From the NCBI GenBank assembly GCA_022072405.1, contig JAJVHX010000007.1, positions 62,001 to 126,000 of the forward strand: 64,000 nucleotides of DNA. The letters run 5' to 3'. A program made the translations under genes and the position numbers. The DNA comes from Phycisphaerae bacterium. Lineage in GTDB: Bacteria; Planctomycetota; Phycisphaerae; UBA1845; CAIVHJ01. The stretch's first letter is position 1. Every line of letters begins with the position of its first letter. A model generated the notes under the pieces. The model was not told where the DNA came from and did not search any database. It was given only the letters and a program-made list of their open reading frames with translations. Shown here one piece after another: positions 1-64,000 of the stretch.

Positions 1-725
1 CCGATGCGCTGGTAATGAGTCATGTTGAAGTGCAGCGGCGTGACGACGACGTAGCCTTCGTTGAGCAGGTGGAGGTCGCTGTCGGGATCGTCGATCTGGC
101 CGAAGTCGCCATCAAGCCAATAGTACATGCGCCCGTCGGGCCCCTGAAATTTGACATACTTGTCTTCCATGGTCTGGAGCGCCTGGGGAGCGACGCGGAC
201 ATCTTTGGGCGGGCCTTTGGCGAGATTGGGAATGTTGATGTTGATGAGTTGGCCACCGCTCAGCCCGCGCTGCAGAAACTCGCTGATCAGGCGGAGCGCG
301 ATGCGGGCAGCCCGCGAGAAGTCGAGTTCCTCGCCGTGTTCCAGGGAGACGGCGAAGCTGGGCACTCCGAAGAAAGCTCCGTCGGCGGCGGCGGCGACGG
401 TACCGGAGTAGAGGACGTTAATGCTGAGGTTGGAGCCGTCGTTGATACCGGAGACGATCAGGTCCGGCCGGCCGCCGATCAGTTCGGTCAGGGCGAGTTT
501 GACGCAGTCGGCGGGTCGGCCTTCGACAGCGAAGCCATGAAATTCACCATGGACATGAATTTTACGGACCGGAATCGGTCGCAGCACGGTGATGGCATGA
601 GCGACGGCGCTCTGGCCGGTCTCCGGTGCAGCCACATGCACTTCGCCCAGAGTCGTCAGTTCGCGATACATGGCGGCGATGCCCGGCGCAAGAATACCAT
701 CGTCATTGGTCAGCAGAATCTTCAT
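1..725 (-). CDS. surE: 5'/3'-nucleotidase SurE (3' end outside window)
   Basis: Metal-dependent phosphatase that removes phosphate from nucleoside monophosphates, acting in the cytoplasm. The translation from the ATG at 725 starts MKILLTNDDGILAPG, with the family Asn-Asp-Asp metal site at residues 7-9. Further on it has a Gln-Ser-Ala nucleotide-loop motif and SGINDGSN, the usual second metal loop. It is open through 241 codons to the window edge; SurE proteins are typically about 250 residues, so only the extreme C terminus is missing. The gene is divergent from nnrE. No strong Shine-Dalgarno is visible before the start, but the N terminus fits the family exactly. Open frames on the opposite strand here are shadows. 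Confidence 0.95.
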   Translation of the reverse strand, partial: MKILLTNDDGILAPGIAAMYRELTTLGEVHVAAPETGQSAVAHAITVLRPIPVRKIHVHGEFHGFAVEGRPADCVKLALTELIGGRPDLIVSGINDGSNLSINVLYSGTVAAAADGAFFGVPSFAVSLEHGEELDFSRAARIALRLISEFLQRGLSGGQLININIPNLAKGPPKDVRVAPQALQTMEDKYVKFQGPDGRMYYWLDGDFGQIDDPDSDLHLLNEGYVVVTPLHFNMTHYQRI

Positions 726-900
726 GATCGCGATTGTAGAGGAAAAGAAAGGGAGAGGGTAGAGGGGGCAGCGAACAGTCCACGGAGAACAGGCAGAGTT
801 AAATGCGGCGGAAATATAGACAATCGATCTGTAAGAAATTGAAAATGGAAAATGGAACGGGGAGAATAGGACAATTGAGGTTCGTCCAGGTGGATTCGAG

Positions 901-930
901 TCCGCGCGAGCTGAAGCTCGCGGCTCGGAG
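901..930. repeat. Family C palindromic repeat, copy 1
   Basis: A 30-bp element: conserved flanks TCCGCGCG and GCGGCTCGGAG around a hairpin GAGCT-GA-AGCTC. The same 30-bp frame, with a different but still self-complementary stem, occurs inside asd at 13369-13398. It lies between the divergent genes surE and nnrE. Confidence 0.7.
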
Positions 931-980
931 TTTATCGGTCACCGGCAGACGGCGGATGAGATTGAGCATAACGGGTGAAT

Positions 981-1652
981 ATGATGAGAGCATTAACGCG
1001 GCAGGAAATTCGGGAGCTTGATCGTCGGGCGATTGCCGAGTACGGAATACCCGGCGCAGTTCTGATGGAAAATGCGGGACGGAACACAGCGCAACTTATT
1101 CTGCAGCAGATCGAACCGGAAGCGCCGCCGGCAGTGGGTATTTTCTGCGGCAGCGGCAACAATGCCGGAGATGGTTTCGTGATCGCCCGTCACCTGCACA
1201 ACGCCGGCCTGCCCGTGCAGCTTATTCTGGTGGGTGATGTGGAACGACTGCCCGACGAAGCACGAATCAATATTGAGATTGTCCGCCGGATGGAATTGCC
1301 GATGCTTCGCTTTGACGAGCCGACGATCGGTCCGTTGATTGAGCAGTGTGAAATAATCATCGATGCATTACTGGGTACAGGTTTCAGCGGTTCGCCGCGC
1401 CCGCCCTATGATGCCGCCATCCGGGTGATCAACGCCGCTGATCACGCCTGGCGGGTGGCGGTGGATTTACCCTCGGGGCTGGACTGCGACAGTGGCCAAC
1501 CGGCGGATTCCACCGTGCGCGCCGACTGCACCATTACTTTCGTCGCCCGCAAGATTGGTTTTGATGCACCCGCCGCCGAACCCTATCTGGGTCAGGTTTA
1601 TGTCGTCGATATCGGCGCTCCCCGCGAATTATTGGACGCCCACAGATCCTGA
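981..1652 (+). CDS. nnrE: NAD(P)H-hydrate epimerase (YjeF N-terminal domain)
   Basis: Repairs damaged NAD(P)H by interconverting the R and S epimers of NAD(P)H-hydrate so that a dehydratase can restore the cofactor. The protein is a single Rossmann-like YjeF_N domain of about 223 residues: LTRQEIRELDRRAIAEYG at the N terminus, then VLMENAGR, the nucleotide-binding CGSGNNAGDGFVIARHL and DALLGTGFSG, all hallmarks of the family. The usual C-terminal ADP/ATP-dependent dehydratase domain (NnrD) is absent, so this is the stand-alone epimerase form. Two ATGs at 981 and 984 and a GTG at 975 are possible starts; homology begins just after all three. No clear ribosome site separates them. Confidence 0.93.
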   Translation: MMRALTRQEIRELDRRAIAEYGIPGAVLMENAGRNTAQLILQQIEPEAPPAVGIFCGSGNNAGDGFVIARHLHNAGLPVQLILVGDVERLPDEARINIEIVRRMELPMLRFDEPTIGPLIEQCEIIIDALLGTGFSGSPRPPYDAAIRVINAADHAWRVAVDLPSGLDCDSGQPADSTVRADCTITFVARKIGFDAPAAEPYLGQVYVVDIGAPRELLDAHRS

Positions 1653-1763
1653 ATTAATAACACTTTGTCGAACAACGCGCTGCGGTCCTTCATTTTTCAG
1701 CTCCAGTATCGTATTTTTCAGATAGAGGAGTACGAGAAATCCGCGCCGCATGATGAGACCAGA

Positions 1764-3101
1764 ATGATATCACCACGAAGAAAATCTGCGCTGGGCTGGC
1801 GGCTGGGGATCGTGCTGTCGGTCGGGTTGGTGGGCACGCTGCTGGGCGCGGTCTGCTATGGGCAGATATTTCGCGCGGCGCGGAGCTGGCCGGCGTGGCA
1901 TGATCAACAGGTGTACTGGAACCTGACGGAACCGCTCCGCCGCATGATGGCCGGCGAGTCGTCACAGACGCCGGTGCAATTTGAACAGTGGTCGGCGGTG
2001 GCGTTGCAGCATCCGAATGTGGTGCGGGTGGCATTACTGGGTCGAAATGAGCAGGTGGTCGCCAGTGCTCCGCCCGGGCCGTTTTCTCTGCGGCAGGATC
2101 GCCGCGGTTCGGAACAGCCGTTTCGTATTTTCCGGCGACCCGCGCGCGGGTCGGTTGATCATCAGGACGTGTTGGAAATTGCATTACTGGTACAGAATAA
2201 GCCGTTGCCGGAAGCCAGCGCCTATCGTTCACCGAGCTACTGGCCGATTGCGGTGATGATTGTGGCGGCGACGGCGGGGGCGGCGGTATGGCAATGGCGG
2301 TTGTGGGAAGGTCCGTTGCAGCACTTTCTGCGGCGGGCGCAGTTGCACCTGGGCATGCAGCCGGTAACCTTGCGCGGCGAGGAGATTGCCGAAGGATTTG
2401 AAGCCCTGCTGGATCATGTCAATGCGCTGCGGCGGGACGCGGTGCATTATTACGATCTGACGCAGCAGTTACAGAAGCAGATTGATTCGCGGATTGCGGT
2501 GGAGACGCGGCAGATCACTTCGCGGCTGCGGCGGATGGAGAAGCAGGCGGTGACCGACCCGTTGACCGGGCTGCACAATCGGCAGGTGTTGGAGCAGCAG
2601 TGGCCGGAGTTGTTCCGTGTACATGCTGAAAACGCTGCCGATCTGTGCGTGGTGATGATCGACCTGGATAATTTCAAACCACTCAACGATACGCTGGGAC
2701 ACGCAGCCGGAGATGAACTGCTCAAAGTGACCGGCGAATTGCTGCGCAGTTGTGCGGGCGAAGAGGACCTGGCCATTCGGCTGGGCGGGGATGAGTTTCT
2801 GCTGGTGCTGACCAACGTCGGAACTGCTGCCGCCCTGCCGCGTATCAAACGGTTGATTCAGTTGTTCGCCCAGCATGGCCAGACGCTGGCCATCCGCCAG
2901 CCGCCGACGATGAGCGTGGGGCTGGCCGGTCGGCTGGATATGCACGCGAGCGATCCGACAGAGTTGATCGCCGCCGCCGATGCCGCACTCTACCTGGCTA
3001 AGCGACAGGGCAAAAACACGCTGCAAATTGCCCAATTGCGTTCATCGTATCCCGGCGGAGTATCGCCGGAATTCGCTCCGGCAACTCCAGCAGTACCATG
3101 A
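1764..3101 (+). CDS. Membrane-anchored GGDEF diguanylate cyclase
   Basis: Predicted to make cyclic di-GMP. Near the N terminus one hydrophobic helix (WRLGIVLSVGLVGTLLGAVC) and a second at about residues 155-175 bracket a periplasmic segment of roughly 130 residues, a likely sensor without a recognised fold. A HAMP-like/coiled linker (LTQQLQKQIDSRIAVETRQI) leads to the catalytic domain with DPLTGLHNR, the metal-binding DLDNFKPLND and an intact RLGGDEF active-site loop. The inhibitory RxxD site, normally just before GGDEF, reads GEED, so allosteric product inhibition is probably lost. The ATG at 1764 is preferred because the sequence upstream of it, open back to a TTG at 1665, encodes no family feature. 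The C-terminal tail is Pro/Ala-rich. Confidence 0.9.
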   Translation: MISPRRKSALGWRLGIVLSVGLVGTLLGAVCYGQIFRAARSWPAWHDQQVYWNLTEPLRRMMAGESSQTPVQFEQWSAVALQHPNVVRVALLGRNEQVVASAPPGPFSLRQDRRGSEQPFRIFRRPARGSVDHQDVLEIALLVQNKPLPEASAYRSPSYWPIAVMIVAATAGAAVWQWRLWEGPLQHFLRRAQLHLGMQPVTLRGEEIAEGFEALLDHVNALRRDAVHYYDLTQQLQKQIDSRIAVETRQITSRLRRMEKQAVTDPLTGLHNRQVLEQQWPELFRVHAENAADLCVVMIDLDNFKPLNDTLGHAAGDELLKVTGELLRSCAGEEDLAIRLGGDEFLLVLTNVGTAAALPRIKRLIQLFAQHGQTLAIRQPPTMSVGLAGRLDMHASDPTELIAAADAALYLAKRQGKNTLQIAQLRSSYPGGVSPEFAPATPAVP

Positions 3102-3234
3102 AACACCAGTACCCTCGGGCGAATGAAATTATTTATTTCTTGATGTGGGAGTTCAATGGCCTACAGCAGCACCTGTCGTGTTGAACAGCCGTTATTCTGC
3201 ACGGCAGTGTCAACCGGGGTGAATAACCGCTGTC

Positions 3235-3305
3235 CCGCACGGTTCATAGAGCCGTGGCACACTCCATCCTCATACCACGGAACGATGAACACGAATCCGT
3301 TCTAG
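3235..3305. repeat. Family B repeat, partial composite copy
   Basis: Hairpin GCACGGTTC-ATA-GAGCCGTGGC followed by the same downstream block found at 42300-42348 and, inverted, at 55064-55110 (CACGGAAC, AACACGAATCCG, terminal CTAG). The terminal CTAG contains the stop codon of the minus-strand kinase gene (TAG read from 3304 to 3302). Confidence 0.75.
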
Positions 3306-5830
3306 TCGCGGTTGGTCAGCTTACTGGGCAGCGCATCCTGAACACAGGAAAAGGTTCGTCCGGCTTGAATAGCCAGTCGGAGCGGATGCCGGGGGGCCAG
3401 TTCGACCAGTATGGAATCGGCTTCAGTCAACACCTGATCCGCTTCCTTTTTACGATCCAACTGATAATAAACGAAGCCCAACTGGGCCAGGGTACCAACC
3501 ATGCGAATGTGGCGATCGGGCAGAGTCTGGCGTTCAATAGCCAGCGCCTGTTCAAAAGCTTCGGCCGCCTCGGCCGGACGTTTAAGTTTGGCAAAGATTC
3601 GCCCCTGGACATAGAGGCACAGGGCATAATTGCGATGCTGGTCACCGGAATTGGCCCGGACAATCTCTTTCGCCCGGTCAACATATTCCTGGGCCTTATT
3701 GGTGTCATAGCGACGGCGTGGGGCGATTTCCGTCATCGCCAGGTTGAGCAGTACCGGAGCCATTTCCGGATGGTTCGGGCCGTAAGATTTTTCTACTAAC
3801 ATCAAGGCCTCGTGCAGGGTTTCCCGCGCTTTCAGCATGCGGTCCTGCATCAGATAAACTCCACCCAGGTTGGAGTAATTTCGGGGCAGATTACGCCGCT
3901 TTTCAAGGGGGTCTTTCTCCAGAATTCTACAGGCAGTGAGCAGGTACTGTTCGGCGAGGTTGTATTCACCGCACTGAAAATGGTATAGGCCCAGGGCGTT
4001 GTACACGATGTAGGTTTCCGGAAGTTCCTGGGACATGGCGAAGGCGAATTCGCTGTTGGCGCGATAGAGGTAGAGCTGGGCCGTAGTAAGATTGCCCTGC
4101 TCAATATACAGACCGGCGATATTACCCAGGCCGCGGATAATGAGGTCATCCGTTTGGGGCAATGATTCCGCATCAAAAATGATTTCCTGCCAGAGATTGA
4201 GGGTGCGTTCATCATCGCGCTGCAGACCGATGCTTCGGGCCAATTCGGCTTTAGCCTGTACGGCTTCCAGGGAATGGGGTCCGAAGTACGCCGAAAGAAC
4301 CTGCACCGCTTCAGAAAGCTGCTCTTCGCCTTCAGTGTACAAACCCAGGCTGGTATAACAGGTACCCAGAGTGACCAGCAGTTGACCAACGACATCAGGA
4401 TGATCCCTGAAATCCGTCCGCACTTGTGCAGAGGCGCTATTCAGCATGGTCAGCAGAGAAACGGTACTGCCTTCATGAATGGGGTCCACCGAGTAGAGCA
4501 TCTGCTGCAGGAAGGAGTTGATGCGTTGGGAAAGTTCCTGGGCCCGTTCGGCGGTACGGCGAGCTTCGGCTTCCTGTTTTTTGGCATTCCAGGCCAAGTT
4601 GCGCTGCAAGGCCATTTCCTGCCCATATTGCACCGAGACAATGGCTACGCCCGCCAGGCCCAGCAGAATACCGGTCAGCCCGGCAGCAAAGACCCGGTGA
4701 CGATTGATCAATTTGCGTACCACGTAGAGCGTGCTGGGACCGCGCGCCAGAACCGGCTCACCATGGCGATAACGGCGGAGATCTTCGAGGAGTTCGGCGG
4801 CGCTGGGATAGCGCTGCTGGGGGTCTTTGTGCAGGGCCTTCTGGATGATGAAATCCAGATCCGGGTCCAGGTCCGGTCGCCGGCGGCGTGGAGGCAGAGG
4901 TTGCGTTTCGGTAATCTGCCGGACAACATCGAGAATGACGCCTTCGGTGGTGTAGGGCATGTGGCCGGTGAGCGCTTCATACATCATCACGCCGAGAGCA
5001 TAAACATCGCTGGCCGTATTGACCCGGCCCAGGCTGGCATCCACCTGCTCCGGAGCGGCGTAGGCGAGCGTCCCGGCGAATTCATGTGTTTCGGTCAAGC
5101 GCAGCGTAGGTGAGTCTTCCACAATGCGGCGGGCCAGTCCGAAGTCGAGCAGATGCGGCTGACCGGTTTCATCCACCAGCACGTTGGAGGGTTTCAGATC
5201 ACGATGCATCACACCATGACGATGGGCATAGCTGACCGCCTGTATGATCCAGAAAAACAACTGCAGCGTCTCATCGAGGCTCAACCGCTGTTGAGTGAGA
5301 TAGTCGCTCAGCCGTCGGCCGCGCACCAGAGCCATCGAGTAAAACGGATAGCCCTTGACCATCCCCCGATCATAAATGGGCACGATGTTGGGATGGCGAA
5401 GGCTGGCGGCGAGTTCCACCTCCAGCTCAAAGCGTTGCCAGCGGCGAGGGTCCAGCAATTGACCCTTGGCCAGTACCTTCAGTGCGGTCAGCCGTTTGGT
5501 GCTGAGCTGAACCGCTTCATAGATCACCCCCTGCCCGCCGCGATGCACTTCACGGATGATCTCATAACCGGGTATAGGCGGAGGTTGTTCCGTCGGCAAA
5601 CTGGGGCGGGTGATGGCCGGAGCCGGAGGCGTGAAATTGCTGAATTCAGACTGGCTTTGCCAGGCGCTGCGCGCCAGGGGCAGGATCGCCGATTCCTCGC
5701 GATGGGCCAGCATCAGCTCCCGGCAGGGGCGGCAGTGCATCAGGTGATCGTTGATCTCCTCCTGCCGCCGAGCCGACAACTCCCCCCGGTCCATCTGGTG
5801 CAGATCTTCATGTTTGATGAGGCATTCCAT
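3302..5830 (-). CDS. Zinc-finger/Ser-Thr kinase/TPR transmembrane receptor kinase
   Basis: 842-residue Hanks-type kinase. Residues 29-36 carry an H-x3-C-x2-C motif like the zinc-binding domain of anti-sigma factors. The kinase domain spans about 89-365: Lys118 in TALKVL, HRDLKPSN with catalytic Asp201, the DFG loop at 219-221, and AAPE at 248-251 with a preceding activation segment. One membrane helix lies at about 390-411, so the kinase is cytoplasmic and the C-terminal part external. That part holds a coiled stretch and several TPR-type helical pairs up to about residue 820. The gene lies downstream of, and in the same direction as, an ECF sigma gene, a common planctomycete pairing that suggests the kinase tunes that sigma factor (inference). 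Its stop codon falls inside a repeat element. Confidence 0.95.
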   Translation of the reverse strand: MECLIKHEDLHQMDRGELSARRQEEINDHLMHCRPCRELMLAHREESAILPLARSAWQSQSEFSNFTPPAPAITRPSLPTEQPPPIPGYEIIREVHRGGQGVIYEAVQLSTKRLTALKVLAKGQLLDPRRWQRFELEVELAASLRHPNIVPIYDRGMVKGYPFYSMALVRGRRLSDYLTQQRLSLDETLQLFFWIIQAVSYAHRHGVMHRDLKPSNVLVDETGQPHLLDFGLARRIVEDSPTLRLTETHEFAGTLAYAAPEQVDASLGRVNTASDVYALGVMMYEALTGHMPYTTEGVILDVVRQITETQPLPPRRRRPDLDPDLDFIIQKALHKDPQQRYPSAAELLEDLRRYRHGEPVLARGPSTLYVVRKLINRHRVFAAGLTGILLGLAGVAIVSVQYGQEMALQRNLAWNAKKQEAEARRTAERAQELSQRINSFLQQMLYSVDPIHEGSTVSLLTMLNSASAQVRTDFRDHPDVVGQLLVTLGTCYTSLGLYTEGEEQLSEAVQVLSAYFGPHSLEAVQAKAELARSIGLQRDDERTLNLWQEIIFDAESLPQTDDLIIRGLGNIAGLYIEQGNLTTAQLYLYRANSEFAFAMSQELPETYIVYNALGLYHFQCGEYNLAEQYLLTACRILEKDPLEKRRNLPRNYSNLGGVYLMQDRMLKARETLHEALMLVEKSYGPNHPEMAPVLLNLAMTEIAPRRRYDTNKAQEYVDRAKEIVRANSGDQHRNYALCLYVQGRIFAKLKRPAEAAEAFEQALAIERQTLPDRHIRMVGTLAQLGFVYYQLDRKKEADQVLTEADSILVELAPRHPLRLAIQAGRTFSCVQDALPSKLTNRD

Positions 5831-6016
5831 AGCGATTCAACTTAAGGACTGTCTGATGGCCTGGGGTCCGGTCAGGCCCAGCCGGTGGCCAGGCGATCAT
5901 CATAATTATCCTGTGTACATCTCCGAATGACAATTCTGTGGGAATCGCGTTAATCTGGTTCAACGAAAATGTCCGCTAACGATCCAGTGGAAATTGTATA
6001 TAACTATGGTTCTCGT

Positions 6017-6631
6017 CTATTCTTCCGGAGCCGGTTCCAATTCGTCCGGATCGGCCGGGGAATCGTTGAGCATGGCCTGCAGGGATTCCCGCAACCGGGT
6101 GGATAATCGACTCTTAATGACGTATATTTGGTTCGGGGTCATCTTGCAGACGCGGGCCACCTCTTCCACCGGCTGCTGCTCCAGAGCATAGAGGCGAAAA
6201 GCCTGAAAGTGTTCCGCGGATACCTGCAGTTCCAACTGTCGCAGGCAATACAGCATGTGGGCGGTTTGCCATTTCTGCTCCCACAACTGGTCCGGACTGA
6301 GCTGGCTGGAAGAGTGTTGCGAGAGGTCCGCCTGGGCCTGGCGATCCAGCCGCCAGCGGCGTTGCATGTTATTGACCCGGTTATTCACCATGCGGCGCAG
6401 CCAGGCCCGGAATCGACCCTTGCGCCGGTCATAATCAAAGGTGCGCATCCGACTCCACAAGACCCGCATGCAGTCGGCGGCGACATCGGAAGCGTCGGCA
6501 TCGGAGAGACCTCGGGCATGAGCATAGCTGTAAATCAATCCGAGGTAGAGCTGGCTGAATTCTTCCCACGCGCGCGTATCATCGCTTTCTTTCAGCCGTT
6601 GCAGCAGCGTGATGCGTGTGGGTTGATCCAT
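6017..6631 (-). CDS. ECF-type RNA polymerase sigma factor
   Basis: Sigma-70 family, extracytoplasmic-function type, about 204 residues from the ATG at 6631; a longer open frame reaches 6706 but adds only non-conserved residues. Region 2 is seen as a helical segment (AWEEFSQLYLGLIYSYAHARG, split here as AWEEFSQLYLGL and IYSYAHARG) followed by DASDVAADCMRVLW and GRFRAWLRRMVNNRVNN. Region 4 is seen as HFQAFRLYALEQQPVEEVAR with a helix-turn-helix KMTPNQIYVIKSRL. It probably directs polymerase to a small regulon. The downstream gene is a zinc-finger Ser/Thr kinase on the same strand, 186 bp away, and the pair is likely co-regulated. Confidence 0.9.
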   Translation of the reverse strand: MDQPTRITLLQRLKESDDTRAWEEFSQLYLGLIYSYAHARGLSDADASDVAADCMRVLWSRMRTFDYDRRKGRFRAWLRRMVNNRVNNMQRRWRLDRQAQADLSQHSSSQLSPDQLWEQKWQTAHMLYCLRQLELQVSAEHFQAFRLYALEQQPVEEVARVCKMTPNQIYVIKSRLSTRLRESLQAMLNDSPADPDELEPAPEE

Positions 6632-6958
6632 ACTTTGACCTGCAATATCCAGCGACAGCGCTACGAAATCGAGCCTGTTTCGCAGGCTGACAACATATCG
6701 AGACAAATGTTGTGGTCAGCGGGCAGTTGGATTTGACTGGCTGCCGTCCCACCGATTCCCCTGTATTATTCTACGCCGCACAGCCCCTGCTGTCTGATTC
6801 TATCAGGAATATTTTGCTCAAACGAGCTGATTTACGGACCCTGCATTCAAGGGGGTAACCTGCTGTTTCAGCCAAAGGCCGATAATCCAGTGGATAATCA
6901 TTACGAAACAGGCATCCTGCGAAGAATTGAGATTAGAAAACTCTAATAGTGTTATTGG
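6632..6958. other. Intergenic region, 327 bp, no gene seen
   Basis: Between the sigma gene and the Nudix gene, both on the minus strand. It must hold the sigma-gene promoter, but I see no convincing -35/-10 pair at proper spacing (TAGAAT-like boxes occur near 6757 and 6800 on the minus strand). No repeat, RNA gene or coding potential was recognised. Confidence 0.5.
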
Positions 6959-7396
6959 TCAACTGGTCCCATTTGCTGCTGAATCCTGTAATGATCGGAA
7001 ATAATCAAGTACGCTGGGCATGAGGTTGGGCCAGCGTTGAATTTCGTCAACCGTCAGCCAGCGGAAGTCGGCGACTTCGGCGGCGTTGGGTTTCACTTCC
7101 TGGCTGAGCAGTTCAACCGTCCAACTGTGCAGCAGCCATTCGCGATTATATGAAAAACATTCCCACACTTTCCGAACCGGGCGGACCGCCAAACCGACTT
7201 CCTCCATCACCTCCCGCGCCAGGGCGACTTCCTGCGCTTCACCCGGATGGATTCCGCCGCCGACAAAACACCACTTACCACCGGCGCGCAGATGATGAGC
7301 GCGCTGAATCATCAGATAGCGCCCCTCGCGCTCGATGATCGCCACGATGCCCTGTCCCAATGAACGTTTTGGTGCAATACTGGATAGATCAGCCAT
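6959..7396 (-). CDS. Nudix hydrolase
   Basis: Hydrolyses a nucleoside diphosphate linked to another group; the substrate cannot be told from sequence. The 145-residue protein is a single Nudix domain with a full Nudix box: G-x5-E-x7-REVMEEVGL (central part PGEAQEVALAREVMEEVGL), including both catalytic Glu residues. The start (MADLSSIAPKRSLGQGIVAI) is well placed because the first beta strand follows at once. It is divergent from the FIST-domain gene. Resembles housecleaning NUDIX enzymes such as 8-oxo-dGTP or NADH diphosphatases, but no specificity motif is clear. Confidence 0.92.
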   Translation of the reverse strand: MADLSSIAPKRSLGQGIVAIIEREGRYLMIQRAHHLRAGGKWCFVGGGIHPGEAQEVALAREVMEEVGLAVRPVRKVWECFSYNREWLLHSWTVELLSQEVKPNAAEVADFRWLTVDEIQRWPNLMPSVLDYFRSLQDSAANGTS

Positions 7397-7473
7397 AACC
7401 TAGTCACCATAAGAACTTGGAAAACGCAGGTCGAAACGAAACCCGTGTACCGAAAAAAAGTAATGATCCTGCT

Positions 7474-7546
7474 TTGCCGAGCCGCGACCGTCAGGGAGCG
7501 GTCTTCGCTCTCTGCTGTTTGAACAGGTTCAAACGATATCGGTGCC
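7474..7546. repeat. Family A element, decayed copy
   Basis: Carries the conserved core GAGCCGCGACCGTCAGGGAG followed by CGGTCTTC, and a right arm TTCAAACGATATCGGTGCC that resembles the right terminal repeat of intact copies. The left arm is no longer recognisable. It sits in the divergent Nudix/FIST intergenic region, upstream of the FIST start. Confidence 0.65.
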
Positions 7547-7668
7547 GAAAAAACAGCCCCTGCTCAGCCGCCGCAGTTGCGTTACAATATTATAAGGTCC
7601 GTGATGTCGGGCGGCTAAGGAGTCGTTGCGGTAATAGTTCAGGTCACACGAAAGCAGGGATTATTCGC

Positions 7669-8838
7669 ATGCGGTTCAAATCAGTGATGACCTCCGGTGC
7701 CGATCCGTCGCAGGTGGGGCAGGAGTTGATCAGTCAGGCCGGACCTTTCGATGCCGACCTGGCGGTGCTCTTCGCCACGCATCATTATGGCCCGGATTTT
7801 GAACCGCTGCTGCAGACCATTCATGAGCAGCTCAATGTGCGGAACCTGGTCGGCTGCAGCGGCGAAAATGTGATCGGACCTGATCGGGAGGTGGAAGCCC
7901 AGCCGGCGGCGGTGTTGTGGCTGGCCGATCTGCCGCAGGTGCGCATCCTGCCCTTCCTGCTGGATCAGGAGGACCTGCAGAATTTCACTGACGCTCAGCC
8001 ATTAATGGAGCGGCTGGGAGTCGATCCCGCGGATCAGCCCAGTTTTATCATGCTGGCTGATCCTTACAGTTTTGATATTCTCACCGCCCTGAAATATTTC
8101 GATGAAATCTACCCCGGAGCACCGAAGGTGGGAGGACTCGCCAGTGGCGCCGATGAGGCGGGACAGAATCGCCTCTTTCTGGGTGATCAGGCGCTGCGTC
8201 AGGGGTTGGTGGGAGTGGCACTGGCTGGACCGGTGCAGATCGACACGGTGGTCTCGCAAGGTTGTCGGCCGATCGGTGTGCCGCTGCGTGTCACCGCCGC
8301 CCAGGCCAACATCATCGAAGAACTGGATGACCAGCGCCCCTACGATGTGCTCAAAGCAGTTTATGCCAACGCCCATCCGGATGAACAGCAGCTGATGCAG
8401 CGCGGTGTGCATGTGGGCGTGGTGATCGATGAAGGCCTCTCCCGATATGAACCCGGTGATTTTCTGGTGCAGAATCTGCTGGGGGTGTATGAGGGGGACA
8501 AGCTGGCGATCACCAGCCATATCTCTCCGGGGCAGACCATTCAATTCCATGTGCGCGATGCTTCGTCCGCCGATCTGGAAATGCGCACGCTGCTGGCGTC
8601 ACGGTCACGACAGATGGGCCAGACGCCGACTGGCGGGCTGCTCTTTTCCTGCAACGGCCGCGGGCGGCGGATGTTCGACCAGCCCAATCACGATATCGCC
8701 CTGGTCAACCAGACCTTTCCCGCCTGCCAGATCGCCGGCTTCTTTGCCGCCGGTGAAATCGGTCCGGTCGGCGGCCGCACCTTCATCCACGGCTTTACCA
8801 GCAGCCTGATCCTTTTCCGAGAAGCACTGCCCGGATGA
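7669..8838 (+). CDS. FIST N- and C-domain sensory protein
   Basis: 389-residue soluble protein with tandem FIST domains, a putative small-ligand (possibly amino-acid) sensing module found with chemotaxis and c-di-GMP proteins. Family features seen: DLAVLFATHHYG, NLVGCSGENVIG, PKVGGLASGADEAG, VVSQGCRPIGVP and, in the C domain, GGLLFSCNGRGRRMF and GFFAAGEIGPVGGRTFIHGF. The ATG at 7669 has AGGGA 8 bp upstream and begins the conserved region; the frame is open further upstream, but that part covers a family A repeat and is not coding. No transmitter, GGDEF or methyl-accepting domain is fused, so the partner is unknown; the nearest GGDEF gene is 4.5 kb away. Confidence 0.92.
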   Translation: MRFKSVMTSGADPSQVGQELISQAGPFDADLAVLFATHHYGPDFEPLLQTIHEQLNVRNLVGCSGENVIGPDREVEAQPAAVLWLADLPQVRILPFLLDQEDLQNFTDAQPLMERLGVDPADQPSFIMLADPYSFDILTALKYFDEIYPGAPKVGGLASGADEAGQNRLFLGDQALRQGLVGVALAGPVQIDTVVSQGCRPIGVPLRVTAAQANIIEELDDQRPYDVLKAVYANAHPDEQQLMQRGVHVGVVIDEGLSRYEPGDFLVQNLLGVYEGDKLAITSHISPGQTIQFHVRDASSADLEMRTLLASRSRQMGQTPTGGLLFSCNGRGRRMFDQPNHDIALVNQTFPACQIAGFFAAGEIGPVGGRTFIHGFTSSLILFREALPG

Positions 8839-8858
8839 CGTCTGTCACTCTAAAACCG

Positions 8859-9422
8859 TTAATAAATGGATTCCAGCGAGCGGTAGGGGGTTTCGGCGAT
8901 TTCGATCGGCACCAGGTCGGTGATCAGCCATTGCTGGTCGCTGAATTCCAGGTTGAGTCGCCACTTGGAAGGGATCATGTGGCTCCAGCCTTCGGCGGTG
9001 ACGCTGCAGTTGCCGGTGGTCACCACTTCCGCCCGCTCACCCTGCAGCTTGAGTTCGATAATATGGACGCTGGGTTCGCGCACGTCATATTTGCGGAGGA
9101 TCACTTCCACCCAGTCCTTAAACTGGATCCGGTTCATACCGCCGGTAAACTGGGCGTGTGGGCTGATCAGTACCATGATGGCGGGGATATCGCCGGCTTC
9201 GACGTGGTTAGCCAGGTGCTGCAGAGTCTGTTCGAGTTTTTCGCGGGTGGTGACAACCATGCTCTGCAGCACAAACAGCAGCGGGATCGCCAGCAGCACC
9301 GCCAGCATTGTTCGCCGACTGGCTGGTGAGCGGGTCACATTCCACCAACCGACCGCCGCCAGTAGCACCGGTATCAGCGCTATACACAGCAGAAACGGGC
9401 TTTCAAATAAAATGCGACTCAT
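8859..9422 (-). CDS. Membrane-anchored NTF2-like hypothetical protein
   Basis: Not assigned to a named family. The 187-residue protein begins with two closely spaced hydrophobic helices (about residues 8-26 and 36-54) joined by a short basic loop, then a cytoplasmic or periplasmic domain. That domain has the rhythm of an NTF2/SnoaL-like alpha+beta cone: a helix (EKLEQTLQHLANHVEAGD), a strand/loop PHAQFTGG, then three to four long strands ending LVPIEIAETPYRSL. No catalytic residues can be picked. The ATG at 9422 is preferred over one at 9455 because the membrane helix follows directly. Convergent with the FIST gene, whose stop is 20 bp away. Confidence 0.7.
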   Translation of the reverse strand: MSRILFESPFLLCIALIPVLLAAVGWWNVTRSPASRRTMLAVLLAIPLLFVLQSMVVTTREKLEQTLQHLANHVEAGDIPAIMVLISPHAQFTGGMNRIQFKDWVEVILRKYDVREPSVHIIELKLQGERAEVVTTGNCSVTAEGWSHMIPSKWRLNLEFSDQQWLITDLVPIEIAETPYRSLESIY

Positions 9423-9519
9423 GGCTGATATTGTAACGTCACGGTGGCGATTCATCCCACAGCAGCCAAGAGGAGGTCAGGACTTGTGATCCGGTCGCGA
9501 AGTGGGTTTAATATCCGAC

Positions 9520-10269
9520 ATGGATCGACCCCCGTATCAGGATCAATTCGGTACGCAACCCAACTTTCAGGACGAGATGCAGGGTTACGTGCCAGCCCCC
9601 AACAGCGGTCTGGCCATCACCGCATTGGTGCTGGCCCTCTGTTCGCTGGTGGTCTGCTGCCCAGCTATCGCCCCGTTATGCGCACTTCTGGCGATCATTT
9701 TTGCAGTGACCGCCTTCGGGGCGACCCGCGGCGGACGACGGCGTGGCCGAGGCTTGGCCATCGCCGGATTGATTATCGGATTGTTGACCTTGCCGCTGGG
9801 CATATTTGCCACTTACTGGCTTTATAATGTAGCCATCGAGACACAGGTCCACCTAGCGCCGGTCGTGAAGGCGACGATGGATCAGGATTGGCCGACTGTC
9901 TCGAAAGAATTATACCAGTTAGGCAGCCCACGGTTTCAATCCCAGGTCAGCGAGGAGCAGTTGCTGAAATTCCTGCGTCGTCATTTTGTTGATTCGGCAA
10001 CAATGCAGAGGTTCGAGTTGAACGAAGCGCAACCAGTCAGCCCCACCGGCCGCGCCAATGAACGGAAGATCAATATCAATGTGAAACTGAGCAATGGTGA
10101 AACGGTAACGGTCGGGGTGGTTTTTTCCGCCGATGTCTGGGGGCACACGTTTTTCGAGGATCTGCTGGTCAAGGATGAATCGTTGCTGAAAAACGCCCTG
10201 CCTGAAAAATCAATTAGCAGCGCTCCGGCGACACTCCCCGAGTCGCAACCCGGTTCCGAAACCCCTTAA
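9520..10269 (+). CDS. DUF4190-type membrane protein
   Basis: 249-residue protein of unknown function. A polar, Gln/Pro-rich N terminus is followed by a DUF4190-like pair of membrane helices (LAITALVLALCSLVVCCPAI and, after a GGRRRGRG basic loop, LAIAGLIIGLLTLPLGIFAT). The C-terminal half is a soluble alpha+beta domain (FQSQVSEEQLLKFLRR; KININVKLSNGETVTVGVVF) that resembles the NTF2-like or DUF4864-like domains often fused to such helices. The tail is Ser/Pro-rich. The ATG at 9520 was chosen over a GTG at 9502. It is divergent from the preceding membrane protein gene, and both pair membrane helices with a small C-terminal domain. Confidence 0.7.
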   Translation: MDRPPYQDQFGTQPNFQDEMQGYVPAPNSGLAITALVLALCSLVVCCPAIAPLCALLAIIFAVTAFGATRGGRRRGRGLAIAGLIIGLLTLPLGIFATYWLYNVAIETQVHLAPVVKATMDQDWPTVSKELYQLGSPRFQSQVSEEQLLKFLRRHFVDSATMQRFELNEAQPVSPTGRANERKININVKLSNGETVTVGVVFSADVWGHTFFEDLLVKDESLLKNALPEKSISSAPATLPESQPGSETP

Positions 10270-10321
10270 AAGCCCCTGCTAAAATTCGCCCGTCACATAC
10301 CTGAGCAGCTCATCTTTGACC

Positions 10322-10410
10322 GGCAGGGGTAGTTTTTCGCCGAGCCGCGACCGTAAGGGAGCGGTCTTCACGACCTGGCCAGTCTGTTATTTCAAATATA
10401 ACCAAATACT
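10322..10410 (+). repeat. Family A element, forward copy (pair member 1)
   Basis: Core GAGCCGCGACCGTAAGGGAG plus CGGTCTTCA with weakened ends (GGCAGGGGTAG at the left, AACCAAATAC at the right). Eight bp further on lies an inverted second copy, so the two cores can pair with each other to form a hairpin spanning about 150 bp. Confidence 0.75.
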
Positions 10411-10417
10411 TATTACC

Positions 10418-10504
10418 GGTGCGGATATAGTTTGCTACCCATTCATTCACAACATCATGAAGACCGCTCCCTTACGGTCGTGGCACGTAAAACCGACCAG
10501 TACC
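10418..10504 (-). repeat. Family A element, reverse copy (pair member 2)
   Basis: Starts GGTGCGGATATAGTTTG and ends ACCAGTACC; its core on the plus strand is GAAGACCGCTCCCTTACGGT. It is head-to-head with the copy at 10322-10410 and lies just upstream of the promoter of the LOG-family gene. Confidence 0.8.
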
Positions 10505-10521
10505 CTTTTTACCGGTGGCTC

Positions 10522-10549
10522 TTGGCAAAAAAAGCGGGAATGGTATAAT
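10522..10549 (+). promoter_or_regulatory. Sigma-70 type promoter for the LOG-family gene
   Basis: TTGGCA, 16-bp spacer with TGG directly before the -10, then a perfect TATAAT. The predicted transcript starts near 10556 and leaves a leader of about 110 nt before the start codon at 10665. Confidence 0.65.
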
Positions 10550-10664
10550 AACTGACAGTATCGGGGTTGTTTGAGCATTCCACTGATCAACATTCCCAGC
10601 TATCATCCCAGCCACCCACATCGTGTGAGTTGCTGGAGTTATTGTTCTATTAATTGGAGTTTTC

Positions 10665-11708
10665 ATGTCGAAGTTCAGTCAAGTACCGCGCGTACCCCGT
10701 CCGGAATCAATCGAGCGCGAGACGGCCATTCGCCGTTATCTGGAAGAGTTTGCCCCCAGTCCGCATCAGGATCTGTTGATGGAGATGATGGTGACCCTCA
10801 GCCGGCTGGCCAAGGATCGCGCCGGTCGTGGTGAGGTCAAGGTGCTCAACGCCGCCCTGCGCGAGTTGCGCTATGCGTTCAAGGTTTTCGCCCCCTACCA
10901 GGATACGCCCAAGGTGACGATTTTCGGATCGGCCCGGGTGGGCGAGCAGCATCCCGATTATATCCAGGCGAAAGTGTTTGCCGAGGAAATCCGCCGCCGC
11001 GGCTGGATGGTGATCACCGGAGCGGGGGATGGGATAATGCGGGCCGGCCACGATGGAGCCACCCGTGATGGCAGTTTCGGTGTAGCCATTTCGCTGCCTT
11101 TCGAGCAGCATACCAACGATATCATTGCCAATGACCCCAAGCTGGTCAATTTCAAATATTTCTTCACCCGCAAGCTGCTTTTCATCAAAGAAGCGGAAGC
11201 GGTTGCTCTTTTCCCCGGCGGTTTCGGCACGCAGGACGAGGGTTTTGAAGCGCTGACCCTGGTGCAGACCGGTAAAGCCAACCTGATGCCCATCGTCATG
11301 GTGGATCATCCGGGTGGCACCTACTGGAAACACTGGCAGCAGTATGTGGAGCGCGAACTGCTCGCGACGGGCATGATCAGCCCGGAAGATATGCATCTCT
11401 TCAAGATCACCGATCGGGCGGAAGAGGCGGTCGAGGAAATCTGCCGGTTTTATCGGCGCTATCACTCGGCCCGTATGGTCTATGACGATCTGGTCATTCG
11501 CCTGCACGCGCCATTACCCGATAACATGGTGCAGGGGTTGGCCCGCGATTTTGCCGATGTGATCACTTCGGGAAGTCTGAACCAGATCAACGAAGCGTTG
11601 CCCGCGGAGAACGGTGAATATCCACACCAGCCGCGTCTGATCTTCCGCTTCAATCGCCGATTGATCGGTCGATTGCGGCAGATGATCGATCGGATCAATG
11701 CCGACTAA
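10665..11708 (+). CDS. LOG-family (TIGR00730-like) nucleotide phosphoribohydrolase
   Basis: Rossmann-fold protein of the 'lysine decarboxylase-like' LOG family. Characterised members cleave nucleoside 5'-monophosphates to base plus ribose 5-phosphate, releasing cytokinins in some organisms. Seen: TIFGSARVGEQHPDYIQA for the first strand/loop, VITGAGDGIMRAGHDGA, and the signature FPGGFGTQDEGFEALTLVQ with the catalytic Arg/Glu context. At 347 residues it has N- and C-terminal helical extensions compared with the 180-200 residue core, as in larger bacterial members related to PpnN. The start has a TTGGAG-like ribosome site about 7 bp upstream. Likely monocistronic behind its own promoter; the substrate is not determinable. 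Confidence 0.9.
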   Translation: MSKFSQVPRVPRPESIERETAIRRYLEEFAPSPHQDLLMEMMVTLSRLAKDRAGRGEVKVLNAALRELRYAFKVFAPYQDTPKVTIFGSARVGEQHPDYIQAKVFAEEIRRRGWMVITGAGDGIMRAGHDGATRDGSFGVAISLPFEQHTNDIIANDPKLVNFKYFFTRKLLFIKEAEAVALFPGGFGTQDEGFEALTLVQTGKANLMPIVMVDHPGGTYWKHWQQYVERELLATGMISPEDMHLFKITDRAEEAVEEICRFYRRYHSARMVYDDLVIRLHAPLPDNMVQGLARDFADVITSGSLNQINEALPAENGEYPHQPRLIFRFNRRLIGRLRQMIDRINAD

Positions 11709-11776
11709 CGCGATTTGTTATCACGCCATTCGTGAGATTTGCCACGGCGGTATCAGTCGGGGCGAGCCACACATTT

Positions 11777-11805
11777 TGTGCACGGCTCGTAGAACCGTGG
11801 CACAC
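11777..11805. repeat. Family B hairpin
   Basis: GCACGGCTC-GTA-GAACCGTGGC with outer TGTG/CACAC, the minimal form of the family B repeat. It lies between the convergent LOG-family and HD-domain genes; a separate 12-bp perfect palindrome GACAGCGCTGTC follows at 11886-11897. Neither has a T-tract suitable for a terminator. Confidence 0.65.
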
Positions 11806-11931
11806 TGCCGAACAAGATGAAATCAGCGTTTTTCTATCATCGTTATTTTAACGGTTGCAATTTTTTATACTCGTTCACTGGCACTGACAGCGCTGTCATG
11901 GCAGTGAAACGGACTTCCTGATGCCAAAAAT

Positions 11932-12585
11932 TTACGTTTCGGCGCGCAGGGCCTGGTGGGGAAGGAATAATTTTTCCGGGCAGACGACTTGTTGCAGCGC
12001 CTGCAGGGCGCGGGGGTTGAATTGCGTACCGCTGCGCTGCTGTAAAACTGCCAGAGTACGCTGGATGCTGGTGGAGGCGCGATAGGGTCGACCGGCGGTC
12101 AGGGCATCATAGGCATCGGCCACCGCAACCACATCGGTGTAAAAATCCAGCTTCGAGTTGTAGTCATGGCGGAGAGGGTAATTGGCGCTGTACCAGCGAT
12201 GATGATGGAGTACGACATGGGCTTCATCACGTAATAGGCGATGTTTCCGCAGCAGCTCCGCCCCTATTTCACAGTGGGCATCGATCGCGTCCCATTCCTC
12301 GCCGGTCAATGGATCGCATTTTTCCAGCAAGGGTACCGGCACACCCACCTTGCCGAGATCGTGCAGGAGGGCGGCGCGGGCCAGTCCCCACCGCTGTTCC
12401 GGCGGAATATTGAGCACGGCAGCCATCTGCAGGACCAGATCGTGCACGCGCAGGGAGTGTTCATAGGTGGGCTGATGATGATCGCGCAGTTTCTGTATCA
12501 GGTAGTGGGCGAGATTATCGAGCAGCTCCTGGAAATCCTCATCGTACTCATTCCAGGTGGTAGTGGATGTCGGCCACAAGCGCAT
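11932..12585 (-). CDS. HD-GYP-like metal-dependent phosphohydrolase
   Basis: 217 residues, a single HD-type domain. Seen: H43 region (TYEHSLRVHDL), the HD pair at 75-76 in ALLHDLGKVGVP, a further His at 104, an HHH run at 127-129 and Asp157 in VADAYDALTAGRPYR, all in the order expected for HD-GYP c-di-GMP phosphodiesterases. The GYP motif itself is degraded: where HHExxDGxGYP is expected the protein has HHHRWYSANYP. It may therefore act on a different phosphoester or have weak c-di-GMP activity (inference). No receiver or membrane domain is attached. It is convergent with the LOG-family gene. Confidence 0.85.
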   Translation of the reverse strand: MRLWPTSTTTWNEYDEDFQELLDNLAHYLIQKLRDHHQPTYEHSLRVHDLVLQMAAVLNIPPEQRWGLARAALLHDLGKVGVPVPLLEKCDPLTGEEWDAIDAHCEIGAELLRKHRLLRDEAHVVLHHHRWYSANYPLRHDYNSKLDFYTDVVAVADAYDALTAGRPYRASTSIQRTLAVLQQRSGTQFNPRALQALQQVVCPEKLFLPHQALRAET

Positions 12586-12893
12586 GTGCTGGTTCCAGTA
12601 GACTGCCGGTCGTCGGAGGGATAACTCGGCTGCTCCCTGCAGCCCCGCTCCAGTCGCCGCTACTCAGCCATGACCAGCATCGACTACCACGACGCCCGAC
12701 GTTAAAAGTCGGCTGATGAAAGTTCACAGGGTGACGAGGATCACCGCATCGATAGGTATTATCAGAGCCGTGAACACCGGCGACGGATAGCATAATGGTG
12801 CATGAGGAATTGCGTGTCGTGAAAGAAAACCGATCGCCCACTTCAGAGTGCTATTATGCGTATTTATTGGTCGTTACGGTCGCCGGTATTCCG
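12586..12893. other. Intergenic region, 308 bp, no gene seen
   Basis: Between the HD-domain gene and asd, both on the minus strand. A 97-codon open frame on the minus strand has no recognisable protein character (Ser/Arg/His-rich, overlaps the HD gene start) and is not called. No promoter, terminator or repeat was recognised. Confidence 0.45.
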
Positions 12894-13937
12894 TTATCGG
12901 TTACTCAGTAATTCGGCGATCTGTACGGCGTTCAGCGCGGCGCCTTTGCGCAATTGATCGCCGCAGACAAACAGGCTGATGCTGCAGCCGGTGGGATCGC
13001 TCAGGTCCTGACGGATACGTCCGACCAGTACGTCATCGCCGCCGGAAGCGTCGATCGGCATGGGGAAATAGTTGCGCTGGGGATCGTCCACCAGCCGCAC
13101 GCCAGGCGCTTGCTGTAACAGGGTCCGCACCTGATCCGGGGTTATCGGCCGCTCCGTCGTCAGGGTGATACTTTCGCTATGGGCCCGCAGAATAGGAACG
13201 CGGATGCATGTGGCACTGAGCGGCAGCTGTGGAGTGTGAAAAATCTTGCGCGTTTCATCGGCTACTTTGCGTTCTTCCTGATTGTAGCCGCTCTCATCGA
13301 TGGCGGTGTTATGGCTGAAGAGATTGAACGCGCACGGATGAGGAAAGACGTTGGGTTGGGATTGCAGCTCCGCGCGGGTTAAAACCCGCGGCTCGGAGGT
13401 GTTTGCACCGGTGTTCAGATATTGACGGGTCTGGTCGAGCAGTTCCTGCATAGCGCTGGCGCCGGCGCCACTGACCGCCTGATAGGTGCTGATGAGCAGT
13501 CGTTGGACCGGATTATTGCGGTGAATCGGCCAGACCGCCATGGCCATGATGATCGTCGTGCAGTTGGGGTTGGCAATCAATCCCTGATGTGTCGAGATGT
13601 CCTGTGGATTGATTTCCGGAACCACCAACGGCGTGTGCGGGTCCATGCGGAAGGCGGAGGAATTATCGATGATCACGGTTCGGCCGTTGCGAAACTGGCC
13701 GGCCACTGCCTTGGTGATGCTGGATCCGGCGGAAAAAAGGGCGATATCCACATCCTGCATCTGCGCAGGATTCAGTTCCCGGACCACCAGCTTTTCCTGA
13801 CGATAAGTCAGTTGTTTACCGGCAGAGCGCGCCGAAGCCCAGAGACTCACCCGATCTGTCGGGAAGGCCCGCTCCTCCAGTATGGACAGCATCTCCACTC
13901 CCACCGCACCCGTAGCACCGACAATGGCAACATGCAT
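12894..13937 (-). CDS. asd: Aspartate-semialdehyde dehydrogenase
   Basis: NADPH-dependent reduction of aspartyl phosphate to aspartate semialdehyde, the branch-point enzyme for lysine/diaminopimelate, threonine and methionine. Seen: nucleotide-binding VAIVGATGAVG at the N terminus, SAGSS, the catalytic Cys126 in NPNCTT, Gln153 in YQAVSGAG and the active-site His253 in RAHSES. The 347-residue length is a little above the usual 330-340. The difference lies in a variable loop at about residues 179-190 whose DNA (13369-13398) is a copy of an intergenic palindromic repeat, in frame. No dapA or lysC homologue is adjacent. Upstream, after 368 bp, the ATP synthase operon is transcribed in the opposite direction. 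Confidence 0.96.
   Translation of the reverse strand: MHVAIVGATGAVGVEMLSILEERAFPTDRVSLWASARSAGKQLTYRQEKLVVRELNPAQMQDVDIALFSAGSSITKAVAGQFRNGRTVIIDNSSAFRMDPHTPLVVPEINPQDISTHQGLIANPNCTTIIMAMAVWPIHRNNPVQRLLISTYQAVSGAGASAMQELLDQTRQYLNTGANTSEPRVLTRAELQSQPNVFPHPCAFNLFSHNTAIDESGYNQEERKVADETRKIFHTPQLPLSATCIRVPILRAHSESITLTTERPITPDQVRTLLQQAPGVRLVDDPQRNYFPMPIDASGGDDVLVGRIRQDLSDPTGCSISLFVCGDQLRKGAALNAVQIAELLSNR
13369..13398. repeat. Family C repeat inside the asd coding sequence
   Basis: 30 bp with the same flanks (TCCGCGCG, GCGGCTCGGAG) as the intergenic copy at 901-930 and an 8-bp stem CGCGGGTT-AA-AACCCGCG. Because 30 is a multiple of three it keeps the asd frame and encodes SEPRVLTRAE-like residues in a surface-loop position. 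Confidence 0.75.
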
Positions 13938-14305
13938 GACCCGGACCTCTATCCTGCGACACTTAATTCCACCCTATTGCCCGGCGGGCTTTATTGTTTG
14001 CCTGAGTTCACTTTAGGGCGGAAAAGATCATCGTACTGTAAGCCTTTCCGGCCGTCTATGTGCCTTGACGACAATATATACTGGTTGATAAACTACCGCG
14101 TCTTGCCTGGCGGCGAGCGGTGTGTTTTCCCCTGCTCTTGTCGGCAAGCGGCACTTTCCCGGATGATACTGATCTATCCTGACGAAGGTAAACACCTTCG
14201 TGGTTACCGCCGTCACAAGTTAATTTAATAGCGGAGCCGGCCTCGGGTTCGGGCGGAATACCGGTCTTGCCGGTCGACTGGTACGGCTAGGATAATCGAT
14301 GGCTT
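13938..14305 (+). promoter_or_regulatory. ATP synthase operon promoter/leader region
   Basis: 368 bp between divergent asd and atpZ. A candidate promoter is TTGACG at 14065-14070, 18-bp spacer, TAAACT at 14089-14094, giving a leader of roughly 200 nt. Within it CGAAGGT-AAAC-ACCTTCG (14183-14200) can form a 7-bp hairpin without a T-tract. Nothing else was recognised. Confidence 0.45.
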
Positions 14306-14575
14306 ATGAAGAGTCCGGAAGATCCCAAGCAACCATCGAGCGGTTACCGCCTGCTGACTTTGGGTACGGAACTGGTGGCAGCGGTGGCAGGTGGATCACT
14401 GGTGGGTTGGTGGATTGATCGTCAATATCAGACCCGTTATGGCTTATTGATCGGTGCGTTGGTTGGCATTGTGGGCGGGCTGTATAACCTGATCAAGCAG
14501 TCATACAGCGTGATGCAAGAACAGCAGGCGGAATTGGATCGGCAAGATGAAGGCAACGATTCCGCAGCCGATTAA
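14306..14575 (+). CDS. atpZ: AtpZ/AtpI-type ATP synthase accessory protein
   Basis: 89-residue inner-membrane protein with two helices (TELVAAVAGGSLVGWWID and LLIGALVGIVGGLYNLI) around a short DRQYQTRYG loop, the pattern of the AtpZ family encoded first in many F-type ATP synthase operons. AtpZ with AtpI is reported to assist c-ring assembly and Mg2+/Ca2+ transport. The C terminus is polar and acidic. Its last 29 bp overlap the next gene in another frame, so translation is probably coupled. First gene of the operon. Confidence 0.85.
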   Translation: MKSPEDPKQPSSGYRLLTLGTELVAAVAGGSLVGWWIDRQYQTRYGLLIGALVGIVGGLYNLIKQSYSVMQEQQAELDRQDEGNDSAAD

Positions 14576-15017
14576 TACTGAGCAGCCGATGCGATCGGCG
14601 GCATATCGCTGGTTGCAACTGGCGGTGATTGGTTTGGCTGCGGCGGTTCTGTTGGCGGCTGTTTTCGGACCGCTCACGTTTCGCCTGGCTGGTTGGCCGG
14701 GTATCAGGGCCATGACAGCAGCATTATTGGCGGTCTGGATTGCCCAGAGTGTGGGTTCGATTCCGATCTGTCAGGCGCTGACTGGTGCAGGACCGGTGAT
14801 GCCGAACAAGGTCATGGGTAGCATGATCTTAAGGTTGATATCAACTGTCGTAGTTGCCATTCCGCTGGTGAGTTCCGGCTGGTGGTTGATGACCCCGCTG
14901 CTGCTTTGGCTGGCGGGGAGTTACTTCATTCTGCTGATGGTGGAAACGGCGGTGCTGACCCGCTGGATCCGGCGGCAAGCGGCGAATTGCAAACTTACGG
15001 GAGCATCGGAAAAATGA
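14547..15017 (+). CDS. atpI: AtpI-like ATP synthase subunit I
   Basis: 156 residues with four predicted membrane helices (about 19-43, 54-75, 94-114 and 116-138), a basic end of helix four (TRWIRRQ) and no other motif. Subunit I is poorly conserved, so the identification rests on topology and on its place between atpZ and atpB. The role would be c-ring assembly. The start may be the ATG at 14547, which overlaps atpZ, or the ATG at 14589 (MRSAAYRWLQLAV) just before the first helix. The stop TGA overlaps the atpB start (ATGATGA), a translational-coupling arrangement. Confidence 0.7.
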   Translation: MKATIPQPINTEQPMRSAAYRWLQLAVIGLAAAVLLAAVFGPLTFRLAGWPGIRAMTAALLAVWIAQSVGSIPICQALTGAGPVMPNKVMGSMILRLISTVVVAIPLVSSGWWLMTPLLLWLAGSYFILLMVETAVLTRWIRRQAANCKLTGASEK

Positions 15018-15901
15018 TGATCGGCGGAGCCATGATGCTGGCGAGTTCCAATCCGATGGAGCATGTCCTGCCGCATAAGCTGTTCGAGATTCGCGGCGTG
15101 GATGTCACCAATCAGATGGTGATGCAGGTTGTGGCGACGTTATTTGTTTTATGGCTGCTTGTCTCGGCTTTTCGGCGGCATGGACGGGCAAATCCTCAGA
15201 ATCTCGAATCGATGGTGCCTCGCGGCAGCGGTCACCTGTTTGAGATCATCTGCAATTACCTGCGAGAACAGGTTGCCCGGCCGATTCTGCAGCATCATAC
15301 CGATCGCTTCATACCTTATATCTGGTCTGTATTCTTTTTCATCTTCGGTTGCAACCTGCTGGGGCTGCTGCCGATCGATGCGATTACCGGCGTATTCAGC
15401 GGAGATCGCTGGCGGACGCATCTCGCCGGTACGGCCACGGGTAATATCGTGGTCACGGGCACGATGGCGGCCTGCACGCTGGTGATGATGGTGGTGAACG
15501 GTCTGCGGCTGGGCGGAATGCACTATCTGGCCCACTTCTGTCCCGGGCCGCTTTGGCTCGCACCGCTGCTGATTCCGGTGGAAATCATCGGGTTGGTGGC
15601 CAAGATCTTCGCCCTCACCGTGCGTTTGTTCGCCAATATGATGGCGGGTCATATTCTGCTGGCGGTACTACTGGGTTTCGGTACGGCGGCATCGGGCTTG
15701 TTGGGGGTGGCGATCGCCATACCCGCCATCGCCGGTGCGGCGGCGATCACCTGTCTGGAAATTTTCGTGGCGGCTTTGCAGGCGTTTATCTTTACGTTTT
15801 TAACGACGCTATTTATCGGCCAGTCGGTGGTTTTTCACCACGACGCGCATGATGAAGAACACCCTGCTGGAGATCATGGCCACGCCGCCCCAGCCCATTG
15901 A
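15014..15901 (+). CDS. atpB: F0F1 ATP synthase subunit a
   Basis: Membrane stator subunit that provides the proton half-channels. 295 residues with five to six helices; the essential Arg lies in LTVRLFANMMAGH, and the last helix holds ALQAFIFTFLTTLFIGQS with the conserved Gln. Family opening seen as HKLFEIRGVDVTNQMVMQ. The ATG at 15014 overlaps the preceding stop and is followed by MMIGGAMMLASSNPMEHVLP. The frame is open further upstream, but only over atpI in a shifted frame. The C terminus ends in a His/Asp/Glu-rich tail (HHDAHDEEHPAGDHGHAAPA), an unusual extension that could bind metal. Confidence 0.97.
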   Translation: MMIGGAMMLASSNPMEHVLPHKLFEIRGVDVTNQMVMQVVATLFVLWLLVSAFRRHGRANPQNLESMVPRGSGHLFEIICNYLREQVARPILQHHTDRFIPYIWSVFFFIFGCNLLGLLPIDAITGVFSGDRWRTHLAGTATGNIVVTGTMAACTLVMMVVNGLRLGGMHYLAHFCPGPLWLAPLLIPVEIIGLVAKIFALTVRLFANMMAGHILLAVLLGFGTAASGLLGVAIAIPAIAGAAAITCLEIFVAALQAFIFTFLTTLFIGQSVVFHHDAHDEEHPAGDHGHAAPAH

Positions 15902-16074
15902 ATTCAGGAGGAAAGAGCGTTTTCTGATCACACAATATCTTACGGGTTACCAACAACTCATTCATATTCGCCATGCCGGGCGAGCAGGATCCTGGTCATG
16001 AGGCTGGAAGGCGATGGCGGAAATTCGGGTTCAGTTCCTGCGGAATCCACGGGAAGAAAACAGGAGTATATGGA

Positions 16075-16425
16075 ATGAAAGGTTTGATCAAGATGTGGCT
16101 GATCGCTCTGGCGGTGGTCACGGTATTCGGGTTGGCTTCGCCGGCGTTTGCTCAGGAAGCGGCTCATGGTGAGGGTGGTTCCGGCTTTGCGCTGTTCCAC
16201 ACACCGACGGCGGGGGCGGCATTTGGCGGGGCGATTGGTGCGGGTCTGGTGCTGATGGGCGGTGGTGCGGGTATCGGCCGGATCGGCGGCAGCGCCGTCG
16301 AGAGTATGGCCCGTCAACCCGAAGCGGCGGGTCAGATCAGCACCGGTATGTTGATCAGCGCGGCAATGGTCGAAGGAGCGACTTTGTTCGGCGTGGTCGT
16401 CTGCCTGCTGGCCGTCTTGAAGTAG
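16075..16425 (+). CDS. atpE: F0F1 ATP synthase subunit c
   Basis: Rotor-ring subunit. After a signal-peptide-like N terminus (MKGLIKMWLIALAVVTVFGL then SPAFAQ) come the two helices and the polar loop ESMARQPEA. The ion-binding carboxylate is the Glu in AAMVEGATLFG of helix 2. The residues that bind Na+ in Ilyobacter-type rings (Gln in helix 1, Ser/Thr after the Glu) are Ile, Gly and Ala here, so proton coupling is expected (inference). The ATG at 16075 has CAGGAG 8 bp upstream. 116 residues, longer than the usual 70-90 because of the leader. Confidence 0.96.
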   Translation: MKGLIKMWLIALAVVTVFGLASPAFAQEAAHGEGGSGFALFHTPTAGAAFGGAIGAGLVLMGGGAGIGRIGGSAVESMARQPEAAGQISTGMLISAAMVEGATLFGVVVCLLAVLK

Positions 16426-16491
16426 TGGACCTGTTGAATCGATAGCGCCCCTGTGAGCATTGGGTGCGCTATGTTTGCTCATGATCGGGTA

Positions 16492-17121
16492 ATGAAGATC
16501 GTGAACCGCCCGAGGATAAATCGTATGGCGTTGATGAAATCTGCATCTGGAGCGGGAGTATTGGGATTGCTGCTACCGGCGATGTTGCTGGCGAGTGAAG
16601 CACACGGTGCGGAGAAGATCAATCCCTTCGAGGGTACGGTGGCCAATGCGGTGGTCACGCTGATCACCTTCGGCATCGTGCTCTTTGTGCTGGGGAAGTT
16701 CGTCTGGCCGGCGGTCCTGACCGGATTGCAGCGGCGCGAGGAGTTCATCCGCAATTCGCTGCAGACCGCAAAACAGGAACGCGAAGAGGCGGAAAAACTG
16801 CTCAAACAGTATCAGGAGCAGATCGCCGGCGCCCGCCAGCAGGCCACGGCAATTGTGGATGAGGGGCGGCGCGATGCGGAGGTGTTGCGGCACAAAATTC
16901 AGGCTGAAGCCAAAACGGACGCAGACGCCATGCTCGAACGGGCCCGGCGGGAGATCGGCATTGCCCGCGATACCGCCGTGAAAGACCTCTACACGCTCAG
17001 CGGCAAATTGGCCACGGATCTGGCGGGGCGCATCATTCAGAAAGAAATCGACCCCGCCACTCACGAGCGGCTGATCCGCGATTCCATCAATGATTTGTCC
17101 ACGGCGAAGTTGCATAATTGA
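16492..17121 (+). CDS. atpF: F0F1 ATP synthase subunit b
   Basis: Peripheral-stalk subunit: about 209 residues from the ATG at 16492 (an ATG at 16525 and a GTG at 16453 are alternatives). The N terminus looks like a signal peptide (LGLLLPAMLLASEAHGA), then the family membrane helix VVTLITFGIVLFVLGKFVWP. After it comes a long charged coiled coil (REEAEKLLKQYQEQIAGARQ and beyond) ending in the delta-binding segment IIQKEIDPATHERLI. An extra cleavable-looking leader on subunit b is seen in some bacteria. Only one b-type gene is present, so no b' subunit is encoded here. The gap to atpH holds a palindromic repeat. Confidence 0.95.
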   Translation: MKIVNRPRINRMALMKSASGAGVLGLLLPAMLLASEAHGAEKINPFEGTVANAVVTLITFGIVLFVLGKFVWPAVLTGLQRREEFIRNSLQTAKQEREEAEKLLKQYQEQIAGARQQATAIVDEGRRDAEVLRHKIQAEAKTDADAMLERARREIGIARDTAVKDLYTLSGKLATDLAGRIIQKEIDPATHERLIRDSINDLSTAKLHN

Positions 17122-17130
17122 TGAATCACT

Positions 17131-17168
17131 GAGCGGGCGTATGACCCGCGCAGATTGAAGTCTGCGGC
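17131..17168. repeat. Family C palindromes between atpF and atpH
   Basis: Two adjacent hairpins, GCGGG-CGTATGA-CCCGC and CGCAGA-TTGAAG-TCTGCG, lie in the 84-bp gap between atpF and atpH. Such a structure inside the operon transcript could stabilise or process the mRNA (inference). Confidence 0.6.
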
Positions 17169-17205
17169 GTATTGAACGTGGAAAGATGTAGTTGGGAGTT
17201 AATCG

Positions 17206-17808
17206 TTGGCGACTGCTGAACAACAGACCATTGCCGAAGTTTATGCCTTGTCGCTGCTCGATCTGGCCAAGACACAGAACGCAGCTTTGGCGATTGATCA
17301 GGAATTTCAGGAGCTGGTGCAGGCGTTGGGACGCGATAGCGATTTCCGGACGCTGTTCAGCTCCCCGCTGATCAGCGAGGAAGTGCGGGCGGTCACTCTG
17401 GACCGGCTCTTTCGCGGGCGACTGAGCGACCTGTTGCTCAATACCCTCCAGGTGCTCAATCTGAAGGGGCGAATCAACCTGCTGGAGGAAGTGCAGCACC
17501 AGTATCATCAGGAAGTGGTGGAGCTGCAGAATGTCACCGAAGTGCGGGTGAGTTCGGCGACGGCGCTTTCGGCCGGCTTACGGCAGCAGTTGGTGAATTT
17601 GTTGCAGCAACGCTGTGGCCGGAATGTGGCTATGATCGAAGAAATTGATCCGGCGTTGCTGGGCGGCCTGTTGATTCACATCGAGGATCAGAAAGTCGAT
17701 CTCTCGGTGGCTCACCAGCTCGATCGGTTTTACGAAACGATGATCACCCATGCCCAGCAGCATATCCACGCCGGTACGGACTTGTTTGAACAGGCGGAAA
17801 AGTATTGA
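17206..17808 (+). CDS. atpH: F0F1 ATP synthase subunit delta
   Basis: Connects the F1 head to the peripheral stalk. 200 residues: N-terminal six-helix domain (TIAEVYALSLLDLAKTQNA; DFRTLFSSPLISEEVRAVTL) and C-terminal domain with VRVSSATALSAGLRQQLVNL and DPALLGGLLIHIEDQKVDLS, both typical of the family. The start is a TTG at 17206 with GGGAGT about 7 bp upstream; no ATG in this frame precedes the conserved region. The C terminus (LFEQAEKY) has a short extension. Positioned between atpF and atpA as in most bacteria. Confidence 0.93.
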   Translation: MATAEQQTIAEVYALSLLDLAKTQNAALAIDQEFQELVQALGRDSDFRTLFSSPLISEEVRAVTLDRLFRGRLSDLLLNTLQVLNLKGRINLLEEVQHQYHQEVVELQNVTEVRVSSATALSAGLRQQLVNLLQQRCGRNVAMIEEIDPALLGGLLIHIEDQKVDLSVAHQLDRFYETMITHAQQHIHAGTDLFEQAEKY

Positions 17809-17949
17809 CCAGCGAACGTAATAGAAATAATAACAACTAAATCTGACTGAACCTTAATACGGTTCCGTCAAGCCTCGTTGCTCCTAGTCTGAGGATGGTG
17901 ATTGGAACTCTGCGACCTCTGCATGTTCTGCGGTTAAAGGAATTGAATC

Positions 17950-19605
17950 ATGAAGTTCAAGGTGGATGAAATCACGTCGGTGATCAAGCAGGAGATTGCC
18001 AACTATCGCAGCGCGATCGATGTGTCGGAAGTCGGGCGGGTCATCGAAGTGGGCGACGGGATCGCCCAGGTGTATGGCCTGAACAAGGCGATGGCCGGCG
18101 AGGTGGTCTATTTTGCCAATGGTGTGGCGGGGCAGATTTTCAACCTCGAAGAAAATTCCGTCGGCGTGGTGATTCTGGGCGATTACCTGGAAATCAGCGA
18201 AGGCGATGAGGTCAAGCGCGGCGGTGAGTTGTTAAGCGTGCCGGTGGGCGAAGCGATGCTGGGTCGAGTGGTCGATCCGCTGGGCCGACCGCTGGACGGC
18301 AAGGGCGTGGTGGAAAGCCCGCACCGCCTGCCCCTGGAGCGCAAGGCTCCGGGCATCGCCGAGCGACAACCGGTGAATGTACCGCTGCAGACCGGCCTGA
18401 AGGCTATCGACGCGATGATTCCCATCGGGCGCGGCCAGCGCGAACTGATCATCGGCGACCGCAAAACCGGCAAAACCGCGATCGCCATCGACGCCATCAT
18501 CAACCAGCGCGAAACCGGCGTAATCTGCGTCTACGTCGCCATCGGCCAGAAGGAATCTACGGTCGCAGCGGTGGTTGAAACGCTGCGCAAATATCATGCC
18601 ATGGATTACACTATCGTGGTACAGGCGGGTTCCTCCAGCTCCGCGCCGCTGCAATATATCGCCCCCTACTCCGGCGTAGCCATGGCGGAATATTTCTGCT
18701 ACCAGCAGGGCAAAGACACGCTGGTGATTTACGACGATCTTACCAAGCAGGCCCAGGCCTATCGCCAGCTCTCATTGCTGCTTCGCCGTCCGCCGGGTCG
18801 TGAAGCTTATCCGGGCGATGTGTTCTACCTGCATAGCCGCCTGCTGGAGCGGGCTTGTAAGCTGGCAGAACGGCGCTTTATCTGCCACAAAGATGCTCCC
18901 AAAACCACTACCGAGGGGATCAACGGCAAATTGTATACCGGTGTGCCCGGGGTTCACAATTCGCAGCAGGACCTGGAAAAAATGCCTGACCGCGACCGGC
19001 TGGAAATTCGCAAAGATCCGACTTCGGGGGGTTCGATTACGGCGCTGCCGGTCATCGAAACTCAGGAAGGTGAAGTATCCGCCTATATCCCCACCAATGT
19101 GATTTCGATCACCGATGGGCAGATCTATCTTGAACCGGACCTCTTCTTTGCCGGCGTACGGCCGGCGGTCAACGTCGGTATCAGCGTGTCGCGCGTCGGC
19201 GGTAATGCGCAGATCAAAGCGATGAAGAAGGTCGCCGGCTCGCTGCGTCTGGATCTGGCCTCGTTCCGCGAACTGGAAGCCTTTGCCCAGCTGGGTACGG
19301 AACTCGACACGGCCACGCAGAAACAACTGGATCGCGGCCAGCGGATGGTGGAGCTGCTCAAGCAGCCGCAATATCAGCCCTATCCGGTGGTGGATCAGGT
19401 CATCAGCATTTACGCCGCCTCGCGCGGGTTCATGGATGCGATTCCCGTAGCCCACATCGCCGAATATGAGCAGCAAATGCTTAAACATCTGCGCGATGAA
19501 CTGCCCGAAGTCCGCCAAATGCTGATTGACAAAAAGGATATAACGCCCGAGATCGAAGCCAAGCTCAAAGAGGTACTGGGCCAGTTCAAAGCCAAACTTG
19601 GATAA
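17950..19605 (+). CDS. atpA: F0F1 ATP synthase subunit alpha
   Basis: Non-catalytic nucleotide-binding subunit of F1. Walker [25 protein letters not shown] before it, the [15 protein letters not shown] strand, the alpha signature [20 protein letters not shown], and the arginine-finger context in the same segment are all present. At 551 residues it is about 40 longer than usual. The extra length appears in the region after [10 protein letters not shown] (a [20 protein letters not shown] stretch) and the following charged segment. AAAGGA precedes the ATG at proper distance. Core of the operon with atpG, atpD and atpC downstream. Confidence 0.98.
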
Positions 19606-19789
19606 GGTTGGCCATGAGCCGAACCATGAATCAAGGCCACTGGGAACAGAAAATCGGAGCCGCGAGCGCCGGCGAGCGGATAGTGGAAACAGAGCATGTG
19701 GAACAGGGAACGTATCAGGTAAAGCAAGTGATCGGTCACATCTGAAAAGTGATTGATTGGATTGCTTGGAAAATAGTGTGTGGTAAATC

Positions 19790-20674
19790 ATGGCCAAGGC
19801 ACGACAAATCGTTAAACGCCGCAAAGCGGTGAGCAATATCAAGAAGATCACCCGGACGATGCAGCTCATCGCCACGGCCAAGTATCAGAAATGTCTGCAA
19901 CGGGCGATGGGCACCAAGCCCTACACCCAGCGGATTACGCAACTGGTCACGGAGCTGGCTGGTCAGGTGACCGATATCAATCATCCACTCCTGCAGACCA
20001 ATAGTGGCAGCGGGCGGGTCGCCGTCCTGGTGATCACCTCCAACCGCGGGTTGTGCGGTGGCTATAACGCACAAATTCTGCGCACCGCGTTGGAACGGTT
20101 CCGGCAAGTGGAAGCGAGCCAGCGGCAGATCCAGCTGCAGGCGGCTGGCAAAAAAGCCATCGCCTATTTTCGTTTTCTAGGCCGGGCACTGCACAAAAGC
20201 TATTCGCACTTTGATGATCGGGTCCGCTTCGAACAGGTACAGGGGCTGGCGGATGAATTCATGGCCGCGTATGAACGGCAGGAAGTGGATGCAGTCTATG
20301 TGGTCTATATGCGTTATATCAGCACCGCCCGACAGCGCCCGGAAATAATCCAGTTGCTGCCCATGTCTGCTCCGCAATCGGAACAGAAAACGACCGAAGC
20401 TGCGACCCCTGTGCAATATGAATTCTCTCCCTCGCCTGGGGAATTACTGGCGGAATTACTGCCGGAGTCGGTACGGGTGCGCCTGTTCCAGTGTTTCACC
20501 GATGCGGCGGTGAGCGAGCAGGTGGCCCGCATGGTGGCGATGAAGGCCGCCACCGACGCTGCCGGCGACATGATCAAGTATCTGACCCGAACCTATAACC
20601 GGGCCCGACAGACGCAGATTACGATGGAACTACTCGATATCGTCGGCGGGGCCAACGCCATCTCCGCATCCTGA
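19790..20674 (+). CDS. atpG: F0F1 ATP synthase subunit gamma
   Basis: Central rotor shaft. 294 residues: N-terminal coiled helix RRKAVSNIKKITRTMQLIAT, the Rossmann-like middle (VITSNRGLCGGYN, GKKAIAYF) and the conserved C-terminal helix MKAATDAAGDMIKYLTRTYN followed by RARQTQITMELLDIVGGANA. All key family motifs are complete. The 184-bp gap from atpA contains a GC-rich palindrome but no gene. The next gene is not atpD, as in nearly all bacterial operons, but an unrelated exported-protein gene. Confidence 0.97.
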   Translation: MAKARQIVKRRKAVSNIKKITRTMQLIATAKYQKCLQRAMGTKPYTQRITQLVTELAGQVTDINHPLLQTNSGSGRVAVLVITSNRGLCGGYNAQILRTALERFRQVEASQRQIQLQAAGKKAIAYFRFLGRALHKSYSHFDDRVRFEQVQGLADEFMAAYERQEVDAVYVVYMRYISTARQRPEIIQLLPMSAPQSEQKTTEAATPVQYEFSPSPGELLAELLPESVRVRLFQCFTDAAVSEQVARMVAMKAATDAAGDMIKYLTRTYNRARQTQITMELLDIVGGANAISAS

Positions 20675-20710
20675 TGGTATCGGTGACAGTACAGGTTTAC
20701 GCATAAAGAG

Positions 20711-20794
20711 ACGTGGGCTATAGCCCGTGCGGCGTTGATCTGAGGTAGTTTCAAAATCACGAACATGGAAACGCGCGGGCTAATGCCTGCAGCT
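20711..20794. repeat. Family C repeat pair downstream of atpG
   Basis: Two palindromes, GGGCTATAGCCC and GCGGGCTAATGCCTGC, with TTTCAAAATCAC between them. The same TTTCAAAAT block flanks the family C element at 38896-38962, so these belong to one composite type. Confidence 0.6.
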
Positions 20795-20828
20795 CTTTGA
20801 TGTTTTTTAAGATGCCTGTGAATATCAT

Positions 20829-21968
20829 ATGTTGCGAACGATAATGAACATTGGTGTGGGGATGATGGCGGTCGCTGCGGTATCGACTGCGCGGGCTGAC
20901 CAGGCTGCTTCGCAACCGGTCGAGGTGCCGGTGATCACTTATCCGCTGGAAGAAATGAAGCTCGAAGCCCCGGGTCAGGTGCAGTTCCGTCTGGTGAACG
21001 GTGTGATCGAGGCTCACCAGGATCCACAACAGCCTTATTATAATCCCTGGCAGGATACCTATTTTTCAGTGATTCCCGACCCGCAAGGCCAGTCGCGCGT
21101 TCAGCGCTTCATCCTGGTACGATTCGGCCAGGCTTTTTCGCAGAATTACTATTATTCCAACAATATGCAGAATCAGCCGCCGCCCGAGTCGGCCCTGGAA
21201 CTCATCCAGGTCTCGTACACGATCGAAGAGGGTTTCCGGCTGTATGCCAGCTGGACCAACAAAAGCGTGCGCAGTTTCATTACTCTCGACCAGAACGCCC
21301 GTGGCCGGGTGCAGGTACTGGGCCAGCTGGAAGGGCAGATGATCAGCGCGCAGAGCAGTGGGATCTGGCCGATGCTGCTGGAAAATCCGGGTTTGTGGGA
21401 TGGTCCGCTGGGCCAACTGCTGGAGTCGCTGCTGGGGGAGCAGATGAATCCCTGGAGTCAGGGGGCCCTGCCGTGGTTGATTCTGGCCGATGAAGCGGTA
21501 CCTGCCGGACCGGAAGTCGCTCAGTGGCAACAGTGGGTGGAGTTACTCGCGGCTCCCGATGCTGCGGAACGCGACACCGCCCAGCGGAAGCTGCAACAGG
21601 TCGGCCCGCGGCTGATTCGGTTTCTGGTCGCCCTGCCCACTGCCACCCTCGAATCGGAGCAGCAGGAGCGGCTGAAACAACTGGGCGAGACGTTCGGGAT
21701 TAATGAGTCCGCCCTGGCCCAGTGCCGGGAAGTGCGCCATGATCCGCTGGTGTTATTACTGCTGATGCGCAGCCCGGAGGCTCATTTCCGCCGGGATGCT
21801 TTTCGCCGCCTGCAAGCCGATCTGCTGCTGCAAACGTCCTTTCGATATGATGAAGATGAAATCACCCGACGGCAGGATTGGCGCCGGGTGGCTGATGAAG
21901 TGATTCGCTTGAAACCGGATCTGCTTAAATCCACGGGGGCGACGGTAACCGTTCCCGCCAACCAGTAG
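20829..21968 (+). CDS. Exported HEAT-like protein inserted in the atp operon
   Basis: Not recognised as any ATP synthase component. 379 residues starting with a signal peptide (MMAVAAVSTARA, cleavage probably before DQAAS). The middle is beta-rich (APGQVQFRLVNGVIEAHQDP, RVQRFILVRFGQAFSQ, SFITLDQNARGRVQVLGQLE). The C-terminal 150 residues are helical and contain AAPDAAERDTAQRKLQQVGP followed by LIRFLVAL, which resembles the HEAT-like 'degree of wear' repeats common in secreted planctomycete proteins. The stop codon is only 9 bp before the atpD start, so it is clearly cotranscribed and perhaps coupled. A periplasmic role near the ATP synthase is possible, but nothing in the sequence proves it. 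ATGs at 20829 and 20844 are both usable. Confidence 0.8.
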   Translation: MLRTIMNIGVGMMAVAAVSTARADQAASQPVEVPVITYPLEEMKLEAPGQVQFRLVNGVIEAHQDPQQPYYNPWQDTYFSVIPDPQGQSRVQRFILVRFGQAFSQNYYYSNNMQNQPPPESALELIQVSYTIEEGFRLYASWTNKSVRSFITLDQNARGRVQVLGQLEGQMISAQSSGIWPMLLENPGLWDGPLGQLLESLLGEQMNPWSQGALPWLILADEAVPAGPEVAQWQQWVELLAAPDAAERDTAQRKLQQVGPRLIRFLVALPTATLESEQQERLKQLGETFGINESALAQCREVRHDPLVLLLLMRSPEAHFRRDAFRRLQADLLLQTSFRYDEDEITRRQDWRRVADEVIRLKPDLLKSTGATVTVPANQ

Positions 21969-23435
<1,467 letters not shown>

Positions 23436-23447
23436 GCGGGAGCAATC

Positions 23448-23855
23448 ATGGCCAGGGAGAATTTGTTTCACTGTCAATTGATCACCCCCGACGCGGCGCT
23501 GGCCGATGAGCTGGTCAGCAGCGTGGTCGTCACCGCCCATGATGGCGAACTGGGCGTGCTGCGCGATCGGGCGCCGCTGCTCTGTCGGCTGGGTGTGGGC
23601 GGTCTGCGTATGCAGACCCCAACCGGCACGCGACAATTTTTTATTGACGGCGGCTTTATGCAGGTTTATTCCAACGAGCTGGTCATCCTGACACCCCAGG
23701 CTCGCCCCATCGATCAAATACCAGTTCAGGATACTCAGCGACAATTGAAAGAGTGGCAGGAAAAAACTGCTCACAGCCTGGCGGAGCAGGAAACCAAAGA
23801 TGTGGAAGTTCGCCGGCTGCGGGCCCAATTGCGACTGGCAGTGAAAAACAAATGA
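23448..23855 (+). CDS. atpC: F0F1 ATP synthase subunit epsilon
   Basis: 135 residues: N-terminal beta-sandwich (FHCQLITPDAALADELVSSV, GELGVLRDRAPLLCRLGVGG, IDGGFMQVYSNELVILTPQA) and a C-terminal helical hairpin (QLKEWQEKTAHSLAEQETKD) that in this family can inhibit ATP hydrolysis. The GGFMQV segment is the usual epsilon signature. Last gene of the ATP synthase operon. No terminator follows directly; the next clear terminator, near 24.11 kb, belongs to a separate putative small RNA but could also stop read-through from atpC. Confidence 0.95.
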   Translation: MARENLFHCQLITPDAALADELVSSVVVTAHDGELGVLRDRAPLLCRLGVGGLRMQTPTGTRQFFIDGGFMQVYSNELVILTPQARPIDQIPVQDTQRQLKEWQEKTAHSLAEQETKDVEVRRLRAQLRLAVKNK

Positions 23856-23951
23856 TACTACAGCAGGACCATTGCCGATTAGATGATGATGAGATTGGGA
23901 TTATCAGAACGATCACGACTTGATGGCGTTTCAGGTCCGGGAAATCTGATT

Positions 23952-23986
23952 AGAGTGTTGACACTCTCTTAAAGGTCCGATAGAAT
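23952..23986 (+). promoter_or_regulatory. Near-consensus promoter with operator-like palindrome
   Basis: TTGACA at 23958-23963, exactly 17 bp spacer, TAGAAT at 23981-23986. A perfect palindrome AGAGTGT-TG-ACACTCT (23952-23967) covers the -35 box, as expected for a repressor site. No protein gene follows; the predicted transcript starts near 23993. Confidence 0.7.
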
Positions 23987-23992
23987 CGCTTG

Positions 23993-24145
23993 GCGTAAGA
24001 AAACAGTTCTTAACTGTAGTAAATAAAGAAACTTCTGTGGCCAATGCGCCGAATTAGTTTATAGCAAATAACCCACTCATCGGTTCCTCCCCCCGGGAAC
24101 CGATTTCCCCCAAGGCCCGCTCCACCCCGGCGGGCCTACTTTTTT
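23993..24145 (+). ncRNA. Putative small regulatory RNA, about 150 nt
   Basis: Inferred transcript from the promoter above to a strong intrinsic terminator. It has three predicted hairpins: ACAGTT-CTT-AACTGT (24003-24017), ATCGGTTCC-TCCCCCCG-GGAACCGAT (24079-24104) and the terminator AGGCCCGC-TCCACCCCG-GCGGGCCT (24113-24137). Hairpins 2 and 3 both display C-rich loops (UCCCCCC, UCCACCCC) able to pair with purine-rich Shine-Dalgarno sequences. About 60 nt of AU-rich unpaired sequence lies between hairpins 1 and 2. The longest ATG frame inside is six codons. It does not match tmRNA, RNase P RNA, SRP RNA or a 6S-like fold as far as I can tell by eye. A leader of an unannotated gene is unlikely because the terminator ends it. 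Confidence 0.55.
24113..24145 (+). terminator. Rho-independent terminator of the small RNA
   Basis: 8-bp perfect GC-rich stem (AGGCCCGC/GCGGGCCT) with a 9-nt loop followed by ACTTTTTTG. It could also end transcription coming from atpC. The remaining sequence to 24438 (about 290 bp) shows no gene; a 60-codon frame there lacks protein features and overlaps the sigma gene end. Confidence 0.8.
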
Positions 24146-24438
24146 GTACTTAGTTTTTGCGGTTATCTACTCGCAATCAGCGGTCAGTTAATAATTGGCT
24201 GGCCTCATATTTTTGAGCCGTGTGAACCCTTATTATTCACCACGGTTGGGGAAGGATGGCTGGTCTGGCCGTCGAATAAAAGCGTGCGCGTCCTAACAAT
24301 TCTGCCAGGCGGAATAATAAATTATAGAACCGGTTACAAAGTTGAAAATGCAGGCATAACCCAGGCTAACGTCGGTGGCGCTTGGAATGATGAAACCGGT
24401 TGCAGTCTGTATTTGTGGTTGTTCTGGCGGGGGAACGA

Positions 24439-25317
24439 TCAGCCGAGTTCTTCGGTGACCAGTTGATTCAGTCGGCGGAGGGCTTCGTTTTCGATCTGGC
24501 GGACGCGCTCACGGGTTAATCCTACCCGCTCGCCGATATCCTTGAGCGTCATCGGTTCGGACTCGCCCAGGCCGAACCGCATCCGCAGAATTTTCGCTTC
24601 GCGTTCATCGATCTGCTCGAGCAACCGGCGGAGCAGTTTGCCTTCCGCCTCGGTAAACATCGCATCTTCCGGACGTGGGCTTTTGGTGTCGGCCAGCATC
24701 TCTGTCAGCGGCAGCCCATTCTCGTCATCGCCTGATTGCGTCGGGGAGCTGAAGGCTTTCACCGCCCGTTTGATGATCCGCACCTTGCGTTCGGGCAGTT
24801 CCATCTCCGCAGCCAGCTCCTTGATATCCGGAGCGCGGCCTTCACGTTCCATGAAACTTTCGTTGGCCTGTTTGAAGCGGGCGATCATATCCACCATATA
24901 AGCAGGGATGTGGATCGGCTGGACCGAGTTGATCAACGCCCGTTTAATGGCTTGTTTGATCCACCAGGAAGCATAGGTGCTGAAACGCGTGCCGGCGTCG
25001 GGGTCAAAACCTTCCACCGCCCGCAGTAAGCCCAGGTTGCCCTCTTCGATCAGGTCCGATAAAGACATGCCGCGATTGGTATAATTTTTGGCGATGTTCA
25101 CTACCAGCCGCAAGTTGGAGCGGACCATCCGGTCACGGGCCTGCTGTGCTGAGGCTTCCGCCGTTTCCTTTTCCAACAACGTGGCTTCGCCCGTGTCAAA
25201 CATATCATCAATGTATAATGAATGCTGGATAATCTGGGCCAGCTCCTTCTCCTCATCCGCATTGAGGAGCGGTGCTTCGTTGATCTGCTTGAGATAAAGT
25301 TGCAGTCCCGATTCCAC
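24439..25317 (-). CDS. Sigma-70 family factor (RpoD/RpoS-like, short form)
   Basis: 292 residues with regions 1.2 to 4.2 of a primary-type sigma factor and no region 1.1. Region 1.2: LQLYLKQINEAPLLNADEEK. Region 2: RMVRSNLRLVVNIAKNYTNR, SLSDLIEEGNLGLLRAVEGF, DPDAGTRFSTYASWWIKQAI. Region 3: IHIPAYMVDMIARFKQ. Region 4.2: LKDIGERVGLTRERVRQIEN. The length fits group 2 (RpoS/SigB-like) factors or the compact primary sigma of some phyla. The recognised promoter should be close to TTGACA/TATAAT. It lies 161 bp downstream of rpsA on the same strand. Whether it is the main sigma factor cannot be told without the rest of the genome. Confidence 0.93.
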   Translation of the reverse strand: MESGLQLYLKQINEAPLLNADEEKELAQIIQHSLYIDDMFDTGEATLLEKETAEASAQQARDRMVRSNLRLVVNIAKNYTNRGMSLSDLIEEGNLGLLRAVEGFDPDAGTRFSTYASWWIKQAIKRALINSVQPIHIPAYMVDMIARFKQANESFMEREGRAPDIKELAAEMELPERKVRIIKRAVKAFSSPTQSGDDENGLPLTEMLADTKSPRPEDAMFTEAEGKLLRRLLEQIDEREAKILRMRFGLGESEPMTLKDIGERVGLTRERVRQIENEALRRLNQLVTEELG

Positions 25318-25397
25318 GTTTCCACCTGTACGAGAGAAACGATATCAGCCCGGCCGGTCGATACCGGGTCACTCTATCCATCGACGAAATCGGTCAT

Positions 25398-25410
25398 GGG
25401 CTTGAAGCCC
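25398..25410. repeat. Short family C palindrome between rpsA and the sigma gene
   Basis: GGGCTTGAAGCCC, the bare core of the family C repeats, in the 161-bp gap between rpsA and the sigma gene. It has no T-tract, so it is not a terminator. Confidence 0.45.
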
Positions 25411-25478
25411 GAATACCCGGAAACTCTGCAGCGCTTCAGGCATCCCCACAAAATTGTTCCGCACGGCAGATCTGCGGA

Positions 25479-27320
25479 TTATACTGCGCCATTATCGGGG
25501 CCGGCCTCGGCTTCGGTGGATTCTGTTTCCGTCGAAGCCGCCGCTTTGGCCGCCGCCCGATTGCGCTGCAGTATGCTGGCATCGATCATCGCGGTACCAA
25601 TATCGCTGGTACCCGACAAGCCGCCTCGGCGTTCCCGACGCTTGTCTTCATCACCATCATCGGTGTCTTCGGCAGCCCATTCCGCCCGCTTCTTGCTGAG
25701 GGCAATCTTGCGCTCGATCGCATCAACCCGTAGAATTTTGACCTGGATCTTCTCGCCAACCTTGACTTCGTTGTGGGCGTCATCCACCTTATTATCCGAC
25801 AGCTCGCTGACATGCAGCAATCCTTCGAGGTCTTTTTCCAGCTCGACGAAGACGCCGAAATTGGTGATCTTGGTGACCGTACCTTCGACGATCTGGCCGG
25901 GCAGATAATTTTCCGGAACCGCCCGTTCCCACGGGTCCTCGGTCAGTTGTTTAAGTCCCAGGGCGATCCGCTGTTTGTCCTCTTCCACTTTCAGCACGAC
26001 ACATTCGATTTCGTCGTTCTTCTTGAGCACTTCGGAAGGATGGGCGATCTTCTTGGTCCAGCTCAGATCGGAGACATGCAGCAGGCCGTCGATCCCTTCC
26101 TCGATCTCGATGAAGGCCCCGTAGTTGGTGAGGTTGCGGACCTTGCCTTTGACGCGGGTATTGGGCGGGTATTTGGCCGCCACCAATGTCCAGGGGTTGG
26201 TTTCGGTTTGCTTCAGGCCGAGGCTGATCTCTTTCTTGTCCTTGTTGATCTCCAGCACCACCACTTCGATCTCGTCGCCGACGTTGAGAATTTCCGACGG
26301 ATGGTTGATGCGACGGGTCCAGCTCATTTCGCTGATGTGTACCAGTCCCTCCACCCCTGCTTCCAGCTTCACAAAGGCTCCGTAGTTCATGATATTGACC
26401 ACTTCACCCTTGATCTTGTTGTTGACCGGATATTTATCCTCGACGCGCTGCCACGGGTCTTCATGCAGTTGCTTGAGGCCCAGGGCGATTTTTTCCTTCT
26501 GATGATCGATGCTCAACACCATCACTTCCAGCTCCTGATCGATCTTGACCAGTTCGGAAGGATGATGAATGCGATCCCAGCTCATGTCGGTGATATGCAG
26601 CAGGCCGTCGATACCGCCCAGGTCGACAAAGGCGCCGAAATCGGCCAGGTTCTTGACCATACCCTTGATCTTCTGGCCTACTTCCAGGCTCTTCAGCAAC
26701 GTTTCGCGGGCCACCTGGCGTTTTTCTTCGATCAGCTTCCGCCGTGAAACCACGATGTTGCGGCGTTCCTTGTCAATTTTCAGAATCTTGGCGGAAATCT
26801 CCTTGCCGATATATTCGCCGATATCGCTGGGCCGGCGGATATCCACCTGTGACGCGGGCAGAAAGACCGGCACACCGATGTCCACCAGCAGCCCGCCCTT
26901 GATCTTGCGCATGACCTTGCCCTTGATCTCATCTCCTTCGGCGGAGTGTTCCAGCAGTTTCTGCCAGTTGATCTGGCGATCGGCTTTGCGCTTGCTGAGC
27001 TGCACCAGGCCGCTGTCCGATTCCACCGAGTCCAGCCACACGTCCACATCGTCGCCGATGTCGATACTGCTCGGATCGGACCACTCCTCGACGGGGATGA
27101 CCCCTTCACTCTTGAGACCGACATCGACGATCACATCGTCACCGCTGCGCCCGACGATCCGGCCTTTCATGATCGTACCAGTGGCGATTTCGCCCATTTC
27201 GGTCCGCATTTTTTCAGTGATGGTGGCGCTGGTGGATTCCTGACCGAAATAACCAGCCAGTTCACGTTCGATCAAATCATCGGTAATGTTCAAATCTTCG
27301 AGGAGGTTACGATCTACCAT
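25479..27320 (-). CDS. rpsA: 30S ribosomal protein S1
   Basis: 613 residues with six S1 RNA-binding repeats. Domain openings recur as VVNIMNYGAFVKLEAGVEGL, VRNLTNYGAFIEIEEGIDGL and VTKITNFGVFVELEKDLEGL, each followed by LLHVSDLSW- or LVHISEMSW-type motifs. The N terminus (DLNITDDLIERELAGYFGQE) is a non-S1 extension, and the C terminus (RRERRGGLSGTSDIGTAMID and beyond) is disordered and acidic. S1 helps mRNAs dock on the 30S subunit, which matters where Shine-Dalgarno sequences are weak, as at several genes here. Member of an interrupted cmk-plsC-ispH-rpsA neighbourhood. Confidence 0.97.
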   Translation of the reverse strand: MVDRNLLEDLNITDDLIERELAGYFGQESTSATITEKMRTEMGEIATGTIMKGRIVGRSGDDVIVDVGLKSEGVIPVEEWSDPSSIDIGDDVDVWLDSVESDSGLVQLSKRKADRQINWQKLLEHSAEGDEIKGKVMRKIKGGLLVDIGVPVFLPASQVDIRRPSDIGEYIGKEISAKILKIDKERRNIVVSRRKLIEEKRQVARETLLKSLEVGQKIKGMVKNLADFGAFVDLGGIDGLLHITDMSWDRIHHPSELVKIDQELEVMVLSIDHQKEKIALGLKQLHEDPWQRVEDKYPVNNKIKGEVVNIMNYGAFVKLEAGVEGLVHISEMSWTRRINHPSEILNVGDEIEVVVLEINKDKKEISLGLKQTETNPWTLVAAKYPPNTRVKGKVRNLTNYGAFIEIEEGIDGLLHVSDLSWTKKIAHPSEVLKKNDEIECVVLKVEEDKQRIALGLKQLTEDPWERAVPENYLPGQIVEGTVTKITNFGVFVELEKDLEGLLHVSELSDNKVDDAHNEVKVGEKIQVKILRVDAIERKIALSKKRAEWAAEDTDDGDEDKRRERRGGLSGTSDIGTAMIDASILQRNRAAAKAAASTETESTEAEAGPDNGAV

Positions 27321-27603
27321 AAATATCCTGACTTATCTTTCTGCTCGAGCCGGGAATAACGACACCCCCGCCTGATCCCAGGCGGATTATAGTTCGCTCT
27401 CCAGTTGTACAGTTTGGGGTGTGGCGGGAATGATCGGTAGCCCACCCGTGAACTGGGGTGCCAAACGGTTAAGGGTGACCCAGGTCTCGATCGCCTGTCT
27501 GGTTCGATCGGGGTGGGGTAACACACCCGCACACGAAGCCCGTCAACCAGCCCAGACAGTATAACTCATTGAGATTTCTTTGCCTATAGCCACAACCCCT
27601 GAC
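27321..27603 (-). promoter_or_regulatory. rpsA leader/promoter region
   Basis: Upstream of rpsA, read on the minus strand. A perfect TATAAT lies at 27391-27386, about 65 nt before the start codon, with no good -35 at 17 bp. It is abutted by a 7-bp palindrome CCGCCTG-ATCC-CAGGCGG (27368-27385). Another TATACT box lies near 27560. No r-protein binding structure was recognised. Confidence 0.4.
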
Positions 27604-27693
27604 GGTACGGGTATCGTTTCACCGAGCCGCGACCGTCAGGGAGCGGTCTTCAACAGGATGTGTTTTAATTTTGATTCAAACGATGCCAGTACC
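27604..27693 (+). repeat. Family A element, forward copy
   Basis: 90 bp from GGTACGGGTATCGTTT to AAACGATGCCAGTACC, with the core GAGCCGCGACCGTCAGGGAG. The arms pair with one G.A mismatch and one G.T pair. Located between rpsA and the transporter gene. Confidence 0.85.
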
Positions 27694-27747
27694 CCCTGAC
27701 CATCGGCAGGCCTTTATCGCATGGTGATTTGTATTATTGGACATCGC

Positions 27748-28746
27748 TCAGGATATAGTTTTGGATTTGGCTGGCAGCCATTGGACCAGCATCACTCCAC
27801 CCATCACCAGCCCCGCCCCCAGCAGGATTGACAGTGTGGGCACCACCCCGCGAAACAGCCACACCAGCAGGGCGGTCCAGATCGGTTGCAGGTTACTGAA
27901 AACCGCAACCTGACTGGCTTCGAGCCGCTTGAGGGCCCAATACCAGAGGTTAAAGGCCACACCACTGGTCAGCAGGCTCATGTAGAGCAGCCCCAGCCAG
28001 CCCGGCCAGCCCGGCGACCGCCAGTCGAAATCCGCAAAGACCCACGGGGTGAGGGGTAACATTGATAACGCCCCGAAGGCGAACGACCAGGTGATGGCGG
28101 CGATCGGATCATAGCTCCGCAGCGCGTTTTTGCCGGCCAGCGTGTAACCAGCCCACGCCAGCACTGCGACACTGAGCAGCAAATCGCCCTTGAAATGGGC
28201 GAGGGAAAACTGCTGGCCTCGCGTGCGCAGCACCCAGACCACGCCCACCAACGCCAGGGCAATACCCAGCACTTTCAAACCCGTCAGCCGTTCACCCAGC
28301 CAGATTACCGCCACCACCAGCACCACCAGCGGCGTAAAGGAGAACAGCAGCGCCGCATCCAGCTCCGGAGCCAGTTGAATCCCGTAGAGAAAAAAAACCT
28401 GGTTGACCGTGACGCCGCACAGGCCCATCAGGGCAAAGAGTCGCCAGTCGCTCCGCTGCCGCAGGTGGGGTCCGGGTCGGCGGGTGAGCAGGTAGATCGG
28501 CAGCATGATCAGCAGGCTGAGCATGATCCGGCACCAGCACATCTGCAGCGTGTTGAAATGTTGGCCGGTATCCTTAGCCACCAGAAAAGTTCCCGCCGCC
28601 AACCATCCGCTGACGATTAATGCAACCCTCGGCCACACCACGAACCGCACCGGCCGAAAAGGTTCCTCGACCTCAATCCGCAGAGGGTCATTACTGGGTG
28701 ACTCCGCCATCGTCATGGAATCGGTTGTTTCTATGGAAGAATGCAT
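27748..28746 (-). CDS. DMT-superfamily (EamA) transporter
   Basis: 332-residue inner-membrane protein with ten predicted helices in two EamA halves. The first half starts at VALIVSGWLAAGTFLVAK after a 40-residue polar N terminus. The half-ending motif LAPELDAALLFSFTPLVVLV followed by GERLTGLKVLGIALALVGV is typical of the first repeat, and LEASQVAVFSNLQPIWTALL of the second. Such proteins export or import metabolites; the substrate is unknown. It separates rpsA from ispH, genes that are adjacent in many other bacteria. ATGs at 28746 and 28713 (about) are both possible starts; the longer one is shown. Confidence 0.88.
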   Translation of the reverse strand: MHSSIETTDSMTMAESPSNDPLRIEVEEPFRPVRFVVWPRVALIVSGWLAAGTFLVAKDTGQHFNTLQMCWCRIMLSLLIMLPIYLLTRRPGPHLRQRSDWRLFALMGLCGVTVNQVFFLYGIQLAPELDAALLFSFTPLVVLVVAVIWLGERLTGLKVLGIALALVGVVWVLRTRGQQFSLAHFKGDLLLSVAVLAWAGYTLAGKNALRSYDPIAAITWSFAFGALSMLPLTPWVFADFDWRSPGWPGWLGLLYMSLLTSGVAFNLWYWALKRLEASQVAVFSNLQPIWTALLVWLFRGVVPTLSILLGAGLVMGGVMLVQWLPAKSKTIS

Positions 28747-28773
28747 GAGTAATGGGTGATCGGGATGAGAGCG

Positions 28774-28902
28774 TCAGAATGAATGACGTTTATCACTGGA
28801 GCCGTGTCCGTTCCGCAGCGGTTCCAGTACGGTAAAGTGCCTGTGGGAGATAATCGTCCAATGCTCTCCGTCCGGCAGGGTGATAAAGGCCTTGCGTTTC
28901 AT
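28774..28902 (-). CDS. Possible small basic protein, 42 residues
   Basis: A short reading frame (MKRKAFITLPDGEHWTIISH...) between the transporter gene and ispH, with GGGTGG upstream of the ATG at 28902. It has a beta-strand-like middle (KAFITLPDGEHWTIIS) and a polar His/Ser/Arg-rich end. An in-frame extension to 28995 is less convincing. No family recognised; it is called only because the composition is protein-like and the spacing fits an operon with ispH. Confidence 0.3.
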   Translation of the reverse strand: MKRKAFITLPDGEHWTIISHRHFTVLEPLRNGHGSSDKRHSF

Positions 28903-29023
28903 CGGCACCACCCTTTCGCGTTGATGAATATCATCATTTTTCCCCTTGCAGAATAATCCGAAACGGCTGAAAGGGGTCGCATCGCAGCGCTGCATTGATT
29001 GATGTCGTCGTCACAGTGAACTC

Positions 29024-29893
29024 CTAGGGCGTCGCGCAATGCGCAGCAGGTTCGAGCAGACGGAGCTGTTCGACGAATTCCTGAATGATCCATTCGGGGG
29101 TGCTGGCTCCGGCGGTGACTCCGGCGATCTTCTTGCCCGTTACCATCTGCGGATTAAACTGCGACCAGCTTTCCAGGTGATAGGTCTCCATGTTCTGATC
29201 GCTGCACAAACGGGCCAGTTCGCGGGTATTGGCGGAATGCAGCCCGCCCAGCACGAACATCACTTCCACCTCGCTGCACAGGTTCACCGCGGCTTCCTGC
29301 CGCCGCACCACTTCCAGACAGAGCGTATTGATGATTTTGATTTCGGTGAAGGGCCGCTTGGCGATCGCCCCGATGATCTCGCCCACATGTTCCGGCGAAT
29401 GGGTCGTCTGGGCGACGAGACCCAGCTTCTCCCGCCGCTGCAGTTTCGTCTCAATCTCTTCAATAGAATCGAGCACGATGATGTCCGGGGCATACCCCAG
29501 CACGCCGCGCACCTCCGGATGATCCGCATCGCCGATCATCACCACCTGATACCCTTCTTCGTGCAGGTGCTTCACGGCCTGCTGGGCCTTGGTCACCAGC
29601 ACACAGGTGGCATCGACGATATTCAGGCTTTTTTCCTCGGCGCGCTCGAAAAATTGCGGCGGGGCGCCATGCGAACGGATCAGGATCGTCGCACCATCCT
29701 CAATCTGCTCAAGATCGCCTGATTGATTGAGTCCGGCGGATTCCAGCTTGCGTACCACATCGGGATTGTGGATCACCGGCCCCAGGGCGATCACCTGCCC
29801 CGGACCATGTTCGCGCACCGCTGCCTCGGCGATCTCGATCGCATCTTCCACGCCGAAACAGAACCCGCGTTTCTCCGCCAGTTTCACAATCAT
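29024..29893 (-). CDS. ispH: 4-hydroxy-3-methylbut-2-enyl diphosphate reductase
   Basis: Last step of the MEP isoprenoid pathway: reduces HMBPP to IPP and DMAPP with a [4Fe-4S] cluster. The three cluster Cys are Cys12 (GFCFGV), Cys97 (DATCVLV) and Cys192 (NTLCLEV). Substrate-binding His42 (VIHNPDVV), His75 (RSHGAPP) and His125 with Glu127 (DADHPEVRG) and the GGLHSANT loop are present. The third cluster region normally reads T-[IV]-C-x-A-T-x-x-R-Q and here reads TLCLEVVRRQ, a mild variant. 289 residues, normal length. Lies 41 bp downstream of plsC and shares its direction. Confidence 0.96.
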   Translation of the reverse strand: MIVKLAEKRGFCFGVEDAIEIAEAAVREHGPGQVIALGPVIHNPDVVRKLESAGLNQSGDLEQIEDGATILIRSHGAPPQFFERAEEKSLNIVDATCVLVTKAQQAVKHLHEEGYQVVMIGDADHPEVRGVLGYAPDIIVLDSIEEIETKLQRREKLGLVAQTTHSPEHVGEIIGAIAKRPFTEIKIINTLCLEVVRRQEAAVNLCSEVEVMFVLGGLHSANTRELARLCSDQNMETYHLESWSQFNPQMVTGKKIAGVTAGASTPEWIIQEFVEQLRLLEPAAHCATP

Positions 29894-29934
29894 CTATTAT
29901 TCTCTACCCCGGTATACCTCGGACCCTTTACCCT

Positions 29935-30594
29935 TTAATTCATATTATATACAAAGGGTTCGCGTCCGATCTCTTTTCGTAGCAGGTTTTGCTGCTCACG
30001 CACTTGAATCGTCAGTTCCCGGGCCACGGGTTCAATCTCCCGGTTTTGGAGCTGTTCGGACGAAAGGGGAGATTGAAATGTGATCCAGATTCGCCCGGGA
30101 TGGGGCCATTTCAGGCCCTTGCCCCAGACATCGTGTGTCCCCTCGATCACCACGGGAACAATCGGCACCTGCGCCCGCTGGGCAATGGCGATCGGCCCGC
30201 CTTTGAAGTCGGCGATGCGGCCATCGGCGCTGCGGGTTCCTTCCGGAAAGACCAGCACCATCTGCCCATCCTTGAGCCGCCGCAACGTTTCCTTGAGTGC
30301 CCCGACGTCGGCGCTATCGCGTTTGACTGGAAAGGCGTTGAGGTGGCGGATCATCCAGCCAAAGATCGGTTTGGTAAACAGCGTATCGCGGGCCATGAAG
30401 TGACAGGGGCGGCGCAGCGCGCAACCCACCACCATCGGATCGAGATAGCTCTGGTGATTGGCTATCAGCAGCACCCCGCCGCTCTTCGGCACCTGTTCAT
30501 GACCGAGTGTCTTTCGCCGCGTTATTAGCAGAAAAAACAACTGGCTCGCCCATTTGCCCAATTGATAAAACAGTCTGTTCCACATTTTTTTCAT
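29935..30594 (-). CDS. plsC: 1-acyl-sn-glycerol-3-phosphate acyltransferase
   Basis: Makes phosphatidic acid from lysophosphatidic acid at the inner membrane. 219 residues with the four acyltransferase blocks: NHQSYLDPMVVG (NHx4D catalytic pair), the block around GALKETLRRLKDGQ, VFPEGTRSADGRIADFKGG (substrate-binding EGTR) and IVPVVIEGTHDVW. An N-terminal hydrophobic segment (QLFFLLI) anchors it. Starts 9 bp after cmk ends, so they are one operon; cmk-plsC adjacency is conserved in many bacteria. Confidence 0.93.
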   Translation of the reverse strand: MKKMWNRLFYQLGKWASQLFFLLITRRKTLGHEQVPKSGGVLLIANHQSYLDPMVVGCALRRPCHFMARDTLFTKPIFGWMIRHLNAFPVKRDSADVGALKETLRRLKDGQMVLVFPEGTRSADGRIADFKGGPIAIAQRAQVPIVPVVIEGTHDVWGKGLKWPHPGRIWITFQSPLSSEQLQNREIEPVARELTIQVREQQNLLRKEIGREPFVYNMN

Positions 30595-30603
30595 GGTGGC
30601 AGA

Positions 30604-31290
30604 TTACGACTGGGTGGCCGGCTTCAGTATCGATCGGCGTCGTTCGATTTCCTTCAGCAGCATGTCCACCACTTCGCTGATATTCAGATGAGTGGTGTTG
30701 ATCTGGATGGCGTTTCCGGGGATGAGCAAGGGGGCCCATTGATGCTGATCGTTACCGTCGCGGGTGCGCAGGTTTTCCAGCACGGCTTCGTAGGTGGTAT
30801 CGACACCATCGGTCAGCATCTCGTGATAGCGGCGCTCAGCCCGTTTGGGCAGGTCGGCGTCGAGGAAGAACTTGGCATCGGCATCGGGAAACACCACGCT
30901 GCCCTGATCGCGCCCCTCACTGACCAGACTGCCCAGATCACGACCGATCCGCCGTTGCTGCTCCACCAGAATCTGGCGAATGGCAGGTATCCGTGAAACG
31001 TAGGGAGTGGCCTGGTTCACCTCCATGCTGCGGATGGCTTCACTGACTTCGTCACCATCCAGCAGCACGCGCGTATGGGTCGGTCCGCAGTCCAGATCAA
31101 TCTGGGCCTGGGTGGCATTGGCGATTAACTGAGTCGGATTATTAAAATCACAGCCATGACGCTGGCAGCGCAGAGCAATCGCCCGATACATAGCTCCCGT
31201 GTCAAGATAGGCAATCTGGAGACGGGCAGCCAATTTGCGCGCTACCGTACTCTTGCCTGACCCAGCTGGTCCATCTAGGGTGATGATCAT
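30604..31290 (-). CDS. cmk: Cytidylate kinase
   Basis: Phosphorylates CMP and dCMP. 228 residues from the ATG at 31290; the P-loop GPAGSGKSTVARKLA follows immediately, so the upstream ATG at 31314 is less likely. Other family blocks: LQIAYLDTGAMYRAIALRC, the CMP-binding segment with VSRIPAIRQILVEQQRRIGR, and the GRDQGSVVFPDADAKFFLDA lid with the conserved Arg-Asp pair (usually GRDIGTVVFP, here SEGRDQGSVVFP). First gene of the cmk-plsC-ispH group. Confidence 0.95.
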   Translation of the reverse strand: MIITLDGPAGSGKSTVARKLAARLQIAYLDTGAMYRAIALRCQRHGCDFNNPTQLIANATQAQIDLDCGPTHTRVLLDGDEVSEAIRSMEVNQATPYVSRIPAIRQILVEQQRRIGRDLGSLVSEGRDQGSVVFPDADAKFFLDADLPKRAERRYHEMLTDGVDTTYEAVLENLRTRDGNDQHQWAPLLIPGNAIQINTTHLNISEVVDMLLKEIERRRSILKPATQS

Positions 31291-31849
31291 TTCCGCATTA
31301 TAGGACGAAACCACTCATTCCCCAAAACCTGCTGATTATTGGTAATTTCTAATCTGTAACCACATGTAAATTAATAAGATATGAGTATAGTGGTGGTGCT
31401 TATTCCGAAGGAAATCAAATATTTTTCGTCCTCAATCAGGTTATCAGCCCCAATGACGTAAAGTATTTGTTTTCAGTTACTTTACTTTACCCAGCCGCCT
31501 GCCTATCGTCTTATGCGGGAATAAGAATCGCACTTTCACTCGCTGACCACCCCATAAATGAGAACCTGGTTTTTCCATCTGGGTTGTGATGGAGCGTAAG
31601 GCGTTCTGAACCCGAGATGGTTCCATTGGTTTGTCGCTGTAATAAGCGAAGCCGTAGTGCAGCGGAGAGGAAAGAAGCACCATTCGCCACGTCACCAACG
31701 GAACGGTTGAGTGATGGCCTCACGGGTCGCACGGGGCGATACGTAGACCTTCCCGCGATTTCATTACGGTCAGATATCGAGTCTGCTGCTTCGCTGGGGA
31801 CACCGGAGCATCGCAGGCTCTTGTGCATTGGTATTCAGAGACACTGGCG
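31291..31849. other. Intergenic region, 559 bp, no recognised gene
   Basis: Divergent spacer between cmk (minus) and the Tad operon (plus), so both promoters should be here, but no clear -35/-10 pair was found. AT-rich up to about 31490, with an inverted repeat GTAAAGTA...TACTTTAC (31458-31485). The right 350 bp is more GC-rich and open in two minus-strand frames of 73 and 105 codons, which have low-complexity, Ser/Arg-rich translations and no recognisable domain. They may be remnants. Confidence 0.5.
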
Positions 31850-32407
31850 ATGATTGAAACGGTTTATTCATCCTGGATCATGCTGGGCGCGCTGTTACCG
31901 CTGATCGTGCTGACACTGATCAGTGATGTTCAGCGGCGGAAGCTGCCCAACCGGTTGACGCTCAGTACGGCGGTGCTGGGGTTGCTGTTGCACCTGGTCT
32001 TCGGCGGGATGTCGGCGTTGGGCTGGTCGCTGGTGGGACTGCTGCTTGGATTTTTTGCCCTGCTGCCTTTTTATCTGGCGCACATGCTGGGGGCGGGCGA
32101 TCTCAAGATGTTCGGTGCATTGGGAGCCTTTCTAGGTTATCCCCTGGTCTGGTATGGATTGGCGGGGGGGGCGATTCTGGCGGGGGTGACTTCGCTGGTG
32201 ATCATGCTGATCATGAAACGCGAAGTGGCGGCGGGGCGGTGGACGCTGATGGCGGCCAAGGCTTCTTCCGCCAAAATACTCTTCAGTGATTTCGCCAGTC
32301 ACCAGTCCTTGAATCAATCGTCCCGCTCGCTGCCCTACAGCATCTATTACAGCGTGGCGGCGGTCGGGGTGTGGGTGGCCCAGGCGAGTGGTTGGCTGAA
32401 TGCATGA
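31850..32407 (+). CDS. tadV: Prepilin peptidase, TadV/CpaA type
   Basis: A24-family aspartate protease that cleaves Flp-type prepilins. 185 residues with six predicted helices and no N-terminal methylase domain, as in the CpaA subfamily. The two catalytic Asp are seen in TLISDVQRRKLPNRLT (first loop) and in the GxGD-type motif MLGAGDLKMFGALGAFLG. The ATG at 31850 is preferred over one at 31823, because the first helix (IMLGALLPLIVLTLI) follows at the right distance. First gene of the Tad operon. Confidence 0.92.
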   Translation: MIETVYSSWIMLGALLPLIVLTLISDVQRRKLPNRLTLSTAVLGLLLHLVFGGMSALGWSLVGLLLGFFALLPFYLAHMLGAGDLKMFGALGAFLGYPLVWYGLAGGAILAGVTSLVIMLIMKREVAAGRWTLMAAKASSAKILFSDFASHQSLNQSSRSLPYSIYYSVAAVGVWVAQASGWLNA

Positions 32408-32475
32408 GTGGGGTAGTGGTTCGGGGTTGGTGTTGAAATTGCAGACGGTTACTTGAGGAGAGAGGAGCAACGCTC

Positions 32476-32934
32476 ATGCAGCGACGACGGAGTTTACTTC
32501 CCTGGCGCCGGCGCAGCGGAACATCGACGGTGGAGCTGGCCATTATCGCCCCGGTGCTGTTCCTGACGTTGTTTGCCATTATCGAATTCGGTTATCTCTT
32601 TTTCTGCCGGGCCAAAGTGCAGGAAGCCGCCAGCGAAGCCTGCCGGTTGGCGATTTCTCCCGGTTTTGAAGTGGGTTCGCCGGGAGAGGCCGACATTATC
32701 GAAATGATTGAAACTATTCTGGCGCAGATCGGCGTTGACGAGGCGAGTGATTATACTTACACCCGTGATCCGGCATTCCAGAGCGATCCGCCGGAAGATG
32801 ATCCCAACGAAGTGATTACGGTCAGCGTACCGCTGTTTGGCACTCACGGAGTCGCATTACCGGGTTACGTTTTACAGATTTTCTTTCCTGCGGACGCCAC
32901 CGTATCCGGAACCGTGACGATGAGACATGGTTGA
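32476..32934 (+). CDS. tadE: TadE-like pseudopilin
   Basis: 152-residue minor pseudopilin of the Tad machinery. A basic leader (MQRRRSLLPWRRRSGTSTVE) is followed by the TadE helix beginning ELAIIAPVLFLTLFAIIEFG, including the conserved Glu at the start and the GYLFFCRAKVQEAASEACRL continuation. The C-terminal domain is beta-rich and acidic. GAGAGGAG-like ribosome site upstream. Only one TadE-type gene is seen; TadF and TadG are absent from the window. Confidence 0.9.
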   Translation: MQRRRSLLPWRRRSGTSTVELAIIAPVLFLTLFAIIEFGYLFFCRAKVQEAASEACRLAISPGFEVGSPGEADIIEMIETILAQIGVDEASDYTYTRDPAFQSDPPEDDPNEVITVSVPLFGTHGVALPGYVLQIFFPADATVSGTVTMRHG

Positions 32935-32997
32935 GAAGGTGGATAAATTGGTGGGAATGATACAGGCCTGAGAGGGAGAGAGGGGAGGTTGCCGTTT

Positions 32998-34107
32998 ATG
33001 AAGATGCGTATGGTATTGCCGCTGATGGTCGCGATCATCGCCGGGCTGGGCTTCATGGTCATCCTGCAGAACATGCTGGAGGAGAAGAACAAGCGTGGCC
33101 AGGAAAAGAAGGAAGTGGTCGTGCTGGTTTCCACCCAGGAATTGCTGCCGGCGGTGGCGATTGATGAAAAAATGATCGTGGAAAAGCGTTTTCCGGAAGA
33201 TCGGGTGCCGATCGGCGCATTTACGGATAAGCAGAAACTGCTGGGTCGCGTACCGCTGATCAAGATCAACCCCAACACGCCGGTAACCGACAATCTGCTG
33301 ACCCCGGTGGGTGTAGCCCAGGGGCCGGATTCCCAGATTCCCAAGGGCTATCGACTCTTTCCAATCACCCTGGATTCGGCCACGATTTCCTCGGGCATTA
33401 TCATGCCCGGCAGTGTGGTGGATGTCGTCGCGGAGGTGGATGTACCGACCCGCAGCGGGAAGAGCGTGAAGAAGAGCGGCACGATTCTGCAGAAGGTCAA
33501 GGTGTTCCAGCTGGGCGGGTATACGACCCGTGAAGCGCTGGAAGCGGCTCGGGCCACGACCACTTTGAAGGCGAGCGAACTGAATACGGCGTCGCTGCTG
33601 CTGACCCCCAAGGAGGTTGAGGTTGCTCATGGTCACAGCAAAGCCCGGCTGACTTTGTCACTCCGCAGCGGGATGGATGAAACCGATGTTCCACTGGAGG
33701 ATTTCCGCTCCGAACTGGCAGCAGCCGAAGAACCGGCGGGTATCCAGTTGCCAACGACGCCTCCGCCGCTGCCTACGACCAAAACGGTTGTGGAGGCCAG
33801 CAAGGCTGAACCGTTAAAACGGTTCACTACCTGGGAGATTCGCGGCACGGTGGCTGAACAGGTGACTTACGTGTTCGTCAATGGCTACTGGATGCGTGAA
33901 ACGGACATCCGTGGCGGCGGCACGGCTGCTGACTATGTCCTGCCGTCAACCACCCCGGATAGTCAGCAGGTGGCCACTCAGGTGACCACGCAACCGGCAG
34001 CAGAGGCCGGCGAAGTCGCCCAGTCGCAGCCGGAAGAGAATCAGCAGAATTCTGCCGATGAAGAAAGTGCGGCGGGCGAATCGGAGGAAGCTCCGACGGA
34101 AGGCTGA
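32998..34107 (+). CDS. cpaB: Flp pilus assembly protein CpaB/RcpC
   Basis: 369 residues: N-terminal membrane helix (MVLPLMVAIIAGLGFMVILQ), then a SAF-type beta-clip domain (VVVLVSTQELLPAVAIDEKM; RVPLIKINPNTPVTDNLLTP) and the RcpC domain (YRLFPITLDSATISSGIIMP, GSVVDVVAEVD). These proteins sit in the periplasm and are thought to gate the RcpA secretin, although no secretin gene is in this window. The C-terminal 120 residues are low-complexity Pro/Thr/Gln/Glu-rich, longer than typical. The ATG at 32998 has GGGGAGG 9 bp upstream. Confidence 0.9.
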   Translation: MKMRMVLPLMVAIIAGLGFMVILQNMLEEKNKRGQEKKEVVVLVSTQELLPAVAIDEKMIVEKRFPEDRVPIGAFTDKQKLLGRVPLIKINPNTPVTDNLLTPVGVAQGPDSQIPKGYRLFPITLDSATISSGIIMPGSVVDVVAEVDVPTRSGKSVKKSGTILQKVKVFQLGGYTTREALEAARATTTLKASELNTASLLLTPKEVEVAHGHSKARLTLSLRSGMDETDVPLEDFRSELAAAEEPAGIQLPTTPPPLPTTKTVVEASKAEPLKRFTTWEIRGTVAEQVTYVFVNGYWMRETDIRGGGTAADYVLPSTTPDSQQVATQVTTQPAAEAGEVAQSQPEENQQNSADEESAAGESEEAPTEG

Positions 34108-34142
34108 GCCTTCAACTGCGGTCCGTCTGGAAAGGACGTAAT

Positions 34143-35342
34143 ATGAACCGAACCCTGCGGGTAGCCATTCTGAAGATGCCCGACTGCACGGACGGCAGTC
34201 TGGAACCATCGCTGCTGTCGATCGACGGGGTGCGGGTCGTGGCCCAGTTAACCTTGGCTGATGAACTCTCGGTGGCTTTGAAGGAATGCCGCCCGGATGT
34301 GCTGATGGTCGCGCTGGGTGATAAACCAGCCCATCTGCTGCTGGGGCAGATCGGCGAGGTGATCAAGAATCGCCGGGAACTGTGCGTGATCCTGGCGGGG
34401 CCCAAGCGCGATCCTGATCTGCTGCTGACTGCGATCCGCGCCGGCGTGCGTGAATTCGCCGAACTGCCGACGCGTCCGGAACTGCTCATTGAAATTCTGC
34501 AGAAAATGCTCGAAGGCCAACCGACCCGCCAGATGGGTAAACTGCTGGTCTTCATGGGAGCGGGAGGCGGTAACGGCACCAGCACGGTCGCCGGAAATGT
34601 CGCCGTCGAACTGGCCCGCAGCGGTGTTGGCCGGGTGGCCCTGGTGGACCTGGATATCTACACCGGTCAACTCGCCGCCATGCTTGATCTTTTCCCGACC
34701 TTCACCGTTCTGGAGTTGTGTGCGATCGATCATCTCGAAGCGGAGCATGCCCGTATCGAAAGTGTCATGCTCAAACATAGCTCGGGAGTTCATCTGCTGG
34801 CCCGACCCAAGGAACCTACCGTCGATGATCTGCCGCAGCTCAAAGCCCGCGCTGTGGAAGTAATTCAACACTTGCAGGAAATGTTTGATTTCGTGCTGGT
34901 TGATGTGAATCCCTATACCGACGTGACCGAGGGGCGGCTGGCGACGATGGCTGACGAAATCGTGCTGGTGGCCCAGCCCCAGATCAACGCCGTCCACAAT
35001 TCCGCCCAGTTGCAGCGCCTGCTCAATCAGCTGCAGTGCGATCTGAATCGTCTGCGACTGGTCATCAACCGTGTCCCGCGCAAACTGGGTTCGGTGCGCA
35101 TCGACAGCGTGGAGAAAAGTCTGAAACGTAATGTTTTCTGGCAGATTCCCGAAGATTACGAGGCGGTCAGTGAATCGCTGAATCTGGGGATTCCGCTCAG
35201 CGAACATGCCACCGCCAGCAAGGCCCGTTGCAGCATCCGCGATCTGGCCCAGGCGTTGGTTCGGGCTGATCATCTGGAGAAGAAGGAACCGGCCGCACGG
35301 AGCGGTTTACTGCGGCGGATTTTCAAAGATAACGTCGCCTGA
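34143..35342 (+). CDS. tadZ: TadZ/CpaE-like pilus-localising ATPase
   Basis: 399 residues: an atypical receiver-like N-terminal domain (about 5-125; [33 protein letters not shown]) and a MinD/ParA-type domain from residue 133. The deviant Walker A is strongly altered: where KGGVGKST is expected it reads GGGNGTST (141-148), so both the signature Lys and the P-loop Lys are gone. LVDLDIYTG (Walker A' region) and [14 protein letters not shown] (Walker B) remain. CpaE proteins often lose the P-loop Lys; losing both suggests a non-hydrolysing scaffold (inference). 35 bp after cpaB. Confidence 0.9.
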
Positions 35343-35407
35343 TTTTCAGGTACTGCGGCGGTACTCGGGGAAGTTCAACCGCCGCCATGATGGGGAGAAG
35401 CACACTC

Positions 35408-36859
35408 ATGCTCAGGATTCGTCGCAATGTGACGCCCGCGCCCTCGACAGAGGCCCCGGAACGTCCCGGTCCGCTGGCGGTTGGTCAACCTTCCACGGAG
35501 ACACCCGCCAGTGCGGAAGTTTCCAAGGAAGAAGTGCTGCGTCTGGCCCAGCGCCGCCGTGAACTCGCCGAACTGAAACTGCAGCTGCATCGCCAACTGC
35601 TCGAGCGCATCGACCTGACCAAGTTCGAAAAGGACTCGCCCGATCAGCGGGCTCAGATTCGCAAGGTACTGGTCGATCTGGTGGGCCGGGACAACCGGGT
35701 GATGGATTCGCGGTTGCGCGATCGGCTGGTGAGCGAAGTTCTGGATGAGACATTCGGCCTGGGGCCGCTCGAGGAAATTCTCTCCGATCCGACGGTGACT
35801 GATATTCTGGTCAACGGCCCGCGGCAGGTATACGTGGAGCGCAAAGGCCAACTGACCCTGACCAACGTCACCTTCCGCGACAATGATCACCTGCTGCAGA
35901 TTATCGACCGCATCGTTTCCAGCGTTGGCCGGCGAATAGATGAAACCTGCCCGATGGTCGATGCCCGTCTGGCGGATGGTTCGCGGGTCAATGCCATCAT
36001 ACCGCCGCTGGCGATCGACGGCCCCGCCGTCAGCATCCGCCGTTTCGGCGTCAGCCCGATCAAAATTGAAGACCTGATCAGCTATGGCTCGATTATTCCG
36101 GAAATGGTCCATTTCTGTGCCGCTGCCGTCCGGGCCAAAATGAACATTCTCATCGTCGGCGGTACCGGTTCCGGAAAAACCACCCTGCTCAATACACTCT
36201 CCAGCTTCATTCCCGAAAATGAGCGGGTCGTGACTATTGAAGATGCTGCCGAACTGCAGTTGCAGCAAACGCACGTCGTCCGGCTGGAAACCCGCCCGCC
36301 CAATATCGAAGGCCGGGGTGAGATTACCGCCCGCGAACTGGTGCGCAACTCGCTGCGTATGCGTCCCGACCGGATCATCGTCGGTGAAGTGCGCGGCGGT
36401 GAAGCACTGGACATGTTGCAGGCCATGAACACCGGCCACGAAGGGTCGATGACCACCATCCACGCCAACACCACCCGCGATGCCATCGCCCGTCTGGAAA
36501 CCATGGTGGGCATGGCGGGGCTGGATCTGCCCAACCGGGCCATCCGCCAGCAATTCGCCAGCGCCATCAACCTGATCATTCAGGTGCAGCGCCTGACCGG
36601 CGGACCGCGCCGCGTGGTCCGCATCGCCGAAGTGCTGGGCATGGAAGGTGAAACCATCACCATGCAGGATCTTTTCCTCTACGAACAGGTCGGGCTGGAT
36701 CAGCAGCATCGGGCGGTGGGGCGGTTCGTCGCCACCGGCATCCGCTCGCGTTATATCGAACGGATGATTTCCATGGGGCTGGATATTTCCCCGAGTATGT
36801 TTGAACGCCGTGTACTGCGCAGCGACGTGCCCGGTGAAAACAACAACGGACGGCATTGA
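35408..36859 (+). CDS. tadA: Tad secretion ATPase TadA/CpaF
   Basis: Hexameric motor that drives Flp pilus assembly. 483 residues. N-terminal helical domain ([20 protein letters not shown]), then the PilB/VirB11-type ATPase: [20 protein letters not shown], Walker [17 protein letters not shown], Asp box with [35 protein letters not shown] (Walker B) and the His box [16 protein letters not shown]. The ATG at 35408 is preferred because GGGGAGAAG lies 7 bp upstream; an ATG at 35387 would add seven residues. Confidence 0.96.
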
Positions 36860-36907
36860 TTAACCCGCTCGGGTCACCGGTTGAATTTCTGAACGCTGGG
36901 GGTAAGT

Positions 36908-37891
36908 ATGTTTGATTTTATGAGTTCACCCACCATTACCTATGGCTTGGCCTTCGTTACCGTGACGCTGATCGTCTACGGCTGTATGGAGATGCTCATA
37001 GGTTTGCGTCGCCATACCCGCAAGCGCATTGAGCGCCGGCTGCTCGACAATTACGGGCGGGCCGCAGGCGGCCAGGATGTCGACATTCTCAAGAACAGCG
37101 ATGACGAAAAGAAGTGGGCCATGGCCCACTGGCTGAGTGTTTCGCAGCGCGGCATCAGTTTCCGCAAACTCTGCGATCAGGCCGCCGTACCCATTCCCGC
37201 CCACCAGGTGCTCGCCTACATGGGCATGCTGGTGGTGGCGGTACTGGTGATGTGCGTGCTGTTGAATGTGGACATGATCTCCACCATGGTGGCGGTGGTG
37301 CTGGCGGTAATTGCCCCGGTGGCGGTGCTGATGAGCCGGCGTAACCGCCGCATGAAGCGATTCAATTCTCAATTGCCCGAAGTATTCGAATTGCTATCAC
37401 AATCACTGCGGGCGGGTCATTCCCTCGCCGCCGGTATCGCACTGGTGGCGGATCAGTTGCCCGATCCGGTGGGCATCGAATTTTCGCGTGTCCGGGCCGA
37501 ACAGGACCTGGGCATTAAAATTGAGGAAGCACTCGAGCATCTGGCGGAGCGGGTGGACCTGCTTGATCTGCGGATGTTTGTTACGGCGGTGAATATTCAA
37601 CGGCAGACCGGCGGTAACCTGACCGAGATCATGGACAATATCGGCGAGGTGATCCGCGACCGGATTCGGATTCTCGGCCAGGTGCGGGCTTTGACCGCCG
37701 AAGGGCGGCTCAGCGGACTGGTGCTGATTGCCCTGCCGCTGGTTATTCTGCTGCTGCTCTTCCAGATCAACCCGGAGCATCCCAAGATGCTGATGAATAC
37801 GCACAACGGGCAGTGGTTGATGGCGACGGCACTGGTCATGCAGGTACTGGGCATTTTCTTTATTCGCAAGATCGTCAATATCCGCGTCTGA
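36908..37891 (+). CDS. tadB: Tad inner-membrane platform protein TadB
   Basis: 327 residues, T2SSF family. One helix at the N terminus, a pair in the middle (VLAYMGMLVVAVLVMCVLLN, MVAVVLAVIAPVAVLMSRR) and one near the C terminus, with the cytoplasmic T2SSF helical domain between: FNSQLPEVFELLSQSLRAGH, FSRVRAEQDLGIKIEEALEH and FVTAVNIQRQTGGNLTEIMD. This is the normal TadB layout. It sits between tadA and tadC with short spacers, consistent with one operon. Confidence 0.94.
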   Translation: MFDFMSSPTITYGLAFVTVTLIVYGCMEMLIGLRRHTRKRIERRLLDNYGRAAGGQDVDILKNSDDEKKWAMAHWLSVSQRGISFRKLCDQAAVPIPAHQVLAYMGMLVVAVLVMCVLLNVDMISTMVAVVLAVIAPVAVLMSRRNRRMKRFNSQLPEVFELLSQSLRAGHSLAAGIALVADQLPDPVGIEFSRVRAEQDLGIKIEEALEHLAERVDLLDLRMFVTAVNIQRQTGGNLTEIMDNIGEVIRDRIRILGQVRALTAEGRLSGLVLIALPLVILLLLFQINPEHPKMLMNTHNGQWLMATALVMQVLGIFFIRKIVNIRV

Positions 37892-37913
37892 GGGGGCGGG
37901 GAGGAATTCGCAC

Positions 37914-38876
37914 ATGAGTCTTATTCTAGCCATTGGATTACCATCCGGGCCGATTCTGCTGGCGGCCTTTCTGGTGATGATATGTGTCGGGGCGCTGACC
38001 TGGGCGTTGTTCGGTCAGCGGGAACCTGCGGATAGTCACGTCCAGCGTCGCCTCGACGGAATGGTGGGGAGCAGCGGGGAACCCGGCGATAGTCTGGATG
38101 TGACCGCAGCCCGGGGGGGAGCGCTGGCGACCCGTCTGGCGGTGATCAGCAAACCGCTGGAGGCTAAAACCGACTTCGAACGTAATCGCATGGCCTTGCG
38201 ACTAGCCCAGGCGGGCGTGCGCGATGAAAACGCCGTGGTCTATTTCCTCAGTGCCAAGATGCTGCTGCTGGCTGTCGGAGCCATGCTGGGCTTTGTCTAC
38301 GCCTGGTCGGAACAAATGCCCGCGCTGGATCTGTTCGTTTACTCCGCCATGCCGGGCATGTTCGGATTCGTGGTGCCCAATGTCTGGCTGAATCGCAAGG
38401 TCGAAGGCCGGGTCGATCGCATCACCTTCGCCCTGCCCGACTGCCTGGACATGCTGGTCATCGCCGTTGAAGCCGGTCTGGGTATTGACGCCGCCATCCA
38501 GCGCGTCAGCGACGAAATGCGTCGGACCTATCCTGATCTGGCGGAAGAGTGGCGGCTGGCCTCCAAGGAAACTCAGGTCGGCGTCCCGCGCAGCGAAGCG
38601 CTCAGCCGCATGGCCGAACGGACCAATGTCTCCGATATGCGCTCGCTGGTCGCCGTGCTGACCCAGGCGGAACGTTTCGGCACCAGCATCGCTCACACCT
38701 TGCGGGTGCATGCTGAAACCATGCGCATCAAGCGTCGCCAGCGGGCGGAAGAAATGGCCGCCAAAACCACGGTCAAGCTGCTCTTCCCGCTGATGGTATT
38801 TCTTTTTCCCGTTATTCTCATCGTGATCATGGGTCCGGCGGTGTTACGCTGGTTCCAGATGGGTGGACTTAACTAA
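37914..38876 (+). CDS. tadC: Tad inner-membrane platform protein TadC
   Basis: 320 residues, second T2SSF-family platform subunit. Hydrophobic helix near the N terminus, a central pair (MLLLAVGAMLGFVYAWS; LFVYSAMPGMFGFVVPNVWL) and a C-terminal helix, with the T2SSF domain ITFALPDCLDMLVIAVEAGL, IDAAIQRVSDEMR, and VLTQAERFGTSIAHTLRVHA followed by KRRQRAEEMAAKTTVKLLFP. Last recognised Tad gene; no tadD/G, secretin or flp gene follows. Downstream is a cluster of three different repeat types. Confidence 0.94.
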   Translation: MSLILAIGLPSGPILLAAFLVMICVGALTWALFGQREPADSHVQRRLDGMVGSSGEPGDSLDVTAARGGALATRLAVISKPLEAKTDFERNRMALRLAQAGVRDENAVVYFLSAKMLLLAVGAMLGFVYAWSEQMPALDLFVYSAMPGMFGFVVPNVWLNRKVEGRVDRITFALPDCLDMLVIAVEAGLGIDAAIQRVSDEMRRTYPDLAEEWRLASKETQVGVPRSEALSRMAERTNVSDMRSLVAVLTQAERFGTSIAHTLRVHAETMRIKRRQRAEEMAAKTTVKLLFPLMVFLFPVILIVIMGPAVLRWFQMGGLN

Positions 38877-38895
38877 AGCGTATAAACATCAGTAG

Positions 38896-38962
38896 TGATT
38901 TCAAAATTCATAGAGCCGCGGACTAAAGCCCGCGCGAAGCCCAATTGGTGATTTTGAAACCA
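38896..38962. repeat. Family C composite with TTTCAAAAT ends
   Basis: GTGATTTCAAAATTC at the left and GATTTTGAAACC at the right flank a GCGG-ACTAAAG-CCCGC palindrome next to GAGCCGCG. First of three different repeats packed into 250 bp downstream of tadC. Confidence 0.65.
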
Positions 38963-39012
38963 GCGCTGGAGAGTGGCGGGTTGTGGCGGGCCACAAGGGT
39001 ATCAGCAAGGTA

Positions 39013-39101
39013 GGTACTGGTAAAGTTTCACCGAGCCGCGACCGTCAGGGAGCGGTCTTCATGGTTTTGTGATTGACTAAGATTCAAACTTTACCAGTAC
39101 C
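39013..39101 (+). repeat. Family A element, forward copy with perfect ends
   Basis: 89 bp. Perfect 16-bp terminal inverted repeats GGTACTGGTAAAGTTT / AAACTTTACCAGTACC; core GAGCCGCGACCGTCAGGGAG, within which GACCG...CGGTC forms an inner hairpin. Confidence 0.9.
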
Positions 39102-39115
39102 GCATGGTCAACGAC

Positions 39116-39142
39116 TGCACGGCTCACAGAGCCGTGGCACAC
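39116..39142. repeat. Family B hairpin
   Basis: GCACGGCTC-ACA-GAGCCGTGGC with trailing CAC; perfect 7-8 bp stem. It lies 28 bp before the convergent dacB stop codon. Confidence 0.7.
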
Positions 39143-39170
39143 CGAACGATACAGCTCATATGAAACCGCG

Positions 39171-40634
39171 TTAGCCAGGCCGGGCGAGGATGCGGCAGAC
39201 CTCGTCGTGAATGTCGTTATACGGGGCGCTGCCGCCGGGCAGATTGTTGAACAGGATCACCACCGCATACCATTGCTGATCCGCCCCGATCACATAGCCG
39301 CTGAAAGTGCGTACCCCCCGTATATAGCCGGTTTTCCCCCAGACGCGATCGGGGATATCGGTCATGCGTTTCCGCAAGGTGCCGCTGCGGCCATTCACCG
39401 CCAGATTGCGAATCAGCAGATCCCCCTTGGGGCCCCAGCCGTGGACGGTCTGTAACACCCGCAGCAACTGCCGGGCAGTCAGGCGGTTGTCACGGCTTAA
39501 TCCCGATCCATCTACTACGACCAGACCGGTCACATCAATTCCCCATGATTCCAGGGTCTGGCGGATCACCTGCTGACCTGCGGTCCAGCTGCCCGGATTG
39601 CTGCCGGCGTTGGGCGCCCGTGAGAGGGTTTTCAGTAAGCACTCCGCGAAGAGATTCTGGCTGTCGGTCAGGGCGCGGCGAAGTACGGAGCTGATGGGAG
39701 TGCGATTGGTCGCCAGCAGGGTGGGTTCTTCGCCGGGCTGGATGGGTTGCTGGGTGGGATCCCACCGTTGCACACCGCCCACCACGCTGATGCCTGCACC
39801 GATGAGGCTTTCGCGCAGCACCTCGCCGGTGAACAGCCCCGGATCGGCGACCGGTGCGGAACCCAGTTCCACCACTTCGCGCGTCTGGCCACGGATTGAG
39901 AAGCTCTGCCCGTCCTTCTCACGATGAAGCCAGGGCTTGGCGTTTCCACCGGTCTTGCACTGGTTGATGATCTTCGTCCAGCCGTTGGGTGGAAAGACGG
40001 TGTACTCCACCAACCCGCCGGCCTGGGTCGGCTTCAGGGCCACTTCGATGCAGTTATCATTGAAATTCAATCCGCCGACGGGGGCTGCGTACCACTTGTT
40101 CAGATCATCCGCTTCCCATGTCGGATGAATCCACTCAGATTCGAACCAGCGATCATCGATCAGAATCTGGCCTTCGATAAAAGTCAGCTTCTGATCGCGC
40201 AGGTATTTAGCCCAGTTCTCGAAAACGGTAAGAGCCGTGCTGTTGTTGTCCGCCGCCACTTTGGCATCGCCCAGTGCCGGATCTCCACCGCCGACCAGCA
40301 ACAGATCGCGACCCTGGCGATAAAGCCGGGTCTCGAATGCGAAATCGCTTCCCAGACGCTCCACCGCCACGGCGGCGGTCAGCAGTTTTTGGTTGCTGGC
40401 GGGAATCAGCGGCAGGTCGGCATTGCGCTCGTACAATATCAGGCCGTCGCTCAAGCGCATGATGCAGGCACCCATTTCCACCTTCTGGTTCGGCAATTTA
40501 TCCAGCAGCTTGCGCAGCTTCGCCACCTGCGGCGGTTCCGTCTGAGCCAGCAGAGTCGCCGGGCCGGCAACCATCAGCAGAAGCAGTAATCGTATCACTC
40601 GGTAACGCCAGATGAAGGTTAATCGTGGATTCAT
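39171..40634 (-). CDS. dacB: D-alanyl-D-alanine carboxypeptidase/endopeptidase (PBP4, S13)
   Basis: Low-molecular-mass penicillin-binding protein that trims or cleaves peptidoglycan cross-links in the periplasm. From the ATG at 40634 it has a signal peptide (VIRLLLLLMVAGPATLLAQ). The three active-site motifs are SxxK at 80-83 (PASNQKLL), SxN in DGSGLSRDNRLT and KTG in VWGKTGYIRGV, in the order and spacing of peptidase S13, with the large insert between the first two. About 487 residues. An upstream extension of the frame to 40721 runs into a family A repeat and is not used. The presence of a PBP in a planctomycete fits the finding that many have peptidoglycan. Confidence 0.93.
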   Translation of the reverse strand: MNPRLTFIWRYRVIRLLLLLMVAGPATLLAQTEPPQVAKLRKLLDKLPNQKVEMGACIMRLSDGLILYERNADLPLIPASNQKLLTAAVAVERLGSDFAFETRLYRQGRDLLLVGGGDPALGDAKVAADNNSTALTVFENWAKYLRDQKLTFIEGQILIDDRWFESEWIHPTWEADDLNKWYAAPVGGLNFNDNCIEVALKPTQAGGLVEYTVFPPNGWTKIINQCKTGGNAKPWLHREKDGQSFSIRGQTREVVELGSAPVADPGLFTGEVLRESLIGAGISVVGGVQRWDPTQQPIQPGEEPTLLATNRTPISSVLRRALTDSQNLFAECLLKTLSRAPNAGSNPGSWTAGQQVIRQTLESWGIDVTGLVVVDGSGLSRDNRLTARQLLRVLQTVHGWGPKGDLLIRNLAVNGRSGTLRKRMTDIPDRVWGKTGYIRGVRTFSGYVIGADQQWYAVVILFNNLPGGSAPYNDIHDEVCRILARPG

Positions 40635-40687
40635 CGTGCCATTCACGCTCCGGTAGACAGAGTTTGCGCGGATCAACATGGAACATG

Positions 40688-40777
40688 GGTACTGGTATTG
40701 TTTGAACCAAAATTCAAACACACCATATTGAAGACCGCTCCCTGACGGTCGCGGCTCGGTGAAATGATACCAGTACC
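40688..40777 (-). repeat. Family A element, reverse copy
   Basis: 90 bp from GGTACTGGTATTGTTT to AAATGATACCAGTACC. The two arm differences from perfect pairing are both G.T pairs. Core read on the plus strand: GAAGACCGCTCCCTGACGGT. Upstream of dacB. Confidence 0.88.
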
Positions 40778-40877
40778 GAACTATGATAGTGGCTATCGGG
40801 CGCGGGCGGCTAGCGGACTTGAATATTTTATTTTCGGTGGGTAGCGGGAGTTGTTGTATCGGGTGGTGGGCGTGTGG

Positions 40878-42029
40878 TCAGCGGTATTCACCGGAAATTT
40901 TCCAGCCGCTGCCGATCGTCTGTATCCGTTCCAGCAGGCGCTGAGCTTCTTCCGGTTCCATGTGGAGCAGGGCGTCTTTGCGACCCTTCTGCACGATGCG
41001 GATGCCGGTGGTGCGCTGCTGGGGTTCCAGTTGAATTTTGCCGCCTTCCTGCAGGGGAAAATCCCGGCTGGAAGTGTACTTGTGAAAAACCAGCCGCTGG
41101 TCGGTCAGCACCACGCCGGCTTTACCCGCTTCGGCTTGGATAAAATCGGCATCGCGGAAATAACCGTGAAACCGCTCGTTCTCTTCCGGCTGGTGCCAAT
41201 GGCTGATCTGCCGCCGTACATTGGAGGGCAAGCTGAGCCAGGCATCGCGAGCCTGACGTTCATATTCCTGAACCAGCCGGCTATAGGCTGGCTCTTTTCG
41301 CCCGCCGTTGTTGCGGAAGAATTTGGCGGCCACTTCCAGATTGCTGATGGTCAGGCGGCAATGTTCGATCCCCTCTACCCGTCGCACTTGAGTAGTGATC
41401 TCGTCAGCGATGTGGCAGGACGGGCAGGCATAGAAGGGCATGGGTAATTGATAGGGTTCAGGAAGGGCGGCCGCCGGTGGCAAATGGGCCAGCCAATCGG
41501 GTTGCTCATATTGCGCAACTTCGTTCAGCCGACCCACCTCACGGAAATGGTGGGCATGCTGGCGGTAGCGATCGTCGCTGCTGAGCTGGTCATACCAGAC
41601 CACCAGGTAGAGATTCAGACTGCGTTTGCTGTTGCAGCAGATGCACTGTTTGGGCAGCGAGGTGCGGAAGGGTTCTTCGCGTAGTTTTTCCGGTGCAAAG
41701 CTGAAGTGGGCTCCGGCTTCATCAATCGTATCCAGGTGCAAGCCGGCGGTCGTCGTCTGATCCATCACCACCGGTTTGGAGAGCTGGTCGCGGTGAGGCT
41801 TATGGCTGTGCGGGTCGATAATGCCGCTGCCGCCGATCACGCTGTGGCTGGCAGGATCGGCATCTTCCATCACCCAGCCGAAGATGGTCTCATCGTCAAT
41901 GGTCGCCCCCTCGCGAGCCACCCGGAACTGAACACCGCAACGGCAGCGGGCGCGCAGACCGATCTTCTCTTCGCCGAGGCGATATTTCTGCGAACATTGC
42001 GGGCAACGTACAACAATAATATTCATCAC
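40878..42029 (-). CDS. Multi-zinc-ribbon protein of unknown function
   Basis: Not a named family. 383 residues. The N terminus is an MJ0042-like zinc ribbon: C9-x2-C12 and C29-x-C31. After a 90-residue polar stretch with HSHKPH comes a second Cys cluster (QCICCNSKR) that probably pairs with CPSC about 90 residues later to make another ribbon. The C-terminal 100 residues are beta-rich (KAGVVLTDQRLVFHKYTSSR, GKIQLEPQQRTTGIRIVQK), like a PH/GRAM-type domain, ending in a helix MEPEEAQRLLERIQTIG. No membrane helix or signal peptide, so cytoplasmic. A role in nucleic-acid or protein binding is a guess. A 22-bp near-palindrome lies about 120 bp upstream of its start. Confidence 0.8.
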   Translation of the reverse strand: MMNIIVVRCPQCSQKYRLGEEKIGLRARCRCGVQFRVAREGATIDDETIFGWVMEDADPASHSVIGGSGIIDPHSHKPHRDQLSKPVVMDQTTTAGLHLDTIDEAGAHFSFAPEKLREEPFRTSLPKQCICCNSKRSLNLYLVVWYDQLSSDDRYRQHAHHFREVGRLNEVAQYEQPDWLAHLPPAAALPEPYQLPMPFYACPSCHIADEITTQVRRVEGIEHCRLTISNLEVAAKFFRNNGGRKEPAYSRLVQEYERQARDAWLSLPSNVRRQISHWHQPEENERFHGYFRDADFIQAEAGKAGVVLTDQRLVFHKYTSSRDFPLQEGGKIQLEPQQRTTGIRIVQKGRKDALLHMEPEEAQRLLERIQTIGSGWKISGEYR

Positions 42030-42145
42030 CCAGCTCCTTGTCCGGTTAAGTTGGGTGTGGGGTGGACGGGTCGTCCAGATGGGTACAGCAACCTATAATT
42101 TATATACCACAACGACTTGGATATTTCTACGAAATTTCACCGCAG

Positions 42146-42167
42146 GCTCGTAATGAACATTACAAGC
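42146..42167. promoter_or_regulatory. Operator-like near-palindrome
   Basis: GCT-C-GTAATG-AA-CATTAC-A-AGC, a 22-bp inverted repeat with one mismatch pair, 117 bp upstream of the zinc-ribbon gene start on the minus strand. It could bind a dimeric regulator or be a chance palindrome. Confidence 0.35.
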
Positions 42168-42237
42168 CACATGAGACGGTTATATCGGGCTTAGAGCGGC
42201 TTCATTTTATGGGTCCCTCCTGATCGAGACCCCATGG

Positions 42238-42348
42238 TGTGCCACGGCTCTGTGAGCCGTGCGGGATTGCGGTCCTCCACCACGGCTGGTACAGCCGTGG
42301 CACACTCCACACTCACACCACGGAACAATTAACACGAATCCGCTCTAG
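42238..42348 (+). repeat. Family B composite element
   Basis: 111 bp: hairpin GCCACGGCTC-TGT-GAGCCGTGC, a second hairpin CCACGGCTG-GTA-CAGCCGTGG, then a tail with CACACCACGGAAC, AACACGAATCCG and a terminal CTAG. An inverted copy of the whole unit is at 55064-55175 and a truncated one at 3235-3305. Confidence 0.8.
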
Positions 42349-42504
42349 TTTATTAGAGCGTGTGTGAAAAGCGTTCCTGGGTCCAGTTATCGTCGAGGAA
42401 TCATGAAGTGGATCATAACGCTACGGAGCAGGGTGGTGCGGTGTGGGAATAGGGATTGTCGTCCCGGCGCCGCTGTTGACGAAGTCCGCAAGCGGTGGTT
42501 CACC

Positions 42505-42658
42505 GACCAGCCGCTGGTCAACCCTAGGCCAGCCTTTGGTCAGTCGTTGGCCAGCCTTTGGTCAGTCGTTGACCAGCCTTTGGTCAGTCGTTGACCAGCC
42601 TTTGGTCAGTCGTTGACCAGCCTTTGGTCAGTCGTTGACCAGCCGCTGGTCAACCGTT
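42505..42658. repeat. Tandem array of seven 22-bp units
   Basis: Units start at 42505, 42527, 42549, 42571, 42593, 42615 and 42637. Inner units read G(A/G)CCAGCCTTTGGTCAGTCG followed by TT. The first and last units have CCGCTGG in place of CCTTTGG and CAAC in place of CAGT. Each unit holds a GACCA...TGGTC palindrome, so the array can form a row of small hairpins. The 905-bp gap around it (42030-42934) otherwise holds only the operator-like site and the family B element; the 270 bp to its right show nothing recognisable. Confidence 0.85.
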
Positions 42659-42934
42659 CAGCAGCCCCTGCTCCGGTTCTGCTCTGCTTCGGGTCGCTGT
42701 CGCCATGATGATTATATATACTCGTCCGCCGATCGCTGAACCTTAGCTGAGTAGCAGGCGCGAGGAAATTGGCCGATACAGGCTCATGCCCTTCCCTCAA
42801 CGAAACCTAATCACACGCTTTCTTAGAGAGTGCAAATATTCATGGTCATGCAAACTGAGACAACAACAGAATAGAGAATGTGACATTAAGACGGTGGCGG
42901 TCGAGAATGTCAGCCGACTCACCGAGAGCAAATA

Positions 42935-43417
42935 TTAATTCCACGGCCAGGGATAATAATAGTTGATCACGTGCATAATCAGCAGGGTATAGAGACCCGC
43001 CACGATATCATCGAGCACCACCCCCCAGCCACCGGGTACATGACGTTCTATCCAGTTGGCGGGTGGAACTTTGACGATATCAATGATCCGTTCGAGGATA
43101 AATGAGAGCAGTACCGTCTCCCACATGAATGGCCAGCCAATTACCGCCACCAGGTAACCGGCGATTTCATCCACCACCATCTTGGAACTATCCTGTTCAC
43201 CGAGAATGCGGTCACCCGCTGCCGAGAGCCAGACGGCGATAAGAAAAAAACCCACCGCCATACTGAGTTGAACGAATAGTGAGGTTTGATGTAATAGATA
43301 AAAAAGCGGTATGCCCAGAACAGCGACAGTCACTGTTCCGGAGGCGATGGGCACATAGCCGATTCCCCCCAATGACCCGCAGGCCAATATCACCCGTTCG
43401 CGCCAGTCTCTGCTCAT
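42935..43417 (-). CDS. pgpA: Phosphatidylglycerophosphatase A
   Basis: Dephosphorylates phosphatidylglycerophosphate to phosphatidylglycerol in the inner membrane. 160 residues with four helices and the family motifs: GIGYVPIASGTVTV at the N terminus, SSKMVVDEIAGYLVAVIGWP (the DExxG acidic site) and VPGGWGVVLDDIVAGLYTLL (the GG-x-G-DD site). The length matches the family (about 165). It reads away from the neighbouring repeat array and lies 29 bp downstream of the M14 peptidase gene in the same direction. Confidence 0.93.
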   Translation of the reverse strand: MSRDWRERVILACGSLGGIGYVPIASGTVTVAVLGIPLFYLLHQTSLFVQLSMAVGFFLIAVWLSAAGDRILGEQDSSKMVVDEIAGYLVAVIGWPFMWETVLLSFILERIIDIVKVPPANWIERHVPGGWGVVLDDIVAGLYTLLIMHVINYYYPWPWN

Positions 43418-43446
43418 GGCCGCCGTTTCATCCTGAACCCTGTTTT

Positions 43447-44112
43447 TTATAATTCCGCCTGAATGAAATTGAGAATGGCGTCACGATTATCCTGCCAGCA
43501 GGATTCTTCGGGCTGGTCAGCGGGCAGTTCCAGTGTGATGGTGGGGATTTTGCGTTCGTAACCCGCCCAGGTGCCGAGGCTGCCCGGCGTGGGGTGGCCG
43601 ATATCCGCATTGACCGGATAATTATTCTCGCGTGCCATGATCCGGGCCAGATTTTCCGCCGGACCGTCATAGTTCACACAGTAGCGCTGCTGATCGATGC
43701 AGTGGATGGTCAGGATGCGGCGCGGTTGATAGCGGCGGAAGAGATCGAGCACTAATTGCGTTTCCGGTTCGCTACCAGCCATCGGCCCGCCAAAGTAGGG
43801 ATCGTCCGGAGGGAGCTGCTTCCAGTTGGCTGACGGAAAGTTGCGGTTCAGATCGACACCATGGCCATTCTGCCGTGTTTTCTTGACCAATCCATCCGGG
43901 TTCAGATGCGGAACAACCACCAGATGTTCATCCATCATATTGCCGACGGCGGTGCGGAGTAATTCAACTACACAATCGCCGACATAAGCGCTTTGCGGTT
44001 CATCACCGTGAATCCCCGCCAGGATCATGATCACCGGGGCCGGCTTGACCAGTTCGTAAACATGAATCGGAGCACCATGAACCGAGGTGCCCAGCACATG
44101 GGTCTTTAACAT
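43447..44112 (-). CDS. M14 zinc peptidase, MpaA-like murein peptide amidase
   Basis: 221-residue cytoplasmic metallocarboxypeptidase. Zinc ligands: His35 and Glu38 in AGIHGDEPQ and a third His in LTIHCIDQQ. Substrate-binding NPDGL and GVDLNRNFPSANW are typical of the MpaA subfamily, which removes diaminopimelate from recycled murein tripeptide. The catalytic Glu is in PTITLELPADQP near the C terminus. No signal peptide. The opening LGTSVHGAPIHVYEL resembles the GRSxxGRPI start of M14 enzymes. Sits between accA and pgpA, all on the minus strand with short spacers, suggesting an envelope-maintenance operon (inference). Confidence 0.88.
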   Translation of the reverse strand: MLKTHVLGTSVHGAPIHVYELVKPAPVIMILAGIHGDEPQSAYVGDCVVELLRTAVGNMMDEHLVVVPHLNPDGLVKKTRQNGHGVDLNRNFPSANWKQLPPDDPYFGGPMAGSEPETQLVLDLFRRYQPRRILTIHCIDQQRYCVNYDGPAENLARIMARENNYPVNADIGHPTPGSLGTWAGYERKIPTITLELPADQPEESCWQDNRDAILNFIQAEL

Positions 44113-44148
44113 GGCTTATTCGCCGTAATTAGTATTGGGCGCGATTAT

Positions 44149-45297
44149 TTATACGCTCTCAACGGCAGCGACAGGAGCAGGAGAACGGCGATGTTTGGAA
44201 GCACCATCAACAGAAGCTGCATCCGCCAGTCGATCCGCCCCCTGGGCCTTGGGTTTACGGATTCGGGGAGGGGTGGCTGGTTTGTTCGCCGATTCAAAGA
44301 AGCTGCCGACAGTCCGCAAGCGATTGTAGCGGCGCTTCAGCAGCGTGTCGATCCGTACGCGTTTGAGTTCTCGTAGTGTTTTGGCGAGGTATTGATCAAC
44401 TGCCTGGATGGTTTCATCCGGACGGCGGTGAGCACCACCCAGCGGTTCGGGAATGATGTCATCAATGATTTGTAACTTGAGCAGTTCATTAGCGGTCAGA
44501 TGCAGCGATTCGGCTGCCCGCCGGGCCTGTTCGCCTGTCTTGAATAGGATAGCGGCGCAACCTTCCGGAGAAATTACCGAATAGAAGGAATGCTGCAGTA
44601 ACGCCATGCGATCGCCCACGCCGATGCCCAATGCCCCGCCGCTGCCGCCCTCACCGATGACGACGCAGACGATGGGACATTTGAGACGGGACATCTCCAG
44701 CAGGTTGACGGCGATGGCTTGAGAGATTCCCCGCTCTTCCGCACCGATTCCCGGATAAGCGCCCTGGGTATCAATCAGACAGACGATCGGCAGGTTAAAT
44801 TTTTCTGCCAACTTCATTTTCAGCAACGATTTACGGTATCCTTCCGGATGGGCACAGCCGAAGTGGCAGGCGATTTTTTCCTTGGTATCTTTGCCTTTAT
44901 TATGGCCGACCAGCATCACCTTGTGGCCGGCTATCCGACCAAAACCGCAGACCATCGCTTTATCATCACCAAAGGTCCGGTCACCATGCAGCTCCACAAA
45001 ATCCTTCACCATGAAACGCAGATAATCACTGATGATCGGGCGGCGGGGGTGTCTGGCGACCTGAACGGTCTCCCAGGCGGTCAGCTTGGTGTAGATTTCA
45101 CGGGTCATGCCCCGCAGGAGATTGCGCAATTCGCCGATCGGCTCACTCAGATCCCGCCCAGTGGTCTGCTGCTGGGCTTCCAGTTGGGCAATCTCCTGCT
45201 CGATCCGCGCCAGTGGCTTTTCAAACTCCAGTAAGCCACTACCACTCACTGCGGTGTTACCATTGCCAGCGGAAGAATTCACGATCGTGTCAGCCAT
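44149..45297 (-). CDS. accA: Acetyl-CoA carboxylase carboxyltransferase subunit alpha
   Basis: Transfers carboxyl from carboxybiotin to acetyl-CoA, making malonyl-CoA for fatty-acid synthesis, together with AccD. Family blocks seen: FEKPLARIEQEIAQLEAQQQ, RHPRRPIISDYLRFMVKDFV, ELHGDRTFGDDKAMVCGFGR, DTQGAYPGIGAEERGISQAI and the oxyanion-hole GEGGSGGALGIGVGDRMALL. At 382 residues it is about 60 longer than E. coli AccA. Some 15 residues are added at the N terminus and about 45 at the C terminus, where a Lys/Arg/Pro/Ala-rich tail follows YNRLRTVGSF. accB, accC and accD are not in the window. Confidence 0.96.
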   Translation of the reverse strand: MADTIVNSSAGNGNTAVSGSGLLEFEKPLARIEQEIAQLEAQQQTTGRDLSEPIGELRNLLRGMTREIYTKLTAWETVQVARHPRRPIISDYLRFMVKDFVELHGDRTFGDDKAMVCGFGRIAGHKVMLVGHNKGKDTKEKIACHFGCAHPEGYRKSLLKMKLAEKFNLPIVCLIDTQGAYPGIGAEERGISQAIAVNLLEMSRLKCPIVCVVIGEGGSGGALGIGVGDRMALLQHSFYSVISPEGCAAILFKTGEQARRAAESLHLTANELLKLQIIDDIIPEPLGGAHRRPDETIQAVDQYLAKTLRELKRVRIDTLLKRRYNRLRTVGSFFESANKPATPPRIRKPKAQGADRLADAASVDGASKHRRSPAPVAAVESV

Positions 45298-45667
45298 AAT
45301 ACCTGCTTCTCGAAAATAATTTCTCCCCCAGCCGTGGGAACCAGGACAGAAAGGACCGCGCGCTTGATACTAAAGGTAATAGGGTAACCAACCTGCCAAA
45401 CTCTGCAAGTATAAAGCACTCAGTAGCCCACCATTTCAGACCTCTCCGCTTGAATACTTGTTATAATCAATTACCTGGAAATAAGTTGCAGAATTTGACC
45501 TGCCCACACAAGCAACATCGATAATATCGGGGTGCACCATTGTATCTATTTTAATTATTATTACTTGTGGGGGATTTCTTACAGGCGGTAGTTTTGAGAA
45601 AATTGTAGTTCATCCATACTTGCGGGAACATGTCATATGAATCTGCTTGCACACGAACAGGTTATGT

Positions 45668-45696
45668 TTGACAGAAGCTCATTCATGGTTTAGATT
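45668..45696 (+). promoter_or_regulatory. Sigma-70 promoter upstream of the pseudopilin gene
   Basis: TTGACA, 17-bp spacer, TAGATT. The transcript would start near 45703, leaving about 160 nt of leader before the start at 45865. The rest of the 567-bp accA/pseudopilin spacer (45298-45864) is AT-rich, especially 45530-45730, with a TATAAT at about 45462 and no gene. Confidence 0.6.
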
Positions 45697-45864
45697 TCTT
45701 AATGTCGAATTTGAAAATTTTATTTTGCAGCAATTCGCATTCGTAAGTTTCCAGAGGATGTCCACAAGTCGTAGATGATATTGGCTGCCTTCCCAGCCAG
45801 ATCGTCATGTTTTTGGTCGCTCATATCAGTACATCTCACTTCGGAGAAAGAAAGGAGTCGTTTC

Positions 45865-47067
45865 ATGCTACGCGCTGCGCATAACCGATTCAGTGGTCGA
45901 GGTTTTACTCTGATCGAACTTCTGGTAGTCGTCGCGATTATTGCCCTGTTGATCTCGATCCTGCTACCCACGCTGGCCAACGCCCGCGAACAGGCCAAGG
46001 CGATTCGCTGTCTGGCCAATCTCAAGGATCTGGGATCATCCGCCAATACCTACGCCTCCAATGATACGAAAGGGTTGTTGATTCCGGTTCATTATCGTTC
46101 CGTTCTTCCGTTATTTGGGGGTGGGGGCTTCGCGCCCCAGGGTAGTGGTGGATGTTATCTGCAGGGCGACATTCAGTGGGGTGGCAAGGGTGGTAATCCC
46201 ACGCTCTTTAATCAGGCACAAGGTCAGACTTCAACCTATGCCAATAAATGGGCCTTCACCCATGCCTATCAGTATGGTCCGGGTGATCGACCACTGAACA
46301 AGATCATTTACAAGAACCCGGATAATGCCCATTGGCCTTCTTACAATGGTGACGTACCCCATGGACAAGTGATTAAGAATGATGTCAATCTCGCTGCGGC
46401 ACTGCAGGATGCCTCGGTGAAAATGGATGTCTTCCGCTGCCCGTCGGATACCGGCTGGGAGGATGGTCGCGCCGGTGACCATTATCTGAATACGGGGTAT
46501 GTACGTATTGATCGAGGTATTACAAAAGGCACTTCGTTGTATGAGTTCTCGGGTAACAGCTACAAGAATTCCATGAACTGGCTGGAGGTCGGCAATAAGT
46601 TTTATTCCACTACGATCTGGAATACGCCGTTGGATATGGTCAATGATCCCAGCAGCCTGGTGATGATGTCTGAAGGTAATGCTGAGGATACGGTTTTCTG
46701 GAATCGCAATGAGTTAAGTAGCATTGTGGGCGGAAATGTTGATCAGTGGTGGGTGCAGGGTTGGCATCAGAAGGATGGCATCCAGGAATTTCAGACCAAT
46801 TTTGCCGATGGTCACGCGGCCAAGATGAAACAGGCGATCATTTCTACTTATTCGGTATATCAAGCAACGGCTGACACATTGCATTCAGGTTCACCGGCTA
46901 TGCGCGGCTCCAAACCGGCGTTCCTAGATGCTGCTCCGGCTGGGGCAGGCTCGGTTGAAGCTGGCGGCCACCTGGGATATTGGGGTAACAAGATGTATCG
47001 CGGTGACAACTGGAAAGTGGATAACCTCCCGGCTCCGCCGATCTTTATTATGGACCATACGGGCTGA
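45865..47067 (+). CDS. Type IV pseudopilin-like secreted protein
   Basis: 400 residues with a class III signal peptide: basic leader up to FSGRG, then FTLIELLVVVAIIALLISIL with the Gly/Phe cleavage site and Glu5 of prepilins. After the helix comes PTLANAREQAKAIRCLANLK, then a long beta-rich domain and, near the C terminus, NFADGHAAKMK, the 'DG' motif of planctomycete pseudopilin-like proteins. AAAGGAG lies 8 bp upstream of the ATG. It would be processed by a type II/IV prepilin peptidase, a different system from the Flp-type operon at 32 kb. Role in secretion or surface structure is unknown; planctomycetes carry many such genes. Confidence 0.92.
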   Translation: MLRAAHNRFSGRGFTLIELLVVVAIIALLISILLPTLANAREQAKAIRCLANLKDLGSSANTYASNDTKGLLIPVHYRSVLPLFGGGGFAPQGSGGCYLQGDIQWGGKGGNPTLFNQAQGQTSTYANKWAFTHAYQYGPGDRPLNKIIYKNPDNAHWPSYNGDVPHGQVIKNDVNLAAALQDASVKMDVFRCPSDTGWEDGRAGDHYLNTGYVRIDRGITKGTSLYEFSGNSYKNSMNWLEVGNKFYSTTIWNTPLDMVNDPSSLVMMSEGNAEDTVFWNRNELSSIVGGNVDQWWVQGWHQKDGIQEFQTNFADGHAAKMKQAIISTYSVYQATADTLHSGSPAMRGSKPAFLDAAPAGAGSVEAGGHLGYWGNKMYRGDNWKVDNLPAPPIFIMDHTG

Positions 47068-47124
47068 TGTGAGCATAATCTGGCGCGTGGATAGCAGTTT
47101 TTAACCACAACAGGAGGTGCTCAG

Positions 47125-47574
47125 ATGTCGCCGTCGCACAAACATCATGGACACGAATCTCATCGTCAGGGTAAATCCGCCAGCTCCAAACAACCGGTCA
47201 TGCTCATCGCACTGGGAGCGGTGCTGTTGGGCGGGGCGGGATATTATTTCTGGTCCAGTCAGCCGCAGGATGCGTCACAGATTGCGCAGCAGATGCTGCA
47301 AGGCGAATCATCCCCGGCTGGATCAGGAGCTGATTCTTCAGCCTCAGTTGAGGAAGAAGGATCATCCGACGGACGGCTGGCGGAGAATGGCAGTGTGGAA
47401 AATGCTACCGAAGATTCGGACCAGGCCACCGCTCAAGCGGCACCCAGGACGCCCCGGCCTCGCAAGCCCAGGGGGGATGCTGCCGATTCCGAAACCGAGG
47501 AATCGGAGGGTGATGCGGATCATCCGATTCCCGGAGCAGGAGAACCGACCGGAAAGCGGGTCAATGCCCATTAA
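47125..47574 (+). CDS. Small membrane protein cotranscribed with the pseudopilin
   Basis: 149 residues, no known family. A His/Ser/Lys-rich N terminus (SPSHKHHGHESHRQGK) precedes one membrane helix (MLIALGAVLLGGAGYYFW), then an acidic, Ser/Glu/Asp-rich low-complexity tail with a basic Pro/Arg patch (RTPRPRKPR). It starts 57 bp after the pseudopilin stop with AGGAGG upstream and ends 50 bp before an intrinsic terminator, so the two genes form one operon. The topology suggests a cytoplasmic His-rich end and an external disordered tail. A partner of the pseudopilin is possible but not shown. Confidence 0.75.
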   Translation: MSPSHKHHGHESHRQGKSASSKQPVMLIALGAVLLGGAGYYFWSSQPQDASQIAQQMLQGESSPAGSGADSSASVEEEGSSDGRLAENGSVENATEDSDQATAQAAPRTPRPRKPRGDAADSETEESEGDADHPIPGAGEPTGKRVNAH

Positions 47575-47622
47575 CCGGCTGCGGTGGTTATACGATCGCG
47601 GCAATACCACCTGATCAGTATT

Positions 47623-47655
47623 AAAGGCCCCCAGCCCAGACTTGGGGCCTTTTTT
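47623..47655 (+). terminator. Rho-independent terminator of the pseudopilin operon
   Basis: 9-bp stem AAAGGCCCC / GGGGCCTTT with a 12-nt loop and a run of six T. It clearly closes the two-gene operon. Confidence 0.85.
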
Positions 47656-47824
47656 ATTGGGGGCGGTACGAGCGGAACCATTTGTCTCGATAACCATGGC
47701 TTAAAGCGGTTTCGGCTTAATCGTTCCGGTAGATCCTTACCCAGAAATACAAGAGGATCGGGTTTCGAGAAGCCGCGGATTCTAACCAGCGCATCCAGTT
47801 ACACGCATGCGCACGCTCTAGCAA

Positions 47825-47848
47825 CGCGCAGGCTAAAGCCTGCGGCGC
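47825..47848. repeat. Family C palindrome
   Basis: CGCAGGC-TAAA-GCCTGCG, a perfect 7-bp stem in the 439-bp gap (47575-48013) between the pseudopilin operon and the lipoprotein gene. Further right a TTGACA at 47889 may start the lipoprotein transcript, but its -10 is poor. Confidence 0.6.
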
Positions 47849-47946
47849 TTTGGCAGGTGACTCAACACCCTTGATCTGGCGGGATGGATTGACATTATCA
47901 GCTAAAAACGATACTTATGACCAATTCCCGGGTACCTGCAGCCCCT

Positions 47947-47970
47947 CGTTGGACCGCTACCGGTCCAACG
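47947..47970 (+). promoter_or_regulatory. Leader hairpin before the lipoprotein gene
   Basis: CGTTGGACCG-CTAC-CGGTCCAACG, a perfect 10-bp stem with a 4-nt loop, 44 nt upstream of the lipoprotein start. No T-tract follows, so a terminator role is unlikely; it may affect mRNA stability or translation. Confidence 0.5.
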
Positions 47971-48013
47971 GCCTGGGTTGGGAACGAGGTATCCATTTTC
48001 GAGGCCCCCAACC

Positions 48014-48469
48014 ATGAGCAGCTTGAAGTTGAGCCTGTGGGCTTGTTGTCTGGTGGGACTGGTCGTGTCCGGGTGTGGTGAGCCGAATAAACCCACCACA
48101 CCGCAACGGGTGATACCTCAGGAGCGGGCCTTCTTCTCCGATGTTCCCCTGCCGGTCGGTTTTAATATCAACGACCGGGCTTCGGAAGATCGGATGAGTG
48201 GTGAGCGGCGGATTTATGTGCGCCATGTGTATGAGGGACGCGGCGAGGCCTATGCGATCCGCTCATTTTATCTGGAACAGATGCCGCAGTATCAGTGGCA
48301 GGTGGTGAGTGTCGGCAATACCGGCGGGATGCATACCATCCGCCTGACCAAGGAGCGTGAATCCTGCACCATCACCGTGTCGGCGTTTACCACCCGCTGG
48401 CGGGATGGCGTGCGGGTCGAAATATTGATCACTCAGGAAAGTGGGGCGGCGGCAACGCCCCGTAAATAA
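48014..48469 (+). CDS. Lipoprotein of unknown function
   Basis: 151 residues. Signal peptide LWACCLVGLVVSGCGEP with a lipobox (VSGC), so the mature protein is lipid-anchored; the residue after Cys is Gly, not Asp. The rest is one small alpha+beta domain: FNINDRASEDRMSGERRIYV, a helix (EAYAIRSFYLEQMPQYQWQV) and strands ending VRVEILITQ. It resembles the small 'DUF4810/Vpu-like' lipoproteins only in size, and I do not assign a family. The ATG at 48014 was chosen over one at 47978 because the signal peptide follows directly. A family A repeat lies 3 bp after the stop. Confidence 0.8.
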   Translation: MSSLKLSLWACCLVGLVVSGCGEPNKPTTPQRVIPQERAFFSDVPLPVGFNINDRASEDRMSGERRIYVRHVYEGRGEAYAIRSFYLEQMPQYQWQVVSVGNTGGMHTIRLTKERESCTITVSAFTTRWRDGVRVEILITQESGAAATPRK

Positions 48470-48471
48470 TC

Positions 48472-48561
48472 GGTACTGGTAGCGTTTGAACCCAAATTCA
48501 AAACCACCCTGTTGAAGTCCGCTCCCTGACGGTCGCGGCTCGGTGAAACGATACCACTACC
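48472..48561 (-). repeat. Family A element, reverse copy
   Basis: 90 bp from GGTACTGGTAGCGTTT to AAACGATACCACTACC (two mismatched positions). It fills the gap between the lipoprotein gene and the YfgM-like gene, 3 bp from one stop and 17 bp before the next start. Confidence 0.85.
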
Positions 48562-48578
48562 AAATATCAGAGTAACCT

Positions 48579-49385
48579 ATGAAGTCAGAACGTCGTGCTG
48601 AATTGAAAACCAATGACTTGTCCATCTATGTGGATCAGATGGTTCATTATGTTCAGAATAACACCAACAAGGTGATCCTGTTTGCGGTGCTGCTGGTGGC
48701 TTTGGTCGGGGCGCTGCTGTTCAGATCATACACCAGTGAGAAGTGGCGGCTGCAGGGGTGGCAGGCCTACTACGGCAGCATGCAGGCCCTCGCCGCCCAG
48801 CAGGATGATCCGCAGTGGGGCGACAAGGCGCTGGCTCAATTGCAACTGGTGGCGAGTGAGTATCCCAGTCTGCCGGTGGCGCCGCGGGCCAGGCTGTTGA
48901 ACGGGGCGCTGGCGCTGCAACTGGCGAACGAAAGCGATGAGGTCACGCTGAAGAAAAAATATCTGGATCAGGCCCGGCAGTCGTTTCTGGCGATACTCAA
49001 CGTGCCGGGCGCCGCTCTGCCGTTCCGAGCAGCGGCACTCAGCAGCCTGGTCAGTGTGGAGCAAAGCGCCTTCGTACTGGATGGCGATCCTGCCCACAGC
49101 GCCACAGCCAAAGGCTATCTCGAGCAGATCAAGAACGGTAAGGAATTTACGGGCACGCCTTATCAGACAGTGGCCTTGGCGCGGCTGGATGAATTTGAAC
49201 GCCTGTGGCAGAAAATTGATTTTCCGCCGCCGGCTCCTACGACGCAGACGGCGGAATCGCAACCTGACACCCAGCCTATGGGTGCCACTTCCCAGCCGGC
49301 TGTTGATGCGGAAGAAGCAATTTCCGACAGTGACCAACCCGACAACGGGGATGAATCCTCTCCGGCAGAAGACCTGGAACCCTGA
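48579..49385 (+). CDS. YfgM-like TPR membrane protein
   Basis: 268 residues: short cytoplasmic N terminus, one membrane helix (VILFAVLLVALVGALLF) and an external helical domain with TPR-like pairs (WQAYYGSMQALAAQ, GDKALAQLQLVASEYP, PRARLLNGALALQLAN, LDQARQSFLAILNVPG). YfgM and related tetratricopeptide proteins act as periplasmic chaperone adaptors at the Sec translocon, so a role in envelope folding is plausible. The C-terminal 60 residues are an acidic, Gln/Thr-rich disordered tail. Followed by a terminator at 49457, so it ends its transcription unit. Confidence 0.78.
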   Translation: MKSERRAELKTNDLSIYVDQMVHYVQNNTNKVILFAVLLVALVGALLFRSYTSEKWRLQGWQAYYGSMQALAAQQDDPQWGDKALAQLQLVASEYPSLPVAPRARLLNGALALQLANESDEVTLKKKYLDQARQSFLAILNVPGAALPFRAAALSSLVSVEQSAFVLDGDPAHSATAKGYLEQIKNGKEFTGTPYQTVALARLDEFERLWQKIDFPPPAPTTQTAESQPDTQPMGATSQPAVDAEEAISDSDQPDNGDESSPAEDLEP

Positions 49386-49456
49386 TTCCTGATGAATATG
49401 CTCTAACGAGATCAGTACCGTTTTTGCTGTTTTTTTTTATTAGAAATGGCAATCGC

Positions 49457-49479
49457 GGGCCAATTTCGGCCCATTTTTT
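49457..49479 (+). terminator. Rho-independent terminator
   Basis: GGGCC-AATTTC-GGCCC followed by ATTTTTT, downstream of the YfgM-like gene. A TATAAT at 49515-49520 between this terminator and the protease gene may be part of the protease promoter. Confidence 0.7.
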
Positions 49480-49572
49480 GCATTTCCAGCGCTCGCGCGG
49501 GGCTGTGGCGGGGATATAATTTAATAGCCATTTCATCCATCCTGTAGCTTTGAATTTTGGGGAGAGCGGTTC

Positions 49573-52500
49573 ATGTGCCGAGTGAATAAGACACTGTCGG
49601 TCGCAGGCGGTGTGTTGTTGCTGGTCGGTGGGTTGTTATCCTGCCAGGGCGAGCCGGTCGATGCGCCGGCGGAAATCGCCATGGCTGATTCGCCCAAGAT
49701 TCATCCGTCACTGGCCTCACGGTTGTTAGCGGATGATGCTGAATTCAAGGTCTGGATTTTCTTTACTGACAAGGGAGAGCAATCCACTACCCTACGTCAC
49801 GCACAACTGGCGATTGCGGAAAATTTGTTGCGTCCTGAGGCGCTAACCCGACGGGCGGCGCGAGGCCGTTATGGTGCGGCGTTGCGTTTTGAGGATTGGC
49901 CGGTGCGCAGTGATTATCTGGAAGCGGTTCGCCAAACCGGGGCGCGCATTCACGTCACTAGTCGCTGGTTGAACGCTGCCAGTAGTTGGGTCACCACCGC
50001 ACAACTCCACCACCTCGCCGCTCTGCCCTGCGTCAGTAAAATTCAGCCGGTGCGGCAATTGGCTCGCATCGCACCGGTGTCGGCGACTGAGGCAGGCTCT
50101 GTCGGTCAGCGGCAGAAACACGCCGGATTTTACGGCCTCGCCGAACAACAACTCAACCAGATTAATCTGCCCGCCGTGCATGCCGCCGGATATACCGGAC
50201 AGGGCGTCATCGTCGGCATTCTCGATACCGGATTCAACACCACACATGTAGCATTCAACAATCCGAGTCATCCTCTACAGGTCATCGCCGAGTGGGATTT
50301 TATCAACGATGATCCCGAAACAGCCAACGAACCCGGTGATCCCAGTGATCAACACAATCATGGCACCTATATCCTTGGAACGCTGGCGGCCTATCTGCCT
50401 GATACGCTGGTCGGAGCAGCTTATGACGCCGCCTATGTGTTGGCCAAAACCGAAGATGTCAGCCAGGAAGTGCCCGCCGAAGAAGATAATTACGTCGCCG
50501 GTTTGGAATTTGTGGAGCAGAACGGTGCGGACCTGGCCACCAGCTCGCTGGGTTATATTGACTGGTATACGCAGGCTGATCTCGATGGGCTGACCGCGGT
50601 GACTACCATCGCGGTGAATATTGCCACCGCCAACGGCCTCTATATTACCACTGCAGCAGGTAACGAAGGCCACGACAGCAACCCGCTGACCAGCCATCTG
50701 ATCGCTCCCGCTGATGCTTTGCAGGTGCTGACCTGCGGAGCGGTAAGTGTGACGGGCACGATCGCCGGTTTCAGTTCCGATGGTCCGACAGCGGATGGCC
50801 GGGTCAAACCGGAACTGCTGGCCTGCGGTGTGAACACCATGACCGTCTCCGCGATCAATCCCAATAATTACGCGGTCGTCAACGGTACGTCACTCTCGAC
50901 GCCGCTGCTGGCGGGAGTAGTCGCCTGCCTGGTGGATGCCCGGCCTAACTGGACCGTGGATCAGATGCGCTTACATCTGCTGAATACCGGTGATTATTTC
51001 GTTGCCCACCAGACTTATGAGCCGACCTACGTGCGCGGTTATGGAGTGGTTAATGCCTTTCTGGCGATGAACGATTGCAACGCCAACAGCATCGCCGACA
51101 GTGTCGATCTGGCCAATTGCAATGGAGCCGGCTGGTGTCTCGACTGCAACGGCAACGGCGTGCTGGATGGCTGCGATCTCGATGTCACCGATCCCGACGG
51201 TGACACGCAGATCAGCGCCGATTGCAATACCAACATCATTCCGGATGAATGCGATATCGCCGCGCTGTTCAGTGCCGACTGTGATCTGGATGGCCAGCCG
51301 GACGAATGTGAGATCGACGGCGATGGTGACAGTTTTATTGATGATTGTGATGGCTGTCCGACCGATCCATTAAAACAGCAGTTGGGCATTTGCGGCTGCG
51401 GAGTGCCGGATACGGATAGCGATAGTGACGGCACCGCCGACTGTATCGATGGCTGCCCGCTCGATCCACTCAAGATCGCTCCCTTGCAGTGCGGCTGTGG
51501 TGCGTTGGAAACGGATGATGACGGTGACGGTGTCGCCAACTGTCAGGATCTCTGTCCGCTTGATCCCTTGAAATCGATTCCGGCGGTCTGTGGTTGTGGT
51601 GTGGCGGAGACCGATACGGATGCGGATGGACGGCCCGATTGCGTGGACAACTGCGATCTGATCGCCAACCCCGATCAGGCCGACAGTGATGGTGACGGCA
51701 TCGGTGATCTCTGCGATGCACCGCCCAGCGGCGGCGGTGGAGGAGGTGGCGGCGGGGGTACTCCACCACCGGTGGATAGCGATGGTGATGGGATACCGAA
51801 CGGCAGTGATAACTGCCCGCAACTGGCCAACAGCAATCAACTGGATGGCGATGATGACGGCATCGGTGATGCTTGCGATACGGATCTGGACAATGATGGC
51901 GTGAATGATTCGGTAGACAACTGTCCCGCTCTAGCCAATCCCACTCAGCAGGATGCGGATGAAGATAATTGGGGTGATGCCTGCGACAACTGCCCGCAAC
52001 TCGCCAATCCCACACAACTGGACAGTGATGCCGATGGCATCGGTGACGCCTGCGCGCCGGTCATGACGGAGCCTGAACCGGAAGCACCGCCCGCCGCCGA
52101 TCTGGATGGCGATGGTGTTACGGATGGCGATGATAATTGTCCGCAGGTCGCCAATGTTGATCAGGCCGATCTGGATGGCGATGCGATTGGCGACGCCTGC
52201 GATGCGCCGGTGGCGGTGGACCTGGCTATCGAGCTGCAGAGCGGTACGGAATCGTGGGCGCTGGATCAGGCGGTGACGCTGGAGTTAAGCGCGCGGAATC
52301 TTTCCGCTTTCGAGGCTCAGCAGGTTCAGATCATATTGGCGTTGGACTCGGCGGTGGTGGTGATCGATAGCGATGGTGGTGAGGCGGTGGGCACATCGCA
52401 GCGTTGGCTGGTAGCCTCGCTTCCCGCTGGAGGCGAATTACAGCATGCCGTGGTACTCCGGCTGGCCAACCTCGATGAAATCAATCCCGTAACCAGCGTT

Positions 52501-52779
52501 AACCTAACCGCCTCTATCTTTGCACTGCAGAATGACCCGGATGATACGAATAATACGGGTATATGGAGTTGGGTGGTGGATGCGGTGGAGACGATTCCGG
52601 TGGCCCAGGAACAGAGTCAGAATCGACCCTCTGGTGCAGCGCCAGCCCAGGCTGAGCCGGAATCCTCGGCTGCGGGATGCGGAGCCTGTGGCGTGGGTAT
52701 GAGTGGGGCGGTTCCGCTGATGCTGATGGGCTGGGGAGTGATGCGCCGACGACGCCGGACAGTTGGCCGGCGGATATAA
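49573..52779 (+). CDS. Subtilisin-like surface protease with Ca-binding repeats and C-terminal tag
   Basis: 1068 residues. Lipobox-like signal ([12 protein letters not shown]). Peptidase S8 domain about 200-500 with the triad Asp218 (VGILDTGF), His263 (HNHGTY), Ser440 (VNGTSLSTP) and the oxyanion Asn364 (AAGNEGHD). From about 505 to 870 come Cys- and Asp-rich repeats: [13 protein letters not shown]- and DECDIA-type units, then thrombospondin type 3-like DxDxDG repeats ([22 protein letters not shown]), interrupted by a 10-Gly linker. A DUF11/CARDB-like beta domain (about 875-1000) precedes the C-terminal tag: GCGACG, a hydrophobic stretch, then MRRRRR. The tag resembles MYXO-CTERM-like sorting signals. 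Paired with the next gene, which has the same tag. Confidence 0.92.
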
Positions 52780-52805
52780 TGGATATTATTGACGAGTGAC
52801 AATCC

Positions 52806-53744
52806 ATGCTTGGCCAACATTTCAATAGATATATCATTATCTGTCCCTGTCTGGCGCTGATCGCCGGCTGCGGCGAATTACCGGCGACCGACGATAAGGC
52901 GGATGCTGATATCGCCGCTTCATCCTGGCGCTTCCCTGCTGATGAACAGGATGATATAGAAAATCAAAATGGCTCCGATAACGATAACTCTGATGATTTG
53001 GATGTCGGTTCAGAAGATGAGGGTGGCGGTGGCGGTGGCGGCGGAGACAGCGGGGGCGTCGGTATTGATGATGGATGGGGTGGCCCGGATGAGGGCGTGA
53101 CTATTGGTGATGGCGGGGTCTTTCCGGTAAATGATAATGCGGGCGTACCGGGAGATGAAGGTCCTGGTCTGGCTGATCCCGACCCGCGTCCCAAGCCGGA
53201 AGGGCTGGACCTGGTGGCAGCGCTGTTATTGGAACCCGGACCCGATCCGGATGAACCGCTTTTTCTGGCCCACGTCGTCGGTCGCAATATTTCTTCCTAT
53301 GTAGCTACCGATGTCGAACTGCATTTTTCCTGCACGACGGGATTGATCGTGAATGATCCGGCGGCGCTGGAGGAAGGGTGCGGCGCGGTGTGGCGGCAGT
53401 CGCAGTTGAATCCGGCGGAAGCGATTGACGTAGTGGTCCGCCTGCAGTTGAGCGAAGAATGGAACCCTGAAAATGGTGAGACCATTGCACTGGCCGCGGT
53501 GGTCAGTTCGCTCGAACCGGATATTTTCCCGCCCAATAATATCGCGCAGAAATTTGTCGGCTTCACGCAGATCGTGGAATTCATTCCCGCCGCCCAGCCG
53601 CAGCCGCAACAGCGTCCCGCCGGGGCGATTGGCGCTCAGGATGTGGAGGTGCCGGTAGCCGGGTGCGGTGCCTGTGGTGCAGGAAGCGGTCCAGCGGCCG
53701 CGCTGCTGATGCTGCTCTGGCTCATGCGTCGTCGCCGCCATTGA
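52806..53744 (+). CDS. Surface lipoprotein with Gly/Asp linker and C-terminal tag
   Basis: 312 residues, no catalytic domain. N terminus with a lipobox (CLALIAGCGELP), then a long Asp/Gly-rich disordered linker (GGGGGGGDSGG-type) up to about residue 130. Next is a beta domain (FLAHVVGRNISSYVATDVEL; AIDVVVRLQLSEEWNPENG) like the DUF11/CARDB domain in the upstream protease. The C terminus is PVAGCGACGAGSG, a hydrophobic helix and MRRRRH, the same tripartite tag as the protease. Begins 26 bp after the protease stop, so they are an operon. The shared tag and fold suggest a common surface location or a scaffold/substrate relation to the protease (inference). Confidence 0.85.
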   Translation: MLGQHFNRYIIICPCLALIAGCGELPATDDKADADIAASSWRFPADEQDDIENQNGSDNDNSDDLDVGSEDEGGGGGGGGDSGGVGIDDGWGGPDEGVTIGDGGVFPVNDNAGVPGDEGPGLADPDPRPKPEGLDLVAALLLEPGPDPDEPLFLAHVVGRNISSYVATDVELHFSCTTGLIVNDPAALEEGCGAVWRQSQLNPAEAIDVVVRLQLSEEWNPENGETIALAAVVSSLEPDIFPPNNIAQKFVGFTQIVEFIPAAQPQPQQRPAGAIGAQDVEVPVAGCGACGAGSGPAAALLMLLWLMRRRRH

Positions 53745-53780
53745 CTGGTCTGCAATTTCGTATGCGTACGGCTGTGAATC

Positions 53781-53820
53781 GCACCCTTACCGTCGCGGTC
53801 GGAAAAACTTTGCTGGTACC
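53781..53820 (-). repeat. Family A remnant
   Basis: GCACCCTTACCGTCGCGGTC then GGAAAAACTTTGCTGGTACC matches, with several changes, the right half of reverse family A copies (CTCCCTTACGGTCGCGG ... AAACTTTACCAGTACC). The left half is missing. Confidence 0.5.
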
Positions 53821-53956
53821 CATTTGTCGTGCGGGTTTGAACTTTCCCCATCCAATCCCTATAAATAGCATCTTCAGTTGTTTTTTTATCCGCACGCACT
53901 ACGGATTGTGCGTTGCGGTAATGAACAGCAGTTCCCTCAGATGAGTAAGAGCCACC

Positions 53957-55006
53957 ATGGCTGATGGTGATGAAGAAATATTGGCGCAGGAAGCCGATGG
54001 CGAGGATTTGGCAGCGGAGTATGTCAAGCTGCAGATCCGTCGGCGGCTGCCCGGCCGGCGGCTGGATAAATATCTGCAGGGCCGCTTCGCCCGCCTGTCG
54101 CGCACCATGATTCAGAAGTTGATCAAGCAAGGCTCGATCACCGTCAATGGCGCGCCCACCAAAGCCAGCTATGAAATGGATGGCGGCGATATCATCGAAA
54201 TGTGGATTCCGCCGCCCGAACCCACCGACATTACCGGAGAGGATATTCCGCTGCAGGTGGTCTATGAGGATGATCATCTGCTGGCCATCAATAAGCTGGC
54301 CGGCATCATCTGTCATCCCGCCAAGCCGTCGCAGGGGGGCACGATCGCCAACGCAGTGGTATTTCATTGCCGGGGGAAGGTCGGCCGCAGCGACGAATCC
54401 TTCCGCCCCGGCATCATTCACCGGCTGGACAAGAATACCACCGGCATCATGCTGATCGCCAAGGATGATGAAACGCTGTGGCGGTTGTCGCTGCAGTTTG
54501 AGCGGCGGACGATTGAGAAATGCTACCTGGGCATCGCCCAGGGTGAGTTGCAGCTGGATCAGGATCTGATCAACGCCCCGCTGGCGGAACATCCCACCAT
54601 CAAGGATCGCTACATGGTGCCCGGGATGCGGGCCTTTCCGATCATCACCAAGGAAGCCATCACCCACTACAAAGTGCTGGAGCGGTTCGACGGCTTCACG
54701 CTGGTGCAGATGTTTCCCAAGACGGGGCGCACTCACCAGCTGCGGGTGCATATGTCCTTCATCGGCCATCCGCTGGTGGGGGATATCAATTACGGCGGCC
54801 ATGTATACAGTGAAGATCGGCTGACCGGCACTGGCAGCACCGAACCGCTGCTGCAGCATCAAGCCCTGCATGCCTGGAAAATCAAGTTTGTCCATCCGAT
54901 TCTTGAAGTAGCCATGGAACTGCAAGCTCCACCGCCGCCCAGTTTCGAACACATCCTCCACCTGTTGCGTACCCATCGCCCCCGCAAAAAACCCACCCGC
55001 CGATAG
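53957..55006 (+). CDS. RluA-family rRNA pseudouridine synthase
   Basis: Converts uridine to pseudouridine in rRNA (RluD-like) or tRNA. 349 residues: N-terminal S4 domain (RRLDKYLQGRFARLSRTMIQ, KLIKQGSITVNGAPTK) and the catalytic domain with VVYEDDHLLAINKLAGIICH, the active-site motif IIHRLDKNTTGIMLIAK (catalytic Asp in HRLD) and GRTHQLRVHMSFIGHPLVGD. About 20 Asp/Glu-rich residues precede the S4 domain, and the C terminus is Lys/Arg-rich. The specific target uridine cannot be read from sequence, so no numbered symbol is given. Monocistronic. Confidence 0.93.
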   Translation: MADGDEEILAQEADGEDLAAEYVKLQIRRRLPGRRLDKYLQGRFARLSRTMIQKLIKQGSITVNGAPTKASYEMDGGDIIEMWIPPPEPTDITGEDIPLQVVYEDDHLLAINKLAGIICHPAKPSQGGTIANAVVFHCRGKVGRSDESFRPGIIHRLDKNTTGIMLIAKDDETLWRLSLQFERRTIEKCYLGIAQGELQLDQDLINAPLAEHPTIKDRYMVPGMRAFPIITKEAITHYKVLERFDGFTLVQMFPKTGRTHQLRVHMSFIGHPLVGDINYGGHVYSEDRLTGTGSTEPLLQHQALHAWKIKFVHPILEVAMELQAPPPPSFEHILHLLRTHRPRKKPTRR

Positions 55007-55063
55007 TATTTCAGTTGATTCCGTCTTGCGTACCGTCCGGTGAAAATCACGGCGGTATGACCG

Positions 55064-55175
55064 CTAGAGCGGATTCGTGTTAATCGTTCCGTGGTGTGGG
55101 AGTTGAGTGTGCCACGGCTGTACCCGCCGTGGTGGAGGATCGCCATCACGCACGGCTCACAGAGCCGTGGCACAC
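55064..55175 (-). repeat. Family B composite element, inverted copy
   Basis: 112 bp, the reverse complement layout of 42238-42348: CTAG, CGGATTCGTGTTAA, CCGTGGTGTG, then hairpins CCACGGCTG-TACC-CGCCGTGG and GCACGGCTC-ACA-GAGCCGTGGC. It lies between rluA-type and symporter genes, which are convergent. Confidence 0.8.
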
Positions 55176-55209
55176 CCATCAAATCATTCATGTCAGGCCA
55201 CTGGTTTTG

Positions 55210-56487
55210 CTACGCGCGTTGTCTGGCCGGATCGACGCAGGCGGCGATGGTCAGATCACCAGCCACATTGACCACCGTGCGGGCCATATCCAGAAAGCGA
55301 TCCACCCCCAGCACAATACCAATGCCTTCCGGAGGAACGCCCACGCTCTGCAGCACGACCACCACCATGGGCAGACTGCCGCCGGGAACTCCCGCAGTGC
55401 CGACACCGGCTACGATGCTCATGGCCATCACCGTCACCTGCTGCGTCCAGCTCAGATCAATGCCGAAGAACTGGGCCAGAAAGAGAACAGTCACCCCTTC
55501 AAACAAGGCGGTACCATTCTGATTGGCGGTGGCGCCGATGGTCAGGACGAAATTGCCGGTGGCCCGGTCGATGTGCAGTTTTTCAGCGCTGACCTCCAGA
55601 GCCAGCGGCAGGGTGGCATTGGAGGAACTGGTGGAAAAGGCGGTGAGCAGTACCTCGCGGATATCGGCAAAGAACTTCAGCGGCGAACGTCCGGCGAAAG
55701 TTCTCAGCGCCAGGGAATAGACCAACAGGACGTGCAAGGTCAGACCGGTAAGAACCACCAGCACATACCTGGAAAGTAACTGCAGCGTCTCCCAGCCGAG
55801 GGTAACGGTCACATTAAAGATCAAGGCAGCCACGCCGAGCGGCGCGAGTTGCATGCCGAAATCGATGATCTTGAGCATGACGGCAAAGAGGGATTCCAGG
55901 AGGGCGTGCAGCGGGGCAGCGCGTTCACGGCCGACACGGCTCATGGCCAGCCCGACGATCAGAGCAAACACCATCAGCGGGATCAGTCCGCCTTCGAGAG
56001 CACGAACCGCCTCAGCCAGCGGATTTCGCGGTAGAAAATCGAGCAGCGTGCGGGTCAGCGTTTTGGCTTGAGCAGCCTGTTCAATCGGCACCTGGGTATC
56101 GGCACCCTTCAGGGCCGTGAGTAATTGATTCTGAGCTTCAGGGGGTAAGCCTCGCCCCGGCTGAACCCAGTTGACCAAAAGCAGACCGATGACCACCGCC
56201 ATGGATGAAAAGAGCAGCGTCATGAACAGCGTTTTGAGACCCACCCGTCCGAACTGGTGGACGTCGCCCAGTTCGGTGACACCCAGGGCCAGAGCAGCCA
56301 CCACCAGCGGCACGACCGCCATAAATATCAACCGCAGAAAAATCTGGCCCAGTGGATAGGCGATCTGTTCGCAGGTCCAGCTTAACGCTGCATGGTCACC
56401 CCACAGAGAGCGGGCGACGCTACCTAATATCAGCCCCGCCAGCAGACCGAGGAGTATGCGATGATGAAGGGGAATTCGGCTGGCCAT
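55210..56487 (-). CDS. Dicarboxylate/amino acid:cation symporter (DAACS)
   Basis: 425-residue inner-membrane secondary transporter of the GltP/DctA family, importing glutamate, aspartate or C4-dicarboxylates with H+ or Na+. Family blocks: IFLRLIFMAVVPLVVAALAL, the serine-rich hairpin TAFSTSSSNATLPLALEVSA, NFVLTIGATANQNGTALFEG (the NMDGT-type cation site, here NQNGT) and AGVGTAGVPGGSLPMVVVVL, with DRFLDMARTVVNVAGD (DRxxDMxRTxxNVxGD) at the end. The change of NMDGT to NQNGT could alter cation coupling. Eight helices and two hairpins expected. Confidence 0.93.
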   Translation of the reverse strand: MASRIPLHHRILLGLLAGLILGSVARSLWGDHAALSWTCEQIAYPLGQIFLRLIFMAVVPLVVAALALGVTELGDVHQFGRVGLKTLFMTLLFSSMAVVIGLLLVNWVQPGRGLPPEAQNQLLTALKGADTQVPIEQAAQAKTLTRTLLDFLPRNPLAEAVRALEGGLIPLMVFALIVGLAMSRVGRERAAPLHALLESLFAVMLKIIDFGMQLAPLGVAALIFNVTVTLGWETLQLLSRYVLVVLTGLTLHVLLVYSLALRTFAGRSPLKFFADIREVLLTAFSTSSSNATLPLALEVSAEKLHIDRATGNFVLTIGATANQNGTALFEGVTVLFLAQFFGIDLSWTQQVTVMAMSIVAGVGTAGVPGGSLPMVVVVLQSVGVPPEGIGIVLGVDRFLDMARTVVNVAGDLTIAACVDPARQRA

Positions 56488-56543
56488 AATCGACCGGTAA
56501 GATACGCCACTTCCGCTACGATATCCACTCCATTACGGGTAGA

Positions 56544-56633
56544 GGTACTGGTAAAGTTTGAACCAAAATTCAAAAAAACCTTGTTGAAAACCGCTCCCTT
56601 ACGGTCGCGGCTCGGTGAAACTTTACCAGTACC
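56544..56633 (-). repeat. Family A element, reverse copy with perfect ends
   Basis: 90 bp with perfect 16-bp ends GGTACTGGTAAAGTTT / AAACTTTACCAGTACC, the same ends as the copy at 39013-39101 but in the opposite orientation. Between the symporter and the NTF2-like gene. Confidence 0.9.
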
Positions 56634-56673
56634 CGGGTAGATCAAATAATGTGCGGGCCGGCGCGGACTGAAT

Positions 56674-57201
56674 TCATGGTTGACTGGCGTAGGCGATGGT
56701 CAGGATTCGCCACTGGCCGTTCACTTTAAGCAAGGTGAAGGCGTCGATGCCGGTGAAGAATTGCGGCTCGGGATGCTCCGTGTCGGTATAGGTGGCTTCA
56801 AAATGGGACCAGACCTGGGCCACCGTACCGAAAGTCTGCACCTCGTGATGCAGCGATTTTTCGGTGAAGGTGGTCTTGCCCTCAAAGACGGGACGATACT
56901 GATCGATCCATTCACGGGCTGGCCGGGCTTCGGCTTGCTCCGGCTGGTCGTTGGATGCGGAACGTACCGTAGCGATGGTGGCTCCTTCAGCGAATAATGC
57001 CTTGAGCGCTTCCCACTGCCGGTTGCTCAGGGTACTGTAGAGTTGCTCAACTGTTCTCATGACCGCATCCTGATCGGCCGCCTGAGTGGCCTGCTGCCAG
57101 AAGTCGGCGGAGGGTTCATGATTCGCCGCACCGGTAAACAGCAGAACAATCACTAACAATACACAACCCATTCCGCCGATCGATTTCGTAGGTCCTGACA
57201 T
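56674..57201 (-). CDS. Exported NTF2/SnoaL-like protein
   Basis: 175 residues with a signal peptide (MGCVLLVIVLLFTGAANHEP) and one SnoaL/DUF4440-type domain. The helix AVMRTVEQLYSTLSNRQWEA and loop LKALFAEGATIATV are followed by strands QTFGTVAQVWSHFEATYTD and IDAFTLLKVNGQWRILTIAY, the typical end of this fold. Such domains bind small hydrophobic ligands or act as enzymes; no catalytic set is clear here. The Asp/Glu pattern does not allow a ligand guess. Divergent from the Memo-AMMECR1 gene. Confidence 0.8.
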   Translation of the reverse strand: MSGPTKSIGGMGCVLLVIVLLFTGAANHEPSADFWQQATQAADQDAVMRTVEQLYSTLSNRQWEALKALFAEGATIATVRSASNDQPEQAEARPAREWIDQYRPVFEGKTTFTEKSLHHEVQTFGTVAQVWSHFEATYTDTEHPEPQFFTGIDAFTLLKVNGQWRILTIAYASQP

Positions 57202-57458
57202 ATCTTGACTCCAACCTGATGGTTCCTTTATCTGCGAATGAATAATTATATTTCAACAGAATATATTGAGAAACAGTCCTGCGCAGTACGAATCAAAAAA
57301 ACAGGCGGGTTTACGAAGCCGCATGAATAAATCGGGGAGTATTCTGGATTATCTCTGGTGTGGCCATTTCCATGAAACAGGGTGGGATATAATTGATATA
57401 ATAGTGAAGTTAGTAGCAGGCGGGCAGTGCTCACGTCATGCTTATCAGCAGGTGAATC

Positions 57459-58931
57459 ATGTGGCCGATGATGGTCATTCCACTGGGCGGGCGGCCAGAT
57501 TATCCGGAAGTGCCGGCGGTGCGCCCGGCGGCATTCGCCGGCAGCTGGTATCCGGACACGCGCGCGGAATTGATTACCGAGCTGCAATCACGACTGGAGT
57601 GCGGTTCTGCACCAGCACCAGCTCTTCGCCCTCGGGCTTTGATCGTCCCGCATGCCGGTTATCGTTATAGCGCCAATGTCGCCGCCGCTGCTTATCGCTC
57701 CTTGCGCAAGCAAGACTATCAACGGGTCATTATTCTCGCTCCTTCGCATCATTTTCCCCTCAGCGGCGTGGCGGTACTCAAGGAGTGGCGGGCTTATGCT
57801 ACACCGCTAGGCGAGGTGAAGGTTGATCAGGCGGCGGTGGAGCGATTATTACGGAATCGATTGTTTACCTCGCCGACGGGACTGGACCGCGAAGAGCACG
57901 CCCTCGAATTGCAGCTGCCCTTTCTGCAGCAGGTGCTGGGCGATTTCCAGCTGGTGCCGGTCTACGTCGGGCGGTTATCCGGAGCGGAATATACGACCGC
58001 GGCGCGGGAACTGCTGACGCTGACTGATGCCGCGACATTGTTCGTGATCAGCAGTGACTTCACGCATTATGGAAAAAATTTCAGTTATCAGCCATTCCTG
58101 GAACGGGTCCCGCACCGGCTCAGTGAACTAGCCGAACAGGCGCTGCAGCCCCTGCTGACCGCCGATTTTGACGGATTCAGCGAACACCTCGAAGCGACCG
58201 GCGATACGATCTGCGGCCAGGCCCCGATCAAATTGTTATTGCGATTGTTGGCATTAACGGGTGGAGCGGTTGGCGAGCGTTGTGCAGTTGATACCTCCGG
58301 TCAGCAGACCGGTGACTGGTCGCACAGCGTCACTTATCAATCGATCTATTATCACGATCGACCGGCTCGTTTCTCTTCTGTCGATCGGGTCCAGCTGTTA
58401 CAACTGGCCCGCAAAGCACTTTTCCAGCAGCTGCATCAGGAAACGATCACCACGCCCGATCCGGAATTGCTGTCACCGACGGTGCGGCAATCGGGTGGTT
58501 GTTTTGTAACCCTGCGTCGAGGCGGAGAGCTGCGCGGCTGTATCGGAGTGATGGAGGCGGTGGAGCCGCTTTACCGGGCGGTGATCCACAGTGCGGTGTC
58601 GGCTGCTCAGGACAGCCGCTTTACCGATCAACCGGTGAGCGCAGCCGAACTGGATCAACTGCATCTCGAAATCAGTTGCCTTTCACCTCATCAACCACTC
58701 ACCGATTATCGAGGAGTGGTGGTGGGACGTGATGGACTGCTCATCGAGCGGGGGCGTAATCGGGGGGTGCTGTTGCCGCAGGTGGCGTATGAGCGCGGCT
58801 GGTCACGGCAGCAGTTTCTCGAGGAGACCTGTCGCAAAGCCGGCTTGCCCAGTTCCACTTGGCGCGATCCACACGCCAAACTCTATACCTTTCAGGCGGA
58901 GATATTCGACGAACACACACCACCTGCCTGA
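57459..58931 (+). CDS. Memo-AMMECR1 fusion (AmmeMemoRadiSam proteins B and A)
   Basis: 490 residues, two domains that are separate proteins in many genomes. Residues 20-300 are a Memo-like domain: FAGSWYPDTRAEL, VPHAGYRYS (His65), APSHHFPLSG (His97), SSDFTHYG (Asp200, His203) and DTICGQAPI (Cys252), matching the His/His/Cys metal site of human Memo. Residues 310-490 are AMMECR1: CFVTLRRGGELRGCIGVMEA, including the invariant LRGCIG, and DSRFTDQPVSAAELDQLHLE. These two and a radical-SAM enzyme form the named system; the radical-SAM gene is not in this window. Its reaction is unknown. The start ATG at 57459 lies just after ATGTGG with TCAGCAGG upstream. Confidence 0.95.
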   Translation: MWPMMVIPLGGRPDYPEVPAVRPAAFAGSWYPDTRAELITELQSRLECGSAPAPALRPRALIVPHAGYRYSANVAAAAYRSLRKQDYQRVIILAPSHHFPLSGVAVLKEWRAYATPLGEVKVDQAAVERLLRNRLFTSPTGLDREEHALELQLPFLQQVLGDFQLVPVYVGRLSGAEYTTAARELLTLTDAATLFVISSDFTHYGKNFSYQPFLERVPHRLSELAEQALQPLLTADFDGFSEHLEATGDTICGQAPIKLLLRLLALTGGAVGERCAVDTSGQQTGDWSHSVTYQSIYYHDRPARFSSVDRVQLLQLARKALFQQLHQETITTPDPELLSPTVRQSGGCFVTLRRGGELRGCIGVMEAVEPLYRAVIHSAVSAAQDSRFTDQPVSAAELDQLHLEISCLSPHQPLTDYRGVVVGRDGLLIERGRNRGVLLPQVAYERGWSRQQFLEETCRKAGLPSSTWRDPHAKLYTFQAEIFDEHTPPA

Positions 58932-59025
58932 TGCCTCTCCGAAATTCATCAGCCATATATAAAAATTGAATGGCTAGGAAGTGAGAGGGGTTAAGGGTGG
59001 ATTTCATAAGAAATGGAACGGTGGA

Positions 59026-59535
59026 TCAGCCGGTGGGTTGTGGTTCGGTTGATTCCGAGCGAATTTTTTCTAGTAATTTCAGTACGGCGAGTTCGTCGTA
59101 GCGGCCGAAGAGCTGGTCGATTTGTCGGCGCGCCTGGCGATAACCGTCGCGATAGCCGGCCTCTTCCGCGTCGTAGCCATGGAAGCGATCCTCCAGCACG
59201 GCGTCGTTGCGGATCACCGCACCGGTCAGCACGTCGGCCACGCAATCATCCCACCCTTGGCGGTGGCGGCGGGCGTAGTCATTTTTCGGATAAAGATAGC
59301 GGGGCGGCTTCTGCACACTCTCATAATTGGGCAGCGGTTCTTTTTCCGGCCACTTCGCCGGAACCTCTACCTGGTAAACAAGGTGAGGCTCATTCGATGC
59401 GGTGGCGGATTCGGTCGTTGACGATTGGGCGGTAGTCTGACATCCACTGATCGAGACCAGAAGCGTTAGCAGCAGGTAGATTCGGCAGGTCGGATAAAGG
59501 CGGTCGAGCTTGGCGAGGGAGAAATCGGGTTGCAT
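59026..59535 (-). CDS. Lipoprotein of unknown function upstream-linked to mcsB
   Basis: 169 residues. Signal peptide IYLLLTLLVSISGCQTTAQ with a lipobox (ISGC), then Ser/Thr-rich linker and a small domain rich in Tyr, Arg and acidic residues (YARRHRQGWDDCVADVLTGA, GYDAEEAGYRDGYRQARRQI). The tail (YDELAVLKLLEKIRSESTEP) is helical. No known family. It starts 18 bp after the mcsB stop, so it is probably the last gene of the mcsA-mcsB operon. The two Arg-rich segments are an interesting coincidence next to an arginine-kinase gene, but no link is shown. Confidence 0.72.
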   Translation of the reverse strand: MQPDFSLAKLDRLYPTCRIYLLLTLLVSISGCQTTAQSSTTESATASNEPHLVYQVEVPAKWPEKEPLPNYESVQKPPRYLYPKNDYARRHRQGWDDCVADVLTGAVIRNDAVLEDRFHGYDAEEAGYRDGYRQARRQIDQLFGRYDELAVLKLLEKIRSESTEPQPTG

Positions 59536-59553
59536 GATAAACCTGTCGTCCGA

Positions 59554-60618
59554 TTAGTTGTTATTGTTGTTGAGTCGGCGGCGGATCAGTTCGGCCCGGG
59601 CGACGCTGCGGGCTTCACCATCCATGATCATGCCGCTGAGTTTCTGCAGATGGGCCGGCTGGGTCTGGATAAAGAGATCATTGATGGTATTCAGCGGGAT
59701 ATTGGCCACCCGCCCCAGGTGAATGCCCATGCGCAGATGTGATAGCAGGTAGAGGCTTTCTTCAGTGCTGATGGTGCGGGCATTTTCGAGCAGACCGAAC
59801 GCCCGCCAGATTTTATCCTCGATGGCAGCCGGTCGCTCGCGCATCAGAACTTCGCGGGCCAGTTTTTCATATTCCACAATCTTGGGCACCATCACACTGC
59901 AGAACTCGCTGATGATTTCCGTTTCGCTCTTGCCCAGGGTGATCTGGTTGGAGACCTGGTAAAAGTCGCCGATGGCTTCGGTGCCTTCGCCGTGTAACCC
60001 GCGCACAGCCAGATGCATATCCTTGGCGGCCCGCGATACTTTTTCCAGTTCGCCCACCAGTTTAAGCGCCGGCAGATGCAGCATGACCGATACCCGAATG
60101 CCCGTGCCCACATTGGTCGGGCAGGCGGTCAGGTAGCCATACTGATCATTAAAGGCAAAATCAACCACGCTGTGCAACTGGTTGTCAATCTGATCGATCT
60201 GCTGCCAGAGTTCTTCCAGGCATAAGCCGCAGCCCATCACCTGAATGCGCAGATGATCCTCTTCGTTGATCATCAGGGCGATCGTCTCTTCGCGCGACAA
60301 GGCCACTCCGCGGGTGCCTTCGCCTTCGGCGTGCTGACGGGAGATCAGGTGGCGTTCAACCAGCAATTGCCGATCGAGATAGGGGGTTTCGTTGATATCA
60401 ACAAAAGCCAGATCCGCACCAATGGGCAGCTGGGTGAGCCGCTCATACATCTGGCGATAAATCTGGCGGCGTTGGCCTTCGTCGGCCCGGCTGAGAAATG
60501 GAAAACCGGCCAGGTTGCGCGCCAGGCGGACGCGCGACGAGAGCACCACCTCCTGCAGAGGACCGCCGGCGTTGAGCCAACGGATGGAATCACCACTGAG
60601 CCAGTTGGCGGTGTTCAT
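59554..60618 (-). CDS. mcsB: Protein arginine kinase McsB
   Basis: Phosphorylates arginines in proteins, marking them for the ClpCP protease in Firmicutes. 354 residues, phosphagen-kinase fold: VVLSSRVRLARNLAGFPF with the ATP-binding Arg residues, the catalytic NEEDHLR (118-124), the active-site Cys166 in TACPTNVGTGIR and SRAAKDMHLAVRGLHGEG. The allosteric phospho-arginine motif RDxxRA near the C terminus reads RSVARA (337-342), so the Asp is Ser. The last five residues are Asn from an AAC/AAT run. Stop of mcsA and start of mcsB overlap by 4 bp. clpC and ctsR are not in the window. Confidence 0.95.
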   Translation of the reverse strand: MNTANWLSGDSIRWLNAGGPLQEVVLSSRVRLARNLAGFPFLSRADEGQRRQIYRQMYERLTQLPIGADLAFVDINETPYLDRQLLVERHLISRQHAEGEGTRGVALSREETIALMINEEDHLRIQVMGCGLCLEELWQQIDQIDNQLHSVVDFAFNDQYGYLTACPTNVGTGIRVSVMLHLPALKLVGELEKVSRAAKDMHLAVRGLHGEGTEAIGDFYQVSNQITLGKSETEIISEFCSVMVPKIVEYEKLAREVLMRERPAAIEDKIWRAFGLLENARTISTEESLYLLSHLRMGIHLGRVANIPLNTINDLFIQTQPAHLQKLSGMIMDGEARSVARAELIRRRLNNNNN

Positions 60619-61109
60619 GGAGTCTCCAGTTCCTTGATCTGGTCGCGCAGACGGGCGGCCAGTTCGTAATCTTCTTCGGTGATGGCTTGCTGCAGTTCGC
60701 GGCGGAGGCGGATCAGGCTGATCTTCGACTGCACCTGGTTGCCGGCCCGATTGGGCACTTTGCCGACATGCTGCAGCGTACCGCCGTGGCTGCGCTCGAT
60801 CAGCGGATCCAGTGCCCGCTGAAAGGCGACATAATCATTGGGGCAGCCCAGCAAACCGCTGCCGCGGAACTCCACAAAAGTCAGTCCGCATTGCGGGCAG
60901 GTCAGGTCAGCCAGCTCCTGGGCGGCGGCTTTGTGCATGATAAACTTGGTCACGATCTCGTTGAGCGGTGCCTGCTGGGTTTTCATCACCACGCCTTCCT
61001 CTTCGGCGCAGTCGGCGCAGAGGTGGCGCTCATATTTTTCGCCCTGGGCGATATCCGTCAGGTGCACCGTGGCGGGGGCGGCTTTGCAGCGTTGGCATTG
61101 AATCGGCAT
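60615..61109 (-). CDS. mcsA: McsA-like zinc/UVR-domain protein, McsB activator
   Basis: 164 residues from the ATG at 61109; an upstream ATG at 61211 adds 34 non-conserved residues. Two zinc sites: C5-x2-C8 with C31-x2-C34, and C71-x2-C74 with C89 but Asp92 where a fourth Cys is expected (GCPNDY). The C terminus has the UVR (UvrB/UvrC) motif LRRELQQAITEEDYELAARL. McsA activates McsB as an adaptor and links it to ClpC. It overlaps mcsB by 4 bp (ATGA), so the two are translationally coupled. Confidence 0.92.
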   Translation of the reverse strand: MPIQCQRCKAAPATVHLTDIAQGEKYERHLCADCAEEEGVVMKTQQAPLNEIVTKFIMHKAAAQELADLTCPQCGLTFVEFRGSGLLGCPNDYVAFQRALDPLIERSHGGTLQHVGKVPNRAGNQVQSKISLIRLRRELQQAITEEDYELAARLRDQIKELETP

Positions 61110-61238
61110 GGTGACGGTGACTCCAGAGTACGCAGACGAATTTATCTTAGGTGTCGTACGGCGTGGCGTCAATTCAGGGACTAAAATCCACGGTAGCACC
61201 GGGTATTTCATTCATATCGGCCAGAAATCGGGTAAATC

Positions 61239-61610
61239 TTACTGGTCGGCGGTAAATATCGCCCAGCAGCCGGGAGCTTCCTGCAGCTGCACCTGCGCGA
61301 GTTGTGCCGGGGCACAAGGCCAAGCAGCCAGTTGATGGAAAATCCACTGGGCCAGCCGTTCGGCAGTGGGCGGCTGGTCACGCCAGCGGGGTTCATCGTT
61401 TAATACGCGACCCTGCAGAGGTTCGATGATGCGATGCAGTTGTTCACGAGCTGCCAGAAAATCCACCACCATGCCCTGCTTATCCAAAGATGCACTTTTC
61501 CAGCAGGGCTGGATCAGCCACTTATGCCAGTGTAATTCTTCCAGCGAGCCGTCCGGCTGGTGAACCGCATGTGCGGCGTGCAGATGATATTCGATGAACA
61601 GAGTGTACAT
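61239..61610 (-). CDS. 6-pyruvoyl-tetrahydropterin synthase/QueD-like protein
   Basis: 123 residues, one T-fold domain. Zinc ligands: His14 (HAAHAV), His27 and His29 (LHWHKW, the HxH motif). VVDF at 48-51, LNDEP and PTAERLAQWIFHQL match the family's middle and dimer parts. The catalytic Cys of QueD/PTPS, four residues before the HxH motif, is Leu23 here, so standard pterin synthase chemistry is doubtful. The Glu near the C terminus (EAPGCWA) is present. It may serve in queuosine or pterin synthesis or have a changed role; no other que gene is nearby. The frame is open to 61745 but that part covers a repeat. Confidence 0.82.
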   Translation of the reverse strand: MYTLFIEYHLHAAHAVHQPDGSLEELHWHKWLIQPCWKSASLDKQGMVVDFLAAREQLHRIIEPLQGRVLNDEPRWRDQPPTAERLAQWIFHQLAAWPCAPAQLAQVQLQEAPGCWAIFTADQ

Positions 61611-61692
61611 AAACCGTGTACTCCTGCACGAAGGTGCCCAGCGTGGATATCCTAACATGATTTCATCGACAAGGGATACCAGCAGCAAGTCC

Positions 61693-61781
61693 GGTACGGG
61701 TATCGTTTCACCCAGCCGCAACCGTAAGGGAGCGATCTTCACCATCTGGTGCCGGCATTGGGTCCAAGCGATACCCGTACA
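61693..61781 (+). repeat. Family A element, forward copy with variant core
   Basis: 89 bp from GGTACGGGTATCGTTT to AAGCGATACCCGTACA. The left-arm change T to G at position 6 is matched by A to C in the right arm, keeping the pair. Core reads CAGCCGCAACCGTAAGGGAG then CGATCTTC. Between the QueD-like and kinase-like genes. Confidence 0.85.
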
Positions 61782-61832
61782 GAACTGCAGTTCCTGTTGG
61801 CGGGCAGCAGGGGGTATCGTAAGATGGGGTGC

Positions 61833-62603
61833 ATGTCACCGCCCGCACGACGAGTGCCCCGATTTCTGAAAGCCCGTGGTCACTATTCCTGGCCGCTGAG
61901 CATCGAGCTGCCCGAAGGCGAATATCAGTTCGAGCGGGAATTCAAGCACGACTTTTTTGCAGCCACGGCGCTGTACGGCAGGATGGACGGTCGGCAGGTG
62001 GTGGTCAAATTCGGGCGCTGCACGCCGATTTTATTTTTTCCTGGGAGGTGGATCGGTCGTTGGTTGGCGGAGCGGGAGAGTCGGCTATATGCTCAGCTCA
62101 GCGATCTGCCGCAGGTGCCGGATTATCGTGGACGTCTGGGGGAGTTTGGATTTATTCACGTTTTTGTTCCCGGTGCTCCACTGAAGAAGGGGCAAAGGGT
62201 CAGTGATCAGTTTTTCGCGGAACTGCAGCAATTAATCGCCGCACTGCATGGGCGCGATATCGCCTACGTCGATCTGGAAAAGCCGGAAAATATCATTGTG
62301 GGCGAAGATGGCCGGCCTTATCTGATCGATTTTCAGATTTCCTGGGATGGTCACCGCGACGGGCTTCTGCCGGTCAGTTGGCGACGGTGGTTGACGGATC
62401 GGCTGCAGGAGATGGATCGCTATCATCTGCTCAAACACCTGCGGCGTAATCGGCCGGACCTGCTGCCGGGATATCTGAAGAGTTTACCACTTGAGTTGCC
62501 GCCGCATATCCGTTGGCATCGGCGGATCACCCGACCGTTGCAATCCATCCGCCGTGGAATACTGCACTATCTCGATCCTCAGCACCATCACGACCCGAAA
62601 TAA
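61833..62603 (+). CDS. Lipopolysaccharide-kinase-like (RIO-type) small kinase
   Basis: About 256 residues, kinase-like fold. Lys59 (VVVKFGR) is the ATP-binding Lys. The catalytic loop is HGRDIAYVDLEKPENII with Asp147 and Asn153, one residue more than the normal Asp-x4-Asn spacing. The metal loop is DFQ (176-178) in place of DFG. This set resembles the KdkA/InaA group of lipopolysaccharide kinases and other small RIO-like kinases that modify sugars or lipids. A basic C-terminal helix (RWHRRITRPLQSIRRG) suggests membrane contact. ATG at 61833 or 61824. The substrate is unknown, and the pair of changed motifs makes a pseudokinase possible. Confidence 0.75.
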   Translation: MSPPARRVPRFLKARGHYSWPLSIELPEGEYQFEREFKHDFFAATALYGRMDGRQVVVKFGRCTPILFFPGRWIGRWLAERESRLYAQLSDLPQVPDYRGRLGEFGFIHVFVPGAPLKKGQRVSDQFFAELQQLIAALHGRDIAYVDLEKPENIIVGEDGRPYLIDFQISWDGHRDGLLPVSWRRWLTDRLQEMDRYHLLKHLRRNRPDLLPGYLKSLPLELPPHIRWHRRITRPLQSIRRGILHYLDPQHHHDPK

Positions 62604-62647
62604 ACCAACACCACTTATAAAAAAATGGTGCCAGTGGGGATGAAAAA

Positions 62648-62675
62648 AAAGCACCCGGTTCGACCCGGGTGCTTT
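62648..62675 (-). terminator. Bidirectional intrinsic terminator
   Basis: 11-bp stem AAAGCACCCGG / CCGGGTGCTTT with a 6-nt loop. Read on the minus strand it is followed by a run of eight T, ending the cysteine-rich gene; on the plus strand it can also end the kinase-like gene. Confidence 0.85.
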
Positions 62676-62701
62676 ATCAAACGTCAGATCATCCGGAGGG
62701 A

Positions 62702-64000
62702 CTATCCCGCGCAATCCACGTCAGTCGTCGGACAATCCAGATCACAGAAATCATCGCCTTCGCAGCAGTAGAAGATCGTGCTGCAGATATCCTCATTCGT
62801 ACTGCCGCATTCCGAAGTCACCGCCCAGGCGCATTCGCCTGCATTGCATTGTTCGATCGTGCAGGCGATTTCGTCATCGCAATCCACCGGTTCGGAACAG
62901 CCCTCATCGACAAAGCTGCAATCGTCCGGACAGGTAGATTCATCCTCGCCGAATTCCGTATCGCAGAAACCGTCGCCGCAAAAGGCTTCCGTACTGCAAT
63001 CCTCCGGGCAGGTGAATTCGTCTTCGATACTGCTGTCGCAGAAGCCGTCATCGCAGTGGCCGCTGTCACCGCAATCGACATCCTCCTCCGGGCAGCCGGA
63101 ATCGCAGAAATCGTCGAATTCGCAGCAGTAGCCGAATTCCTCGATACCGCCGGTGGCTTCGCAGATATCGGCATTGTCGCAATCCGGATCGCCGGAAAAC
63201 GGCTCGACGAAATAGCATCCGGTGTTACAGATCCCATCATCTTCGCAGTTGCCGAAACAATCGGGATCTTCGGGGCAATCGGGATCGCACTCGAAGGTCA
63301 GATCGCACTCGGCGAAATAGCAGTCGGGATCGTCATAGCAGAACTCGTCGCAGAATCCATCCTGCGGGCAGCTTTCGTAGCAATCCGGATCGTAGGGGCA
63401 GTCCGGATCGCAATCAAACGTGACATCGCAGGCGAAGGGATCGTCGCAATCGGGATCATAGTAACAGGAGTCATCACAGAACCCGTCTTCGCTGCAGAAG
63501 GCGCAGTCGCTGTCTTCGGTCCAGCAGTCGCTGCCGTCGCACCAGCCGTCGCCGTCGCAACAGTAGTAGAAATTGAAGCAGATATCCTCGTTAGTCGCAC
63601 CGCAATCGATATCGGGCGATTCGCAGCCGAAATCGCACCAGCCGTCACCGGACGTACAGAACTCCTCGATGACGCAGTCGGGGTCGGTGGCCGGGCATTC
63701 CGGATCACAGAAACCATCTTCCGGACAGACCTCGGCGTAGTCACCACAATCCGGATCGAAGCCCAGGCAGGTGCTGTCGCACATACCGTCAAACGGGCAG
63801 TCGGTGACGAAGATAAACCCATACGCGATGGCCGAGCGACCGTCCGCAGCGGAAACGTTCAGTACCGGGTAATAGATGCCCGGAGCGGATGCCAGGAAGA
63901 TCGGGCTGGCGGCGGACGCATCGTCGAGTTTCGCCAGTGTGGAAATATCACCGGCTTCATCACTGACCAGCCATTCATAACTGACTGATTCTTCTGCACG
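62702..64000 (-). CDS. Cys/Asp-rich extracellular protein, 5' end outside window
   Basis: 432 residues visible, open to the window edge on the minus strand. The first 70 visible residues are a beta-type domain (FLASAPGIYYPVLNVSAADG) like PKD/Ig-type modules. The remaining 360 are about twelve Cys-rich units, such as CPEDGFCDPEC...DPDC, CSEDGFCDDSCYYDPDC and CPQDGFCDEFCYDDPDC. A typical unit has CxxDGxCDxxCxxDPDC, like Notch LNR repeats, which bind Ca2+ with disulfides. The protein is extremely acidic and ends at CPTTDVDCAG with no obvious anchor. The start lies beyond the window; Met at 63784 is internal. Confidence 0.85.
   Translation of the reverse strand, partial: RAEESVSYEWLVSDEAGDISTLAKLDDASAASPIFLASAPGIYYPVLNVSAADGRSAIAYGFIFVTDCPFDGMCDSTCLGFDPDCGDYAEVCPEDGFCDPECPATDPDCVIEEFCTSGDGWCDFGCESPDIDCGATNEDICFNFYYCCDGDGWCDGSDCWTEDSDCAFCSEDGFCDDSCYYDPDCDDPFACDVTFDCDPDCPYDPDCYESCPQDGFCDEFCYDDPDCYFAECDLTFECDPDCPEDPDCFGNCEDDGICNTGCYFVEPFSGDPDCDNADICEATGGIEEFGYCCEFDDFCDSGCPEEDVDCGDSGHCDDGFCDSSIEDEFTCPEDCSTEAFCGDGFCDTEFGEDESTCPDDCSFVDEGCSEPVDCDDEIACTIEQCNAGECAWAVTSECGSTNEDICSTIFYCCEGDDFCDLDCPTTDVDCAG

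Follow-up and report, generated by a model that had tools for sequence, protein, structure and literature searches.

B11, a 6C sRNA of Mycobacterium marinum, acts post-transcriptionally, and the C-rich loop of its terminator hairpin is its seed region (PMC12395582). In Xanthomonas, sX13 acts through C-rich loops on mRNAs that carry G-rich motifs close to their start codons, which it represses independently of Hfq (PMC3771888). Here we describe a predicted RNA from a 64-kb window (the whole stretch of DNA that was analysed, 64,000 nucleotides) of a planctomycete genome whose assembly comprises 3.57 Mb in 28 contigs. The best reading of the data is that it represents a new family, absent from Rfam, among the already known C-rich-loop sRNAs. 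Like 6C RNA (RF01066), it has a pair of hairpins whose loops are C runs, the final hairpin being the terminator, and it belongs to a high-GC host without Hfq and ProQ; unlike 6C, it has the loop 2 sequence CACCCC and an extra conserved C-rich tail and linker, and it has been found only in Planctomycetota. As in sX13 (RF02232), stable stems present C-rich loops, which in sX13 pair with G-rich motifs, but sX13 has three hairpins in 115 nt and shows no sequence relationship to the RNA described here (11.9 bits, cut-off 50).

To our knowledge, hardly any base-pairing sRNA with a known function has been described in Planctomycetota. In an Rfam survey of 2022, the PVC group as a whole was credited with 8 sRNA families (PMC9029176). 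In a phylum where base-pairing sRNAs are little described, the new family comes with a precisely defined structure and set of copies, with promoters, and with exposed candidate seeds. It makes two questions testable: whether pairing between C loops and G runs is a repeatedly evolved form of chaperone-free sRNA control, and whether sibling copies that arose by duplication and differ in promoter share out the work.

Promoter and Genomic Position of the Predicted sRNA Gene

The predicted sRNA gene sits between atpC (23448-23855, plus strand) and a convergent gene for a sigma-70-type factor (24439-25317, minus strand) in which regions 1.2, 2, 3 and 4 are present. The features of the locus are collected in Table 1. 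The near-perfect promoter described in the first-pass annotation was found exactly where it had been placed, and it is one of only two sequences on both strands of the window that match the sigma-70 pattern at this level. TTGACA and the -10 region are also kept at the orthologous loci of the two closest relatives, as TTGACA-17-TAGAAT in one (G001) and TTGACA-17-TAGGAT in the other (G002).

Table 1. Features of the predicted sRNA locus (positions in the window)
Feature	Position	Strand	Remarks
Sigma-70-type promoter TTGACA-17-TAGAAT	23958..23986	+	11/12 match; TTGACA 23958-23963, 17-nt spacer, TAGAAT 23981-23986; predicted transcription start ~23993
Palindrome AGAGTGT-TG-ACACTCT (perfect 7-2-7), overlapping the -35 box	23952..23967	.	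Not conserved; function doubtful
5' leader of the predicted transcript; includes a small hairpin (24003-24017)	23993..24069	+	Sequence not conserved
Conserved core: exposed C-rich 5' tail AACCCACUC	24070..24078	+	0.91-0.99 unpaired
Hairpin 1, stem AUCGGUUCCU/GGGAACCGAU, loop CCCCCC (closing U-G)	24079..24104	+	Fold; covariation of all ten pairs
Exposed linker UUCCCCCA	24105..24112	+	C-run conservation; ensemble unpairedness
Hairpin 2/terminator stem, loop CCACCCC	24113..24137	+	Terminator scan; fold; covariation of seven of nine pairs
U-tract of the intrinsic terminator (ACTTTTTTGT)	24138..24147	+	Terminator scan

The palindrome over the -35 box had been taken to imply control by a dimeric repressor. 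The palindrome itself is exact, but the repressor is unsupported: neither of the two closest relatives has the palindrome at its orthologous promoter, despite the retained TTGACA and -10 region, and the GAGTG-N4-CACTC form has only 4 occurrences in the genome. Because comparable repeats (arm of 7, spacer of 0-8) number 75 in the window, the palindrome alone is weak evidence. Its non-conservation and insufficient rarity thus ruled it out as support for a repressor.

A shared promoter motif, GGTCCGATA, was also considered and rejected, since the sampled portion of the source genome has just five copies, too few for a motif. Four genomes from a different family within the order (L018, L019, L020 and L025, at ~1501) carry a near-identical copy of the window promoter's -10 region (AGGTCCGATAGAATCGCTTGG) ahead of a conserved gene with the protein start MYCSHFGLHRPPFNNTPDP. 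On the minus strand, a promoter-like sequence at 24321-24348, TTTTCA-16-TATAAT (10/12), is aimed at the sRNA from the opposite side; it could give rise to an antisense transcript or could be a chance match.

Structure of the Predicted RNA

The whole predicted RNA measures ~150 nt, of which the conserved core (24070-24145) makes up ~76 nt. The twin hairpins with C-rich loops noticed previously are both in place, with the loops CCCCCC and CCACCCC. Besides the two loops, an exposed C-rich 5' tail, CCCACUC, and the linker UUCCCCCAA flank the hairpins, and both are also conserved. The whole transcript (155 nt) folds with an energy of -46.5 kcal/mol compared with -32.4 kcal/mol in shuffles (z = -4.04), and for the two hairpins by themselves z is -4.66; among the 200 dinucleotide shuffles of the fold test, none was as good as the native sequence. 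In the ensemble, the C runs of the window RNA are 0.96-1.0 unpaired.

A terminator scan recovered hairpin 2 together with its T-run, and the longest reading frame inside the transcript has 6 codons, in agreement with the earlier description of a strong terminator and no reading frame. A coding sequence was rejected on account of this short frame and of the distance between the start of the core and hairpin 2, which falls into all three frames among the homologues. The RNA thus combines stable hairpins, conserved C-run loops and an intrinsic terminator, the structural features of C-rich-loop sRNAs.

The Family Is Found in Two Families of One Order

Homologues were collected by BLAST and by searches with a covariance model built from 47 copies. 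When 60 related genomes were searched by BLAST, the two hairpins had strong matches in both other members of the source family and in many members of one sister family within the order. The core is present in all 3 genomes of the source family and in 48 of 51 genomes of the sister family (29 of the 30 of good quality), with 1-3 copies per genome: the source genome has one, and many sister-family genomes have two or three. Among 397 genomes sampled across the class, strong covariance matches (E < 1e-12) occurred only in the source family and the sister family. In a phylum-wide sample of 392 genomes, the source genome alone matched at E values up to 1e-6, and none of the 391 others did. The covariance search in Planctomycetota that had been suggested as a check, together with BLAST, returned a conserved core in these two families.

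A scan for the hairpin 2 pattern in one genome per species (84,980 species) produced 46 matches, 43 of which are titled Planctomycetota or Phycisphaerae; the other three, two of them titled simply 'bacterium' and one Alphaproteobacteria, are assigned to the sister family (G009, G383). One public record, JANQQE010000004.1 (L057), titled Alphaproteobacteria bacterium IP29b_bin.190, carries the planctomycete RNA, and its title is probably wrong. A phage origin was rejected after a search of 2.9 million viral contigs gave 0 matches.

Both Hairpins Covary while the C Runs Are Kept

In an alignment of 81 homologues, 97.1% of pair cells are standard pairs, and 17 of the 19 pairs change on both sides, G-U wobble included (all ten in hairpin 1 and seven of nine in hairpin 2). 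Compensatory cells number 183, compared with 41.8 in shuffles, and structures slid by 1-3 columns score far worse than the true structure. This alignment is fitted to the covariance model; hence, a MAFFT alignment was counted as well, and in it helix 1 has both-side changes at 9 of its 10 pairs. The stem of hairpin 2 is fixed by the search pattern in most sequences of the MAFFT set, and its invariance there is no evidence. The frequent G-U pairs argue for selection on RNA rather than on DNA pairing.

The stems vary while the loops and the linker stay C-rich. Loop 1 keeps at least CCCC in 71 of 71 close homologues, the linker keeps CCC in 70 of 71, and loop 2 keeps ACCCC in 67 of 71. In the four most divergent sister-family copies (L172, L173, L174 and L177), the loop of hairpin 2 is of the GAGCUUUC or CUUCGG type and lacks a C run, and the C run of hairpin 1 is retained.

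Copies Have Promoter-Like Sequences Upstream and Varied Neighbours

We examined the sequences upstream of the copies. TTGACA lies within ~150 nt upstream of 16 of 69 copies compared with 2.5% of control stretches, and a promoter score of at least 9.5 is reached upstream of 40% of copies compared with 4.5% of controls. One group of copies resembles the window copy in having a TTGACA promoter and a leader of ~60-90 nt. Many copies without TTGACA carry a promoter-like block, CTTGC...CCGATAT...GAGA(T/A), that ends just 5' of the core (seen in L111, L112, L116, L117, L119, L122, L124, L129 and L130) and from which an RNA of ~80 nt is predicted. The distinct promoter blocks suggest that the sibling copies are under different control.

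The position of the window copy raises the question of whether the element is mainly the terminator or 3' UTR of the atp operon, with the RNA a by-product of atp mRNA processing. It lies ~215 nt behind atpC, no other terminator is reported between them, and it adjoins atpC in all three source-family genomes and in one sister-family genome. We nevertheless regard this explanation as very unlikely. Two hairpins with conserved C loops and a linker are unnecessary for termination; the gene has its own 11/12 promoter, kept in two relatives; the opposite strand has no U-tract, so the terminator is not bidirectional; and most homologues are found beside unrelated genes, among them those for an ECF-type sigma factor and for HesB/IscA-like, arginine-deiminase-like, LptD-like or HlyD-like proteins (names assigned by inspecting the translated sequences rather than by searching protein families).

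The genes downstream of the copies are often convergent. Because the flanking genes vary and the downstream genes are so often convergent, a conserved leader is excluded and a mere atp terminator is weakened as an explanation. In the window, too, a leader of the next gene was rejected, as the downstream gene is convergent. The several copies per sister-family genome might also be expected of a dispersed DNA repeat, or of a leader or attenuator that acts in cis on a neighbouring gene; however, the copies differ in their neighbours and end in a terminator-like hairpin and a T-run, and covariation that tolerates G-U pairs is an RNA signature, which leaves such explanations with hardly any credibility.

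The independent small RNA proposed in the first-pass annotation is thus strongly supported by conservation, covariation, the promoters upstream of the copies and the varied gene neighbours, and the locus is almost certainly a real structured RNA gene. Its transcription is predicted from the promoter and terminator, and, judged by sequence, the RNA is trans-encoded with a promoter of its own, as C-rich-loop sRNAs are.

Comparison with Known sRNA Families

A match to a known Rfam family had been named beforehand as an argument against a novel sRNA, and a search with Rfam 15 gave 0 matches at the gathering threshold in the window. Below threshold, the best models for the window RNA were 6C and ar14, followed at lower scores by sX13 and mmgR, and the best models for the homologues included Scr3202 and Betaproteobacteria toxic sRNA; all of these scores, for the window RNA and homologues, range from 12 to 36 bits against cut-offs of 41-59. 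Scr3202 (RF02833), ar14 (RF02344) and Betaproteobacteria toxic sRNA (RF02278) have a like layout of a hairpin followed by a terminator, but they come from other phyla and reach only 35.6, 26.2 and 30.5 bits (with some homologues) compared with gathering scores of 52, 58.8 and 50, respectively. Because several unrelated families score alike, convergence on a single layout seems more likely than membership.

We also considered whether the RNA is a true member of the actinobacterial 6C family, acquired by or shared with Planctomycetota. The two-hairpin C-loop layout is the same, and of the Rfam models below threshold, 6C ranks in the top two for this part of the window. However, the window RNA scores 28.1 bits (E 0.048) and the best homologue 31.6 bits, compared with a gathering score of 47, and Scr3202 and Betaproteobacteria toxic sRNA score similarly, as convergence predicts. 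6C RNAs have two loops of about six C; loop 1 here is CCCCCC, and loop 2, CCACCCC, shows C-A-CCCC and not six C. Occurrence in Actinobacteria, which is typical of 6C, was not seen in the pattern scan of 84,980 species. Membership in the 6C family is therefore highly improbable.

Proposed Mode of Action and Search for Targets

The best explanation of the locus, and in our judgement quite a likely one, is a stand-alone C-rich-loop sRNA that pairs with G-rich ribosome-binding sites without Hfq or ProQ. A housekeeping-type promoter would transcribe an RNA of ~150 nt, which its own intrinsic terminator would end. The functional part would be the ~76-nt core, made up of the C-rich tail, the C-loop hairpin, the C-rich linker and the C-loop terminator hairpin. 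Its four rigidly exposed C runs would most probably serve as short seeds for G-rich stretches at or near the ribosome-binding sites of several mRNAs, and pairing would lower the translation of these putative targets, needing neither Hfq nor ProQ. Pairing as the mechanism is probable; the partner mRNAs, their repression and their identity are put forward here as predictions.

Hfq was found in 0 of 31 genomes (the source genome and 30 relatives) and ProQ in 0 of 15 genomes, with positive controls detected in both searches. The RNA, if it acts at all, must thus manage without both proteins. The target search covered 464 kb of the source genome, with 340 genes predicted by a home-made gene caller. 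GGGG occurs at positions -20 to -4 of 27 of the 340 genes compared with 10 of 340 in a control stretch at -40 to -24, indicating that G-rich sites occur where such an RNA could act.

The target prediction suggested as a check on loop pairing gave no excess over reversed motifs: duplex energies of -10 kcal/mol or lower were obtained for 59 of the 340 genes with the true motifs versus 81 with the reversed motifs. Nor were the best sites kept in relatives. The best candidate was a Fur-family gene (L210:3783-3813; G000 contig 5, 203783) with the sequence CCGGGGTGGA, in which a 10-nt perfect match, CCGGGGUGGA, located ~20-30 nt before the start, complements loop 2 and its edge; it was rejected because the site is missing before the orthologues in relatives. 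The other best candidates were two adjacent type II secretion F-domain genes; the second of the two was tested, and its G run is absent in most relatives, so this target was rejected as well.

The exposed C runs might instead form a sponge or ligand for a C-preferring RNA-binding protein (Rho, cold-shock or KH), with the RNA titrating or guiding that protein. Such a role would fit the fourfold, repeated display of similar C motifs within a short RNA, as well as mRNA sites that are neither enriched nor conserved. On the other hand, hairpin-displayed loops of 4-7 C look like those of known base-pairing sRNAs, and the two loops keep distinct letters (CCCCC versus CACCCC) that a pure protein motif would not need, and we consider a protein sponge unlikely. 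Of the pairing of C-rich loops with Shine-Dalgarno sequences, as first proposed, the part that stands is its plausibility: the kept C runs, the absence of Hfq and ProQ, and the similar RNAs elsewhere make it the best mechanism. The pairing itself found no support in the target search, since reversed motifs score at least as well and the best candidate sites are unconserved.

Similar RNAs in Other Families of the Class

We offer tentatively the possibility that Phycisphaerae have a class-wide set of sibling C-rich-loop sRNAs. It would comprise the present family, which occurs in two taxonomic families and often in at least two copies per genome, and a look-alike with a promoter of its own in a third taxonomic family. 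Such a set would be the main chaperone-free post-transcriptional network of the phylum and would have arisen independently of 6C and sX13. Weaker covariance matches were found in other families of the class, and some of these resemble the same design. The look-alike is a second twin-C-loop sRNA candidate, present in three genomes of one genus of the third family (L238, L239 and L240, at ~1400-1620). The candidate in L238 has a promoter of its own, TTGACA-17-TATAGT. Hairpin 1 of this RNA has a C loop and a stem whose changes between the three genomes are compensated; the RNA also has a C-rich linker, and its terminator hairpin carries the loop UCUCCCCC.
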